Shown here: positions 1-64,000 of the stretch, piece after piece
Position numbering within the stretch: the stretch's first letter is position 1
Layout: every line of letters starts with the position of its first letter
DNA from: Mortierella sp. BCC40632
Taxonomy: Eukaryota; Mortierellomycota; Mortierellomycetes; Mortierellales; Mortierellaceae
Assembly (NCBI GenBank): GCA_011634665.1
Contig: WAEK01000017.1
Span: forward strand, 797,501-861,500
Reading direction: 5' to 3'
Length of the DNA stretch: 64,000 bases
Program-made: the position numbers and the translations under genes
The notes under the pieces: model-generated
The model's database searches: none
The model's input: only the letters and a program-made list of their open reading frames with translations
Told to the model about the DNA's origin: nothing

Positions 1-17
1 TCACATTTCGTCCCGTC

Positions 18-2156
18 ATGGTCCAGTCATTGGCCCATCTCCGACATTTGGTTCGTGGGACGCATGCTTCCTCCGAGCCCTTGGTATCGTCATCTGACCA
101 ATCAGTCAGATCTCGGAGAGGGTTGGTGCCATCCACTCTGCAGATGGACGTCGATCCAATGACCACGGGGGTCGAGCCGACCTTCTTCAAAGACCCTGAA
201 AGCCCTGATGCTCAGGCCCTTGGCACAGACGAGTCTAGCCCTTATCAATCGACTATCGAGTTTTTGGCACTCTTGACGGCATTTGTCAGTGTGGTCTGCT
301 GGCTACTAGACCGTTCTCTCAATTCCAACTCGGAGAGTTTGGAAGGACCCCAAAGAGATGTCCCAATGACTTTTGAAGGTGAAGAAAGTCAAGAGAAGAG
401 ACCTCACGGGCATAGTCTATTCGAGTTTCTGAACCAGTTTGACGATCGTGACAACATCCTGAAACAGATTGATGATGCTCTCTCCACAGAGTCCAGACAA
501 AAGGACCCTGTGGGGATGACAGCAGAGAGCTCTATGCTCCCTGTGGGTTTGCTTGCATGGTACTACCGTCTTTATTCGAAAGACCCCCAGGCTCCACTCA
601 TGACCGAGGGAGCCAAAGTGGATAAGGATGCTATCGAATCTACTCACTTTGACGCGATTGTGAACGTGCTCTATACCACCCATGTGTTGAACATCTCAGT
701 CAAGGAACATCAAAAAGACCATGGCCAGTTTTATACGCCTTCGGGTGTAGTTGACTTTATGTGGGCTCGATCTACCGAGGGACATGGGGCGCTTTTACAG
801 GGAGTGGTCAGTTATTTGAAAAATCTGACAAAGATTCGTTCCGACACCGCCTTTGCTAATGATGTACCCCAAGGAGGGTATTCGACAGCAACTTTTAGCA
901 CCCATGTTTTTCCGAGCACAGAGATACCCATCCCATCCAAAGCCTTGATCCCTACTGCGATCGATCCATGTCTTGGTGTTTCTACTTTCCTGTCATGTTA
1001 TGTCCGGCTTTTGATTCAAGAGGCAAAGGAAACGGAGGTTATTTGGGGTACATTAGAGGGATGTCAACTTTTGTTGTATCAAATGTGTGAACATTTATGG
1101 GGGATAGAATTAGATGGGTTTGCGTTTTGGATAGCTCGTTGTGGTATCTTGGCTGCATTGATTCCACTCACAGAACGTGTACGGACGTTAATGGATTTAT
1201 CGACTCGATCGTCCTTGGCCACTATGACTCCTGTATCCTCTCATCACCCAGGATCTGTGATTCCAAATATTTCTGAAGAGGAAGAGCAACAACAACATCA
1301 ACAACAACAACGATCCTTTCGACGTGCTTTCCTCCAACTTCCAAAACTTCATCTCTTCAGGAACGATACCTTGCAGTTGACGGTCCCCGAGGGTACTACA
1401 CCGGACATTGCATGGGAGCGAGAGTGTCTTCTTCGACTACGGAACCCAGCACGACTTCGATTCGATTTCATTGTGACGAATCCACCGTATATGATCCGGA
1501 AAACAGGAACGTTTAGTGCACCAGACCCTGAAGTCTATGATTGGCGAATTTTGGGTACATCTTCTAGTGCAGTCAAGGTGAATACGTCGACAGGGGCAAG
1601 AGCCAAATCAAAAGGTGGACGGAAGAGAGAGTTTGTACTCAATGAGCAAGAGGAAGAAAAAGGGATGAGCGGCACAGAGTGGACGGCAACGACAGGTTCA
1701 ATAGGCTACGATAGTGGCGATGATTATCAGACGGAAGGTCCAAGATCCGAATCACCCATGTCACAGGGATCGGGAGAGGTGTCGACAGGAGAGAGGCCAT
1801 TGGGACAAACAAGAATCACGACACGAGGCATGATGCAGGCTTATGGATATTTTATCTTGTTTGCAGCTCAGCGGATCAAACCATACGAAGGAGTTATGTG
1901 TATGATTACAGGTAAGAAGAATGAATATGGTCGTCTGTAATCCTACATATATATTTCTTCATTCATGGTTACGAAAGTAGGGGGGGGGTACTGACAGCTA
2001 AACCATACACTTCTTCTCCTCTCTTTCTAGCTAGTCAATGGTTGACATTGGAGTTTGCCGTCAATCTCCGGTTAGGAAACAGCGACTCAAGAAGGGACCA
2101 TCCTTCTCTGTTTATTTTCTTTCATTCTTTCCTCCTTTCCTCTTTTTTTCTTCTAA

Positions 2157-2205
<49 letters not shown>

Positions 2206-4912
2206 GCTTTTTAGAATTGCTTGTATTCTTGCACATGCTCATGTCCATTCGTAGAGTCTTTGTTAATGTTCTTTAACTTCTTTTTTTTTCTCTCTCTCTC
2301 TTTGGAATATCATAATCTAGCTCCTGGTTATTCGAACATTGCCTTATGGACGAGTTCTTTCAATTCGAGCCGTTCAAGGTCTTTGCCGGAGTCCAGACAG
2401 ATTCGCTTATCTTCAAGATTCGATCAATCGTCGTTTCGGGAGGACCACCTGGGGTCACGACTATCCAACCAAATGATCAGATTCGACATTTGAATGCCAT
2501 CACTGGACATAGAACTCTCTTCCTTCGACATACAGATCATCAAAGCTCTCTGGCAGGTATTTTGCTTGACTACAAGGATTATCTTGACTCGATCAAGTCT
2601 ACCGTTCATTCCAATGAAGGCCAGGTAGTCAAAGACAAAAAGTTGGGCCTCCAAATCATGGTCTCCAACAAGACCCGCGAGGAGCTTCGGCATGCTATCA
2701 TGACGACCTCTTCTTCTTCTTCTTCTTCTGGATCTGCTTTACTTTCTCAAGAACAAGAGTCTTTCGGGAGTGAGCCAACTCTATGTAGTTTCTCGTTTGC
2801 CCCCATGATGCCCGCATCCGTCTTGACAAGCTTCATGCTTTCCTTGACCCGAGGACTAGCAGGGATTTGTTCCGCTGCCACCAAGAGCAGCAGTCGATGG
2901 TCGACCGTAGAACCATTGCTATGGCATCGAGGACCGAATACGAATCCAGTCTATGGCCTGGTAGTTCGAATGGAGTATATCCGAGAGTTGATTGGAGACC
3001 AAGCGACCGAGCGATGGTTCCAACCTGTGTTTTATTGGAACGGCAAGAACGCACCCGAATCGACCAAGGAAAGTCAAGAGTTGGGGACTAACCCTAATCG
3101 GACTGTCGAGACAGGCAAGGGGCTTCACAAGGAAGGGAAATTCTGGCAAGGAAGAGATAGTCTTCGTCTAAGCAAGAAGGAAGGGTCTCCTGCAGAGTCT
3201 TATGTGGTACCGAGACCAAGGAAACAACGACTTTATGGGCTTTGTATGGTCGATCGAGAGTCGGTCAAGGTGTTGAGACAACAAGCGGAGGGAATGGATG
3301 AAGGAGCAAGCAAGTTGTTACAGTATCTGTTGCAAGTCCGTGCTCATTTCCAACCAGGGTCTGTGTCCAAACGGTCCAAGGTTCCCTCGGGTCACTTCCC
3401 GACTCCAGTCCATGGGAGTGGTATCCTGCAAGGTATAGAGGATAGTGATGTTGCCTCTTGCACGATCAGCCAATGCGGGTATGTTCAACCTTGTTCATGT
3501 GTGCTCTTTTATTATTATTATTATTATTATTGTCATTACTATTGTTTTTATTATTAACACAAAAAAGGATCTTGCTCCACTCTATCGATAGGCGCGATAT
3601 TTCAGAAAAGATTATCCATCCGATCAACTATGGGTATTTTTCCAAGACGCAACCACGTCCACGGTTCTTTCTGGATCAATCCTCTGTCGCAGTCACCAAC
3701 CAATGCATCTACTTGACATTGAACGAACGTTACCAACGTACAACCGAAGAAGCTTCCTCGACAACTTGTCCTCCTCCTCCTCCTCCTGGCTCGCTAATCT
3801 ACTTTCTGACCTTGTTAAATTCCAGCACTCTTCAGTTCTTTATGCTTCATTTCTGTCAATATGATCAACAAGGTCGGATGCGACTCTTTCGGGATTCAAT
3901 GGCCAAGATTCCCTTTCAGGATAGAGATTTGAAAACTCATCCGACTAGGGTGGAGTATGCGGAACAATTGGGTCGGACATTGATTGATCTCAAGGAGGTT
4001 CTATACGAGGCAGTTCATGCATGGTATCTCGCAGGAGGACAACCAGGACATCATCATCACCATCCACATCACCCACATCACCACCGTGCACAGAGTACTC
4101 GACATCATCGTGGGCAGGATCAACAAGGGGCTACTCCGAGAGGTCGGCGGGGAAGAGAACGGTCAGGGAGTGGACGAGGTTTGGAATCAGGAGGCGGGAC
4201 AGGCGGGCAAGGGTTACTGGATTGGATACGACGAGGTGGGGATATGCCCTCAGTGATCCATGGACGTATCAAGGATCAAATCATGACCATGCTTATGCTA
4301 TGGTCGGGTTCGGGGATGAGGATGACAAGGGAAAAAGAGATGGCAGAGGAAATACCCGAGGCAGGAGAGTCGACTTTTCAACATGGAGAGAGCATACCGT
4401 TGCTGTCTGAGGAGGAACAAGAGAGAGAATGCGACAGAATCATTACTGCAATGGAGCGAGTGGCGACGGTGGTAGAAATGATGCAATGGGCCGTGGATCA
4501 ATATGGATATATGCTTTATGGGATCCGAGCACAGTACCAAAAGTTACTCGAACTTGAGCTCAAGATTGTCTATGGCACTTGGACCGAGTCGGTCGTTTTG
4601 GAGTCGACAGCCGCTGTGACCGAGTCTGGGTCCTCGATAGGGTTAGGGATGGAATCAGAAAAAGAGACTTTTTTGTCCAGTCTTGGAATCACGATCACCG
4701 AGTTGCATCGATGGGATGGAGAAGGTCTTGACAAGAGTCGGTTGAAGGAGGATGAAATGCAAGAGTTGGATGAGCTAAAGAGTTTACCTCCTCCAGCAAG
4801 AGATTCGTCCTCGGGAGCTATTCCGTTGTATGGTGCAGCCCTTGTGGAGAATGCACGCCAGGCCATAGCAGCTCTAAAGGACCTTCTTCACGTATACCCT
4901 CCAATGCCATAA
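18..4912 (+). CDS. Type IIG/Eco57I-like N6-adenine DNA methyltransferase with TaqI-like specificity region, four exons
   Basis: Exons 18-1911, 2031-2070, 2321-3478 and 3568-4912 join with matching phases into 1478 residues. The frame is also open upstream of 18, so the true start may lie outside the window. Visible methylase motifs in order: GQFYTP (236-241, SAM pocket), DPCLGVSTFL (316-325, motif I; the second Gly of the usual DPxxGxGxFL is Ser), WGIELD (361-366, motif II) and the catalytic FIVTNPPY (484-491, motif IV). YGYFILFAAQRIKPYEG then MITASQWL follows, rebuilt exactly across intron 1. The C-terminal third has the features of TaqI/type IIG target-recognition regions: IIHPINYGYF, FFLDQSS, LLNSSTLQFF and AKIPF. 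By family knowledge such enzymes methylate adenine N6 in specific DNA sites. No PD-(D/E)XK nuclease motif is evident. Extra features are a hydrophobic stretch at 81-97, Q/E-rich and acidic insertions (418-432, 530-600) and a His-rich, then Arg/Gly-rich, insert near the C-terminus. Activity and cellular location are not known. Confidence 0.88.
1912..2320 (+). other. Introns 1 and 2 of the methyltransferase gene flanking a 40-nt micro-exon
   Basis: Intron 1 (1912-2030) runs from GTAAGA to CTTTCTAG. A 40-nt exon (2031-2070) encodes part of the conserved stretch after the catalytic motif. Intron 2 (2071-2320) opens with the weaker donor GTTAGG and ends AATCTAG. Joining the pieces gives SQWLTLEFAVNLRSWLF, the expected methylase context. 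Without these introns the frame runs into a poly-lysine artefact from the A tract. Confidence 0.85.
2158..2202. repeat. Poly-A run inside intron 2 of the methyltransferase gene
   Basis: About 45 consecutive A residues on the coding strand, followed within 120 nt by a T-rich and CT-rich tract leading to the acceptor. The two could pair as an A/T stem in the pre-mRNA. Confidence 0.95.
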
Positions 4913-5038
4913 GCTTTTCATTAAAGAAGAAGAAAAAAAATAGAGTGAGATGTCTTGATTATTTATTATTCTAATGTCTATGCCTTTCAAAAAGCCGATT
5001 ATAAATGAAGAGGGGAGGTAAGGAAAAAGAAAGAAGAG

Positions 5039-5074
<36 letters not shown>

Positions 5075-5336
5075 GGAAATCTATGTAGATACATGACAGC
5101 CAAGGATTGAGCTGCTCTATAGTCGTTTATTTGGGGAGGAGAGGTCATTCGAAAAGGCTTTAGATGGCATGGCGGAGACATTAGATGTTGTTTTTTTTTC
5201 CCCCTCAAGTTGGGAAAGGGAAGAAAAGAGGGGTCATTGAAAAATAAAAAATAAAAAAGACAGCTCAACAAGAGAGACGGAAGTTGCATGATGATAATGA
5301 TGATGATAATGATGGTGATGGTGATGGTGATGATGA

Positions 5337-5373
<37 letters not shown>

Positions 5374-5410
5374 TCCATGAGTCTCTTGTTTCTTTCTTTC
5401 TTTCTTTTTT
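4913..5410. other. Convergent 3' region between methyltransferase and RhoGAP-like gene
   Basis: Both genes end into this 498-bp interval. It holds an A run (about 5039-5067), a GAT/GGT-rich tract, (GA)15 at 5341-5370 and a TTTC tract. No gene seen. Confidence 0.7.
5341..5370. repeat. (GA)15 microsatellite
   Basis: Thirty uninterrupted bases of alternating GA in the 3' flank of the RhoGAP-like gene. Confidence 0.95.
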
Positions 5411-8400
5411 TTATGCGGCGACGGGTTGTTCCTGAGCTGACCCTTGCAAGTCCGGATGTAGGTTAAGGCGCGATCCAGAGCCTGATCCAGAACTAGAGCC
5501 TGAGCCAGAGTCAAGGCGTGAGCTCGATTCAGCTGAAGATTCAGGGTACTGTTGCCACCAATTATTCGGTTCAGCTGTCACGCTCAAATGCTCAACCGAG
5601 AGATCACTCCCGCCAGAACTACTCATTTGACTAGTCTGTTGTCCCTGTGTCAATGGAGGCAACAACAATGAAGGCGAAGGTGGTCTGATAGACATTGGTT
5701 CTAGGTTTTGATTCCCACCATAGACACCGAAATGAGGAGGCGGAGCAATTCCGTGCTTTTGATGAAGGATTTCCATCTCATGGAAGGAACGTTCCAATCG
5801 AGCATAGTAAACATGTTGTTCATGCTGAACCCGTTCTTGTTGGTCACGGAAGGACAATTCCATATCGAATTGGACCAAAGAAGAGGAAAAAGAAGAAGAG
5901 GAAGAAGAGGCCACCTCCAGATCCTGTTCCATCTCGGGTTCTTCCTCCAATTCTTCTCTCATCAATCCATAACGAGGATAAGGGAAGGGAGTCGGCATGG
6001 ATTGAACTTGACCCTGGAACATTTGAGTTTTGGTCATGGCCAGGAATCGAACCAAGAGCATAGTAAAGAGTTGATTCTCTGCTCGAGTTCCTTCACTGGC
6101 ACTGATCTTGTTTCCGTGAAGGGAACATTGTTTGGCATAGTTCTTACCTCCGGCCACTTGTTCCAGAATCTTTTGATCAAAGACAGTGGAAAAGAGAGCA
6201 GGAGCGACTTGTTGGACCAAACGTTGAAGAGTCAAGAAATTGAAAATTTGATGGTCCAATGCCTCGGCGCAGAGATGGAGGATCTCGAGGAGAATGACTC
6301 GGTTCATATGAGGAAGGGCATCCAAAAAGGCTGTCAGATTAAAGTGATCTCTTGCCCAATGGATCGTACTCGTGGTGGTCAAGGTAGGGAATCCAGGGAT
6401 AAAAGGAAGAGCCATCAAATTGTTGTCTCCATTCGATCGAGTATTGTTCAGGTGTTCGCTACCGCTGCCACTACCGCTGCGACTGGTGCGAGGCTGGGTA
6501 GGAGGAAGAGGATTGGGTTGGCCCTGACTTTCGGCAGACTCGGGTCCGCCTTCGAGAGAAGACGAGGAAGAAGAGGAAGAGGTAGGGGAGGCACCTCCAT
6601 CGGGAGAAGTTCCCCACATACTACTGCTGCTGCTATTGTGGCTACCGATTCGAGGATGGCGAGAGGTAGGGCTGGGTTCTGTCATTGAGTTGCCATGTTT
6701 AAAGTAGTACTCCATGATGGCATAGGGAATGACTGGGTTCGACATTTGCGAGACGAGGTTCAGCATCAAGTTGACGACTGTGTCGATACGAAGGCATTGA
6801 ATTGGATAGAGTGTGCACCGTTCTTGATCAAGAAGCAAGGAGACCATGGAGGAGATGACTTTTTTGGGTGAAGGGTTAAAAAAGAGGTTGGGATGCTCCA
6901 GTCCTGCATAAATCCAAAGAATGTTTGGGAAAGGGGGGGAAGAGAGTGAAAGAGAGAAGAGGGAGAGAGGGAGGGAGAAGACAGAGGGGGTAAGAAGGGA
7001 TAGAGTAACATGCATTAGAATCTGCAATCTCATATTTTTATCCTTCTTTTTGTCAGCTTCGAGAATGTTTCTTGGTATTTTACCTCGCAAGCGAATCTCG
7101 TCCGCACACTGGATCACGGTTCGGTAGACAAACTCTGGGCGAAGTCGCTTTCCTGCAGTTGGCACTGTACAAAAAAAAAGGTACAAGGATCGATCAGGTA
7201 CTGTTACACAAGGAATCATATAGAAGAAGAAGAAAAAAAAAAAAAGAAAACTTACAGAAAACACCTGTCGTTTCAAGTTCCAACATCATCTCGTTCTTGG
7301 ATCCGATGCCTCCTTTGTTTGCCCAGCGACTTGACAGTGGGACAGATGAGCCTTGGCCACCACTTCCTCCAAGAGAAGAACCCGTGGCAATATTGGATCC
7401 CATGGAAGATGGCAGAGGCAACAACGAAGATCGTCGTCGTCTTTGAGCCTGGGCTGGTCTTTGCTGTTGTTGTTGTTGCGCACGAGCGGTCGCTTCACGT
7501 GCTTCGAGCTGCTCCTCATGTTGAAGCAATAGAACCGAGATGGAGGGCGTACCCTGGTCCATACTTTGACTGATCGAACTGACACTTCGACTCTTGCCTC
7601 GATCCCTGCCCATCATATCAGTCCCCTTGGTCACACTAAGACTCATCCGTCTAGCGAGGGACATGGATCGGGATCCGGGGGCAATGGTTGACAGTCGAGT
7701 CGATTCCGTCAATCGATCCTGACTTTCTTGAGCGCGTGAATCCCGGCGAGGATTAGTAGAGGGGGCCATGGAAGAAAGGACAGATGAAGCCGAGGTTGAA
7801 GCCGCACGCGAGAGAGAGACCGAACTATTGGGTTGTGGTTCATTAACAATTTCCTGTGTTTGGGCGGCGAGACCATGGTCCGAGACTGATGTGGTGGACT
7901 TTCTTCTCAAGAATCCACTGATGCTCAAGCTAGTCTTGGGGCGTGATGTGAACAGAGCAGAGAGAGGTCGCCTTTTGGGGGGCGATGGCAGATCCTGGGT
8001 AGCAATGGCAATCACATCAACGGACGAGGATGTAGGCGACAGCGAAGAGGCGAGCATATCAACGGCTGAGGTACGAGGCGAGAGTGAGGAAGTGGGTGTG
8101 TACGAGAAGGGGTTGGAGGTAAAAGACCGCGTGTGGTATTGATGCGGTGGGTGAAGGAACTGTTGTGGGTTGAGATGTGGCTGGACATGGGGTTGTTGTT
8201 GGTGTGGGATTGATGAAGGGACATGGAGTCGATCCGATCTTGGCCCGGTCGATGCTAGGGAGCGTTGGCCCTGAGGAACAGGTGGTTGTGACACATCCTG
8301 CCCCTGCCCCTGACTTTGACCCTGGTCCTGTGTGGTTTTTGATTGGATAGGCAAAGTATGAGCTGCCTGTGATTGAGAACGGGAAGAAGATACTGAACCA

Positions 8401-8705
8401 GAACTCGAAGATGACCGTGACAAAGTCAATGAAGGTGTAGATGAGGACGAGACAGCACCAGTCTCGTTGCTATTGTTCACTTCAACTACTGTCACCGTAG
8501 GGTAAGGGACTGTCTGTACAGATCCACGAACTTTCTCTGTCGCCGCTGGGACGACAATGGTATTTGATGCCTGGTCGGGTGTAACAGCCTTGGCTGTTGT
8601 CGAAAGCGAAGCAGTCCGTTTGTTGGATTTGGACTTGGATTTGCCAATGAACTTGGACTCTGAGAGGCCAGAAACAGAGGCAAGGCGTTTGAGAAAGGAA
8701 GGCAT
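5411..8705 (-). CDS. RhoGAP-like domain protein with long Ser-rich disordered N-terminus
   Basis: Exons on the minus strand 8705-7256, 7164-7084 and 6903-5411 join in phase to 1007 residues. Residues 1 to about 470 are Ser/Pro/Gln-rich and basic, probably disordered. A folded region follows, with PEFVYRTVIQCADEIRLRG, then a helix, then YPIQCLRIDTVVNLML and SQMSNPVIPYAIME, and after a low-complexity insert FLDALPHMNRVILLEIL and NFLTLQRLVQQVAPALF. The order and spacing resemble RhoGAP folds: entry helix with RG, a Leu-rich helix, Pro-Val-Ile-Pro in place of the usual LPEPLIP, and the N-x-M-T-x-x-N-L-A region. The arginine finger is not convincing, so catalytic activity towards Rho GTPases is uncertain. 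A GTAAGA...GAG segment at 6147-6082 (66 nt) keeps the frame whether or not it is spliced; removal gives 985 residues. The C-terminus is Ser/Gly-rich. Confidence 0.6.
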
Positions 8706-8921
8706 GGTTGAGTACCGAGAGAAAGACTGGAGGAAGGAGTAGGGTATCGGAGAATATGTGCAGGTCGGAAACGTGTAAAGGAAGAGGCACGAATGGAGTC
8801 AATGGTCGGTAACGGCGGGCAGTAAGGAGGAGAAGGGTATATGGTATTTGTTGCGGGATTAAGGTTGGTGTCGACCGGCCGTCCGTTACTGAGCAGCGGC
8901 AAACGGGGAAAGGGAAGCTAT

Positions 8922-8928
8922 ATAAGCT
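8922..8928 (-). promoter_or_regulatory. Candidate TATA element of the RhoGAP-like gene
   Basis: TATATA-type sequence about 215 bp before the ATG at 8705, the nearest such element upstream on this strand. Confidence 0.3.
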
Positions 8929-11900
8929 AGGCCGATATGAGATGAAAGAGAAAAAAGATATAAAAAACATACGCAAATGTCAGTCCATTGAATGCGTCTT
9001 ATGGGATGAGAGCTGGATATCCGATGTCATTCAGCATGCAAGGAGAAAGAGAGGCCAAAAAAAAAATGCCAGGAGGTAATGAGAGGCCGTGCGTGTTTAG
9101 CGTTTGCTCAGCAAGTCGTGTGCTGTCCCGTGTTATAAAGAGAGCTAAGGATAGAGGCTGCCGGACAGGGAGGCATGCACAGCGAGAGCCCAGAGGAAGG
9201 AGGGGGGGGGACAAGAATGAGGCAGGAGACCCGCTGGCTTGTTTATCGTGTGGACCGTGGCGGATTGAATCCACCTATTGTCTGTTTCCCAACAGTGACG
9301 ACGACGGCGTTTTTTGTAGGATCCAATGCAGTCGATCTGCGCAAGGATCGAGATGCAGCCTGACAAGCACCCACCAGTAGAGGGGAAGAAAGCAAGATAG
9401 AGAACGAGAGAACCAGTAACGGCCAACGGCCAGCACAAAAGAAGGAAAAGAGATATTGTGATGCGGATAATCGAGTGAAAAAAAGAATCAAGGATCGGTT
9501 TTGTGTGGATAAATGGACTCTGCATCTGAATTCCAATCGGAACGACAGTGGCTAGATGACGGTTGGGGCAGAGAAACCAAAGAAGGTACGGTATACAAAC
9601 TGCCCAACCACGGTTTCTATTGAGCGGAAGGAAAACGTGGACACTCGCAAGAGAAAGAGACAAATGTGGGAAGGTGGGAAGGACGGAGGGTTGTTGAAAA
9701 GGGAGTCCAAACGTGCAACTCTGGACCGCACCAGAAAAGAGCGCTGAGAGGATTGAGCCGATCCCAAATCTCTCTCTCTCCCTCTGGATTGGGCTCGTCC
9801 AAAGTTGGCCGGTGGAGCCGCCGATTAAAAAGGGGGACCACGAGCCATTGCGGTGTTGTGAGCCACAATCTTTCGACCATGGGTCTGTGATCCAAGGGTC
9901 TAAAGAAGCAAGGCTCTTGGTGGAAAATGGCATCATCCAGAGATGAAAAAAAAAAAAAAAAAAAAAAAAAAAACGGCCGAGCCCTTCTGACCTACTCCAC
10001 TCATACTCAGAGCATGTTGCAACCGAGGGGGAGGCATCAAAGTAGGAGAGCGGGGAAAAGAAGTAGGGCGCTACTCTTTTTAAGGATCGAGGCAGGGTCT
10101 GGGCAGGGGAGTGTCGATCGCAAGTCGAACTCCTGCGGCAGACAAGTAGGGCAAGGATGACGGCTTGGGTCCGAACTGGATGTATTTTTTTGCTTTGATG
10201 CACTGCTGCTTACCTTTTTCACAGTGTCAACGGGGAAAACAAACAGACAGAAAACTAAGAGAAGGGATGTAAAAAGCAGGTGAGCCTCCATCCCAGGGCA
10301 GTAAAGGGGTTCAAGAGCAGCTAAGATGCATTAATGCCAAGGGTCCGGACGAGCATCGAGCGGGGCTAATCAAGGCAGGGGCCAAAGAAAAATAAATCAA
10401 GGGCAAAAAGGGAAAGGCAAAAGACAGCAGGTCCTTGAGGTTTTACATAGACAACCGTAAGGACTGCATCATCAGGGTGGAGTCGAGCAAAGTAGGAAAG
10501 GGGGGAGTGGATGCAGGACAAAGATGGAGAGGAGGGGATGCACAGGCGTCTGTGTGTGTGTGGGGGGGGGCGCGAAGGTTGCTGCTTGGTCAAGTTCATC
10601 CATTTTAATGCGTCGACCGTCGCTCCCTTCGTGTGGGCCAGGGCAAAAATAGACAACGTAAGATGGAACTTGACAAAAAAACATGTTCTCTCTTCTCACA
10701 CGCACACGTACGTAGTGCAGCGTGGTGCCATGTACCTGGCCAACTACACCCTACGCGTCATGCTTGATAGGCCCGACTGCACCCTGCGGGGAAAGCCCCC
10801 GCTCGATGCAGCACGCCATCCAAACCAGGACTCACACGAGCGCAGGAAAGACAAGAGAGAAAGAAAAAAGAAGAAAAAAACAAGGGCCAGGCATGCAGAC
10901 TGAGGGCAAGGTGAGGAGGAGAAGGGGACAGTAGATGTGTAGACGCGCATCCAGACCCACGAGAGAGGCACCATGCGCGCGCGCGCGCCCCTCGTCCTCC
11001 TTGCTCTCCGCTCCGCTGCTCTGTTCTGCTCTGTTTCTGTCTCTTTGTCTCATTGGTACCGGTGGTCGCGAGAAAGAAAAAGGGACTTCAAAATGGTCGA
11101 GAGATAGGGTCTGAGAAGGGAGCCCATTTGATCACTGTCGAATCATCGGGAAGTGAACGCGGCCCAAGAGCTGGTGGGAAGAGGGTCTTTGCGATGGAAA
11201 GGGAGACAGGGATGCGAAATGAACAGTAGAAGAGAGAGAGAAAGAGAGACAGAGACAGAGAGAGAGAGAAAGCTCTTTATATCTCTATCTCTCTCCCTTT
11301 CATCTCTTGTCCGTGTGTGGTCATGGGGGAGGGGGAGAGAGGGGCGAAGCACAGAGAAAAAAACGACCGTTGTGTGACGATAGCTCTGGGCGATCGGGGC
11401 GACAGAGGAGATTGCAATTGTTGTCGTCCAACGGATGCACCTTGTCATCAAGAAAGTGCTTTGGAGGAGGGGAGGGAGGGAGAAGAGTGAGACGTTGGTC
11501 GAATGAGAGTGTGCGAGTGTGTTGCAGTGCGAGTGAATGTGTCTGTTTGTGGAGGTGCGTGTGAGCGAGTGTTTGTTTGCATGATGTGACCAGGCCTTGG
11601 TTGAAGGCTGAACCAGTGTGGAACTAGCCTACGAGGTTGGCGCTTACTGTGTTGTGCCAGCTGGTGTTGCAATTGCTGAGGACAGACAATAGGGTAGGGA
11701 GACAGAAGGCAGGTAGGCGGAGGAGCTCCGCCAGGTGCCAAAGTGTCGCTCGAAAAGAGTTGGATGGCAATGTTGTTCGTACGTGGAGATTGCTAGAAAG
11801 AAAAGAAGTTGGGGTGGCCAAAAAGGTTGGTTTAAAAAAAAAAAGGACAAGAGTATGGACAAATACAATTATTGAAGCGTTGGAGCGCTGCGGGTAAAAG

Positions 11901-12656
11901 GTTCATGCTGTGTCCTGGCCTTCTCTCTCCCCCACTCCTCCCCTATGCTTGTGCGAGAGACGAACTGGAGAGACCTCCTCGCTTCCTGAACTTTTTCTCT
12001 TCACCCCTTGGCGCTCTGTTTTGGCGAGATGGAGATAGAGCGGCAGCAAGACGCAGGAAGACAAAAAAAGCGCTCATTTTCATGGTTTGACCAAGTACAA
12101 AACCAGTATGGCACGCATGGCTAGCTGGAGTCCAATTGGCTCTTCGTTCGCCATCCTGGTCTCCAATGGTCCCCTTGACAGCTCATCCCATCGTTAATCA
12201 AAAGCTCATGGAGAGCTTCCAGTCCTTGGCTCAAGGTACCCGCCCTCTTTTTTTGCGCGCGTCCTTTGGATGTTGAACCGTCTTCAATAATTAGACGTCT
12301 CCTTTTTTTTTTTTTTTTTTTTTGTTCGATCCTTTCAGCATGTCCTCTTGAAAACACTCCTTAGTCCTCTCAATCTTGAATTCCTTTGGACAGTCTTCAA
12401 AGGCCCTTAGGCAAAGAGACTGACTCTGAAGCCTGTTTGTCTGGTACAAGTGGGTTGGTCCCAGGCTGGTCAGGCCGTGCAGGATGTGGGCCTAACCAAC
12501 CAACATTAGCAAAGAGAGAGAAAGAGTCGGGGGCAAGGAGGCGCATGCTATCAGACTTCACATCTCAACTCCACTGTTGGATTTTATCTGTCCATCTCAG
12601 TCCCGGTCTGCAGCTTTTCCGCCGTGATGACCTCTCTTTCTTTCTCATTCTCTTTC

Positions 12657-12659
<3 letters not shown>

Positions 12660-12726
<67 letters not shown>
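12660..12726. repeat. (CT)n microsatellite, about 67 bp
   Basis: Uninterrupted CT dinucleotides in the gene-poor interval. Confidence 0.95.
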
Positions 12727-12728
<2 letters not shown>

Positions 12729-14303
12729 AGGTCGGCTGAGCGAGGGGAGAGTAAGGGAAGGGGTCAAGATAACGACATGGATATCTTGCTAGACCTCTGT
12801 TGCATTTATGGCCCAGCTGCATGACCGCAGTCTGGGCGTTGATCGTGTGCGTGTTTTTGTGTGTGGAAGCAAAGAAAAGAAAAGAAAAGAAAAGAAAAAA
12901 AAAAAGGCGGGTCTTCAGAGACAGCAAACAAGTCTTGATTTCCGCATTGCCTCCTCTTCTTTCCCCACTCACCCTACCCCTTCCTCCACTTCTTTCTCTC
13001 TCTCCTCTATCTTTCTCTCTGCCTCCCTTCCTCCTCTTACTCCTCTTCTCCCCGGAGCCCCGAGCTCGTGTGGCCTAAAAAACCTCTATCTATGTGAAGA
13101 AAGAGAGAGAGAGAAAGAAAGAAAGAGAGAGAGGGTGTGTGTATGTGCATATCCGATAGTCAAAGGAGATTATGAAAGAAAGGAAAAAAAGAAAAAAAAA
13201 AGGAAAGAGATAGAAAGAGATAGAAAGAGAAAATAGACCTTCCGCACATGTCAGCCTTGTTTTCCTTCTCCACTCTTTTCCCCCGCACACCCTGCCTCTG
13301 CCTTTTTTTTTTTTTTTTTATCAAATCTGAAATCAACGCGTCCCCCCCTCTCGACCTGAATTTTTTTTTTTTTTCTCCTCAAACACTTTTTTTTTTTTGC
13401 TCTAGGCCCATCTATTCCTACAATTATGTTTGTTGTGACCAGATCGTGGCGACCGACAATGGCGCCATTGGACAAACGATTTGCGGCAGGATATAGGAGA
13501 GTTCTGGGAACATCTGCTGCGAGTATTACGCGTAGGCATGGTGTGCGTGGCGGTTTCGGTTGGGTGCGAGGTGTTCGGAAAGAAAGGGACAGAGGAAAAA
13601 GAGAAAGAAAGAGAGAGAGAGAGAGCGGACAGACAGACAAACGTGTGTGTTTTTTCACTCGCGCATAGGACAGGGAAAAAAAAAAGGTCTTTTAACCCCA
13701 TGGAGAGTCGTAGGGTTGGAAACGGACCAACCTCTGGGTGGTCTGTGGTCAAATCGAGCTGAAATGTGGCATAGGCTCTCGATATTCGTTGGCTACGGTG
13801 GACACAACGTGAGAGATGGTGGGGAGGGAGGGGGGAGAAGAGAAAAGAATAAGGAGACTGACCTGGGATCGGCAAGCGGCGCCCTGCCTTTATTGTCTTT
13901 TTTAATCCTCTTTCAGCGCGTCCAAGGGGCGAGACGCAAAAGGCAAAAAAAAAGGCGTAAAAGACAAAAAACGGTTGGGCGGGGGCAAAGCGTGGCAGAG
14001 CAAGAGTAAAAAGAAAAAATAAAAAAATAAAGATAAATGGCGGGCAGATGGCGAGGATGCTGCGAGGTCATGGTGGATATTTATATGCGCGGCCGTATGC
14101 GAGACATTGCGCCGGGTCGTCTGTCCGCCTGAACTGCCCCCGGGTGGAGTTTGACTGATCGTCGTAGGCCCGAACCCTCCCCCCCTCTCCCTCTCTCTTC
14201 TTCCTCCTTCTCCTCCTTCTCCTCCATTTCCTTCACCTCCCCTGGTTGCCTCACGGGCGCGTCGCTGCGTGTCTTTAAATCGATGCATTGGTGACAGCGC
14301 CAC

Positions 14304-14305
<2 letters not shown>

Positions 14306-14358
<53 letters not shown>
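14306..14358. repeat. (CT)n microsatellite, about 53 bp
   Basis: Uninterrupted CT dinucleotides. A GA-rich imperfect tract lies about 550 bp downstream (14870-14945), so the two could form an inverted pair. Confidence 0.95.
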
Positions 14359-14361
<3 letters not shown>

Positions 14362-14893
14362 TCCCTCCCTTCTTGCCTGCTTCTGCTTGATATTGCTTCA
14401 CCGTTACCGTCTTCTACATCCATCGTTGTTCTCCGATTTTTTTTTTATTTTTATTTTTAATTCGACACTGGCTCAGTCATCGTTCTTTCTGATTTACTCA
14501 GGCCAGAGAACCCTGGTCAACCAGACTTCTTCGTTTCTCTCACTCTCATTTTAGTTCGGAGGTATAACTCTCTCATTCCTATTTTTCTCTCTCTGTTCAC
14601 CTCGTGTTATGAATCCATACTCCTGCGCATTAACAGCAACTGTACATTACTCAGTCATTTTCAAGCTCACTTTGTGCGAATTGCCATTGGGGTAGGATTG
14701 AGAAAGTGATGATGAAAAGGACAGAGAGAGAGAGAGAGAGAGAGAAATAAAAAGATCGAGGGCCAGGCGAAGAATGTACCTCAAGTCATTGGCGATGTTG
14801 CGACCGCATTGCAAAAGGGGAAGGAGCCTATCGGCGATGGCATTGTGGAGGTGGCTCCCCCCCGAGAAAGAGAGAAGAGAGAGAAGAGAGAGA

Positions 14894-14924
<31 letters not shown>

Positions 14925-15056
14925 AAGAGAGAGGGAGAGAGAGGGGTGGAAGCGAGGGGGTGGCAGTCTCTCTCACGTTTTCGCATTACTTGCATTACTT
15001 CTTCTCGGTAAGAAAGAAAGAAAGAAAGAGAACGATGTAACTGTTGAGATCGAACC

Positions 15057-15091
<35 letters not shown>

Positions 15092-15603
15092 CCGAGGAGG
15101 CATGGTCGCACAGACAAATCCGACGCACAGGCACAGATTCATTGAAGTGCGATGCCGTGCCATGCCGTGCCAGTCATGAACAAATCTTTTGGAGGCTCTC
15201 TCCGGCCTGTCTCGACTAACACAACAAGCTGCACCCAAAAATAGCAGTTCGAGTTCTTTTTTGCTGAGGTGATCATTCCAATACTGGAGACACAGCTCCA
15301 GAAGAAAGAAGAGGAAGAAGAAAAAGAAGAAAAAAAGGTGCTAGGGGGGAAGATTGGAATGATAAGGGCAACCGCATGGCATGGCTGTGCTGCAAACATG
15401 GTAGCGAGAAGAGGAGAAACAAGGGGCGATTAAGCGGAGGTCTAAGTAATCCTGGACGCTCTTCCACTTCCTCTCCCCCCCTTTTTTTATTATTACTGCT
15501 TTTTTGTTGTTGTTGTTGTTGCTGTTGTATCAAATCGACGAGTTTTTAAAGACGGGGTGTTGTGTGTTTTTAATAGTCATTATTATTGTCTTTTTTGGTC
15601 TTC

Positions 15604-16971
15604 TTATGCGAGTAGCATTAGTGCTCCAATCATGGCAATCACGAGATATAGCCCCGTAGTCACCCTCATCGTCTTGTCTCCGCTACTGGGCTTCAACGGC
15701 GTGATCACGGCGCCACCAGGGACCGGGTTGCCGGACAAACCCTCCTCGCCCAAGAATGAGTTTGAAACATTCACCTTGGCAATACTGATCCTGCTTGAGC
15801 CTGGTGTAAAGTCATAGACAGCATACACTTGCCGCAGGAATGGATCGCCTAGGATATACATCTCATAGTTGCCCAAGGGCATCACAAGCGAGACACAGAG
15901 CGGGGATCCATTGCCGGCATTGGCAATGTAGTCTAGGTAAGGAACCTCGTACTTGATCCCGTTGAACGACACACCAAATGTCATGTTGGAGTTGCCCTTG
16001 CAAGGCACCGTGTAAACCTGATCTGTGGTCGAGAACTGAGCTCCAGGGATCTTGGAATGGAACTCTTGAGCAAATGTGGTGGGTACCGCAATAAAAGACG
16101 TACCCGTATCAAACAACCATGGTGCCTTCGTATAACCAGAGATCTCCTGGTCGCCAGCATAGGCCATGTCCGCATCCACATACCACATGCCTTCCCGGAC
16201 GCCTGCTCCTGTTGAGAGTGGGATGTTGTTCAATGGACCTGAAAACTTTGTGTAGTCAATGCCTCCAAACAGGAACGTGCCACCTTGATTCGGAACAAGC
16301 GTTGCAGCCAAATAGACGGAAAAGACGTTCATGTCCAGCAACTTGTCCTTGTAGATTGTTGCCAGTGGAGGCACTGCGTTGACGACAGGTGAAGCAGGCA
16401 TCAGACCGACAAGGCCAGAGATGCCGGGTCCATAGGAGGACAGGTCGAGACCACTCTTTGTAATGTCTAGGATCTGCTGGTTGTGGACGACGAGACCACC
16501 GATAGAGACAGTGTCAGAAACGATCGGGCCTGCGCCCCAAGTGCCGTCCCCATAGGTGATGTTGTACGAGTAGGGCGTCTTTGTACAAGAGGTGCAGACA
16601 TAGTGCTTCATGTCGTTGCAGTGCAGACCCTGGCACTGGTCCGAGGTGATGACAATCATATCACTGCCAGTGTCAAAGACTACCTCGAACGACTGGGGCG
16701 GGTTGCCGAGCTCAATGGTGCCCGAGTAGCCGAGGTTGCGAGCATTGGTGACAATGGACGTGCCAAGGTACTTTGAGGCAAAGAGGTGACCGGGAGGAGT
16801 GTTGGTGCTGGATGCAGGAAGATGCTTAGAGACTTTGACTTCGAATGTCTTGGCATCTGTGACAGAAAAGAGTCCTGATGGCGATGAGGAGAGGAGAGCG
16901 GTGTGGAGGAGGAGAAGGATGGCGAGCGCGCTGAAGGAGTTGGATCGTTTCGTCATTGCCGAGGACGACAT
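15604..16971 (-). CDS. Secreted, probably GPI-anchored aspartic protease (pepsin family A1)
   Basis: Single exon, 455 residues. A hydrophobic signal segment covers about residues 12-30. The two catalytic Asp motifs are DTGSD at Asp100 and DTGTS at Asp288. The flap motif ITYGDGT places the flap Tyr at 140. The bilobal A1 landmarks GTIELGNPPQSFEVVFDTGS, GISGLVGLMP, FLFGGID and YILGDPFLRQVYAVYDF are present. After the catalytic unit comes a Ser/Pro-containing linker and a C-terminal hydrophobic helix (about 437-455) with no basic tail, which resembles a GPI-attachment signal as in fungal yapsins. The role is inferred to be extracellular or cell-wall protein cleavage. The propeptide (about 31-70) is short. 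It differs from the vacuolar-type A1 protease 10 kb away in having no introns and in its C-terminal tail. The start at 16971 gives a complete signal peptide. Confidence 0.93.
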   Translation of the reverse strand: MSSSAMTKRSNSFSALAILLLLHTALLSSSPSGLFSVTDAKTFEVKVSKHLPASSTNTPPGHLFASKYLGTSIVTNARNLGYSGTIELGNPPQSFEVVFDTGSDMIVITSDQCQGLHCNDMKHYVCTSCTKTPYSYNITYGDGTWGAGPIVSDTVSIGGLVVHNQQILDITKSGLDLSSYGPGISGLVGLMPASPVVNAVPPLATIYKDKLLDMNVFSVYLAATLVPNQGGTFLFGGIDYTKFSGPLNNIPLSTGAGVREGMWYVDADMAYAGDQEISGYTKAPWLFDTGTSFIAVPTTFAQEFHSKIPGAQFSTTDQVYTVPCKGNSNMTFGVSFNGIKYEVPYLDYIANAGNGSPLCVSLVMPLGNYEMYILGDPFLRQVYAVYDFTPGSSRISIAKVNVSNSFLGEEGLSGNPVPGGAVITPLKPSSGDKTMRVTTGLYLVIAMIGALMLLA

Positions 16972-17557
16972 CTCGGCGGCGGCTGTGGAGAAGGGGGAAG
17001 AGGAGGAAGAGGAGGAGGAAGAGGAGGAAGAAGAGGAAGTGGATGAAAAAAGAGAAAGAGAAAGAGGAGGATAAAGTAGAGGAGAAAAGACGACGAAGAC
17101 GACGGCGACGACGTGCAGCGGCGAGTGACAAGGGGAAGGACGAGAGGCTCGACGGTTATGGACGGATCATCCAAAGGGGAGAGGCCATCCAGCTGGACAG
17201 GCTGGAAAGAGACCTAGGGTCCAAGGGTTTATCCGTGGCTGTAGTTGTGCAGCTGTCTACGGGCGGAGACGAGGGAGATGAGTGGACGGTGAAAGGACGG
17301 TGACAGGACAGTGGCAAGACAGTGACAAAGGAAATTGACAGGAGAGGGGCAAGAGGAGACAGGGATCCGGAGAAGCAATGACAGAAGAGCAAGTGAGAAG
17401 AGAAGAGAGGATAAACAGAGGAGAGGAGAGGAGAGAGAGAGAGAGAAAGAGAGAGAGGAGAAGAAGAAAGGAGAAAGAGAAAAATGGAGCCAACAGGGGA
17501 ATAAGGGAAAAGAAGATGAAAAAAAGAACAAGAAAAAAAAGAAAAAAAAAAAAAATG

Positions 17558-17583
17558 CGTGTGTGTGTGTGTGTGTGTGTGTG
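17558..17583. repeat. (GT)n microsatellite
   Basis: About 12-13 GT dinucleotides following an A-rich stretch. Confidence 0.9.
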
Positions 17584-18232
17584 ATCAGACTCGATCAGAT
17601 CCATCCCTCACCATAGGGAGAGCCTCTGCCATTCCCGTCATCGTCAAGGGAAAAACCCCCCGAAGACTTCAGCCCCGCTCGGGGACGACCGCTCCGGACA
17701 CGCAGGAATGACTAGAAACAGGATCGCTCGCGTGAAAAAAAACTTTTTTCCCAGCTAGCGGGGTCATTTCATTCTCGCACCCCCATTCATCCGGACGGCG
17801 CGTTCCAACGGCCCATGGGCCCTTCTGCTCTCATTCTCTTTTTTTTTTTTTTTTCTCATTCTCTCTTGGTCGTGTCGTAGTCCAGCGGCTGCTCTGATGG
17901 CTCATCTCCCACAAGAATAGCAAAAGGTCACCCCTTTGTCAAGTCCCTCGCGCTAAAGTCCATCCATCAGCCCTTCTTGCCACACCCGCTAGATTTGCTC
18001 CGCATTCAAAGGCCATGCGCCCGTTCTCAAGTCTGGCTCTAGAATCCGGCTTTAAGACCGCTATCTTCTCCCAGCATTCTCTTGCGGTCGCTCTTGTATC
18101 TGGTACCAGCGCCCCAGCTCTACTGTTGTACCCAATGGCTCTCACATGGCTCTCGCCATTCGCTCTTCTCGACTAGCCCCGCCCTGCAAGAATACTTTTT
18201 TCCAATAAAAGTAACTGGCTCACTCCCACTTT

Positions 18233-18270
<38 letters not shown>

Positions 18271-18489
18271 ACCTCGCCCATCCTCTTATTCGACTTTGGT
18301 TCCCGTGGCTACCACCCGGGCAGTTACAGGCGGACAAGATAGCTTCTTCTCTCCTTTACTTCTTCTCTTTCTTTCTCTCTTTCTTTGTTCTTTTCCGTCC
18401 CTTTTTTGTATGCGCGGATGTCATAGGGGGAAAGGGGGCAACAGTTCGCCACAGCTTTCCTCAAAAGATTTTTCCTTTTCATTATTAAG

Positions 18490-18640
<151 letters not shown>

Positions 18641-18996
18641 TTTTTTTTTTAAATAGGAATTGAGCAACAAGGAAGAGGGAGAGAGAGAATAAGATAGAGA
18701 GAGAACGGGTCAACTGCAACTCTTTTCTCCGTTGCAAATATTTCAGTAGACCCGGACTCAGACACTTTGCGTAGATATTGACATATACACTGACCCCCCC
18801 TCTTCTTTCCTTAAACGACAAAAATAATAGCTCTTTTTTTTTTTTTTTTTTTTGCGTGTGCTATGGCATTAAACAATCATCAAAGGCCAACGGGGCCAAG
18901 AGTGAATTACATTGGCGGAGGAAATAATTGGTGTCGAACCGAGCGAAAAAAAAAAAAAAAAAAAAGGAATGTCCTTTCAAAGGCATCTCCTCTCTT

Positions 18997-19956
18997 TCAT
19001 TTCTTTCTTTTTCTCTCTCTCTTTTCCTTATTGCCAGTCATATCTTTTTTTTTTTTTTTTTTTTGTGCGTCTTTCAAGATCGAAGACTGAGACCGCGCAT
19101 GAGCGAAACACCATTTTTCGTTCGTTGCTCCTCCTCCGGGGCCATTCGGAGACATTGGTGGTGAGAATAGACCCAGAGAAGGATGTGCACGCTCCGTACT
19201 AGGCGAGTTCACATAGTGGGCATGCAAAGCCTTGGGCTGTGTGGCCGCCACGGGCGAATAAAAGATTTGTTGCAAGGGCAAAGTATTGCGTTTCTTGATC
19301 GCAGAAGGGGTCAATAAACCTTTCAACGGTGCTGCGACAGCACTAGCCTCAGGACTCTCGCCTGTTGCAAACGATATCGGGGCTGGTGGCGCGGAAGTAT
19401 CAATCGTCAGCTTTGTAGGACCTGTGCTAGACGTATTGTCCTCAAATGCTGCTGCCGCTGCCGGTGGTGGTGACGGTGATTTGGGTAGGGACTGAGATGT
19501 AGGAGGTGAGGGGATAGGCGAAACACTGGGGACGGGCACGGGTACCACCTCCAGATTCGCTTCGGACGCTTTCTTGTCCTTGAGATGTCTCCACCATCCT
19601 ACGGTCGTGACAGCCACACCCGCTGCCTGGAACTTGCGCCTCAATGTCTTGACACCCATCTTGACCTCTTCATACTCGGCATTGCCAATACCAAACTGTT
19701 TCCGTGGCTGTCGACCTCCATGTTGGAAATGCTGGTTGGAGAGACCGGGCTTGCCCTGGAGTCGTAGAATATAATCTTCGATATAGTAAAGTCTCTGAGC
19801 CTTGCTTTGGACGGTCTTGGACAGGTCCATGGTTTCGGTGTACAGAGACTGTGTCGCAGACGTGAATGCCTGAACGCGTGTCGTGATAGCCTCCAATCGA
19901 GATTCGAGCATTGCTTCAAACTCCAACTCTGCGGCGGTCATTCGGTGGTCCTTCAT
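18997..19956 (-). CDS. Uncharacterised protein with N-terminal helical region and Pro/Ser-rich tail
   Basis: About 319 residues if read as one exon. I do not recognise the family. Residues 1 to about 70 are strongly helical and heptad-like (AAELEFEAMLESRLEAITTRV, then LYTETMDLSKTVQSKAQRLYYIEDYILRLQG), consistent with a coiled coil. Next comes a conserved-looking segment with FGIGNAEYEEVKMGVKTLRRKF and VGWWRHLKD. From about 135 on it is Pro/Ser/Ala-rich and probably disordered, with several S/T-P sites. The last 40 residues are Lys-rich low complexity and may be intron or 3' UTR read as protein, so the true 3' end is uncertain. The frame continues upstream of the ATG to an acceptor-like CCCCTCAG (exon from 19992) and would add a stretch with PKKKRK, a nuclear-signal-like sequence, but no upstream ATG was found to support translation of that part. 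Confidence 0.6.
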   Translation of the reverse strand: MKDHRMTAAELEFEAMLESRLEAITTRVQAFTSATQSLYTETMDLSKTVQSKAQRLYYIEDYILRLQGKPGLSNQHFQHGGRQPRKQFGIGNAEYEEVKMGVKTLRRKFQAAGVAVTTVGWWRHLKDKKASEANLEVVPVPVPSVSPIPSPPTSQSLPKSPSPPPAAAAAFEDNTSSTGPTKLTIDTSAPPAPISFATGESPEASAVAAPLKGLLTPSAIKKRNTLPLQQIFYSPVAATQPKALHAHYVNSPSTERAHPSLGLFSPPMSPNGPGGGATNEKWCFAHARSQSSILKDAQKKKKKKDMTGNKEKRERKRKK

Positions 19957-19992
19957 CTTCCTTTTCTTCTTTGGTATCTCGTGTGGAGGAAG

Positions 19993-21158
19993 CTGAGGGG
20001 GAAGGGCAATGAAACGAAGGGAGAAAAGAGGAGGTCGTCAAAGAGGGCGTGGGTTGCTCTATTGGCTGTGTTTTGTTGTCCTGGTTTGTTGGAAGGAGAA
20101 GTCGTCAGTGCCTGGAGTGGGGTACCGTGTTAGTGTGGGTGCAGGGTCGTTCAGCAAATGTTGATCCGTTGAAGTAAAAGAGAGTGTGCGTGTGTGAGAG
20201 AAGAGGAAAGGCGGCTGGTGTAAGTTCTGTTTGGAGGAGAGTATGTACAGAAGGTGCTTGCGCAGAATGAATAAAAGGTGCAAGAGTCAAGCAACGGGGA
20301 AAGTAAGGGCATTTCTTCAAGATTGCCAGCTGCAACGCTTTATAGTGCAAAAAATAAAAAATAAAAAAAACCACTGTTGTCGGCATGACCACGACCACTA
20401 CGAATCGGTATGATGGGCTGGAGAGGGGGGTACCCCCAGAATATGAGAACAGAGAGATCACGCTCCCATGTATCCTAACCCCTCTCTCTCCTCGTGAAAG
20501 GTCAGGCTGACTTCTAGACGCGGTCATGCACAACACACCGATTCTCTACCCCGACTACGACAGGGGACTATTTGTACAATGGTGCAACAAGGCCCTGTCT
20601 ATGGCGCATGTCGTTCGTTACGAAAGGGGCGATGGCAAAAGGGAGGTGAGGTGTTGAGAAACAGGTCTGGAGGGCATAAAAAGAAGAAAAGGGGGGTTGG
20701 ACATAGGACATCTGAGGATTCAAAAAAGAATGCGGCTCGTGCCTGAATTCGGATCTTTCTTCGGTCGGTAGTGGGCGAGACACGGCCATGCGGGCGTGAT
20801 TAGGATAAACGGCAGGTTCGGACACATCGCATCGACCAGGGGGGGGGCAGTAGTAGCAAGAGACGAGACCCGCACAAGAGACAACGATGGTTGCCGTGTC
20901 GAGTTTTGTGTCGAGTGGCCATCTATCCCCAAGGCAGGCTTTGCCCTAGGCAGTTTACCTTGATTGAGGTGGCTGATGTGTTCGTTGGAAGGCTCTTTCC
21001 TCACTGATCGCTGATCTTGGAAGGAGCACGCCTTGGAGAAGTCTGTTTGTTGGTGGGCCGCAGTGATTAATTGACTGTGCCTCGTCCTCGCCACAGTGCC
21101 GCAGCACGTCCCCCCCCCCTGCCTTCGCCCTCGTCGTAGTGGTGCTCTCGGTGCATGG
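19993..21158. other. Divergent promoter region between coiled-coil gene and FCP1-like gene
   Basis: About 1.1 kb. No supported coding sequence. It should contain both 5' regions. G and C runs occur at 20837-20845 and 21111-21119. Confidence 0.55.
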
Positions 21159-22361
21159 ATGCATTCTTCACTTCTTTACAAGCACCCATCTAAGAGCTAC
21201 CTTCTCTCATCCAGATCTCTACCTCTCCTCTCTCCTCATCTTCTCTCAAGACCCATTTCCACTTTCACATCCAAAAGATCTTCTGCAATGACCCAGAATC
21301 CATCCCCCAACAACAAGTCCTCGATGCGTAAATCATCTGTGCCAGAGGTAGACTCTCTGACCGGTGCCTTCGGTGACCTTCAGATTCGCACACAGCCGAC
21401 CAACAGAACTAACAACTACCAAGGAGGTTCTCGAGGCAGCTACGATAAGAACTGGGGTCAAGATAGAAGGGTAAACACAGGCAGCGGGTCAAGGTCAGGG
21501 CCACGACCCACTTCTGGGTCAGGTCCTAGTCGTAGTTCTGGCAGGGAGAGTCCACCCATTAGCCCGAATGGCTCTCGTTCCGCCTACTATAACGAGGAAA
21601 CCAAGACCTTCTTTCCTTCGAAACCCATCCGACCCATTACACCCTCTTATCTGACCGTGGCTTCACAGGAACCAGCCATTCTCACCAGCCCACAAAAATT
21701 GCTTATTATCCTTGACCTAAACGGAACCCTCTTTTATCGAGCCAAGAACAATAAGCGCAATGTTACCTCACGCCCTTACCTGCAAGAATTTCTAGATTTT
21801 ATCTTTGAGAACTGTCGCGTCATGGTCTGGTCCAGTGCACAACCGCATAGTGTTGAGGCTATGCTGAGCTATGGATTTGGCGGGCGATCCTCGCTTCTGG
21901 ACCGAATCTGGACACGAGAGGACTTTCGATTGCCTAGATCGGATTACATCAAGAAAGTCCTTACAATTAAGGATCTCGAGTTTGTCTGGGAAGGGATTGA
22001 ACTTGAGAAGAAAAAGACTCAAGGGGGACACCAGAGAAAATCGTCGCATGAGGGGATCAAATTTGAAGAGATTGTGGGCTCAAAGGAGGTAGTGGACGAA
22101 AAGCATGCGATCCATTTTGACCAAACCAACACCGTATTGATTGATGACTCTCATGACAAGAGTCAATTGCAGCCTCACAACGGCTTGGTCCTCCGTGACT
22201 TTGATGAGGACCTAGCTAAGGCTGGCAATGACGATGAGTTGCTAAGGGTGAAGCAATATCTCGAAAAGCTGATTTACCAATCGAACGTGAGTGCTTACAT
22301 GAGTCGACACCCCTTTAGTTCAAGTATCCCTCTTGAAGGTAATTTCATCCGCATGAGTTAA
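21159..22361 (+). CDS. FCP1/NIF-type HAD-family protein with altered catalytic motif
   Basis: 400 residues from the chosen ATG. The frame also offers ATGs at 21096 and 21288. The 21159 start gives an Arg/Ser-rich, acid-free N-terminus (SSLLYKHPSKSYLLSSRSL... RPISTFTSKRSS) that looks like a mitochondrial presequence. Starting at 21288 would remove it. A Gly/Ser/Arg-rich linker follows, then the FCP1 homology region: KLLIILDLNGTLFYR (nucleophile Asp186), SRPYLQEFLDFIFENCRVMVWSSA (motif II), WTREDF and KDLEFVW, and TVLIDDSHDK (motif IV). Classical members have DLDxT; here the second Asp, the general acid, is Asn188. DLNGT variants are familiar in fungal paralogues. Likely a Ser/Thr phosphatase-like or Tim50-like protein; substrate unknown. 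No introns needed. Fairly sure of family, not of activity or location. Confidence 0.85.
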   Translation: MHSSLLYKHPSKSYLLSSRSLPLLSPHLLSRPISTFTSKRSSAMTQNPSPNNKSSMRKSSVPEVDSLTGAFGDLQIRTQPTNRTNNYQGGSRGSYDKNWGQDRRVNTGSGSRSGPRPTSGSGPSRSSGRESPPISPNGSRSAYYNEETKTFFPSKPIRPITPSYLTVASQEPAILTSPQKLLIILDLNGTLFYRAKNNKRNVTSRPYLQEFLDFIFENCRVMVWSSAQPHSVEAMLSYGFGGRSSLLDRIWTREDFRLPRSDYIKKVLTIKDLEFVWEGIELEKKKTQGGHQRKSSHEGIKFEEIVGSKEVVDEKHAIHFDQTNTVLIDDSHDKSQLQPHNGLVLRDFDEDLAKAGNDDELLRVKQYLEKLIYQSNVSAYMSRHPFSSSIPLEGNFIRMS

Positions 22362-22668
22362 AGCAGCAAAGAGCTGCTAAAAAAAGGAGCTACTATTCCC
22401 TATGCTATCTACCTTTCGACTGATCAGAATCCTATGTTTACCATATCGACATAGAGCGAACCCCAAGCAGTTCCACAAGCCAAAAGACCAATGGCGATTC
22501 AATTGCTAATCTCCTCAGAAGAGTTAATCTCCAGGACTAATTCCAGCTCTTCTCTTCCCCAAAAGCACCAATTTTCACTAAAATTAAAATTTATAAAAAA
22601 AAAAAAAAAAAAACGAAAGGGACTTCATTGCTATTTCTCTGCTTGATATCATACACTACCTAGGGTAA
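22362..22668. other. Convergent 3' interval
   Basis: 307 bp between the FCP1-like and Med11-like genes. It contains an A run at 22596-22613 and nothing that looks like a gene. Confidence 0.6.
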
Positions 22669-23845
22669 CTACAGCTCAGCCTTGACATTGTCATCGCGCC
22701 CATGTACAACCTCCCGTGAAGCTTCTTCTCTCGTGTTAGGATCCTGCAATAATGACCATTCAATGTTCCCAATCAGGGCGTCTGTGCTTTCTTGGAGCAC
22801 ATCCACAGCATTCAGCCATGTATCGAGCTCCTTTTCTTCTCCATAAACCACATTCTTGAATGGCACTTGTGAGGATGAGATACCGGCTTTGGTCAAATAT
22901 CGGAATTGTCGTCGCATTCCCTGTTGAATTTCATCAATAAGTTTGACATATGCAGTGGCATAGGCTTCAAATTTGGCTGATTTTTCATCCGCATAGGTCT
23001 CTACCATGGCTTTCCGATCCTCGATCGAGAGAGAAGCTGCTGCTAAGAGTCGTCGACCTTCTGCTTCGTTTTTGGCTGCCTTGGCTTTGGCCTTAACTTC
23101 AGCCATTTTGGGATCTAGATCGCCTGTGTTGTTATTGTTGTTGCCTTCGTTATCTTCTTCTTCCTCGTCATCGCCGCTGAGAATTTGAATGGCTTTGCCG
23201 GCTGTCTCTAGTAACTGGACAATCCTCTAAAGGGCGAGATATTGTTTGTAATGGACTAGAGTCAATAAAAGTAAAAAAGTATGCTTTTCTCTGAATCTGC
23301 ACAACAGAGGATCACTTTGCTTTCAAAAAAAAAAAAAAAACGAAAAACAAAAGGGCCTCTTTTTCTTTTTTTTACCCGTTCTAATCCACGAAGCTCAAAA
23401 TACGCATGGCACTGCCACTGTTGCTCTTGGTCTCGTCCTCGTCCTCGTTATTAGAGATATGTCGATACTCATCATAGGACTGGTAAACGTATCCATCATT
23501 AACCGTCCTGCGTATTTTACGAGTTCCTGTACCCGTCTTGCCTCTGGTTGCCTCTTCTGCCTTTGGCTGCGAATTGCTCTGGTCGAAGCTTGTGTCCAGA
23601 GTAGCCGAGTCTATGATGGATGTAGTAAAAGACTGCGTTGGCGCCTCGGCCACAAGAGTTGACATTGATGCCATGGACTCTGACTGGGCCGTTGTGGATG
23701 GCGTAGATTCGGTCGTGACTCTATGCATGTTGGCAGATGTTACTCCTTCTGCAGGTGGCGCTATTGTTGATGAGGATGGCCCCTGAGAGAGGAATGTGCC
23801 GGGTGGACTGGCCATATCTGTGTCCTTTGGTTCATTAGTGTCCAT
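22669..23845 (-). CDS. Mediator subunit Med11-like protein
   Basis: The downstream exon encodes IVQLLETAGKAIQILSGDD, an acidic Asn-rich spacer, then a helical region with IDEIQQGMRRQFRYLTKAGIS. This matches the Med11 pattern (IExxIxxLLxxA...LS, then a helix ending in RYLT), the head-module subunit that pairs with Med22. The simplest model joins exon 23845-23469 (donor GTATCG) to 23224-22669 (acceptor TTTAGAG), phases matching, for 310 residues. The first exon would add a Ser/Thr-rich N-terminus and RKIRRTVNDGYVYQSYDE. An alternative is an exon ending GAGCTTCGTGGATTAGAACGG (about 23381-23400) in another frame, joined at the first TTTAG (exon from 23226). That gives LRGLERRIVQLL, closer to the family consensus, but no start codon for it was found. 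The 5' structure is therefore uncertain, while the 3' exon is firm. The protein is longer than typical Med11 (roughly 115-190 residues). Confidence 0.65.
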
Positions 23846-25480
23846 GTTCTCTCCTGGGTTCTTGACACCTTTTCACCATTGACAGGAAGGAGGAAGGAAA
23901 GAAGGGGGGGGGGGGGATCTAAAACGGAGCGAATTCGCTCAGACTCCAACCTCGGGTCTTAAGGGTCTTAACCTCAGACCACCATTGATGTCGAAGCTCA
24001 AGCTGTTGCCCCCATTCATCAGTTATGCATTTCATCGACTTGGTGCATTCTGTGCTTGCGCCGGGTCTAGAAGGGCTCGTGGGCAACGATGCACACCATA
24101 GGAAAAACAAAGCAAAACAAAACGAAACGAAACGCATCAGCTTACACCAGGCAGACTATCGTCGCTTGCTTGGGCTTGTCTAGGATCTCCACTGGTGCTT
24201 TTAGATACCAGTCTAATAAGAAAAGAAAAGGGCTAAATGAATCGACTAAAGCCGTTGCCTCTAGAATGAAGAGGTCTCTCTCACCCTTTTTTTTTTTTTT
24301 TTTTATTTTTATTATTATTTTTTTTCACCAATGAAAGGTTTTCTGTCAGGAGCACACCTTCTTCAAAGTAAGCCTACGAGATATCTCTAAAGGAGACGAT
24401 CGATCTTGTGTGCCTGAAATGGAAAAGAAAAAAGAAAGGCTCGACGCTTTGGATTTTCTCTAGTCATTCCATTGAGCCGCCTCAAGGCACAGAGGAACAG
24501 TACTTTTTCAGGCCTTATAACCCACACTAAAGGAGCAAGTCATCAGCTTGATCGCTTTGGACTGTCGCTTATCAAGATATACCTCGTACACACCCCTCCA
24601 AAGAGCATTTGGCAAGCCGTCTGTTGAACGACGTCTTGCCAGAGGCAAATGTTTCAATCAAGGGGATGATGTGGGAGAGACTTGGTCCGGGAGCAACAGA
24701 AAAGAAGAAGTAAAAAAGAAGCGTAATGCATGATGGGTTGGGGAATAGGGTTAGACGGATCCAGAATCGTAAAAAAAAAAAAAAAAAAAAAGGTGGCCAA
24801 GGGTCTCATTTCTGTCTGCCCGGAAGTAAAAGCACCTTTTGATAATTCCGCCAAGAGTCGCCTGAGGAGAGCAAGTGACACTAGGCTCCAACAGTCAAAG
24901 AGTGGAGTGGCCCGCGCTGGCCCAGAGTCGAACAGTCGCTTTTTGCGGCATTACTTCTCGGAACGTGAAAGGTGGAGGAGAGCCGAGGATGCGGTTGCTT
25001 CGATTTGATCTGGTCTGGTTCTCCTGTGTACTCGTTTGAGTATTCTCTGACGCGCCATTGACGCCATGGGGGCCACCTCTATTGCCTAAGAAAGAGCATC
25101 CCCAAGGGGTCTCTCTCTCTCTCTCTCTCGCTCTCTTTAACTCGCAGACTTGGATAGACAGCTTGGACATGGACGGGGTAAGCGAGCCCTGTGGTCAAAG
25201 GAGAAGGAAGCGATGGATGGTGTCAGGTGAATGGCTGGCTCACAAAAAAAAAAAAAAAAAAAAAATAATAAAATAGAGCGGGGCGGATGTGTGACGGACC
25301 ATTCTTCGCTCTCTTTTCTTCCTTTCCCACCGCCTCTCTCCCTTTTCTCCTCTTCTTTCTCAAACCGTCGACACCACCACCCTTTTCATATTCCTTACAG
25401 CTCGCATTTGCCGCCCACCCTAAAAAGTAGACAACCACCACCCACCCACCCATTTTCACCTCGCCGCGCCAACAGCAGCC
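23846..25480. other. Divergent upstream interval of Med11-like and vacuolar protease genes
   Basis: 1.6 kb with no supported gene. Contains a G run at 23906-23916, T/A runs (24286-24304, 24771-24791, 25243-25264) and (CT)n at 25111-25130. The last 100 bp before 25481 are C-rich, with a CACC-rich leader typical of an expressed fungal gene. Confidence 0.55.
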
Positions 25481-28042
25481 ATGAAGACCACCCTTGCCCT
25501 TGTCGGACTCTTGTCCTTGGCCCTCACCTCTCAGGCCGAGATGACTCGGTAAAGCAGTAGCCTTCTTCCTTTTGCTTCTCGCACCCCCTTCCTTTGCCAC
25601 CGCCACCACCGCCACCACAAACACTCTTATGCATCGCAGCAAAAATGAAAAGAAGGCCAACGATAAAGGATGAAAAAAAAAAAAAAAGGAGAGAGCAGAA
25701 CACGCCATGGGTTCTGAGGTCCCTGCTGACACCCTTTTTTGTTTTCTCTGTCATTTTCTATAACACCTGATAGCGTCCAGTTGAAGAAGGCTGATGTCAC
25801 GCCCGCACAAGCGATGCTCGCGTACTCGGAGGCAGGATCGTACATTGCTCAAAAGTATTTTGGTTCTTCCAACCGTAAGCTCAAGGCTGATATGATGAAC
25901 CAGGTCCTTGGCTATGATGCTGAGGGCAAGCCTTCGTATGGCGTGCCCCTCTCCAACTACTTGAATGCTCAGGTAAGACTACATGTCCCCGTGGACAGCA
26001 GGAAGAGTGTGAACAAAAAAAAAAAAAGATGGGTTGATAGGTATGGGTGAGTGAGCGAGAACCACACGAGTCGACTCTGAGTGAGAGAGATGACCGGAGG
26101 GTAAACGTGAAGTATGACGACTGTTGTTGCAGCATTCATGGTTGAGCAATTGCGTGGCCCAGGTCATTAAGCAGTCCTGTCGACTACTGTGGTGGTTTAA
26201 CTCGAACATGGTGACATGGTCGACTGAGCGCATGTCGTCCTCCGTGCGCTCGCACAAAGGCATTAGAGAGATAGAAACTCGTTGCTTAATTTGGTGCGCA
26301 CCTCCTCCCCCCTCCCCTAAATCCATTTTTCTGAGAGAGTAAGAGTACGAGAGTGAGTGAGCAACCACCGACGACATAATGATACCCCGCTATGAGACTG
26401 AGCTTCTGCTTCACCCTGGGGCGTGAGTCCTTTCTGCTCGTGCGCCTGCTCGCCCCCCCTCCGCCCCAACAGACTACACCTATTACAGGAGGGAAGGAAG
26501 GGAGAGGAGGTTGGAGAAGGGGCACCGCAGTCCTTTTGGCCTCTTGGCGCATCATTACGCGCTATTGGGTATGTGATGATGAAGTGTGATGTGAGGCTAA
26601 GACATTTACCCGACGAACGCGGTCATGTTCCACCATACGGTGTTTATTGGTCGACCAGCCCGCGGACCATCATCGCGAACCTTTCTCTCTCCCCCCGGTC
26701 CCTTCCGGCGCCTTGACCCCTCCAACTCCACACACACACGCGCACATCTCTTCACCCCATTATTCTTTCTGCCAAGCCTAAGGTTAATCGTCATAGGTCG
26801 CCTTGAGTTTGGTGGCCAAAGAGAGTTGAGCTGTTGTCGCTTCTTTCTGTACACTTGTTGGGCAATCAAGGCTTTTTTTTTTTTTTTTTACTGCTCGGTG
26901 GCTATTCCTTATCGCTCTGGAAAGAAAAAAAAAAAAAAAAAAAAGAGGCGATTCTGTATCAGACTATGACGCGCGAGCATGTGTCTCGACTGACAACTGT
27001 AGCTGCACTAGCCTAGGGCATGAAGTAGACATCGGGCATAACTGACATTGCATCTCTCCTTTCCTCTGCTTCAATGACTGGTTTTTTTCCTCCCTCCTTC
27101 TAGTACTATGGAGAGGTGAATGTTGGAAGCCCTCCCCAGACTTTCTCTGTTGTGTTCGACACTGGTTCGGCCAACTTCTGGGTTCCCTCCACCCACTGCA
27201 GCTCGATCGCCTGCTTCCTCCACCGTCGTTTCAACTCTGATCAATCATCAACGTTCAGGCCAAACGGTACTCAGTTTGAGATTCAGTATGGCAGTGGCTC
27301 ACTCGAGGGCATCATCAGCAACGACAATGTCGAGGTCGGAGGCGCTGTCATCAAGCATCAGGACTTTGGAGAGTCGGTCAAGGAGCCTGGCCTGGCGTTT
27401 GCCTTTGGCAAATTTGATGGTATCTTTGGACTTGCCTACGACTCCATCTCAGTCCTCGGTGTCGTCCCACCCTTCTACAACCTCGTCAACCAGAAGCTTA
27501 TTGACGAACCCGTCTTTGGCTTTTACCTTGCTTCGACGGGCGGCAGCACTGGCGGGCAAATGACCTTGGGTGGTATCGATTCGAACCACTACGAGGGTGA
27601 GTTGGAGTGGCACAACGTTCGTCGTAAGGCCTACTGGGAGATTGATTTGAACAAGATCAAGCTTGGTGATGAAGAAGTGGATGTTGGAGGAGGTGCCGTG
27701 ATCGACACTGGCTCGTCCTTGATCGTTCTCCAGACGGATCTTGCCGAGATGATCAACACTGAGATTGGTGCCAAGAAGAACTATGCTGGTCAGTACACGA
27801 TTGAGTGCAACAAGATTGCGTCTTTGCCCTCGTTCTCGTTCTACTTTGGCAAGACCGAGTACAAGCTTGAGGGAGTGGATTACATCCTGAATGCTGGAGG
27901 CAACTGTATCAGTGGATTCATGGGCATGGATTTCCCCGAGTCGATGAGCGATCTCTGGATTGTTGGTGATGTGTTCTTGCGCAAGTACTACAGCGTCTAC
28001 GATCTTGGCAAGAACCGTGTCGGCTTTGCTCCTGCCAAGTAA
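25481..28042 (+). CDS. Vacuolar-type aspartic protease (saccharopepsin/proteinase A-like)
   Basis: Exons 25481-25548, 25774-25972 and 27104-28042 join in phase to 401 residues. Signal peptide about 1-19 (MKTTLALVGLLSLALTSQA). The propeptide carries VQLKKADVTPAQ and a Lys-rich stretch. The mature start is near SNYLNAQYYGEVNVGSPPQ. Catalytic motifs are DTGSAN (Asp108) and DTGSSL (Asp290), with flap QYGSGS. FGLAYDSISV, LGGIDSNHYEG and WIVGDVFLRKYYSVYDL are classic for the Pep4/cathepsin D group. There is no C-terminal hydrophobic anchor. The family matures vacuolar hydrolases and degrades proteins at acid pH; vacuolar location is inferred from the family. Intron 1 is 225 nt. Intron 2 is 1131 nt (25973-27103), far longer than others here, and splits the sequence just before the conserved YYGEV. 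The start gives an ideal signal peptide in a CAGCCATGA context. Confidence 0.95.
25973..27103 (+). other. Long intron of the vacuolar aspartic protease gene
   Basis: GTAAGA donor at 25973 and CCTTCTAG acceptor at 27103 restore NAQYYGEVNVG exactly. Contents: A and T runs (26017-26028, 26873-26889, 26923-26944), C-rich segments near 26450 and 26690, no convincing gene on either strand. Confidence 0.85.
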
Positions 28043-28546
28043 AGAAAGAAAGAAAAAAAGATGAGATGATCAAGATCTTGACAAGGTGTCTAGACATCTA
28101 GTGAAGAGAAAAAGGAAAAAAAAAAAAAAAAAAGAATTCAATATTTCTCTGTAAATACTGTTGAGGTATAAAAAAAAAAAAGTTATTATTATTATCAAGT
28201 TGTTGTTGTTGTTTTTTTTTTTTCTCCTGGACCAATTTGGTTTCTATGGTTTCTTGACCAAAAAGAAGGCTATCGAGAATGTGATCAAATGAGAAGGAGA
28301 AGAAGACTATGTTGGGGATCCCAAACTCCTTTTGTAAAAAAAAAAAAATCACTTGAATATATATATTCATAATTTTCTTTTTCTTTTCTTTGAAACGCTT
28401 TCCAGGGTTTTTATTTCAGTCTACCGTACACTGTCGATGAGAAAGAAAAAAAAAAAGGTCAAAAGGGGAGGAGAAGAGACGAGGACTATGATGCCGTGGA
28501 AAGACTATATACAACACGGCTATCGTCATTTCAAAAAAAAAAAAAT
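28043..28546. other. Convergent 3' interval with many A/T runs
   Basis: About 500 bp between the protease and the Cys-rich gene. Nearly all of it is AT-rich, with several A and T runs of 10 or more. No gene seen. Confidence 0.6.
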
Positions 28547-29390
28547 CTAGACAGCAACAGTAGCAGTCTGAGAGCCAGCCTCAGCATGAGCAGTTCCAGC
28601 CTTCTTGCAGGACTTGCAAATGTTGCCCTCACGAAGTCCCTTGGTGATGACGATACACTTTTCGCAGACGGGAGCCTCACATTTGTCACACTGCATCAGG
28701 TGTTCACGGTCTTCATTGCACTTTTCACAGACGGGGCCGCAGCAGTACTCCTCTCGGCAACTGTCGCACACGACACGGGGGCAGCTGGAGAGGAAGGAGG
28801 AGGGGGGGAAAAAAAAAAAAAAAAAGAGGGAGACGAAAGTTAATGGATTTGCATGAACAGCAAGACCAGACGGGGTAGGTAAGAGAGTGAGAGAGAGAGA
28901 AAGAGAGGGGCAAAAAGAGTTCGCCCAGGTCGTAGAAAAGGAGCATAGTGACACTCGATCACGCCCTAATTATGCAAATCTTATCAAACTACCAGTGTCA
29001 AGACTGCATAAATGGTGAAAACCATAAAAAAAAAAAGTGGTCCCATTCTTTTTTTTTTTCCTCCCCCCACACGGGGCTCTTTGTCAACGTCGTCCATGCT
29101 CGCTCTATGTCGACGTCCTTGTAGTTGTCCTTTATCTATCGTCATCATTCTTGTCGTTGTGAGGGTGACCACTGATGCGATACCATACCCGTTTTATCCC
29201 TCTCTCACGCGAGTAACAGAAAAAAAAAAAAAGGGATGGACGTTTGCGGAGAAAAAAAAAGAATAAAAAGAAAAAGACGCGAGAACAGAAAAGAAGCTTA
29301 CAATCGGCAGGCCTCCTTCTCGCCCATAGCGTGACGGCCACAAGTGCAAGACTTCTTGGACAGGTCGGCGGCGGCGGACTTCTTTCCCAT
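28547..29390 (-). CDS. Small cysteine-rich, probable zinc-binding protein (108 aa)
   Basis: Exons 29390-29302 and 28784-28547 join (CGATT/C) to 108 residues; the 517-nt intron has GTAAGC and CTCCAG ends. Sixteen cysteines lie between residues 15 and 89, in a CxC (15,17) followed by six CxxC knuckles: 28/31, 36/39, 49/52, 62/65, 70/73 and 86/89, plus Cys44-Cys45. His20 and His58 are additional possible ligands. The spacing suggests at least three or four zinc sites in tandem, as in treble-clef, B-box or RING-derived folds, but it matches no family I can name. The first 14 residues are Lys/Ala-rich and the last 20 are Ala/Thr-rich. No signal peptide, so probably intracellular. Possible roles are protein or nucleic-acid binding, or metal buffering; none is shown by the sequence. 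Confidence 0.82.
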
Positions 29391-29595
29391 GATGAAGATG
29401 TTCTGACTTGACAGAAGAAGAAGGAGATGTGGACAGGTGAAAACGAGTGACGCTAAAAAGAAAGCGCTAAAAGAGTGAGGACGGGGGACAAGGGCGTGAG
29501 AGAAAGGGGGAGGGGGAGGGGAAGAACGAAAAGGGTTCTCGAGTCGAAGACGTGAGAGGGTAGAGAGTAGGAGAAGGTGGATGGGGACGATGAGG

Positions 29596-29630
<35 letters not shown>

Positions 29631-29653
29631 ACAAGCCAGAGTGGATGACCCAG

Positions 29654-29661
29654 TTTTTATA
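29654..29661 (-). promoter_or_regulatory. Candidate TATA box of the Cys-rich protein gene
   Basis: TATAAAAA on the minus strand, about 265 bp before the ATG at 29390. A 37-bp T tract on the coding strand (29593-29629) lies between it and the start. Confidence 0.45.
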
Positions 29662-30240
29662 TCCAAGAGTTGACAACGCCGGTTGCGTTTACCCGCGGGT
29701 ACGACTTCCTTACTTGGGACTGAGAAGACAAGGGAGAGAGAGATCTGCTGCGAGAAAATGCTGCAATCTCAAGAGAAAGCGAGACAACCGGACTCACACA
29801 ACTCGGCAGTATGGGGCACAACCATTGGACCAACAAATAAGGCCAAGCAAGCCGAGCGAGTGAGAAAAAAAAAATTGGTGAGTAACCCTGGGCTGACTGG
29901 ATACCCTGCACAAGACACAGAAGAGGGATAGTGAGGAAAGAGAACCAAAGTGCGCGGCTTGACAGGACAAGGCGAACGAGTCGGGTGGTAATGACCGTTG
30001 CATGAACATTCCAACGAACCAGTCTGACAAGGAGGAGAAAGAGGAGGAAGGATGAGGCAAACAATAATGACCCACACGCGCTGTGTACTCTTGGCCTATC
30101 ATGCATGACCGCTTGTTCTTGTGACCTCCTTTGTCTACACTGCCCTGTGTCCCTCTGTCCACTCGGGTCGTCCACAATCGCTCGTTCCATCTTTTAACCC
30201 CTGCTCCTCTTCTCTGTAAAGAGCAAAAAAAAAAAAAAAA

Positions 30241-30268
30241 GACAGGACAGGACAGGACAGGACAGGAC
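30241..30268. repeat. (GGACA)n pentamer repeat
   Basis: Five tandem copies of GACAG/GGACA, directly preceded by an A run and followed by a T run at 30279-30292. Confidence 0.9.
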
Positions 30269-30409
30269 ACACAGACGTTTTTTTTTTTTTTTATTCCTCG
30301 GCCTGCAATTGAACATTCCTCGCGCAACCAACCCCCACGCTGTGGAAGCAACAGCAGCAATGAGAAGAGGCCGCAGGAGGATCGAGCGCTGACACATGGA
30401 CCTTGCTTT

Positions 30410-30412
30410 TTT

Positions 30413-30464
<52 letters not shown>

Positions 30465-30466
30465 TT
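30410..30466. repeat. (TTTC)n tetramer repeat
   Basis: About 14 near-perfect TTTC units. Confidence 0.93.
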
Positions 30467-31394
30467 TGGCGGGGAGAAGTAAAGAACTTTACCAGCTCCA
30501 CCTGTGCTCCTTAACCTAGTCAGTCAAGAGAAAAGATATGCCCTCCATTGCTCTGCACCACGCTATACTACAACTATCTTATTACACCTGTGTAGTATGT
30601 CCAGTCCTGAATGGATACATCAGGAAACGGGAGGTATTCAAATGAGGATTGAGTGGCCTCAGATATGAGCAAAGACTAGGTATAAAGAAAGAGGAAGGGG
30701 TAAGGGGTTGGGAGCTGGGAGTTGGGGGAGAGGGAGGGTTGGGGAGTAAGAGTGAGAGTGGGAAGGAGAGAAGAGAACGACGTGAGGTGGGACTTGCTGA
30801 TTCATGTAGACGTCCAAAAAGGACATTGCCGAATGCGTCTGCGCGCGAACTCTCACACTCGAAGACGAGCCCGTTCCGTCTTTCTGCGAATAAAAAGAAA
30901 AAGAGAGAGAAAGGTCTTGAGTGTCAGGACTGGGGTATGCATGTTCTTTATACTGTATTCCTCTCTTACAGCAGCAGCCTTGCCATCAACACTCTGACCC
31001 AATTGAGGGGGGGGGGAGAGGCGAGGCGAGAGGAGAGAGGTGGGCAAAACAAATTGGGTCAACTCACTTTTTTTGTTTCTTCGTACAAACAGAAACAGGA
31101 CAGGTCTGGGATTGCTCTTGGAGCTACAACAAAACAAAATACGTCCGCAAACAGAGAGGAACCTTCAGCCCGACATAGGTTACGTTACTTTTTGTTTTCG
31201 ATAGGAGGATGTGGTGTTGGTGTTCATTTTACTCTACAGTTTGGTGTGAAGGGAGAACTATGTACAAATAAAAATAACTGGGCTACGAACGCAACCATGT
31301 AGTATAGGACTGCTTTTCCTCCCCTGTTCTAGGGTTGGGCAACTGGAAAAAAAGGCAAAGACAGGGTCACCTCAAGCCCATCCCTCATTCTCTT

Positions 31395-32561
31395 CTACTC
31401 TAGATCACCGTCGTGGTATCCCTTCTCGACTAGCATTGATTCATCCGCAGATGCCTGCCACGACCTCAGTCGCGCAGCCAGTGAGGAAGAGGACCTGTCC
31501 AAACGGCTTCTGCTTGTCGTATGATCCTGTTCTTGGTAGCCCTGAACTCTGTTAGATCCCTTGGGCATCCCATGGATCGCTGCTTGCAAGCGCTGGATAA
31601 CGCCTGTCCACACTCGTTCGTCTTCCTCCGCCTCGGGTGCCCCAACCGCACTCCAGTCCTCTTTACTGTCATCGTGTTCCCTTTTAGGAAGTGGAGGGAG
31701 GCGGTGAGCTGCACCACGATCCCCTTTTCGGAGGCTTTCGTCCAAGTCGATCGTGTGGTCTACAACACCAAATCGATCGAGGAGTGCAAGGGTCTCCTCA
31801 TACCCGAGTTCACCCTCAATATCCTCCTCCTCCTCCTCCTCAAGGTCATTGTCCTGATGGTTAACTTCATCTTCATCTTCATCGTCTTCTTCCTCCTCAT
31901 AGGCCTCAGACTCCATTTCTCCTTCAAACTCATCCTCGGCATCTGGTGGAAGGAACCCGTCTGCCTCGGTATCCAACAACTCATTCCCAGCGTCATCGTC
32001 GTCATCATCTAAGACGGCATGGCCCTCCAATGACGAGGACGATAGTATGGGATGTTGTGGAGACGGTGGCAGGGACTCGGACGGAATAAAGATCGTTTGT
32101 TCGTTTGATTGAGACATGGTAGACGAATGAGGCAGAGTTGGGTTCACGTTGCTGACGTGCTTCAAAAGTCGGTCGTCGTTATCGTTGTCATTGTCGTCTT
32201 GGTCATCGTAGGGATTCGCGAGGCTATCATCGTGTGCAGTATTGTCGCGTGCTTGCTGCTCTGCCTGTTGCTGTTGCTGCTGTTCTCGCTGGAGGATGGA
32301 TCGGATTTGGGCTCTACCATGCGAGGAGGGTTGCGGGGCAAAGGCCAGGGGCTCGTCGGGACCCGTCTCCCCTTGTGGTCCTGCGTACTGAGGCAGGGGT
32401 ATCGGAGAGGCGCGGCGATAGCGGTGGTAGACGACGGAGCTGAGCGCCGATGATAGCATGAGCCTGTCGATCGGCAGACCCTCTGCAGTGAGCATCGAGC
32501 AACAGGCAATAGCTGCGGCTGCGACGACACAGAGGACGAGGTTGTGCCGCCTGGGAATCAT
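31395..32561 (-). CDS. Secreted acidic protein of unknown function
   Basis: Single exon, 388 residues. A signal peptide is clear: basic start MIPRRHN, hydrophobic core LVLCVVAAAAIACCSML, likely cleavage near residues 26-29. The rest is low complexity: a Gln run (about 93-99), Asp/Asn runs and three long Asp/Glu blocks (within about 185-255), so it should be very acidic and mostly disordered. Short ordered-looking parts are YEETLALLDRFGVVDHTIDLDESL and ERVWTGVIQRLQAAIHGM. Dibasic sites occur (YRR near 48, PKR before EHDD), which in secreted fungal proteins can be Kex2 sites; whether they are used is unknown. No family recognised. Acidic blocks could bind calcium or cationic partners. A TATAAATA element lies about 630 bp upstream. 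Confidence 0.72.
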   Translation of the reverse strand: MIPRRHNLVLCVVAAAAIACCSMLTAEGLPIDRLMLSSALSSVVYHRYRRASPIPLPQYAGPQGETGPDEPLAFAPQPSSHGRAQIRSILQREQQQQQQAEQQARDNTAHDDSLANPYDDQDDNDNDNDDRLLKHVSNVNPTLPHSSTMSQSNEQTIFIPSESLPPSPQHPILSSSSLEGHAVLDDDDDDAGNELLDTEADGFLPPDAEDEFEGEMESEAYEEEEDDEDEDEVNHQDNDLEEEEEEDIEGELGYEETLALLDRFGVVDHTIDLDESLRKGDRGAAHRLPPLPKREHDDSKEDWSAVGAPEAEEDERVWTGVIQRLQAAIHGMPKGSNRVQGYQEQDHTTSRSRLDRSSSSLAARLRSWQASADESMLVEKGYHDGDLE

Positions 32562-32821
32562 CTCTGTGACGATGTGGAAGGAAAATAGTTGGCTGGGGGG
32601 AGGGGAGCCAAGTGCGGAAGGAGACAGTTAACAATGAGCTGTAATCCACAGGCGCTGGGCTAGAGTCGGTGTTAGATCGAGTGTCGGAGGGTGTGGATGA
32701 ACAAGAGTTGCGATCGGAGGTGGAAGGGCTGTTGTCGTGTGAAGAGTCAAGTTGAGGAAGGAAGGCAACGAGACGAATGTTACGGAGTTAGCAGCGAGGA
32801 TGATGGCGAAGAGTGAATAAA

Positions 32822-32905
32822 GGGAGAGAAAAAGAGAAAAAGAGAAAAAGAGAAAAAGAGAAAAAGAGAAAAAGAGAAAAAGAGAAAAAGAGAAAAAGAG
32901 AAAAA
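32822..32905. repeat. Octamer tandem repeat GAGAAAAA
   Basis: About ten copies of the 8-bp unit in the upstream region of the acidic secreted protein gene. A GA repeat follows at 33032-33061. Confidence 0.9.
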
Positions 32906-33032
32906 AAATAAATAAACGGTGAAGTGAGTGGTGTTGGTGCGCGGGGCGAGCAGGGGAACAGGAGAAGGAGAGTGGCAGGAGAAGGAGGCAAAGCGCGGAG
33001 AGTCGAGAGTCGAGAGAAGAGAGTCGAGAGTG

Positions 33033-33065
<33 letters not shown>

Positions 33066-33187
33066 TGAGAGAGAGACGAGTGAAATATCGAGAGAGAGGG
33101 TGATGGCAAGAGAGACAAGGAGCAAAGGTGACAACAGAATTGAAGGCAATGGTCAAGAAGGGTTTTTGTCAACACTGGGCAGGACGG

Positions 33188-33195
33188 TATTTATA
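33188..33195 (-). promoter_or_regulatory. Candidate TATA box, minus strand
   Basis: TATAAATA upstream of the acidic secreted protein gene. The distance to its ATG (about 630 bp) implies a long leader or a 5' UTR intron. Confidence 0.35.
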
Positions 33196-36100
33196 GGGCC
33201 ACTGTAACAGAATTGGTCAGATGTATGCGCTGGCTGTAAAAGGAGCGGAAATGTGTGAGGGAGGAGGAGTAAAGTGAAAGTGAGAAAAAAGGATGAGAAA
33301 GAGAGAGCAATGATAAAGAGGTACGGTACCTTCACTCTTATGCGGTTGGCTCGATCGCTACCTCGTCATGGCCCTTGACAGTTATCCTGGCATTGTCGGC
33401 GTTGAGAAATCCAGCCCTGCTCTCCAAGAGTCCATGCGGACACACTCTCTTGCCAGACACATTTACGCTGTACGCCTGTGTACCTGGGTCAATCCCTTCT
33501 GTGCTTGAAAAGGAGCGCCAAATGAAGTCAGCGGGGAATCCATGCGCACCCAAATCGATGACGCCCACCAAAAGGGACCAGAACCAAGCGGGCAAAAAAA
33601 AAAAAAAAAGTCGGAGACCTGCGTGCTGTGGCCCCGATGGGGTCGGCAAAGAAATGGAGCATGAGTATGGAATAATGAGCATGCGTGCCCGTCCCGGAGA
33701 CGCGTGCCTTGCTCGAGTAATTATCCTTTGTTCTCCTGCTCGTCCGTGTGTTAAGCTTCTCTCTGCCGCTCCGTCCCCTTGTCAGCTTAGGTTAAAGGGC
33801 AGGAAAGAACCTTCAGGAGGAGACAGAAGAGCTGGCTGGTCCAACTCTTTTTGTTTATCCCTCAACATGATCCCCATGCATCCTCTAAGGCTGGACTCCT
33901 TGTTCTTGTTTATCGCTTTCCCCCTGGATGCAACCCTTTTCAAGGAAAGAGACTCGAGATACTGACATGACATTCTCCTATTCGCTTTCCTGAACCCCAT
34001 TGAACCCCACACTTTCTATTCCTTGCCTTGGTAGCTGGCGAGGCGTAATGGCTACATTGGCACCGGTAGTGGTTGGTGGCAATTGCGCCTGATGGCAGCC
34101 CAATATACCCATGGAGCAATATGCGGAAATATACATGTTACCACAGATGCAATTACACGAGAGCCACGAACTCCAAACGCCGAACCATTTCCCCTCCCCC
34201 CCCCTCCCCTCTCCTCTTCTCCGCCCCTAGACCTCTGTTGCCACAAACTCACTTTTTTTTCTTTTTCTTTTTTCTTTTTTTCCCATGAGGTCCTCCGTGA
34301 GTGTATCGTTATGGAACAGAACATACATCCGACATGGCTTCGTCCCCTTCTCATCACAAATAACTCTTTTATTCTTTGTTGATGGCAGCATACTTTTGTT
34401 CCATGATAGAGGGCTCAAGATTCCTTAATGTACTGTAGACAGACAAATATGCCACCCCCACCCCCCTCATATCCACTTCCACTACCCCTTATTGGCATGA
34501 AACAGCTAAAAGAGAGCGACCGTGTTCCCCCCTTGGACCCTGGCTCCGACTCCTAGCTCAAGGCTCTCTCACTTTCTCTCGCTGTCTCTTGCACCACATA
34601 CTTTTTCTCAGCTCGTGGCTGAGGCCAATGTCGACGATGAAATGGAGGTATATGTCGTAAAAATAACCGTGTAATGCTCGAATTTCATGCCGCCGGAGCA
34701 GAGCAATAGGTACATTGATTGTCAGTATACCTAGAACCGTAACTGGATCTTTTGTGAGAAGCGGCAATAATGCAGGAAGGTTGACTCTCACACTGATCCT
34801 TCTTGAAAGCTTTTTCTTTCATGCTGACAAGCGTATACCCCTGTTTAGGGATGGATGCTGTATTAGACAATAGATTGTTCTGGAGGGTCAGCTTGGGCGA
34901 TGCAGGACATTCATGCTTTCATTGACATACCACTCGCTGCTTGTACTTCTTTTTGCTTGTCCACAAATAACACAAATAATGACTGTTTCGCAGTGCATGC
35001 CCCACTACTGGTCGCTGTGGCCATATCAGTCCTCATTCCTGCCCTTTCCCCTGGTTCTCTTCCTCTCCGGTTGACTGAGGTCCATTGATTTTTTTTTATT
35101 TCTGTGTGCACCACTGAGACCACCTGGTTTCCGAATGGAAGCAGGGATGTTGAGTGGATGGATAGGGAAGGGGGTAGAGGATGGGGCAGTGCCAGCGCCA
35201 TCTTGATACCTTGCTACTTTTCTTGGCGGTACGGCAGGCATTTTCGCATTTCCTTAACAACTGACCCTGTGTGGCGAATTAGATTGAAGTGAAGAATGAC
35301 CGAGGCGCCAAAAAGAAAAAGAGTAAAGAGGGCGTGTGCCTAAAAATTCCTTTCCCGGCCAACAAGTAGAAAACACAGCACAAGCACACATCACACAGAC
35401 AGACACTAACACAGACACAGAGGCACACAAACACGCAAACACACGCATACACTGAGTCGAAAAATGAGGCTCTCTTCTTTTTTTTCCATGTCAATTGGTG
35501 TTATCATTGGCTGTGGGCAATCCGACTCGGTGATCAAGGTAGGCCAACGTGGACTCGAGAGTGACGAACGAAGCACGGCGTCGGAACAAATCATGCTACA
35601 CCGCTGACTTGCCTACTTAAACAGCCATCTGGCCAGCAAGCACTTCATTCCCATTGTACGCATTCTTTCCGTCCCTCCCTCCCTCCCTCCTCTATCCCTT
35701 TCGTACCTGCTGTAATGCAATCAAAGAAGCGCGAGGTAAAAGGGGAGAGCACAGACTTTTTTTTTTCCCTTGCCCTTGACTTACAATTGCACTCATTGTA
35801 GACGATGCACATCGGCCATTAACGACGGGTTTTGACCCGTCCAGTCTTCAATGCCTTCTCATCTATACGCATGAAACACTAAGGGAAAGAAAGAGAGAGA
35901 AAAAGGGAGTTAAGGGTGAGAAGGTGAGGGAAACTCTACAAATGCGCTTCAATAAGCCGAAAGCTGGGCAACGGTCCCATAGGGCTAGCCCTTTTTAAAC
36001 CTGCGTATGTCCATTTGACAGAAGATGGACTCTTGTCCTTTTAGCCGCAGGCGGGTCTTGTGATTTTCACGTAGAAGAAACAGAAAAAGAAAATAGTCGG

Positions 36101-37327
36101 ATAGCCGTTTGCCAATGCTTTTTTTTTCTCCCCGACGGCGAATGTACTCCTTCCTCCTCTCTGCTCTCTGTTACAAGGAGTAGTTTACCCTACCTTACTT
36201 TGGCACTCCTTCTATCCGACATATAAAACATTTCGTTGCAGTCACGATGCCTCCCTATGGCATTCCGCTATAGTCATCCAAGGTCGCTACACCTTTTTTT
36301 TTTCTTATCAGCAGACGCTGAGCTTCTTTCGGGATAAGTACATGTATAACTCTCCGGTAGAAGGCGAGAATAGGGAATGCAGGGGACATGGAGCTAGTAA
36401 AAGGGTCAGAGGGCTCCAGGGTCACGGCGTGATTTCGAAATAACCTAGGCAGGGAAATCTGCTGACTCCTTATCGCCGATGGATGAAGGACCCGACCGTT
36501 GGAGAGAGGGAGAAGGCCTCGGAGAGACAGAATAGGGTCCTTTCTTTTCAGAATCCACCGTCGTTTTTGCATCAAGGAAGGGAGACCGATGCATTGAAGG
36601 ATGATTGGAACGGGACAGGAGCTCTTTCAAGCGGAGGATGGAGAGTGTAGACTAATCGGGGCCAGTAGTCTGGACCGTGTGGCCAGCGTCGAGAAGCAGA
36701 GGCGGAAAGAAATGCTGTCATTATGCTAAATACCGCAGGCTTATCGCAGACAAATGCCGAGAGATGTGGTAAGAGGCGTGCTGTCAAGATGAATAGGTAG
36801 AGTACATTGATTTACCAAATGAGCATTGGTGCAAGCAAGCAGGCATCGGAGGGCGAGCGCCATCAAGAAAGATGAGGAGAAAGGCAAATCATCCGAGATG
36901 AGAGGGTGAGGAGCAATAACCGTTCGGATGTGCATGCGTACCCACTATCAGTGGAACCATGGACCATGGGGAGGCACGGGCTGACCGAGCTCATTCGGCA
37001 AGACTGACGAGCACCGACCATCACCTCTTGTTGCAGTTTGTTACTGGGAGAGCTATCAGCGCGTCAACAGAGCTGCAGGGCGTCGAGCCAGGGCTGCTAT
37101 CTCACTCTATCTTGTGCGAGGGAATCCGGCCGGTGGCTGACTGTGAAACGAGATATCGAATTTGAATGTCCGTGCGAGTCAACCCCTGACAGCCTGGCAG
37201 CCTAATTCTCTCTCTCTCTCTCTATCCTCTCGCTCTCTCTCGCTCTCTCTCGCTTTCTCAGCCTCCCGCCGATCTTATCGCTACAGCCCCCCTTCCCAGC
37301 TCCTGGTCCTCAAGTACAATACCATGT

Positions 37328-37390
37328 CTTGCACCCTGATCCTTGCACCCAGACCCTTGTGCCCTGACCCTTGCACCCTATACCCTGACC
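37328..37390. repeat. Short imperfect minisatellite, unit CTTGCACCCTGAC-like
   Basis: Four to five degenerate 13-15-bp copies in a row (CTTGCACCCTGAT, CTTGCACCCAGAC, CTTGTGCCCTGAC, CTTGCACCCTATAC). Confidence 0.8.
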
Positions 37391-38035
37391 TACTGTTCCC
37401 CGGTCTTTAGCGACTAATGCAGCACTTGCTATCGACAGCAACGGCTTGGGGTAACGAGAAAGGGATATCGGCAAGCTGACCCCCCTGAGTCTTGCTGAGT
37501 TTGGGGCATTTTTCCATCCGTTCAATAAGGGGCGAGTCGCCCACCATGCCACGTTCGCCGGGCACATAGCCATTCGTATCGCTGGCTGAGTTCCTTCAGG
37601 GAATAAATGGTTTCAATATATGGCTCATGTCGTTATCTTGACAGCTCCAGTGCTCATGAAAATTAGGGGAGCAGGCGTCTGCAGTTCAAAAAAAGAGTCC
37701 GCCCGCTCTGTGGATTGCATTATCAGTACTCTATTCCTCACATTGTATGCATCGTTACTCCAATGTCGTCAACTCCTTCTCCTTCGACCTACCACTCACT
37801 CCCCTCCCTTTAGTTTGCTGGAGCGTGAAGCGGCCTGCCAGAATGTCGGGTCGTGGCCACATCCGGGGCGGTGTTGAGAATTGATAGAGGATGGATGCTC
37901 GTTGATGGCCTATTAGCGTCGTAAAGATAGCAAAATGTCGCCGACAACGACGCGATCTGAGCAAGAGGATTGTGAACGGACTATCTACTCTTTCTCCGAG
38001 AGATAATCTCGTCCCAGAGATGAGGGGGGCGAAGG

Positions 38036-38043
38036 TATAAAAG
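38036..38043 (+). promoter_or_regulatory. TATA box of the small Ser-rich protein gene
   Basis: TATAAAAG about 150 bp before the ATG at 38187. The DNA between is C/A-rich and G-poor (CACAAACACAAACAAGCC-like), typical of leaders of strongly transcribed fungal genes. Confidence 0.7.
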
Positions 38044-38186
38044 AGACCCCCTGTGCCTTCTTCCTCCTGTTCTCCATCCCAACAGCATCTCCACAAACAC
38101 AAACAAGCCAAAAGCTTCACCGGCAACGCCTCTCTCGCTCAAACCACAAACACCCCTTCTACACAAAACCACCAACAATCTTCACC

Positions 38187-38408
38187 ATGGACACCAACAT
38201 TTCCTCGATGGCCTTCTTCAAAAACATGAAGTGCAACAGCCAGCCTTCGTCCTCTCCTGTCTCTCGCTCTTCCTCCTCCTCGGGCAGCTTTTTCTCCTTC
38301 AAGAAGAACAAGGTCTCCCGCGCTGCCCAGTTCATGTCCCTGAACCCCGAGTCCGAGAAGATTATGTCCTCGAACAACAACTCTGCGACTTCTTTGCCTC
38401 GCCCCTAA
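38187..38408 (+). CDS. Small Ser-rich protein of unknown function (73 aa)
   Basis: 73 residues, single exon. The start has an excellent fungal context (CACCATGG) and is the first ATG after a TATA box and a C/A-rich leader. Composition: a hydrophobic/basic start (MDTNISSMAFFKNMK), a Ser run (about 27-32), GSFFSFKKNKVSRAAQFMSLNPE in the middle and an Asn/Ser tail ending LPRP. No signal peptide or membrane helix; mostly disordered. The FFSFKKNKVSRAAQFM stretch could form a basic amphipathic helix. Codon use is biased to C-ending codons, as in highly expressed genes. No family is recognised; function unknown. The leader and promoter are the main reason to accept so short a frame. Confidence 0.7.
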   Translation: MDTNISSMAFFKNMKCNSQPSSSPVSRSSSSSGSFFSFKKNKVSRAAQFMSLNPESEKIMSSNNNSATSLPRP

Positions 38409-39244
38409 AGGGATTCGCGCTCATCTCCCTCTCCCCTAACGATTAATCTTCAAGACTCGATTTCCTGGGATGATTTTCATTACAACCCCTCTACAAGAGG
38501 CTTTCGAATTCTTTTTCTTATCAACACTCATCGCTCCTAGAAGGCACCAGTACCAGGCTGAGCAGAACGAATACCCCCATTTCTCTTTTCATTGACATTG
38601 GAGTTCTTCTTATTCCATCATTCCACATCATAATACATTTCTGTACCATATAAAAAAAAAATAAAACGTAAAAAAAAAAAAAAAAAAAAAAATTGCCATG
38701 AATACTTTGTGTGGTGCTGGATTCTTTGTTTCCTATGCTCTTCTCTCCCAGGCCTATATCTCATCCCAACGACTGAAGCTCCTGCTTGTTAGGTGGACCC
38801 TACTTTGAACAAACACTTGCAAAAAAAAAAAAAGGTGATAGCACAATGTTGCTAGACTCTCCGCCTGCCTGTGGTAAATAGCGTTGCTCAACGACCTTTT
38901 CGGGACTCGGATTTGCTCCGCTGTTGCTCTATCCCTTGGTTTCGTTATTCATATTGCTTTCCTCCGACGGTCTATAGGTGTGATCAATGACAATCAAAGT
39001 GCGATGCTTGCTCTTCCAAAGCTCTAGTAAAAAACAAGACAAAAAAAAAAAAAAAAAAAGACAGCTCATACAATTCCAGTTTTTTTAAACGTTCAACATA
39101 TCCTTCTCTTTGTTGTTGTTGCTGCCAACGATCCGTTAAAGAATCCAGCTTTGATGCAAACTCGCATGTATTTTAATGGCTATTGTACCCATTCCTATGT
39201 TGGCACTAAAGCACTTCCTGGATTGACCCTTTGCTTCTCCTTCT
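38409..39244. other. Convergent 3' interval of Ser-rich gene and NAC alpha gene
   Basis: 836 bp, AT-rich, with A runs at 38650-38692, 38821-38833 and 39042-39059. No gene seen. Confidence 0.6.
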
Positions 39245-39345
39245 TCAGGCGGAAAGCTCCTATATCATGCAAATATTAAAAAGCAATAGTTAGCAACTCA
39301 TGACTATACACGATCAAACACACACATCAAACACACACACACACA

Positions 39346-39404
<59 letters not shown>

Positions 39405-40479
39405 CCTTAACCTATTAAATACCCATTATTTACCATAACAGCGCTGACAATATCCTTGTTGTTGTTGTTCAACGCTTCAACGGCCTTTGCACGGCTGACA
39501 TTGGCCTGGGACATGACAAGCTCGATATCTTTGGGATCGAGACCCTCCTCATCCGCTCCAATGCCTTCGTCCTGACCTTCTCTTTCCTCCTCTGCTTCAG
39601 CAGCAGCAGCAGCAGCCTCGACAGCGGCGATATCAGGGTCCTTGATATCCTTGAGCGCTTCTTGAGTGGCACGAAGCTGGCTCTGAAAGTCCTCTACCTG
39701 ACCCTCACCAAAGACAACGAACGTGTCAGAAATGGTCGAACGATAGACATCTGGAGAGGAGATGGCCGTGAGAGGAGCACCTGAACGACGGATTGTGACC
39801 CGTTGAATACCAGGGACCTTCTTGAGACCGACTTTGGAAAGTGCCTTACGCGCCTTTTCCTCGTTACGAGAGATGGTGCGCGAAGTAGAGGTGGGGAGCG
39901 TCTCCTCCGAGTCTGAGATCTCTTCGATCTTTGCGGAAACGGGCTTGTTCTTTGTATCAGTCCTATTTTTTTTTTTTTTTTTTTTAATTATTATTATTAT
40001 TATTTTTTGGAAGGAGGAGAAGAAGAAGAAAAAGGAAGAAGAAGAAGAAAAAAGAAGGAGTCAAGGTTAGGTCCATCAACTTGGTCATCATGTAGGCGTA
40101 CCATGTCTTTCTCTCGAGGCCCATTTGACCAAGGTGGCCCGAGCGATTTGTTTGAGATGCAATGAGCCAGAGAAACAACAAGAGGTCATTATCAACAGGC
40201 AACGAGCGGAGAAAAATGAGGTTTTGAGATGGATGTTGTTCAGGAAGATAATCTCATTAAAAGAAAGAGGGAGAGAAAAGAGAAAAAAAAAAGGATGGTA
40301 GTCTGAAGGTGACGATAGCCAGGCGACGTGACCTGGCACTGAAGATACGGATGTGTGCCTGGATGGATGGATAGAACGATAGATAGACGAGTGATATGGG
40401 GAGGAGGAGCGTGTGTGATTATGTGTATCCAGGGCATGCAGGTTGTCTGCGTGCCTTGCCTACGTGGTTCCTCTTACAT
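39245..40479 (-). CDS. EGD2: Nascent polypeptide-associated complex subunit alpha
   Basis: Coding exons 40479-40478 (only A and T of the start codon), 39962-39434 and 39259-39245 give 181 residues. The NAC domain is clear: ISRNEEKARKALSKVGLKKV, GIQRVTIRR, SPDVYRSTISDTFVVFGEG and VEDFQSQLR (about 30-98). The C-terminal UBA domain is DPKDIELVMSQANVSRAKAV, then DIVSAVM and, across the last intron, ELSA and stop. Between them is an Ala/Glu-rich linker. With NAC beta the family binds ribosomes and shields emerging nascent chains. The last 15-nt exon is supported by the conserved ending DIVxxxMEL. The first intron (40477-39963, 515 nt) has donor GTAAGA and acceptor AATAG and would interrupt ATG between T and G, giving MTDTKNKPVS. 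No other in-frame ATG lies between the acceptor and the NAC domain. The first junction is the least certain part. Confidence 0.92.
39320..39404. repeat. Compound CA/CT microsatellite within NAC alpha intron 2
   Basis: CACACA then CTCTCT/TTCTCTCTC tracts inside the 174-nt last intron (39260-39433). Confidence 0.9.
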
Positions 40480-42114
40480 GGTCGATGCGTGCAGCAGGAT
40501 CGCGAGAAAGGGAGAAGGAGGAGGAGGAGCAGGTCGTGGTCGAACCATGTTCAAGGTGGGTGCGAAGTCCAACACGTGACCCACTCATCTGTCTCTCTCT
40601 CTCTTTTTGATGGAAATGGTTTGACAAACAGCCCAATGGTTTTCAGATCGTGTCCGGGGAGCGGGACAATGTAGAGCACACAAACTCCGGAGGAAGAAGA
40701 TACTGCAGCACGTACACACACACACCACTCGACTTCTAGTCGTCGGCAATACTTCTCTCGAAGGGCCATTCCGCCTGTCTGGCTGGCTGTGTTGCATTGT
40801 CTTGTCACCCCGCTTTCATCATCTTCATTTTTTTTTTTTCTTTTTTCTTTCTCTCTTTCTCTTTTCTCTTTCTTTTTTTTTTTTTTTTTTTCTTTTTCCT
40901 TGTCCTCCCTCCCTTCATCCATCATCCTCATCATCCACAGTTCTCTCGTTCTCCCTTTCCTTCTCTCCGTCGTTCCTCTTTCTCCCTTTCCGTTTCCTCT
41001 TCCTCTTCCTCCGACCACCTCTCTTACGCCTGTTCTTTGCTCGTTTTTATTTTCATCTGTCTTTGTTCATCGTCTGGTTTTCTTGTTTTGCCTTCCGTTA
41101 CTCTCTATCTTTACCTCTCTCTCTCTCTCTCTCTCATCCCTTCTTATTTCCTCCCCGCCCTTGGGCGACCATCGAATACCTCGTTCTACCCATCTCTCCC
41201 CCGAAAGCCCTGTTCCTGCGCGCTGTTTGCCTGCACTGCCCTGCTCCCCGTCCCTGCATCCGGCCGCATAGCCCACGAAAGAAAGAAAAAAGAAAAAAAG
41301 AAAAAAGAAAAAGAAAAAAAAGACACATACATTCATCTATCAAAAAAAAAAAACACACAAAAAACATCTTGATCATTTTTTGCTCAACTCTACTTGCGCT
41401 TCTCTACTTTTTTTTCTCTTCCTCACTCTCTCTTGCTCTCTTCTCTTGCTTGATTCTTCATCTGCTACTCCATCTGCTTTTTTTGTTATTTTTTTTATTC
41501 CATCTGCTCTTCCACCTATTGTTTTTTTTTCCGTCTGATTTCCGTCTGGATTCCCGCTGCTGTCTCTGGCTGCATCACTTTCTTTCTGATCCCCTGTGCT
41601 CACATACCCCGTTCGCTCGGGACCACTCCTTTCCTCTCCACAGCCTGTCTGTTTGCGAGAGCCGCCCTTTGCTTCATAGAAAGAGAAGGACCTACTCCAT
41701 CTCGCCCTGTACATACACTCCTAGCCTCTGTCTATCTCTCAATTTTTTTTTTTTTTCCGTTCGCTCGCTCGCTCTTTTTTCTCTTTCTCTCCCAAAAAGA
41801 CCACCTGCTCTGCCCTTTTTCTCTCTTCTTCTTCCCTTCCCAGCTCGCTGAGCCTACCTCCCACCGCACTTCAACCCCTTGTACATACCACCCCCGCGCC
41901 CGGCCACACCGCCCATCGCGCCCTAGCCGTGTTTGAGGCCCTGTCCTTTTTGGTTCCTTCACGCACCCCACTTCTCTCCTCGCCCCCGTCCCCGATCCCC
42001 CCCCCTCTCCTTCTCTTCTTCCTCCTCCTCCTCCTCCTCCTCCTCCTCCTCCTCTTCCTCTTCCTCCTCCTCCCTCCCCCCTCCTTTTGTCCTTGCCTTT
42101 TGCCGCTTTGCGCC
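40480..42114. other. Divergent promoter and long pyrimidine-rich leader
   Basis: Between NAC alpha (minus) and the RRM-R3H gene (plus). From about 40800 to 42114 the plus strand is strikingly pyrimidine-rich (long T, CT, TCC tracts), ending with (CCT)n at about 42019-42072, 43 bp before the ATG. It probably includes a long 5' UTR for the plus-strand gene. No gene seen. Confidence 0.55.
42019..42072. repeat. (CCT)n/(TCC)n microsatellite in 5' leader
   Basis: About 17 near-perfect triplets close upstream of the RRM-R3H start codon. Confidence 0.9.
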
Positions 42115-44120
42115 ATGACCACCAAGCAACTTGACCTCTCCTTTGATGCCATGTCGCTCCGCGACTCGGGCCTTGCCTCGCCGATCGACCGCCGTTACTC
42201 GCAGTACTCGACCGACCAGGTCCCTTCGAGCCCCATCGGCCGCAGGCCCACTCTCAACTCGCAGCGCAACAGCATGCGCTCCGACCCAAGGGATGTGCGC
42301 CGCCAATCCAGCCATCTCTCGCTCTCTAATGTCGTAAGTGTAATTGTAGTTTGAAGGAGAGAAGGATGGGTGGATCGGGATGTAGATATTTTGTGTGTGT
42401 ATGAATGCATGCTCGCGTGGCATGGTTTGAAGACTCACCTTTTTTTTTTTTTTTCTGTTTGCCGTTTTCCTCTTCTCTCCCGCCTCTGCCTCTCCGCCGT
42501 TCTCCCTTCGTTTGCTCTTTTGTCCTCCCGCTGTGCGTCGATCCACAAAGAACCGGTCGCCCTCGCAGGGCTCTCCCGTGCAGTCACCCATGCTGCAGCA
42601 GGATCCTCGCCAACACGCCTACACCTATCAGCAGTCGACTCTGATGCAGCAGCAGGTCCAGTCGCTTCAGTTGATGCAGCAACAACAGCAACAACAGCAA
42701 CAGCAACAGACATCCCCCATGGATGAGCACGTGGACACGATCCCGACTGCGATCGTTATCAAGAACATTCCGTTCTCTGTCAAGAAGGACGCACTCCTCG
42801 CTATCCTCGACAACCTCGACATTCCCAAGCCCTATGCGTTCAACTACCACTTTGACAATGGTATCTTCCGTGGTCTCGCCTTTGCCAACTACCGCACTGC
42901 TGAAGAGACGGACATTGTTGTTCAGGCCGTCAATGGTCTCGATGTCCTTGGTCGTAAGCTTCGTGTAGAGTTCAAGAAGGTGATGCCTGCGGCTGAACAG
43001 GAAAAACGTGAGCAGGAAAAGGCAGCTGCGCTTGCGGCGGAGGCTCATCGACGTGAAATTGAGATGATGGAGGTGCAGCTGATGGAACAGGAACGACGTG
43101 AGCAGGAACGACGCGAATTGGAACGACGAGAGCTTGAGTTGCAGAACCGTGAGTTTGAGCGACGCAACCATCGATCTTCGGTCCTCTTGGAACGACGAGA
43201 CTCGGGACGCAGCTTTGACCGAGAAGACGTGGATCCACGCCTTTCGAACTCTGGTAAAAAAAAAAAAAAAAAAAAAAAGATCAATTGTGATGGAAACTGC
43301 TGTGCAGTTGGATGGCCGAGTGACTGTGTACTAAAAATCGACTGGAAATGTTCTTTTTTGTTTCCCCCTTTCCATCGAAAATAGCGTCCTACAATCAGTT
43401 GGACCTGAACGATGGCGAGACTCTTGCCTTTTATGACCGTCTGCTGATGTTCCGAGGCGACTCGACCAAGGACGACATGGTCTTCCCTGAGAATCTCAGC
43501 CCACGCCAGCGCAGGATCCTGCACTTGATCGCCGAAAAGTTGTCTCTCTACCACTTTAGTGAGGGCGAGGGTAATCTGCGCCGTCTGATTATCATGAAGA
43601 CCCCTCCTCCCTTTGCCGTCCATGATCCCGTCGCCTCTGTCGCCAATGGCCCCTCCCGCTCACCCAAGCAACGACCCATGTCCTTTGCCGGCCGCGGTAA
43701 CTCGCGTGCTGACAGTCCTGTGCTCAAGACTAAGACAGGTCTTTCCGAGACTGCTTCTTCGGGCACTGCATCCCCTACCCGGTCCGTCTACCGCAAGTCG
43801 ATGGTGTAAGTCCTCACTTTTCGAACAATAGACAAACAAAAGGCTCGTTCTTGTTGATGAAAGAATCCATGCCTCTAGAGTCCTCACCCGCTTTTTTTTT
43901 TTACCTGAATAGCCTCAACTCGGAAATGACTAGTAACGTGATCTATCCCATTCGCCAACCCAAGGGACCAGAGCCAGGAAAGGTGTTTACTATTCGTGAA
44001 CAGAAGCAACTTCGTGATGCGACCATGATCTCGCCTGCTTTTGACATTCGACCCCAATTGGCACGTTCCATGTCCAACCGTAGCACAACATCGCTCGATG
44101 CTCGTGCGCCCAGCTTTTAA
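42115..44120 (+). CDS. RRM-R3H RNA-binding protein (Pin4/Cip2 type)
   Basis: Exons 42115-42333, 42551-43253, 43385-43805 and 43913-44120 join in phase to 516 residues. A Ser/Arg-rich start is followed by a Gln-rich stretch (about 100-125). The RRM has RNP2-like AIVIKNIPFSV, RNP1-like FRGLAFANY and the end VLGRKLRVEFKKV. Next is a charged helix with repeated EQERRE-type heptads (about 215-290), then an R3H domain: TLAFYDRLLMFRGD and the helix SPRQRRILHLIAEKLSLYHFSEGEG. The tail is Ser/Pro-rich and basic. The domain order equals S. cerevisiae Pin4 and S. pombe Cip1/Cip2, cytoplasmic RNA-binding proteins linked to cell cycle and stress control of mRNAs; function here is inferred. Intron 2 begins with GTAAAAA and a long A run. 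The start is the first ATG after the pyrimidine-rich leader and opens with TTKQLDLSFDAMSL. Confidence 0.93.
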
Positions 44121-44697
44121 ACCCGCCAACATTTAAGACGAGCTCTGTAGTAGAGAGTACCTTTTTTTTTTTTTTTTATTTTTTCTTCACCTTCTGCCGA
44201 CTTTCGGGAACTGCTGTTTTAGTAGTACCTATAGCGCAGTCGATTCTCTCTTTTCATTCTTAGTCTTTTTCATAGTGTTGTGCCTGTTTGTTATAAAATC
44301 CTAGATTGGCCAAAAAAAAAAAAAAAAAAATGCTAGACTGGTCTGGGCACAGGGGTGCAGAAGACAGAGACTCGACGGAACAGAGAGAGAGAGAGAGCGG
44401 GGCGTCAAGCCCTGTGGTGCAGGCTCTCAAGAGCACGGTGGACAAAAATAAGAAAAAAAAAAAGGTTACCTCTCTCTCTCTCTTTTTTTTTTTTTTTTCT
44501 CCTGTCTCTTATTGTCCATCCCGCCCATTTTATCTTCCTGCCCTGACCTTCATCTGTCTCGGGATTCAGGGAGCCAAAGCGAAGGAAGAAGAAAAAGAAA
44601 AGAGAAGAAACAGACTTTTTGTCCAACTCGCCAACTTCAAACCCATCGCAGTCACCGTCACGCCCTTTTTTTTCTCTTTTAACCTCAAGAATCCAAA
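44121..44697. other. Interval between RRM-R3H gene and channel gene
   Basis: Two T/A runs (44163-44177, 44312-44329), a short GA tract and a T run at 44485-44498. It must hold the terminator of one gene and the promoter of the next in 577 bp. Confidence 0.55.
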
Positions 44698-45132
44698 ATG
44701 GGCCGAGGAAAGAGCGAAAGTCCATGGGGATACCCCATTGCCCTAATCTGGCGCGGTTCGGTAACAATGCTCATCCCATCCAGGAGCAAGAGTTGACCTA
44801 GTCTACACCTCGACTCGAAGACTCTCTTTCATCATTTGCTCTGTGCCTTGTCCAGTGCCCTGCCCTGAAAGACAGTAACTGTATTCCTGCCTCTGGGAGA
44901 AGTCTAATTCTCCTCTATGCCCTTTCTTTTCCTTTTTTTTTTCTTTCTGCTACACTAGGTCATCCCGCTCATTCTACCCAATGTTCTCTTTTCTATCATT
45001 GTTGCTGTCGCTGTCAGTTACATCTACTTGGCTATGGGAGTTGATATCTCCGTTGCAGGCTCCGTCAGTAAGTAGGAGACTCAACATGCGGGAGAAAATG
45101 GCTCGCATTTACCTTTTTCCCCTCCGCGGTCC

Positions 45133-45163
<31 letters not shown>

Positions 45164-46399
45164 CACCCTTCCATTTTTTGCTCGTTTTGGCTTGGATTCA
45201 GTCCGCTAGACTTTCAGGGCAAGGTACTAGAATGTCTCTAATGAATCTTTTTTACTCTTTCCCATATGGCCTCTTCGGTAACAACAACAACTACAAACAA
45301 ACAAAAAAAAAAAAAAGTTTCTTCACTGAGTATTGTCATCGGTCTGATTCTCGCCTTCAGAACCAACACAGCCTATGACCGATTCTGGGAGGGTCGCAAG
45401 ATCTGGACTACCATGAACACCAGTATCCGGAACTTTGCTCGTGTCATCTGGGTCGGCATCAAAGAAAAACCCGATGGTCCTACAGGCATCAATGATCAAA
45501 AGATTCGAGCCATCAACATGTTGCTTGCCTTTGCTGTTGCCACGAAACACCATCTTCGAGCCGAGTATGGAACTTCATACCGTGATCTACAAGCTCTTTT
45601 GCCAGAGGATTTTGTCCCTTGCAAGAGTTCTACCACACTTCAGTCACAGTATATCCATCATCGAAAGCATCTTCAGACCGACAGTGCAGGAGCAGATTGG
45701 CAGATTCGATCCGAGAACCCAGCGGCGTCCATGTCTCTTCCACTCGAGATTTCGTATCAATTATCGTTGTGGATTAACTATGTCCGGGATAAGGAATTGA
45801 TTGACATCCCGTATCAGGGACAATGCACCATGGCTCTTTCATCCATGATTGATTGCTTTGGCAATTTGGAGCGAATCTTGTTGACACCGATCCCGGTCGC
45901 GTACAATATCCATTTGAAGCAGATCTTGACCATGTACTGTTGTATCTTGCCTTTCACTACCGTGAGAGACGTCCGGTGGTTGACCATCCCATTGTGTGGT
46001 GCTGTTGCATTCACGTTGTTTGGTATTGAGGCTATTGGAAATCAAATCGAAGATCCATTTGGTAAGAATAGGCTCCTCTTATTTCTGCTATTATTGATTT
46101 CGTTCTTTTTCTTGGTGTTTACTCTACTTTTTTTTTTTTTTTTTTTTTTTTTTATAACTCTCTAATCATGCTTTTAATATCATTATCATTATCATTATTA
46201 TGGCGAATGAATTTGATCCGCTAACCACTATCCAGGATTCGACACGAACGACTTGAAGCTGGACGACTTTTGCTATGACCTTATGCTTGAATTGGATTAC
46301 ATTGTCCAGACGGTGCCACAGGACCAGTCTTCAGTTTTTGAATCCTCTTCAGTACAAGCAGCACCCAAACAACAGCGAAATATCCTGATCCAATTTTAG
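44698..46399 (+). CDS. Bestrophin-family (UPF0187/RFP-TM) anion channel-like membrane protein
   Basis: Exons 44698-44760, 44959-45067, 45318-46061 and 46236-46399 join in phase to 359 residues. The start reads MGRGKSESPWGYPIALIWRGSV, continuing into IPLILPNVLFSIIVAVAVSYIYL (membrane helix 1) and ISSLSIVIGLILAFRTNTAYDRFWEGRKIW, the family hallmark (helix plus FRTNxAYDRWWEGR-like motif). Later parts include YVRDKELIDIPYQGQCTMALSSMIDCFGNLERILLTPIPVAY, a helix TMYCCILPFTTV, and LTIPLCGAVAFTLFGIEAIGNQIEDPFG and FDTNDLKLDDFC near the end. The IExIGxQIEDPFGxDxNDLxLD ending is diagnostic of the UPF0187/bestrophin-like group in fungi, bacteria and plants. Expected to be a multi-pass anion channel; membrane and ion are not determinable. 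Four to five hydrophobic helices. Introns contain long T/A tracts (45135-45163; 46131-46153). Confidence 0.92.
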
Positions 46400-46768
46400 A
46401 GGGAGAGAGAGAGAGATCATGCTGTTTTAGAAAAAAGGACATGGTTGGGCCGTTTCAAGAGTCTATTGAGAAAGTAGGAAAGAATCCCTTCAAAAAAGGA
46501 AATATGGGGGGAGGGACCACCTGCCTTTTTTTTTTTTGTATTTCCTTGACGTGCCAGTATAAAATTTTTTAAAAAAAAAAAAAAAAAAGATAGCCAGGAC
46601 ATTGACTACTTTAAAAGTCAAGCACAATATTTGTCTGTGACCCAAGAAAAGAAGCATAGTATCTTCATGAATTCAAAAAATATCTTTTTTTTTTTATTCC
46701 TCTCTGGACCTGTTCATTCCATTTACAATCCTTTCTTTTAAATTTTATATTGGTTTCTTTTCCCGAAG
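46400..46768. other. Convergent 3' interval
   Basis: Short and AT-rich, with A run 46571-46588 and T runs. Nothing gene-like. Confidence 0.6.
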
Positions 46769-46994
46769 TTAAGACGATGGAGCGCTGGAAGATGGCATTT
46801 CCGTAGTGGTAGGGATGGGGATCTTATTGCTGTCGTCCGTTTTTTCGGATTGGATATCTCCGTATAGAATTTCACGCCTCCTTTGGTTGGCTAGCTGGAC
46901 CTGCTTCTCTCGATCCCGACGTTCATAGTTAGTAAAAGCCGTATCCGAAGCATTACCGAACCCGCCCAAGAACGCGACAACCATCAACCAGCCC

Positions 46995-47049
<55 letters not shown>

Positions 47050-47312
47050 ATATTTTGAGAAATGGATGGATACATTCAAGAGCAAGAAGCGCCTTCCTTT
47101 TCTTCTCACAGCAAAAGCAATCGCCCCAGGCTCTTGAGTTTTCTTGCTCTTACCTTTTGTGGAGGTCGAATTGCCCGGAAGCGTGGGGAGGTGGCCTGGA
47201 GAGCAGCGCCGATAAAAAGCGCGACTGTGCAGTACTTGGCGGCCCCGATGAATCCGCCACGCATGGCCTCCTCTGCAGCAAGGTCATCGTCATTCTGCTT
47301 GATGATACGCAT
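46769..47312 (-). CDS. Small membrane protein of unknown function (127 aa)
   Basis: Exons 47312-47154 and 46993-46769 join at phase 0 to 127 residues. Two hydrophobic segments: about 20-40 (FIGAAKYCTVALFIGAALQ) and about 54-67 (GWLMVVAFLGGFGN). Between them lies TSPRFRAIRPPQK, a Pro/basic loop. The polar C-terminal half is charged (NYERRDREKQVQLANQRRREILYGD) and then Thr/Ser/Pro-rich. The hairpin of two helices with a basic loop resembles small mitochondrial inner-membrane proteins such as HIG1-like assembly factors, but I cannot assign a family. The intron (46994-47153) has donor GTAAGA, and its 3' part is a (CT)n tract running directly into TAG. Confidence 0.75.
46996..47045. repeat. (GA)n microsatellite that forms the polypyrimidine tract of an intron
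   Basis: On the minus (coding) strand it reads (CT)25, ending directly at the TAG acceptor of the small membrane protein gene. Confidence 0.95.
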
Positions 47313-47881
47313 GGCGAGAAAAGAGAGAAAGAGAAAGGCCTGGTACTGACTGAGTGAGGGGGTATAAGAAAAAAGAAGAAAGGGAAATGAGATGTCGATC
47401 GGGAATCAAAGAGACAATGGGAATGCTGCAAAGAACACCGAAACCGACCTAAATACCAAAAATCACACAGGCCCAAAGGAAGCCAAGCAAGGAATGAAGG
47501 ATGCAGTCACTTCTCGCTCTGTCGCGCCGTGGGAAGGGGACAGAGAGAGAGATACCCATGGATCTGGTCCGGATCGACAGAGGACCGGAGATAAATTACC
47601 AATGTGTCTCTTAACTCTCTTCCGCGCCTCCATATTGGGCTCCCGACTCGCGGTAGCATTCCGCGTTCTCCGAAAATCCCTTCAAGTCCTCCACACGTAG
47701 CCAAGTGCCAGCATCATGTCCCAGCTCTCTGCTTCTTTTTTTCTCTCTCTCTCTCTCCCCTCTCATACACAAACACATACAACACAAACATTTCTTTCCT
47801 CAGATGACTTGGTTACAGCAGTTTATTGCTTATGATATCGGTATCTCTCTTGTCTCCTGTCTACAGCAGACTCACAATTGA
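47313..47881. other. Tandem intergenic region
   Basis: 569 bp between the 3' end of argininosuccinate lyase and the 5' end of the small membrane protein (both minus). No gene seen; it should hold the latter's promoter. Confidence 0.55.
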
Positions 47882-49376
47882 CTATTGAAGAAAGGCCTTC
47901 AAGCTCTCGATCTGCGCCAGCACAGTCGCACGGCTCGTGCCTCCGGGGGTGCATCGGTTCTCAATGCTCTGTTCATAATTCCAGACCTTAGCCACATCCG
48001 CCTCAAACGCTGGATGAAGATTCTTAAAGTCCTCCAGTTTCAAGTCCGCCATTGTGCATTGACGCTCCTCTGCAATTCGGACTGCCTCGCCAGCAATGTG
48101 GTGTGTATCACGGAAGGGAACTCCCTTCCTGACTAGGTACTCGGCCAAATCGGTGGCCAACATGTCAATGCTCAGACTAGCCAACATCTTGTTCGAGTTC
48201 ACCTTCAAAGTCGAGAGCACTCCGGTTGTGATCTGGAGCGAACCCAAGACGGTGTCGTAGGCGTCAAAGACGGGCTCCTTATCTTCCTGGAGATCCTTGT
48301 TGTAGGTGCTGGGGGTGGCCTTGTAGGTCATCATAAAGCCTGTCATGTCACCAAAGACGCGTCCAGACTTGCCACGCAAGAGCTCAAGACTGTCTGGGTT
48401 CTTCTTCTGAGGCATCAGACTGCTTCCTGTGCTGTTAAAAAAAGAAAAAAAAAAAAAAAAGTCAGCTTAGACAGTCACATCTCGATAGGCAATCCGCTCC
48501 GTCAATGACCCAGAATAGTTCTAACCTGTAGGCATCCGCGACCTGGATAAAGCCAAACTCGCCCGTACTGTAGATGATCAAATCCTCGGCAAGACAACTG
48601 ATGTGGACCATCGTCAACGAGGCCCAGAACAAGAACTCGGCGACGAAATCACGATCGCTGACTCCATACAACGAATTGGGGATAATCGAATCAAACCCAA
48701 GTTCCTTGGCCAAAAAGTCTCGATCAATCCCAAAGGGGTTTCCGGCAAGAGCGCCCGATCCGAGAGGCAATTGGTTCATGCGCTTGAGAAGTTGTTCGAG
48801 TCGAAGACAATCTGCATGCCACTTCCAGGCGTGCGACAACAACAGATGAGACCATCGAATGGGCTGTGCACGCTGAAGATGAGTGTATCCAGGCATGATG
48901 ATATCGATCTCACTTTCAGCTCGAGCAACAGCCGTGGCAATCAATTCCTTGAGGACAACAACAATCTTCTGGCCTTCATCACGGACCCAGATGCGAAAGT
49001 CGGTTGCCACCTGATCATTCCTGGATCGACCTGTGTGAAGCTTTCCGGAGATGGCTGTGCCAATGATCTCTCCAAGTCGACGCTCGTTTGCCGTGTGAAT
49101 ATCCTCATCGCCATCTTTGAGGACAAAGGAGGAGGACTCCCATTCAGCTAGAACCTTGTCCAAGCCTTCGTGGATCTTGGCGGCTTCGGCTTCCGTGAGA
49201 ATTTGCTTTTTGGCAATGGCCTTGGCATAGGCTTGGGATCCGATAATGTCGGCCTTGTAGAAGCGAGAGTCAAAAGAGATGGAGGCGTTAAACTTTTCCA
49301 TCAGTGGATCCGTCTTTCCTGTGAAGCGGCCACCCCAGAGCTTGCGGGGAGCGACGTCTTGTGCTGGAGCCGACAT
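47882..49376 (-). CDS. ARG4: Argininosuccinate lyase
   Basis: Exons 49376-48526 and 48431-47882 (donor GTTAGA, acceptor AACAG) join in phase to 466 residues, the usual family length. It cleaves argininosuccinate to arginine and fumarate, the last step of arginine synthesis. Landmarks: [20 protein letters not shown] (N-terminus), [47 protein letters not shown] (catalytic His region), [17 protein letters not shown], and the signature [12 protein letters not shown], which spans the exon junction and proves the splice. The C-terminus has [15 protein letters not shown]. All key motifs are intact, so an active cytosolic homotetramer is expected. A TATAAAA element lies 215 bp upstream (minus). A TGAATCA sequence at 49659-49665 is one base from the Gcn4/Cpc1 site TGACTCA, a weak hint of general amino-acid control. 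Confidence 0.98.
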
Positions 49377-50012
49377 GATTATTTGATATAGAGAGTAGTG
49401 TGGTTGTGGGAAAGAAGAAGGAGGGGTTTTATGTACAGACTGGTGAACTGGGTAGAGTGCACGAGATGAAGATAGGAGGAGGAGGAGGAGGAGGAGGAGG
49501 AGGAAAGTAAAGCTAGCAGTGAAGCGAGACTAAAGAGAGATAGAGAAAAGAAGAATAAAAAAGATGAGGTATCAGCGATCGACGGGGGGCTTTTATAGAC
49601 GGCTCTCCGGTGGTCAGGGCAGCTGTTTTGACCCATGGGGACTAATTATTAGAGTTTGTGAATCATGGTGTGTCTCCTCCTCTCTCTCCAGCCCCACCAG
49701 GGACAATGGCCTATGAGACTGCTTTCTGAATTTATTGAACTGATCTGTTTTGTGCTTGTGTGTGTGTGTGGACTAGCCTGGCCTGGACCAGAACTGGGCA
49801 GGACACAAGGACAGGTCGGCTCCCTTTAGCCTCTCTATCTCTCTTCGAACGTTCTCTCGCACTCTAGGGATAACCAGACGACGGACAGAGCGGGGCTCGG
49901 AGAGAAGAAGGGACATATCGAGACTCAGCATCGACACAGAACCTGAATCGTGTGCTATGAACACTGTTGTTCTGGAGATCAGATCCATACCCAGATCATC
50001 AGGTGTTCACTC
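49377..50012. other. Divergent promoter of argininosuccinate lyase and multi-SANT genes
   Basis: 636 bp shared upstream region. Contains (GGA)n, a TATA for the minus gene, a GT tract near 49756-49771 and a C/T-rich part near 49675-49700. No gene seen. Confidence 0.6.
49591..49597 (-). promoter_or_regulatory. TATA box of the argininosuccinate lyase gene
   Basis: TATAAAA on the minus strand, about 215 bp before the ATG at 49376. A (GGA)n tract (about 49475-49503) lies in the intervening leader. Confidence 0.5.
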
Positions 50013-51989
50013 ATGTCACGGTTGATCCGCTCCACACGATCTAGGATCCTGTCAAATCAGACCCAGCGGATCAACCTCACTCTCTCATCAAACACCACCC
50101 TGATCAATGCACGAGCGCTCTACTCTACCCTCAACCCTGTGCCTAGAGACGAATCAGACTCTACCCTTTGCTCAACACCACCTCTCACAAGAACGCCTCT
50201 TTCCACGGCTGTCCGGACCGAAAATGCTCCTCCAGAGGTGAACTCTTCAAACGCACAGCCACGCAAAGCACCTTGGCTTCGAATCCACTCCTCGGCCTGT
50301 GAACAGGCCTCGATATCGACCAAGGATCAGGTGTCTAGATCATTCTCGTCGTCCTCTTCCTCAAAGGGCCGGAACAATCAACCCTGGACACGCGAGGATG
50401 ATACAAAGTTGATGGACATGCGCCGACAGGGCCATACTTGGAAAGATATTGGTCATGCTCTAGGCCGGTCACGACAGGCTTGTAACCGTCGTTTTGATGC
50501 CCATCTTGATCCGCGATTCGGATTGCCTACAGCGGCCGACATTACCTCCGCCCTTGTCAGTGAAGGATCACCCAGTACTACTGACTCCTTGCCGTTAACA
50601 AGGACATATCAGCCAGGTTCATTTTGGGAGGAAGATCCAGAGAGAATCGAAATCTTGAAGAAAATGGCTCACGAAGGAATCGCATGGAAGGAGATTGCAC
50701 TCGAGTTGGGAGATGTCAAGGCTTCCGCCTGCGAGAAACAATGGCGTCTCTTGCGACGACAGCTCCACTCAACCACATCGCACTCCTCCCTTCAGGATCA
50801 AGAGGAAAAGGACACCCATGAACCATCTGCTTTGGATACAATGTCGGATCTCAATACAAAGCAGAGTCGTCACCCATCAATCCAGTTCAGGAGAGCCGAT
50901 GTAGAGCGACTGAAACGTGCTGTCCATGAATATGGAATGGATCAATGGGACCACATCTCAACAGAGGTCTTTCAATCACAATTCAGTGGATCTCTTCTTA
51001 GGCGCCAATACACACAGATAGAGAGACGAAGGAGGGTATGGACAGATGCTCAAGAAAGGACGCTTGTTCGACTAGTCCAAGAACAGACACCATGTCCATT
51101 TCCAGGGTCGGGGATTTTGACTAGTAAAGCCGAATCAACAACAGCAACAAAGGTGGTGACAATAGACGATCTTTTAGACGAGCAATGGGAGTCTATCTCG
51201 CGAGATGTCCCTGGAGAACACACCGGTGAAGAATGCAGGAGACGATGGCTCACTCTGGGATTAAACCAATCTAGAAAGCTAAACCAAGAAGGATCAAATG
51301 GTGTGAAAATGACTGAGGTTGACCCAAGCAACAAGGAGAACAGTTCTCCAAGCCAGGATCTAGAGAAATCACTAGAGACCGCAAGGAAACGACGCGTTAC
51401 TTGGACTCGTGAACAAACACAAAGACTAGAATCCATTATTGAGAATATGAGAGAATTGGGTGATAACAACTATTACCTTTACCGACGCAATCTTGCTCTC
51501 AACCACAACAATAAGCCAAAAAAGAATCCTGATCATGAAAATGATCGATCTACCATGACCTACTTCAACAACAACTCGATCCAAGATGGACTTTTGGATT
51601 GGTCTCTTATTGCGGATGAAATGCGGGACGAAACCACGGGCGAGATCCTCTTTACAAAAACCCAATGCAAATCACGTTGGACTCGACTCTTACGAGAACA
51701 GGCTCCTACCAAGAAATCGGGATCATGGGAAGAAGAAGAAGTGGAAGCATTGATCCGGGGATTAATAGAAAAGGGTCCACAATGGACCGAAATTCAACAG
51801 GCATTTGTACCAGGTCGATCGCCTACGTTTATTCAGGGCAAGTGGAAGATGATTCGGACCAAGATTCAAAAGAATATGATTATTGAGAGAATATCTTGGG
51901 ATCAGGCTGCAATTGGGTTGTTTGGAGATCGTGTTGGAGCTCAGATGGAACTTTTGGTCAAGAAGAGACCTAATCTCTGTTTAGATTGA
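50013..51989 (+). CDS. Multi-SANT/Myb-domain protein with presequence-like N-terminus
   Basis: 658 residues, single exon; an earlier in-frame ATG at 49950 is possible. The chosen start yields MSRLIRSTRSRILSNQTQRI and then NARALYST: many Arg/Ser, no acidic residues, a good candidate mitochondrial presequence. Myb/SANT-like repeats are seen as Trp-spaced helices: QPWTREDDTKLMDMRRQG...WKDIGHALGRS (about 125-170), FWEEDPERIEILKKMA...WKEIALELG, ADVERLKRAVHEYGMDQWDHIS, RVWTDAQERTLVRLVQ...WESISRDV...ECRRRW, VTWTREQTQRLESI...DWSLIADEM...QCKSRWTRLL, and GSWEEEEVEALIRGLIEKGPQWTEIQ...GKWKMI. That is about six, with alternating Trp/Phe cores. By family knowledge such arrays bind DNA. Target and compartment are unknown; a nuclear role is the usual default. 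The signal AATAAA lies 87 bp after the stop. Confidence 0.82.
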   Translation: MSRLIRSTRSRILSNQTQRINLTLSSNTTLINARALYSTLNPVPRDESDSTLCSTPPLTRTPLSTAVRTENAPPEVNSSNAQPRKAPWLRIHSSACEQASISTKDQVSRSFSSSSSSKGRNNQPWTREDDTKLMDMRRQGHTWKDIGHALGRSRQACNRRFDAHLDPRFGLPTAADITSALVSEGSPSTTDSLPLTRTYQPGSFWEEDPERIEILKKMAHEGIAWKEIALELGDVKASACEKQWRLLRRQLHSTTSHSSLQDQEEKDTHEPSALDTMSDLNTKQSRHPSIQFRRADVERLKRAVHEYGMDQWDHISTEVFQSQFSGSLLRRQYTQIERRRRVWTDAQERTLVRLVQEQTPCPFPGSGILTSKAESTTATKVVTIDDLLDEQWESISRDVPGEHTGEECRRRWLTLGLNQSRKLNQEGSNGVKMTEVDPSNKENSSPSQDLEKSLETARKRRVTWTREQTQRLESIIENMRELGDNNYYLYRRNLALNHNNKPKKNPDHENDRSTMTYFNNNSIQDGLLDWSLIADEMRDETTGEILFTKTQCKSRWTRLLREQAPTKKSGSWEEEEVEALIRGLIEKGPQWTEIQQAFVPGRSPTFIQGKWKMIRTKIQKNMIIERISWDQAAIGLFGDRVGAQMELLVKKRPNLCLD

Positions 51990-52491
51990 CATGTGCACTC
52001 GAGTAACAGTGTGTTTGTCTATTTTTTTTCTGTCCTTTCTTTTTATATTTATATATATATCATTTCTCTTTGTACAATAAAACCCTTTCTTTGATATTTA
52101 CAGGTGTCTTTATGGAAGGACTCTTCTCATTTTGGAAGGAGCAAGGAAGAGCAAGAAGAAGAGGAAGTCGGGTAGCGTTAACAACGAACGCACTGTACTA
52201 ATGTGTTTTCTAACTTTGGAAGAGATGGGGGAGAGGGAGTGAAAATGGGATAGCTTGCTAAAGGAGATACCAGTTCACGGGTCATGTAAATGGCAACCTA
52301 TCCATTTGCCTTGATTCCTGTCCAGGACACACCTTTCTCGTTCGCTTTCGGCAACAAGAAAAGGTGCTGGGAATCAGCCAAGAAGAAAAAGGAAATAAAA
52401 CTAAAGATATACAGGCAAAGACTCTCCAGTCTTTTTTTTTTGGGGTAGGGGGGTAGGGAGAGAGGGAGGAGAGGACATCCATCGATTTTCG
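51990..52491. other. Convergent 3' interval
   Basis: 502 bp with AATAAA at 52076 for the plus gene. No gene seen. Confidence 0.6.
52076..52081 (+). terminator. Polyadenylation signal of the multi-SANT gene
   Basis: AATAAA 87 bp after the stop, preceded by T-rich and TATATA-rich sequence, as expected for a fungal 3' end. Confidence 0.5.
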
Positions 52492-54370
52492 CTATGCGAC
52501 TGCCTGGGCCCCACTAGATTCGGGAGCAACAGGCTCAGGCTTTGGTTCAGGATCGGCTTCAGCCTCGACCTCTGACTGAGATTCCTCTTTGAGAACTGCT
52601 GGAGAAGTTGGCTGTTGATCAGCAATCTTCTTCTTGTTATTCCCTGGCTGCATCATCCGCCTCATCCTCTCGACTTCACCCCTTGCCGTTGCAACGCGTC
52701 TCTCCACCGTGTCTTTGGCCTGGTCGACCATCAAATGGGCCTTGTTGGTCATCTCGCGTGATCTCAATTGGATCTCAGCACTTGACTTTTCAATAATGTC
52801 AGTCGACATCCTTTGCACCTCTTCTGCTCGGAATTGAAGGTAGCCAGTAGTTTGATTGGCTGTGTGGAGGAGTCCACCTGCACTTGTCATGACCATACCA
52901 AAGATGTTTCTAAGAAAGAAAGAAAGAAAAAAGGCATAGGCATATGCAACTGTTAGTGCTTTTCCTTACACAGAATTCAGCAGAAAGAAGCGAGAAATAG
53001 TTGACAGTGTGGGCTTACCTGACAATGTTGTCGTACCACCATCCGATCAAAGGCATGCTTTGAACGATCCCTTCGAGAGTCCACGAATCTTGATGACTGT
53101 AGATCATAGGACCGTCAATTGTATCCTTAAAGAGGAGCGTCATCGTCGCGGGGACTTGGAGATTAAGCAGAGGGAAGAGTCTAGGCCTAAGATTCTGAAC
53201 GAGCGAGATAATCGCCGTGTGGCCACTATGGGGAAAAAGGATTCATTGGACACAATGATGTCGTACAATGATCTAGCCGTTAGATGGAGTCCTGTTCATG
53301 ATGCATTTCTCTCTCTCTCTCTCTCTCTCTCTTCCTATGCAGACACACACAAAAGGCAATAACGTGTTTGATGGCTAACAGCGACCGTTTCCTCAAGTCA
53401 GCTGTTTCATGAGGATCAGCACTCATAGAAAATCGCTACTCAGAAACTGGACTTCTTCCTCCTCATCCTCCTACTCCCTCCAGCCAATAAAGAAAATACA
53501 CAGATCTTAGTTCGACTTACTCAAAGACAATGTTGGTGACCTCGGGCTCATCCTTGTTGAGTGAAGCCCATACTCGAAAGACTTTTCGGATATTATACCT
53601 GCCTTCGACCGTTAATGCTGGGTGGATGTACCTAAAAGCAGATTGATCGAGTCTGTCAACGTTCGATCTTTTCTTTCTCACTCTCATTCTCACTCTCACT
53701 CTTGGGTCCTCAGTCAAAGCCAGCCTAGGTTGGGACAATGCCCTCTTCCCCTTTCCTTTCTCCTCGGAGGAGTGCATGCTTTGACGAAGCTCTTTTTTTT
53801 TTTTGTGAGAAAGAAAGACAAAAAAAAAAAAAAAAGTCTCCTTTTTTTTCTTTCCTTCTCTCTCTCATTGATCATGCTTCCTGCAACTTACTTTGCATCG
53901 TCTGTGAAAAAGTCCTCGAGGATCTCCTTGTGCATATCTTCATCGTAGCTAGTCAGGCGAGTGGCGATCCACCAGATAAACTCCGTGTTCTTTTCTATTC
54001 GTCGGAAAGATGAAGGACATGAACACACGAGACATGCATTAGATCCATCCTTTTTTTTTTTTTTTTTTTTTCAGTCATGCCACTCTATCCTTCACCCGAG
54101 TCAAGGACGGGAATTGCAAACCAGGTGAGGGTGAGAGAGAAAGACATGGGAAGAGGGCTCTCAGTGTTTTTTTTTTTTTTCTCCTCAAGATGGTTGCACG
54201 AAACCAAGGACGAGTACCCCAACTATGCGATGACGAAGGGACGTTCAGGTACGAGCAGACGAGGGAAGATCCCTGGGGTGCCATTCCTGTCCCACAACAC
54301 CTTTGTATTTTTTTTTTTTCTGGGAAGATGGAATCTCCTGGGCTGGGGAAGGGGCGGAAGAAAAGCATAT

Positions 54371-54412
<42 letters not shown>

Positions 54413-54530
54413 AGATGGCAATGAGAAAACAAAACAAAAAAGGTTGGGGAGGAAGAGGAGGGGGGTGAATTGTGGAGGTGGAGTAAGACGAGGAAAAAGT
54501 GTGGAGAAAGAAGAGAAAGAAAGAAGAGAA

Positions 54531-54578
<48 letters not shown>

Positions 54579-54694
54579 AAGAACATACCCATGACTTCTT
54601 CGTGATGGTTGTAGCTGCTGAGACTAGTGCTCACTCCGCTGATGCTGCCGCTTCGAGTCGAGGAACCATAGCTCCGGTTGGATGAAGTACCCAT
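52492..54694 (-). CDS. NTF2-like fold protein with C-terminal coiled coil
   Basis: Five exons on the minus strand: 54694-54589, 53994-53892, 53631-53521, 53225-53019 and 52909-52492. All phases close, giving 314 residues. A Ser-rich start (about 1-33) is followed by KNTEFIWWIATRLTSYDEDMHKEILEDFFTDDAKYIHPALTVEG, then NIRKVFRVWASLN, VTNIVFDGHTAIISLVQNLRPRLFPL and VPATMTLLFKDTIDGPMIYSHQDSWTLEGIVQSMPLIGWWYDNIVRNIFG. This is the helix-then-curved-sheet pattern of SnoaL/NTF2-like domains, closest in feel to the fungal SigF-type NTF2-like group. A long helix follows (about 200-265: FRAEEVQRMSTDIIEKSSAEIQLRSREM...DTVERRVATARGEVERMRRMM), then a Pro/Glu-rich tail. The Trp/aromatic-rich GWWYDNIVRNIFGMVM may contact membranes or a ligand. 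Function unknown. Intron 1 (594 nt) holds GT, GA and T repeats. Confidence 0.8.
54372..54411. repeat. (GT)n microsatellite in intron 1 of the NTF2-like gene
   Basis: About 20 GT units on the plus strand. Confidence 0.93.
54533..54570. repeat. (GA)n microsatellite beside the donor of intron 1
   Basis: On the coding strand it is (CT)n starting about 20 nt after the GTATGT donor. Confidence 0.93.
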
Positions 54695-55655
54695 GAGAGG
54701 CGAATACAAGACAGGGCAGAGAGAGAGAGAGAGAGAGAGGAGGAGGAGGAGAGCAAAAGAAAGAGAGTGAGGAAAAGGGGGTGGAAAGGGGAAGGAAGAA
54801 GAGAGGAATCGAGATCGAGGAATGAGAAAAAGGCTGCAATGGGATGGACCGATGCACACTCGAGTATGAATGGGGGAATGAGTGAGTGAACAAGTGAACG
54901 GGTGAACAGGTGAACGAGTGAGAAGGAAAGAAGGAAGGGAAAAGAAAGAGGCCAAGGAGATCGGGCGGAGTGGGCTGGACTCTTTTTTATCTGTGTTGAA
55001 CGGAGGGTGGGACAAATAGGCGCTGGGTTGGGCAAAGGAGACTAAAGAGGAAGAAAAAGAGAAAAGAAAGCGAGAGAGAGAGAGAGAGAGAGAAGGCACC
55101 TCGGGCGAAGGCAAAGGGGGGAGGGGAGGACTAGCCAAGGGCGAAGGAGAAGGCGTGTAGGGTAGAGTGCAGAATTGAAAGAAAAAGTGATCTGAAAAGA
55201 GAGAAAAAGAAGAATGAGAAAAACAGAATGAAGTTGTTGTGCATCGGACAATGCCTTTATGTCGTGATCACCCCAGTCGCAGTCCAAAGTCCGGACGACC
55301 CAAAGACGGCAAGGACGACTGATCGCGTCACACGCAAACCAATGTCCATGAGACAAACCTGACAGGACAGATCCCAGGGACGAACTTTTTTTTGCAACCA
55401 ACGCCTCGCGTATTGGATATGGGTCAATCTTGTTCGCTCATCCTGCGTTATTGTCCCACCAGGCCAGGACACAGACATCCCTCTTGACCTCACTGAAAAG
55501 GCATCTCTGGCCCACTGCCTGCATCAACACGGCAGAGCATGAGTCGCAAAAGGGAGAGATGTCCATGCACACAAGAGACACAATCGCATGCACAGCTTTT
55601 GCACAAACATACTCACATCTCTCTTTTCTTTCTCTTTCTCTTAGATTCTCTTCCT

Positions 55656-55709
<54 letters not shown>

Positions 55710-57138
55710 CACCCTTCGCGACTCTGTTCAACAAAGAGTCCGTTAAGAAACATGTGTGTAGAGCTGCCTATGAAAGTCGAGCAAGTGAGTAGAATCAAAG
55801 ATCGAGAAAGATCAAGTCAAGGGGGGAGAAGAAGGAGTCCCTGACCAACCATGCAATGCAAACGAAAAAGGTGTGGAGAAAATGACCCCAACATTCCACC
55901 CTTCACCCACTCCTCACTCCCCTGTCCTTTACCCCCCCCCCTTCTCCCGTACTATTGCATATTTCTTCTCGCCTCAAAGAAAGCTCTATTTGCCAATGTT
56001 TCCAGGAACGTAAGAACTAAAGCTCATGTTCGGCCTTTCTTTCCCACAGACCGGACCCTCATCAGCCCTTATTCTATTGCCCCTTGCTCCTGCTGTATGA
56101 TATCCTCATCCTGCAGCAAGTATGGGGTTCTTTCAGTCCTTTAACTGAGTAGCTGACTGCATCATGGGAGTGAGGAGAGATTATGAAAAAAAAAAGCAAA
56201 ACCACTTGGTGGAAATGAGAGGAAAAGTTGAAAGGAAACTGGACTACTGCACGACGATATGCATCCGATCACTCATCCAGACTCTCTTGTATTTTTCTCC
56301 GCGTGTGCATTGTCAACCAAAGCCCGAGGGAGAAAGGAGAATTCTCTCCTGCTTCAGATCCATTTGTGTAATGAAAGGGTTGCTCGCCTCAGCAAACAAG
56401 TCAAAAGCTGATACGATGCAAAATGCTGTCTACACATGTAACTCACTGTATTGCATGCATTGCAGACAGTTGTTCTCTTTCCCACTATCTCTTTTTTTTT
56501 TGTTTTTTGTTTTTTGTTTTTTTTTTTTTACATAATGCAATGCACCTTGTGCTTTTTTTGTGTGTTTTTTTTTTTTTTTTTTTTTTTTTTTAGTCTGTCC
56601 CTCTACTCCTTGCACAGACAGGGCACATCAATCGCTAGTGTGGATGCTTTTCCCTTTCTCCGATGAATAACTATACTATTCATCTCGTTCTCTCTCTGGA
56701 TAGATTTTTTTTTGATGGGTATCTAGTCCTCGTGGTAAAGAATGACTAATACGAAAAACCACACATCCCTCCCCCTCCCCGGTGGAAAAGAATACTGGGG
56801 TTGTCGCGTGTGATTCTTCACTACATGATTATCCTCTAGACCTTGGAAGGTTTTCGGAAAAAAGAAAAAAGAAAAAAAAAAGAGTCAGAGATAGTAACAA
56901 AGTAGTGGATGGATCGATAAAGGCAGACAGGCAAAAAGAACAAAAGAAAAATGGTATGCATTGTCCCAAGGCTTTGTCAGCACGATGCAGGAATAGACTT
57001 TTATGCTTTTATGCTCTCTCTCATAAAGATATCCTGCAGGGGAGGAAGGAGGGGAGGCCCATGCATTCTTTTTTTTTTTTTCTTCTTCTTTTTTGTAGGT
57101 CTCGTCTGTGTTCTTTTGGAGGGTCTACTGGAGTGCCT
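54695..57138. other. 2.4-kb interval without a firm gene
   Basis: Contains GA repeats (54719-54738, 55073-55093), an 8-bp repeat series GTGAACAG/GTGAACGG near 54884-54921, (CT)n at 55662-55706 and T runs at 56493-56529 and 56567-56591. No convincing coding region on either strand. Confidence 0.55.
55662..55706. repeat. (CT)n microsatellite
   Basis: About 22 CT units in a gene-free stretch. Confidence 0.93.
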
Positions 57139-57426
57139 TTATTTTTCTAGTGGTTTGCGATTTGCGGGTTGGACAAGGTACATTTCAGATAAGTCCACCT
57201 CGTGCAATCCACCGACCTTGCCATTTTTGCTCGTAGATCTGGGAATCAACATGTTCATCGAGCTCAAGCGTACAGGCCGATCAGGCTGGGGTCCTTCTAT
57301 AGACTTTAAAGATGAACCAGAGGCGATGGGTGGGATATACGTGGCCGCCACAGGGGAAACGAGATTGGTGCTAATGCAAAGAATGGCATAGATGACTGCG
57401 ACAACTAAGTGGCGAGCAAGTGGCAT
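57139..57426 (-). CDS. Small secreted protein (95 aa)
   Basis: Single exon. Signal peptide: MPLARHLVVAVIYAILCISTNLVSPVAA, cleavage expected near residue 28. The mature part of about 67 residues, starting TYIPPIASGSSLKS, is polar with no cysteines and ends QPANRKPLEK. It has a Lys/Arg-Ser stretch (LIPRSTSKNGKVGGLHEVD). I recognise no family. A TATAAG-type element at 57485-57490 (minus) is about 60 bp before the ATG, and the leader is purine-rich. Small secreted proteins of this kind in fungi include effector-like and wall-associated proteins, but nothing here separates those options. The chief evidence is the well-formed signal peptide plus the upstream element. Confidence 0.55.
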   Translation of the reverse strand: MPLARHLVVAVIYAILCISTNLVSPVAATYIPPIASGSSLKSIEGPQPDRPVRLSSMNMLIPRSTSKNGKVGGLHEVDLSEMYLVQPANRKPLEK

Positions 57427-58094
57427 GGTGAAGAGAACTGGTGAAGGGCAGAAGGTGGTTTAGAGAGAAAAGAGCCAAGGGTACTTATAAGAAGGAAAAA
57501 CAACAGTGCCGAAAAGGGTGCAAGGTTAAGGGATAGATCAAAACACAAGGGCAAGGCGACAACGAGAACACCGGGTCGTGTCTCGTCATTGGTACCAGCT
57601 TGTCGCTTGAGACTCTGCCTCCTGGCAAGGAACAATCACCCTATCCGTGCCTTCGCCTCCTTGGCTGTCTCCCCCTATTTTAGCGCTATTGACTCCTTTG
57701 TCTCATGGAAGGAATGGGCTCGTAGAGTCCATGGGGCTTGACTGCACCAGTTCCTTGTAAAATCAGCACAGAGCACTACATAGACAAAATCGGAGTTACT
57801 GTAGGACGCAAGGACTGCGTTGCCACCAACCTACACAAACAGCAGTTTGTGAAAGATGCGTGGCTTGGTTGTTTGGTTCAAGAAAAAGAAAAAAAGCATT
57901 CATGCGACCGTTCTACCAGAGCCATTTGACTCGCCTCTCCATTGCCTGACATTCCTCGCTTGCCATCTCGTGCATTGCTTCTAGCTCTACGGGATAAAAG
58001 AAAAAAGAAAAAAAGAAAGACACAGACCGAAGAAGAACCCATAGGGGAGCAAGGACACGGCTCGCCTCATCCGCCAACAACACACTCCAGCACC
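57427..58094. other. Divergent promoter of small secreted protein and Utp21
   Basis: 668 bp; a TATAAG element for the minus gene at 57485-57490. No other gene seen. Confidence 0.55.
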
Positions 58095-61000
58095 ATGTTT
58101 GGCATCCCAAAGAAGGCTCGCACGGCTCCGCCCAAGGCCGTTGCACCAAGGCTCTTTGCCCCTTTCCGGGCCATTGGTTATGTCACCAATGAAATCCCCT
58201 TCCACATCCAGGCTAGAGGAGATACCTACACTATTACTACATGTGTCGGCAACACTTTCCATATCTATGATATGACCAAGCTGAATCTGCTCTTTGTCGG
58301 TAATGTTCTCGATCCACTTTCGACATGTTACAGTCTACTTGAATCGATGGCATGACTGTTCCAAGGCAATAGTATACTATGTACTTTCTTCTAACGCTAT
58401 TGCTTATCCATCGTTCTCTCCATGCGGACATCACTAGGCCCCCACACCACTACCCCTATCACAGCATTGACGACCCATAAGGACTTTGTCTTTGTTGCAT
58501 GTGGACCGGACGTTATCACATACAAACGTGCAAAGGAGATCAGGAGATATTCGTGTGGACCTGACTCAAGGCTGTCAATAGCCTCGTTGGAGGTTTTTGG
58601 AGATCACCTTATCTCGGTCTGCAGTGACAATACTGTCAAGCTTCATGAGCATGGATCAGGAGGTATAGTGAAGACTGACAAAAATGAGGGGCTACGATGA
58701 CAGGCAGAAACGAAGAGAAAAAAAGATATGGCTATACAATAGGATCTTTAAACCTTACTAATCTGTCCTCGGCCACTATCTCCATTTCCTATCGATTTAT
58801 CTCTCGCTCTCCTCCTTTTGCTACACTGTGTTCAGATCTTTACACGACCTTGGAGTTTGACGACTCGTTTACCGTGACGACCTTGATCCATCCCAGCACA
58901 TACCTCAACAAAATCTTGATTGGAAGCACTCAGGGAACGATGCAACTCTGGAACATTCGTACGAGCACTATGATCTATGCCTTCAAGGGATTTGGCTCTC
59001 CTGTTACCTGCCTCACTCAGACGCCTGTTGTCGATGTCATTGCCGTCGGTCTCCTCGACGGGTCGATTATCCTTCACAACATTAGGATAGATGCTACAAT
59101 CATGACGCTGAAGCAGGAAGGCAAGGTCACGGCAATTACTTTCCGTACAGGTAAGCAGATAGTGAATACGGACTGAGAAGCAACTTGTCCACACAAATCA
59201 TCCCCTTGCCCTCATAACACTGACATCTTTTGTTCTTTTACCCTAAAATGACTATAGATGATCAGCATGTCATGGCAACAGCAAATATGTATGGTGATAT
59301 TGCGCTCTGGGACCTGGACAGCCAAAGGATTCTCCATGTCATGAAGGGAGCCCACGATGGTGCCATTCCTTCGATCCAGTTCCTGAACGGACAAAACATT
59401 ATGCTCAGCTCCGGAGCCGACAACTCGGTCAAGCAATGGATCTTTGACAGTTTGGATGGTTTGCCACGTCTGCTCAAATCTCGGAGCGGTCACCATGCGC
59501 CACCAACCCAGGTCCGCTACTATGGTCATGATGGACGATTCATTCTCTCGGCTGCTCGTGATCGATCACTTCGTACATTCTCGACCGTTCGCGATTCTCA
59601 GTCGATGGAATTGTCGCAGGGTACGTTGAGCAAACAGTCCAAGCTCTTGAACCTCAAGATTGATGACCTCAAGCTGCCATTGATCACCACTGTGGCTGCT
59701 CAGAATGCCAAGGAGAAGGACTGGGACAACATCTTGACCACACACTGGAACGAGCCTGGAGTCCGGACATGGAATTTCCAACGCAAGGCCTTGGGTGCAC
59801 ATGTGATGAGTCCCAAAGATGGAGCCACTGCCAAGTCAGCAACTGTCAGTGTCTGCGGCAACTTTGGCTTTATTGGTTCGGCGTCGGGTGGAATTGATAT
59901 GTTCAACATGCAGTCGGGACTGCACCGCCGTTCCTTTGGAGATGCAAGTGAGGGTCACAAGAAGGCAGTGACCGGTCTCCAGTCTGATCGATTGAACAAG
60001 ACTTTGGTGTCGGGTTCACTCGATGGATTTTTGAAGATGTGGGACATGAAGTCTGGCAAGTGCGAACATACCATGGACATGACCGCACCCATCACGCAAC
60101 TCTTGCTCTACCCTGAAAACAACATCATGGCTGTTGTTTGTGACGATCTCTGCATCCGCATTGTCGATATTGAGAACCGTCGTATTGTCAGAGAATTCTG
60201 GGGTCACTCCAACCGCATCACTGATATGGTGCGTGGACTTTTTTTCTTTTGTTTTGTTTTGCTTTGCTTTGTTTGTCTTCTTGGTCCTTGTCATTCTTAA
60301 TGCCTATTCATAGTTTGAGTGATGAAATGGACACCGATAACTCACGCCTCTTGTCCTTTTCGTTTTACCACAATAGACCTTTAGCCCTGATGGCCACTGG
60401 CTTGTGTCCTCGTCCTTGGACGCCACAATCCGTACATGGGACTTGCCCACGGGCCATATGGTTGATATTTTCAAGTGTGATAGCATTGCGACCAGTGTTT
60501 CGTTCTCGCCCACTGGTGACTTTTTGGCGACCTCGCATGTGGACAATGTTGGTATCTTTTTGTGGGCCAACCGTATGCAGTTCACTACTGTGTCGTTGAG
60601 AAGCATTACGGATGATGATGTGATCCGCGTTGCCTTGCCAACTGCAGCTGAGGATGATGAAGATGAAGAAGGTAAACCTATCGCAATGTTTAATTGTCTT
60701 GCGGTGATATATTTACTCAAGATTTAGTCTTTGGCTTCTTAATATTCATTACAACTATTTCTTTTCTTTCATAATAGTTGATAACCTGTTTGCATCCAAC
60801 GATGAGGTACAGGCACTGGAGTCCACAGTCGAATCTGCCGAACAATTGACGGAACAGATGATTACTTTGTCTCTTTTGCCAAAGTCAAAGTGGCAGACTT
60901 TGTTGAGTCTGGATGTGATCAAGGCAAGGAACAAGCCTAAGGAGGCCCCCAAGGCCCCCGAGAAGGCTCCCTTCTTCTTGACCACCCTTCCAGGCGTGGT

Positions 61001-61655
61001 TCCTAAATTTGTCGCCACACAGGATGATGAAGAGCAGCACACATCGGAGGACTCAAAGATGATCCGAATGAGCCATCTTCAGCCAGAGACCGTCTTTATG
61101 ACTCTCTTGAAGCGTGGCCATGCGACAAAGACACGACGGACAGTTGAGAACGATGGCAAGTCCAAGGGCGCAAAGGTGGTGATTGAGCACGATTACTCCG
61201 ACTTTTTCGATCATCTCAAGACGTTGAACCCATCTGGTGTGGATTTCGAAGTGCGGTCAATGAGTCTTGAGAATGACCTTTCAGAGCTGAGATACTTTAT
61301 GGAGGCGATTGAGTATCTTTTGCGCCAGCGGAGGGATTTCGAGTTGGCAGAGGTCTACTTGAACTTGTTCTTGAAGATCCATGGCGATATGCTACTTGCG
61401 AACCCTGATGCAGGTCTAGAAGATGTTGAGGAGGATGAGGATGAGGATGAAGATAGTGAGATGGAGAGTGCGGACGAGGAAGATGCATACGAAGGAGCGC
61501 TGAAGATGAAGATGAACGCGACCAAGGCAGGACCCCTGAGCGTGAGCATGCGGTTGAGGAAGGTGATTACAGAGCATCAGAACGAGTGGAAGAGGCTTGA
61601 GGAGTTGTTCCAGAGCACACTGTGCCTGATTGAGTTTATGCGTACCAAGGCATAA
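58095..61655 (+). CDS. UTP21: U3 snoRNP-associated WD40 protein Utp21 (WDR36)
   Basis: Exons 58095-58299, 58438-58662, 58836-59150, 59258-60228, 60377-60671 and 60778-61655 close in phase to 962 residues. The N-terminus IPKKARTAPPKAVAPRLFAPFRAIGYVTNEIPF and TYTITTCVGNTFHIYD match the Utp21 start. Many WD40 blades follow (YGDIALWDLDSQRIL, GADNSVKQWIFD, SAARDRSLRTFS, SGSLDGFLKMWDM, SSLDATIRTWDLPTG). The hallmark ARDRSLRTFS and the RKALGAHVM, GNFGFIGSASGGIDMFNMQSG region are typical. The C-terminal Utp21 domain runs from SLLPKSKWQTLLSLDVIKARNKPKEAPKAPEKAPFFLTTLPG to YFMEAIEYLLRQRRDFELAEVYLNLFLKIHGD, with an acidic run (about 880-905). In yeast and humans the protein is part of the UTP-B complex of the small-subunit processome and is needed for early pre-18S rRNA cleavages in the nucleolus. 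Intact and probably essential. The start is well placed (CACCATGT). Confidence 0.97.
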
Positions 61656-62179
61656 GGGTCGAGCAGACAGTGGAAGGCGAGACAGTAAAGAATGGTCGAT
61701 GGACCAGGGCTAGGAGGAGGAAGGAGAGGGAAGCGCTGGATAGAGCGCAGACATTAGACGACTAACACACACATAGTATCACCCCCCATTAAACACTTCA
61801 TTCATTTGTTGCATTCCTGTGAACCTTGTTTTTCCAGGCTAGGGATGAGAGGATAGGAGAGAGAAGAGATCGAGCCAGTGCCTGAGCGCCACACACACAC
61901 ATCACACAGACACAGACACCAGCTTTGGCTCTTGTTCCACAGAGAACAAAGGTTCTTTCTTCACTACTTGTATCAACTCTCCATCTCTCTTTCTCCATCT
62001 CCATCTCTTCCACTCCTCTCTGTTATCATCCATCGAGACACGTTTCACGCCAGTCAGCAGGAAAGACAAGACAAACACCACTCAGGCAGTCATCCAACTC
62101 GACCTAAATCAAGACAGGAGTGAAAGACAGACTCATCCAGCACAAAGAGACTCTATTGCCACCACTGAAAACAGATACC
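61656..62179. other. Interval between Utp21 and SDF2 genes
   Basis: 524 bp; CA-rich and CT-rich DNA near 61890-62010 probably belongs to the SDF2 promoter and leader. No gene seen. Confidence 0.55.
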
Positions 62180-63150
62180 ATGCACATCCCAACATCCTCT
62201 CTCGTCAACCTGGCATTCCTCATCAGTGTCATCCTCGTGAACCCATCATCCGCTGCACCTGAAATCGATGAAGGTACGTCCCTATTTCTTTTTTTTTCTT
62301 TCCTTTCTCCCACACATTCTCATTCACTTGCGTTTTCTCAGCCCATAACCATGGTACTTCCTGTCTCCAGAACTGATGAGGTCTTACCTTGTTTTTTAAA
62401 AAATATATTTTATATTCTTTCTCTCCCTCTCAGAATTCCAAAAGGTGACATGTGGATCGTCCATCAGGATTTCAAATGAGAAGTCAGGAGTCAGACTTCA
62501 TTCACATGCGATCCCCTATGGCTCTGGATCTGGGCAACAGTCTGTCACGGCGACACCAACCAAGGATGACCCCAACTCACTCTGGCTAGGTAAAGTAGTG
62601 AAGCACACCGCTCCTTTTTTTTTTTTTTTTTTTTTTTGGAATAGGGATCGACTCTCTCACACACACACACACACTTGCTTTTGCATGACTAACTCACAAC
62701 CTTGGTTCTTTCTTCTTTGTCCACACTACTCTTGGCGATCCAGTCATGGCACAGGACGGTCACACTTGCAATCGAGGAGAACCTGTCCCCTGTGGGGCCA
62801 CTATCCGACTGAAGCATGTCAACACAAAGAAGTATCTCCACTCTCACCATCACAACTCGCCCATGTCAGGTGGTCTCGAGGTCTCTGCCTATGAAGGTTC
62901 CGATGATGGTGACAACTGGATCCTTGAATGTGTCAACAAGAGTGACAAGTTTTGGATGCGTGAATCCGAGTTCCGGTTGAAGCATGGCAACACAGAGAGA
63001 TATCTCAGTACGTCGAGTCGATTTGTTTTTGGAAACCCGATCCCAGGACAACAGGAGGTCGCTGCCCATGTTTTAAACAACTATGGAGAACAATCTTGGA
63101 GTGCTCAGGAGGGCGTCTACTTTGCAGAAGAGGTGAAGCAAGAGCTTTGA
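62180..63150 (+). CDS. SDF2-like ER protein with MIR repeats
   Basis: Exons 62180-62273, 62434-62589 and 62744-63150 join in phase to 218 residues. Signal peptide about 1-26 (SSLVNLAFLISVILVNPSSAA). Then EFQKVTCGSSIRISNEKSGVRLHSHAIPYGSGSGQQSVTATP, PNSLWLV, and two further MIR repeats: GATIRLKHVNTKKYLHSHHHNSPMSG, EVSAYEGSDDGDNWILE, then EFRLKHGNTERYLST and QQEVAAHV. This is the stromal cell-derived factor 2 / SDF2L1 family: soluble ER proteins made of MIR domains that work with BiP/ERdj3 or with O-mannosyltransferases in quality control. The C-terminus (VYFAEEVKQEL) ends in QEL, close to an HDEL-type retention signal. All domain positions are intact. Role in this fungus is inferred from the family. 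Confidence 0.95.
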
Positions 63151-63453
63151 AGACAAAGGGGAAAGACACAGTGCTAGTGAAAGAGAATAGCTGATATTTA
63201 ATAGAGATGGACAATATCCTCAGGCACTCTTGTTTTTTTTTTTTTTTTTTTTTTTTTTCCTCTTTTCATTGCTGTCGAAGCAAGACTCTTGGAGTCAGAA
63301 ATCAGAGACCCATCCCCGTGCGCGGAGCAAATACATCCGTTTGTGTTTTTATTTTAGGCAAACTGATTATCGAAACGCACCTCAATGTCTGCTGGATTAG
63401 GCGTTGCTAGTTCCTATCGACTTTTCTCCCTCTCTCTCTGCCTTCTTTTGTTT
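63151..63453. other. Convergent 3' interval of SDF2 and the oxidoreductase
   Basis: 303 bp with a T run at 63232-63258. No gene seen. Confidence 0.6.
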
Positions 63454-64000
63454 TTATGCAATCTTGATAATAATCTTGCCCTTGGCTCTCAGTGACTGAC
63501 TTTTGTCAAAGGCCTTCAGGACCGAAGGCAACGAAAAGTCGTAGACCGAATCAATGACAGGGTCAACCTGTGCATCCTGATCCAACACCTTGACTACCTT
63601 GGCCAGTGATTCTCCATTCGGAACAGCCGTAAAGAGATGGTATCCTGGTCCAAAGGTCAAGAATGAAAATACTTTTTTGCTTGCAATCACTGCACCGACG
63701 TAGAGAAGATACAGTAAGGAGGATGTGACCTTGCCGTTGGCTGCGATTCGGACAAGGTTTCCAGAACGTTTCATTATCGTTCCGTTGTGTGCCCAGATCT
63801 AAAGGGGGTTTTTTTATTTAAAATAATAATAATAATAATAATAATAACGACATTGCGTTAGAGGAAGCGAAGCCAAAAAGTAGAAAGAAAAAAAGAAAGA
63901 AAGAAAGGAAAGGGCTGTAGCCAAAAGTCTTACCTCGGCTGCGGACTCATCGCCGACCGTGTCTAGGACAATGTCGAAATCCCTGTTTTTGTAGACATCG
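63454..64000 (-). CDS. MDR-family zinc-independent quinone oxidoreductase-like protein (partial, runs off right edge)
   Basis: The gene enters from beyond 64000 on the minus strand. Exon from at least 64000 to 63934 encodes DVYKNRDFDIVLDTVGDESAAE. The next exon 63798-63454 continues IWAHNGTIMKRSGNLVRIAANGK and ends DKSQSLRAKGKIIIKIA. The intron is 135 nt with GTAAGA and TTTAG ends. The DFDIVLDTVG motif and the GKIIIKI ending belong to medium-chain dehydrogenase/reductase proteins of the quinone-reductase type (QOR, RTN4IP1-like). The cofactor-binding part (GxGxxG) is outside the window. The 115-residue C-terminal exon has a hydrophobic block (SLLYLLYVGAVIASKKVFSFLTFG). A NADPH-dependent reductase role is inferred. 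Substrate unknown. Confidence 0.85.
63820..63847. repeat. (ATA)n microsatellite in the oxidoreductase intron
   Basis: About 9 AAT/ATA units inside the 135-nt intron. Confidence 0.9.

What the first reader, a model, noticed from the sequence alone, without database searches (positions are those of the whole stretch)
18..4912. Intron-containing type IIG/Eco57I-like N6-adenine DNA methyltransferase in a fungal genome
The gene encodes GQFYTP, DPCLG, GIELD and FIVTNPPY in the order of a bacterial N6-adenine methylase, then a TaqI/type IIG-like specificity region. Seen directly: three GT-AG introns whose removal restores conserved sequence (MITASQWLTLEFAVNLRSWLF; QCGILLHSIDRRDISEK). This makes bacterial contamination very unlikely. 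Known: early-diverging fungi carry abundant N6-methyladenine, usually attributed to MT-A70-family enzymes, which this is not. Inference: an old transferred restriction-modification methylase, domesticated, that could be a sequence-specific or stress-linked DNA (or RNA) adenine methylase distinct from the MT-A70 system.
Basis: partly seen in the sequence, partly recalled or inferred. Interest (0 to 1): 0.88.

Follow-up and report, generated by a model that had tools for sequence, protein, structure and literature searches.

The report
Fungal MetB-type DNA adenine methylase
This fungal gene encodes a DNA-marking enzyme of bacterial ancestry; the same enzyme family is already known from related fungi, and this copy comes from a branch that shares an unusual change in its cofactor pocket.

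Summary
The window carries an intron-containing gene for an Eco57I/N6-type adenine methyltransferase with a C-terminal target recognition domain. The true start probably lies left of the window (base 18 looks like an internal Met). The third intron most likely ends at 3591, not 3567, giving QCGRDISEK as in relatives.

Relatives occur in many Mortierellomycota genera, Mucoromycotina, Glomeromycotina and Basidiobolus. This is very probably the family of MetB, which Lax et al. 2024 showed to write asymmetric 6mA (AAA6mACA) in Mucor and traced to an old bacterial transfer; that paper already lists Mortierellomycota.

The parts
3..1911 (+). Exon 1 as far as the window shows it (5' end probably cut off by the window edge): N-terminal helical part and first part of the methyltransferase domain
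   Evidence: Open frame from base 3; resemblance to internal sequence of P0023; upstream lengths of relatives
1912..2030 (+). Intron 1 (GTAAGA...CTTTCTAG), 119 nt
   Evidence: restores MITASQWLTLEF as in relatives
2031..2070 (+). Exon 2 (40 nt)
2071..2320 (+). Intron 2 (GTTAGG...AATCTAG), 250 nt
   Evidence: restores NLRSWLFEHCLMDEFFQFEP, compare KLRAWLFENCLMDEFFQFEP in P0001
2321..3478 (+). Exon 3: end of the methyltransferase domain and first part of the target recognition domain
3479..3591 (+).
   Evidence: 32 of 43 Mortierella-type rows show the site, all 32 with one residue between G and D
3592..4912 (+). Exon 4: rest of the target recognition domain, helical C-terminus, stop codon 4910-4912
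723..740 (+). Motif X, GQFYTP
963..989 (+). Motif I, DPCLGVSTF; Ser codon at 981-983 replaces the second Gly of the SAM loop
   Evidence: Ser in 40 of 94 related rows with this motif, Gly in 54
1479..1490 (+). Motif IV, NPPY, catalytic
636..2543 (+). Span of the methyltransferase domain (residues 207-719, introns included), containing a low-confidence insertion after NPPYMIRKTG
   Evidence: Mapped from the modelled Mucor relative by alignment; model of exon 1
2673..3901 (+). Span of the target recognition domain (introns included)
   Evidence: Mapped from the modelled Mucor relative by alignment

Best explanation
The gene is the Mortierellomycota ortholog of MetB: a solitary, nuclear-encoded DNA adenine-N6 methyltransferase of bacterial ancestry. 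A class I catalytic domain binds SAM (motifs X and I) and methylates a flipped adenine through NPPY; a C-terminal target recognition domain reads a short, fixed, non-palindromic site, so marks are asymmetric. It works beside the MT-A70 system (AMT1/MTA9) that writes symmetric ApT marks. Shown here: gene structure in the window, family, domain order, one locus found, MT-A70 genes in the same genome, constraint on the recognition domain. Inferred: methylation in this fungus, the target (AAA6mACA-like, from Mucor), base flipping, nuclear site of action.
Against: The published Mucor lusitanicus MetB sequence itself was not compared: the text points to supplements that I could not open. The window protein is below the N6_Mtase cut-off (12.3 of 20.4 bits), and no MmeI_TRD (PF20466) profile hit was found in the genome or in six family members, although the paper reports it by HHpred. 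Conidiobolus and Paraphysoderma, named in the paper as holders, did not turn up. Motif I carries Ser for Gly, so activity in this clade is not certain. Within Mucoromycotina the recognition domain is slightly less conserved than the catalytic one (60.5 vs 61.8%). No methylome or RNA data for this organism.
Confidence: 0.8

Rival explanations
1. In Mortierellomycota the enzyme has lost or much reduced catalysis through the changed SAM pocket and now acts mainly as a sequence-specific DNA-binding protein.
For: Ser for the second loop Gly in all 40 Mortierella-type rows with the motif plus the window, Gly in the other 54; 12 clade-diagnostic columns, including Lys-to-Arg and Asn-to-Gly 8 and 10 residues after GIELD.
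Against: NPPY is present in all 40 of those rows and GQFYTP in 39, missing only in P0015. The catalytic domain is about as conserved as the recognition domain within the clade (74.5 vs 76.2%), unlike a decaying enzyme.
Confidence: 0.1
2. It is an RNA (rRNA or tRNA) adenine methylase.
Against: Among the 50 rows shown, those that span catalytic and recognition domains together are DNA methylases; metB deletion in Mucor removes DNA 6mA (PMC11258239).
Confidence: 0.05
3. It is part of a working restriction-modification system with a nuclease.
For: Catalytic part resembles type IIG and type ISP enzymes.
Against: No nuclease family among the Pfam hits of the window protein or six relatives, although the window's 5' end is missing; the recognition domain does not diversify.
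Confidence: 0.03
4. Bacterial contamination or a very recent transfer.
For: Bacterial-type domain.
Against: Three GT-AG introns; position inside a Mortierellomycota branch; window neighbours include WDR36/Utp21, Myb-repeat and NIF-phosphatase genes; contig of 1.2 Mb.
Confidence: 0.01

Closest known systems
MetB of Mucor lusitanicus (Lax et al. 2024, PMC11258239)
   Same: Non-MT-A70 N6 adenine methylase of bacterial origin in early-diverging fungi, with a recognition domain; Mortierellomycota named among the holders
   Different: Mortierella-type proteins have Ser in motif I and mostly lack the N6_Mtase label: 3 of 40 rows list PF02384; the window protein scores under that profile's cut-off
CamA of Clostridioides difficile (PDB 7rfk, 7lt5, 7lni)
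   Different: 13-18% identity in the structural alignments; its catalytic domain starts at residue 1, so it has no counterpart of the N-terminal helical part; bacterial
MmeI (5hr4), DrdV (7lo5, 7lvv), LlaBIII/LlaGI (type ISP), BREX PglX/BrxX
   Different: Restriction or phage-defence enzymes (names as given); recognition part diverges in the type ISP control
AMT1/MTA1-MTA9 (MT-A70) complex
   Same: DNA 6mA writer whose genes are in the same genome
   Different: Different family and motif (DPPW in L006, against NPPY); symmetric ApT marks according to PMC11258239

Membership tests
MetB (fungal clade 1) | Groups with Mucoromycotina, Glomeromycotina and other fungal relatives, apart from bacteria | tested here: met
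   fungal branch 99, Mortierella branch 100; only six bacterial-type rows, some flagged as long branches
MetB (fungal clade 1) | N6_Mtase (PF02384) domain, the profile used in the paper | tested here: inconclusive
   Window 12.3 bits, cut-off 20.4; Mucor P0074 63.4, Mortierella P0008 17.8; the Eco57I profile is well over its cut-off in all of them
MetB (fungal clade 1) | Catalytic NPPY and motif X | tested here: met
MetB (fungal clade 1) | MmeI-like target recognition domain | tested here: met
MetB (fungal clade 1) | Direct match to the published Mucor lusitanicus MetB sequence | not tested
MetB (fungal clade 1) | Writes asymmetric AAA6mACA in vivo | not testable with these tools
   No methylome data
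MT-A70 | PF05063 domain with DPPW | tested here: not met
   One search lists no PF05063 match for the window protein; the catalytic motif is NPPY
Type IIG restriction-modification | Fused nuclease domain | tested here: inconclusive
   No nuclease family in Pfam scans, but the window's 5' end is missing

The most novel reading that the evidence does not exclude
Mortierellomycota as a whole re-tuned their MetB: the SAM-loop Gly-to-Ser change with neighbouring pocket changes gives a methylase with altered rate, cofactor affinity or product pattern while the DNA target stayed fixed, making a natural lineage-wide variant of asymmetric 6mA writing.
Probability: 0.2. Interest if true: 0.5.

Novelty: new member of a known kind. 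Interest (0 to 1): 0.32.

Why it matters
It extends a published but little-studied 6mA writer to a further Mortierellomycota genome. Two testable additions follow: the recognition domain is conserved across these fungi, unlike in the bacterial restriction relatives tested here, which predicts one shared DNA target; and one change found in every Mortierella-type row with the motif sits in the SAM loop, which asks whether asymmetric 6mA is written differently there. It also warns that a census by the N6_Mtase profile alone would start from few Mortierella members.

Tried and rejected
The Eco57I and N6_Mtase searches of the own genome rang elsewhere (C3 and C11) and not at the window: both places are HemK/PrmC-like methylases, so I searched with relative P0008 instead and found only the window locus, in five exon pieces. 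A possible membrane helix near residue 85 was dropped: it aligns with the helical region of relatives and is modelled as a helix of the N-terminal part. A mitochondrial targeting idea for the N-terminus fell because base 18 is probably not the start. An apparent excess of recognition-domain conservation within Mortierella (69 vs 58%) shrank to 76 vs 75% on well-filled columns, so I do not claim it. Searching bacterial genomes with family-specific patterns found no relatives (32 stretches, none confirmed); a second scan, with the bacterial P0104, gave the control loci. Rfam, tRNA and a promoter scan of the first 100 bases gave nothing. The regex for junctions 1 and 2 was badly written and matched nothing; it was redone. 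Conidiobolus and Paraphysoderma, named in the paper, did not appear in my searches; searches scored only the candidates sharing most words.

Full report
What is in the sequence. Window 3-4912 (+) holds a gene with three GT-AG introns. It encodes, in order, a helical N-terminal part, a class I methyltransferase domain with GQFYTP, DPCLGVSTF, GIELD and NPPY, a target recognition region and a helical C-terminus. Pfam finds Eco57I at 2.8e-12; TaqI_C and N6_Mtase are under their cut-offs. The genome to the left is withheld. The third intron most likely runs 3479-3591: this gives QCGRDISEK, and all 32 of 43 Mortierella-type rows that show the site have one residue at that place; 11 do not show it.

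Relatives. Three protein searches gave 64, 95 and 59 hits, 108 distinct proteins. The weak last hits (E 4e-8 to 5.5e-4, 11 proteins) are two named bacteria and nine unnamed. In a tree of 45 rows the window falls inside a Mortierellomycota branch of 17 rows with support 100, its place among 14 of them unresolved. In the group table Mucoromycotina (12) and Glomeromycotina (7) are each one side of a branch with support 100, leaving out three ungrouped rows; the 12 by themselves have 97. The fungal side has support 99 against six bacterial-type rows (two named bacteria), several of them long branches flagged by the program. Assignment of genera to Mortierellomycota is recalled taxonomy.

Known family. 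Lax et al. 2024 (PMC11258239; outline with abstract, sections 11 and 13 and passages read) describe MetB, an N6_Mtase protein of early-diverging fungi. By their account its deletion in Mucor lowers 6mA by 70-75%, mainly affects asymmetric marks and removes the AAA6mACA motif; the fungal clade includes Mortierellomycota and is traced to an old bacterial transfer. A 2025 survey (PMC12695648; passages) names MetB as an alternative 6mA route; a 2026 review (PMC13297926; passages) tabulates it. A study of Rhizophagus (PMC8298701; passages) examined MT-A70 proteins. Paper searches returned 19 papers for 6mA with early-diverging fungi or Eco57I, 4 for MetB, 6mA and Mucor, 1 for Mortierella, 6mA and adenine methylation and 2 for asymmetric 6mA with MetB; I saw no paper devoted to the Mortierella protein in those listings. 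The published MetB sequence could not be compared directly; the Mucor circinelloides relative P0074 stands in for it.

Domestication test. On well-filled columns (298 catalytic, 269 recognition; 40 rows) mean identity, catalytic value first, is 44 vs 45% between Mortierella-type and Mucoromycotina rows (225 pairs), 48 vs 50% between Mortierella-type and Glomeromycotina (105), and 51 vs 52% between Mucoromycotina and Glomeromycotina (105). Within groups it is 74.5 vs 76.2% (Mortierella-type), 61.8 vs 60.5% (Mucoromycotina) and 80.8 vs 83.9% (Glomeromycotina). In six type ISP relatives (15 pairs; one protein and two loci named as bacteria) the catalytic part is 63-92% identical and the C-terminal part 31-58%. 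So the control pairs are closer in the catalytic part, yet further apart in the recognition part. This is one control family. The fungal recognition domain is under about as much constraint as the catalytic domain, as expected for a fixed target and not for a restriction system.

Lineage-specific change. Of 94 proteins with a readable motif I, 40 have DPC.G.S and 54 have DPC.G.G. The 40 are 37 named Mortierellomycota proteins and 3 unnamed ones; the window makes 41. Twelve columns separate 15 Mortierella-type rows from 25 others. NPPY is intact in all 40. I cannot tell whether activity is changed. Only 3 of the 40 rows carry the precomputed PF02384 label, so a census with that profile starts from few of them.

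Genome context. A relative used as query finds only this locus in the 49.9 Mb genome (exon-wise search of the best candidates, so a divergent or withheld copy could be missed). The genome also has three MT-A70 places: an AMT1/MTA1-like gene (1.4e-14), an MTA9/AMT7-like gene (2.5e-10) and a gene whose best PDB match is labelled Methyltransferase-like protein 2 (6e-16), which I recall to be the plant METTL4. Genes of both known 6mA routes therefore seem present.

Verdict. The finding is real and well read, but it is a further member of a published family. Confidence that it is a MetB ortholog is about 0.8; that it writes asymmetric 6mA in this fungus is inferred, perhaps 0.6.

Noticed in passing
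L004 1219-2705 (-) (own genome C11, near 583958-584260): A HemK/PrmC-like methylase frame lies downstream, on the same strand, of a frame with a weak RNA pseudouridylate synthase match (4.4e-5, just under cut-off); possibly one fused gene.
   Followed up: partly
L003 4506-5438 (-) and 2376-3923 (-) (own genome C3): A second HemK/PrmC-like methylase, which set off the Eco57I search, sits next to an Obg-type GTPase gene.
   Followed up: partly
window 963-989 and 40 of 94 related proteins: Gly-to-Ser change in motif I plus Asn-to-Gly after GIELD in Mortierella-type proteins; effect unknown.
   Followed up: partly
window 15607-17166 (-), 21075-22358 (+), 48465-49529 (-), 49947-51986 (+), 59224-60297 (+): Ordinary eukaryotic neighbours in 5 of 10 long frames scanned: aspartyl protease, NIF-type phosphatase, Lyase_1 enzyme, Myb-repeat protein, WDR36/Utp21; the other 5 had no Pfam hit.
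   Followed up: no
   Followed up: no
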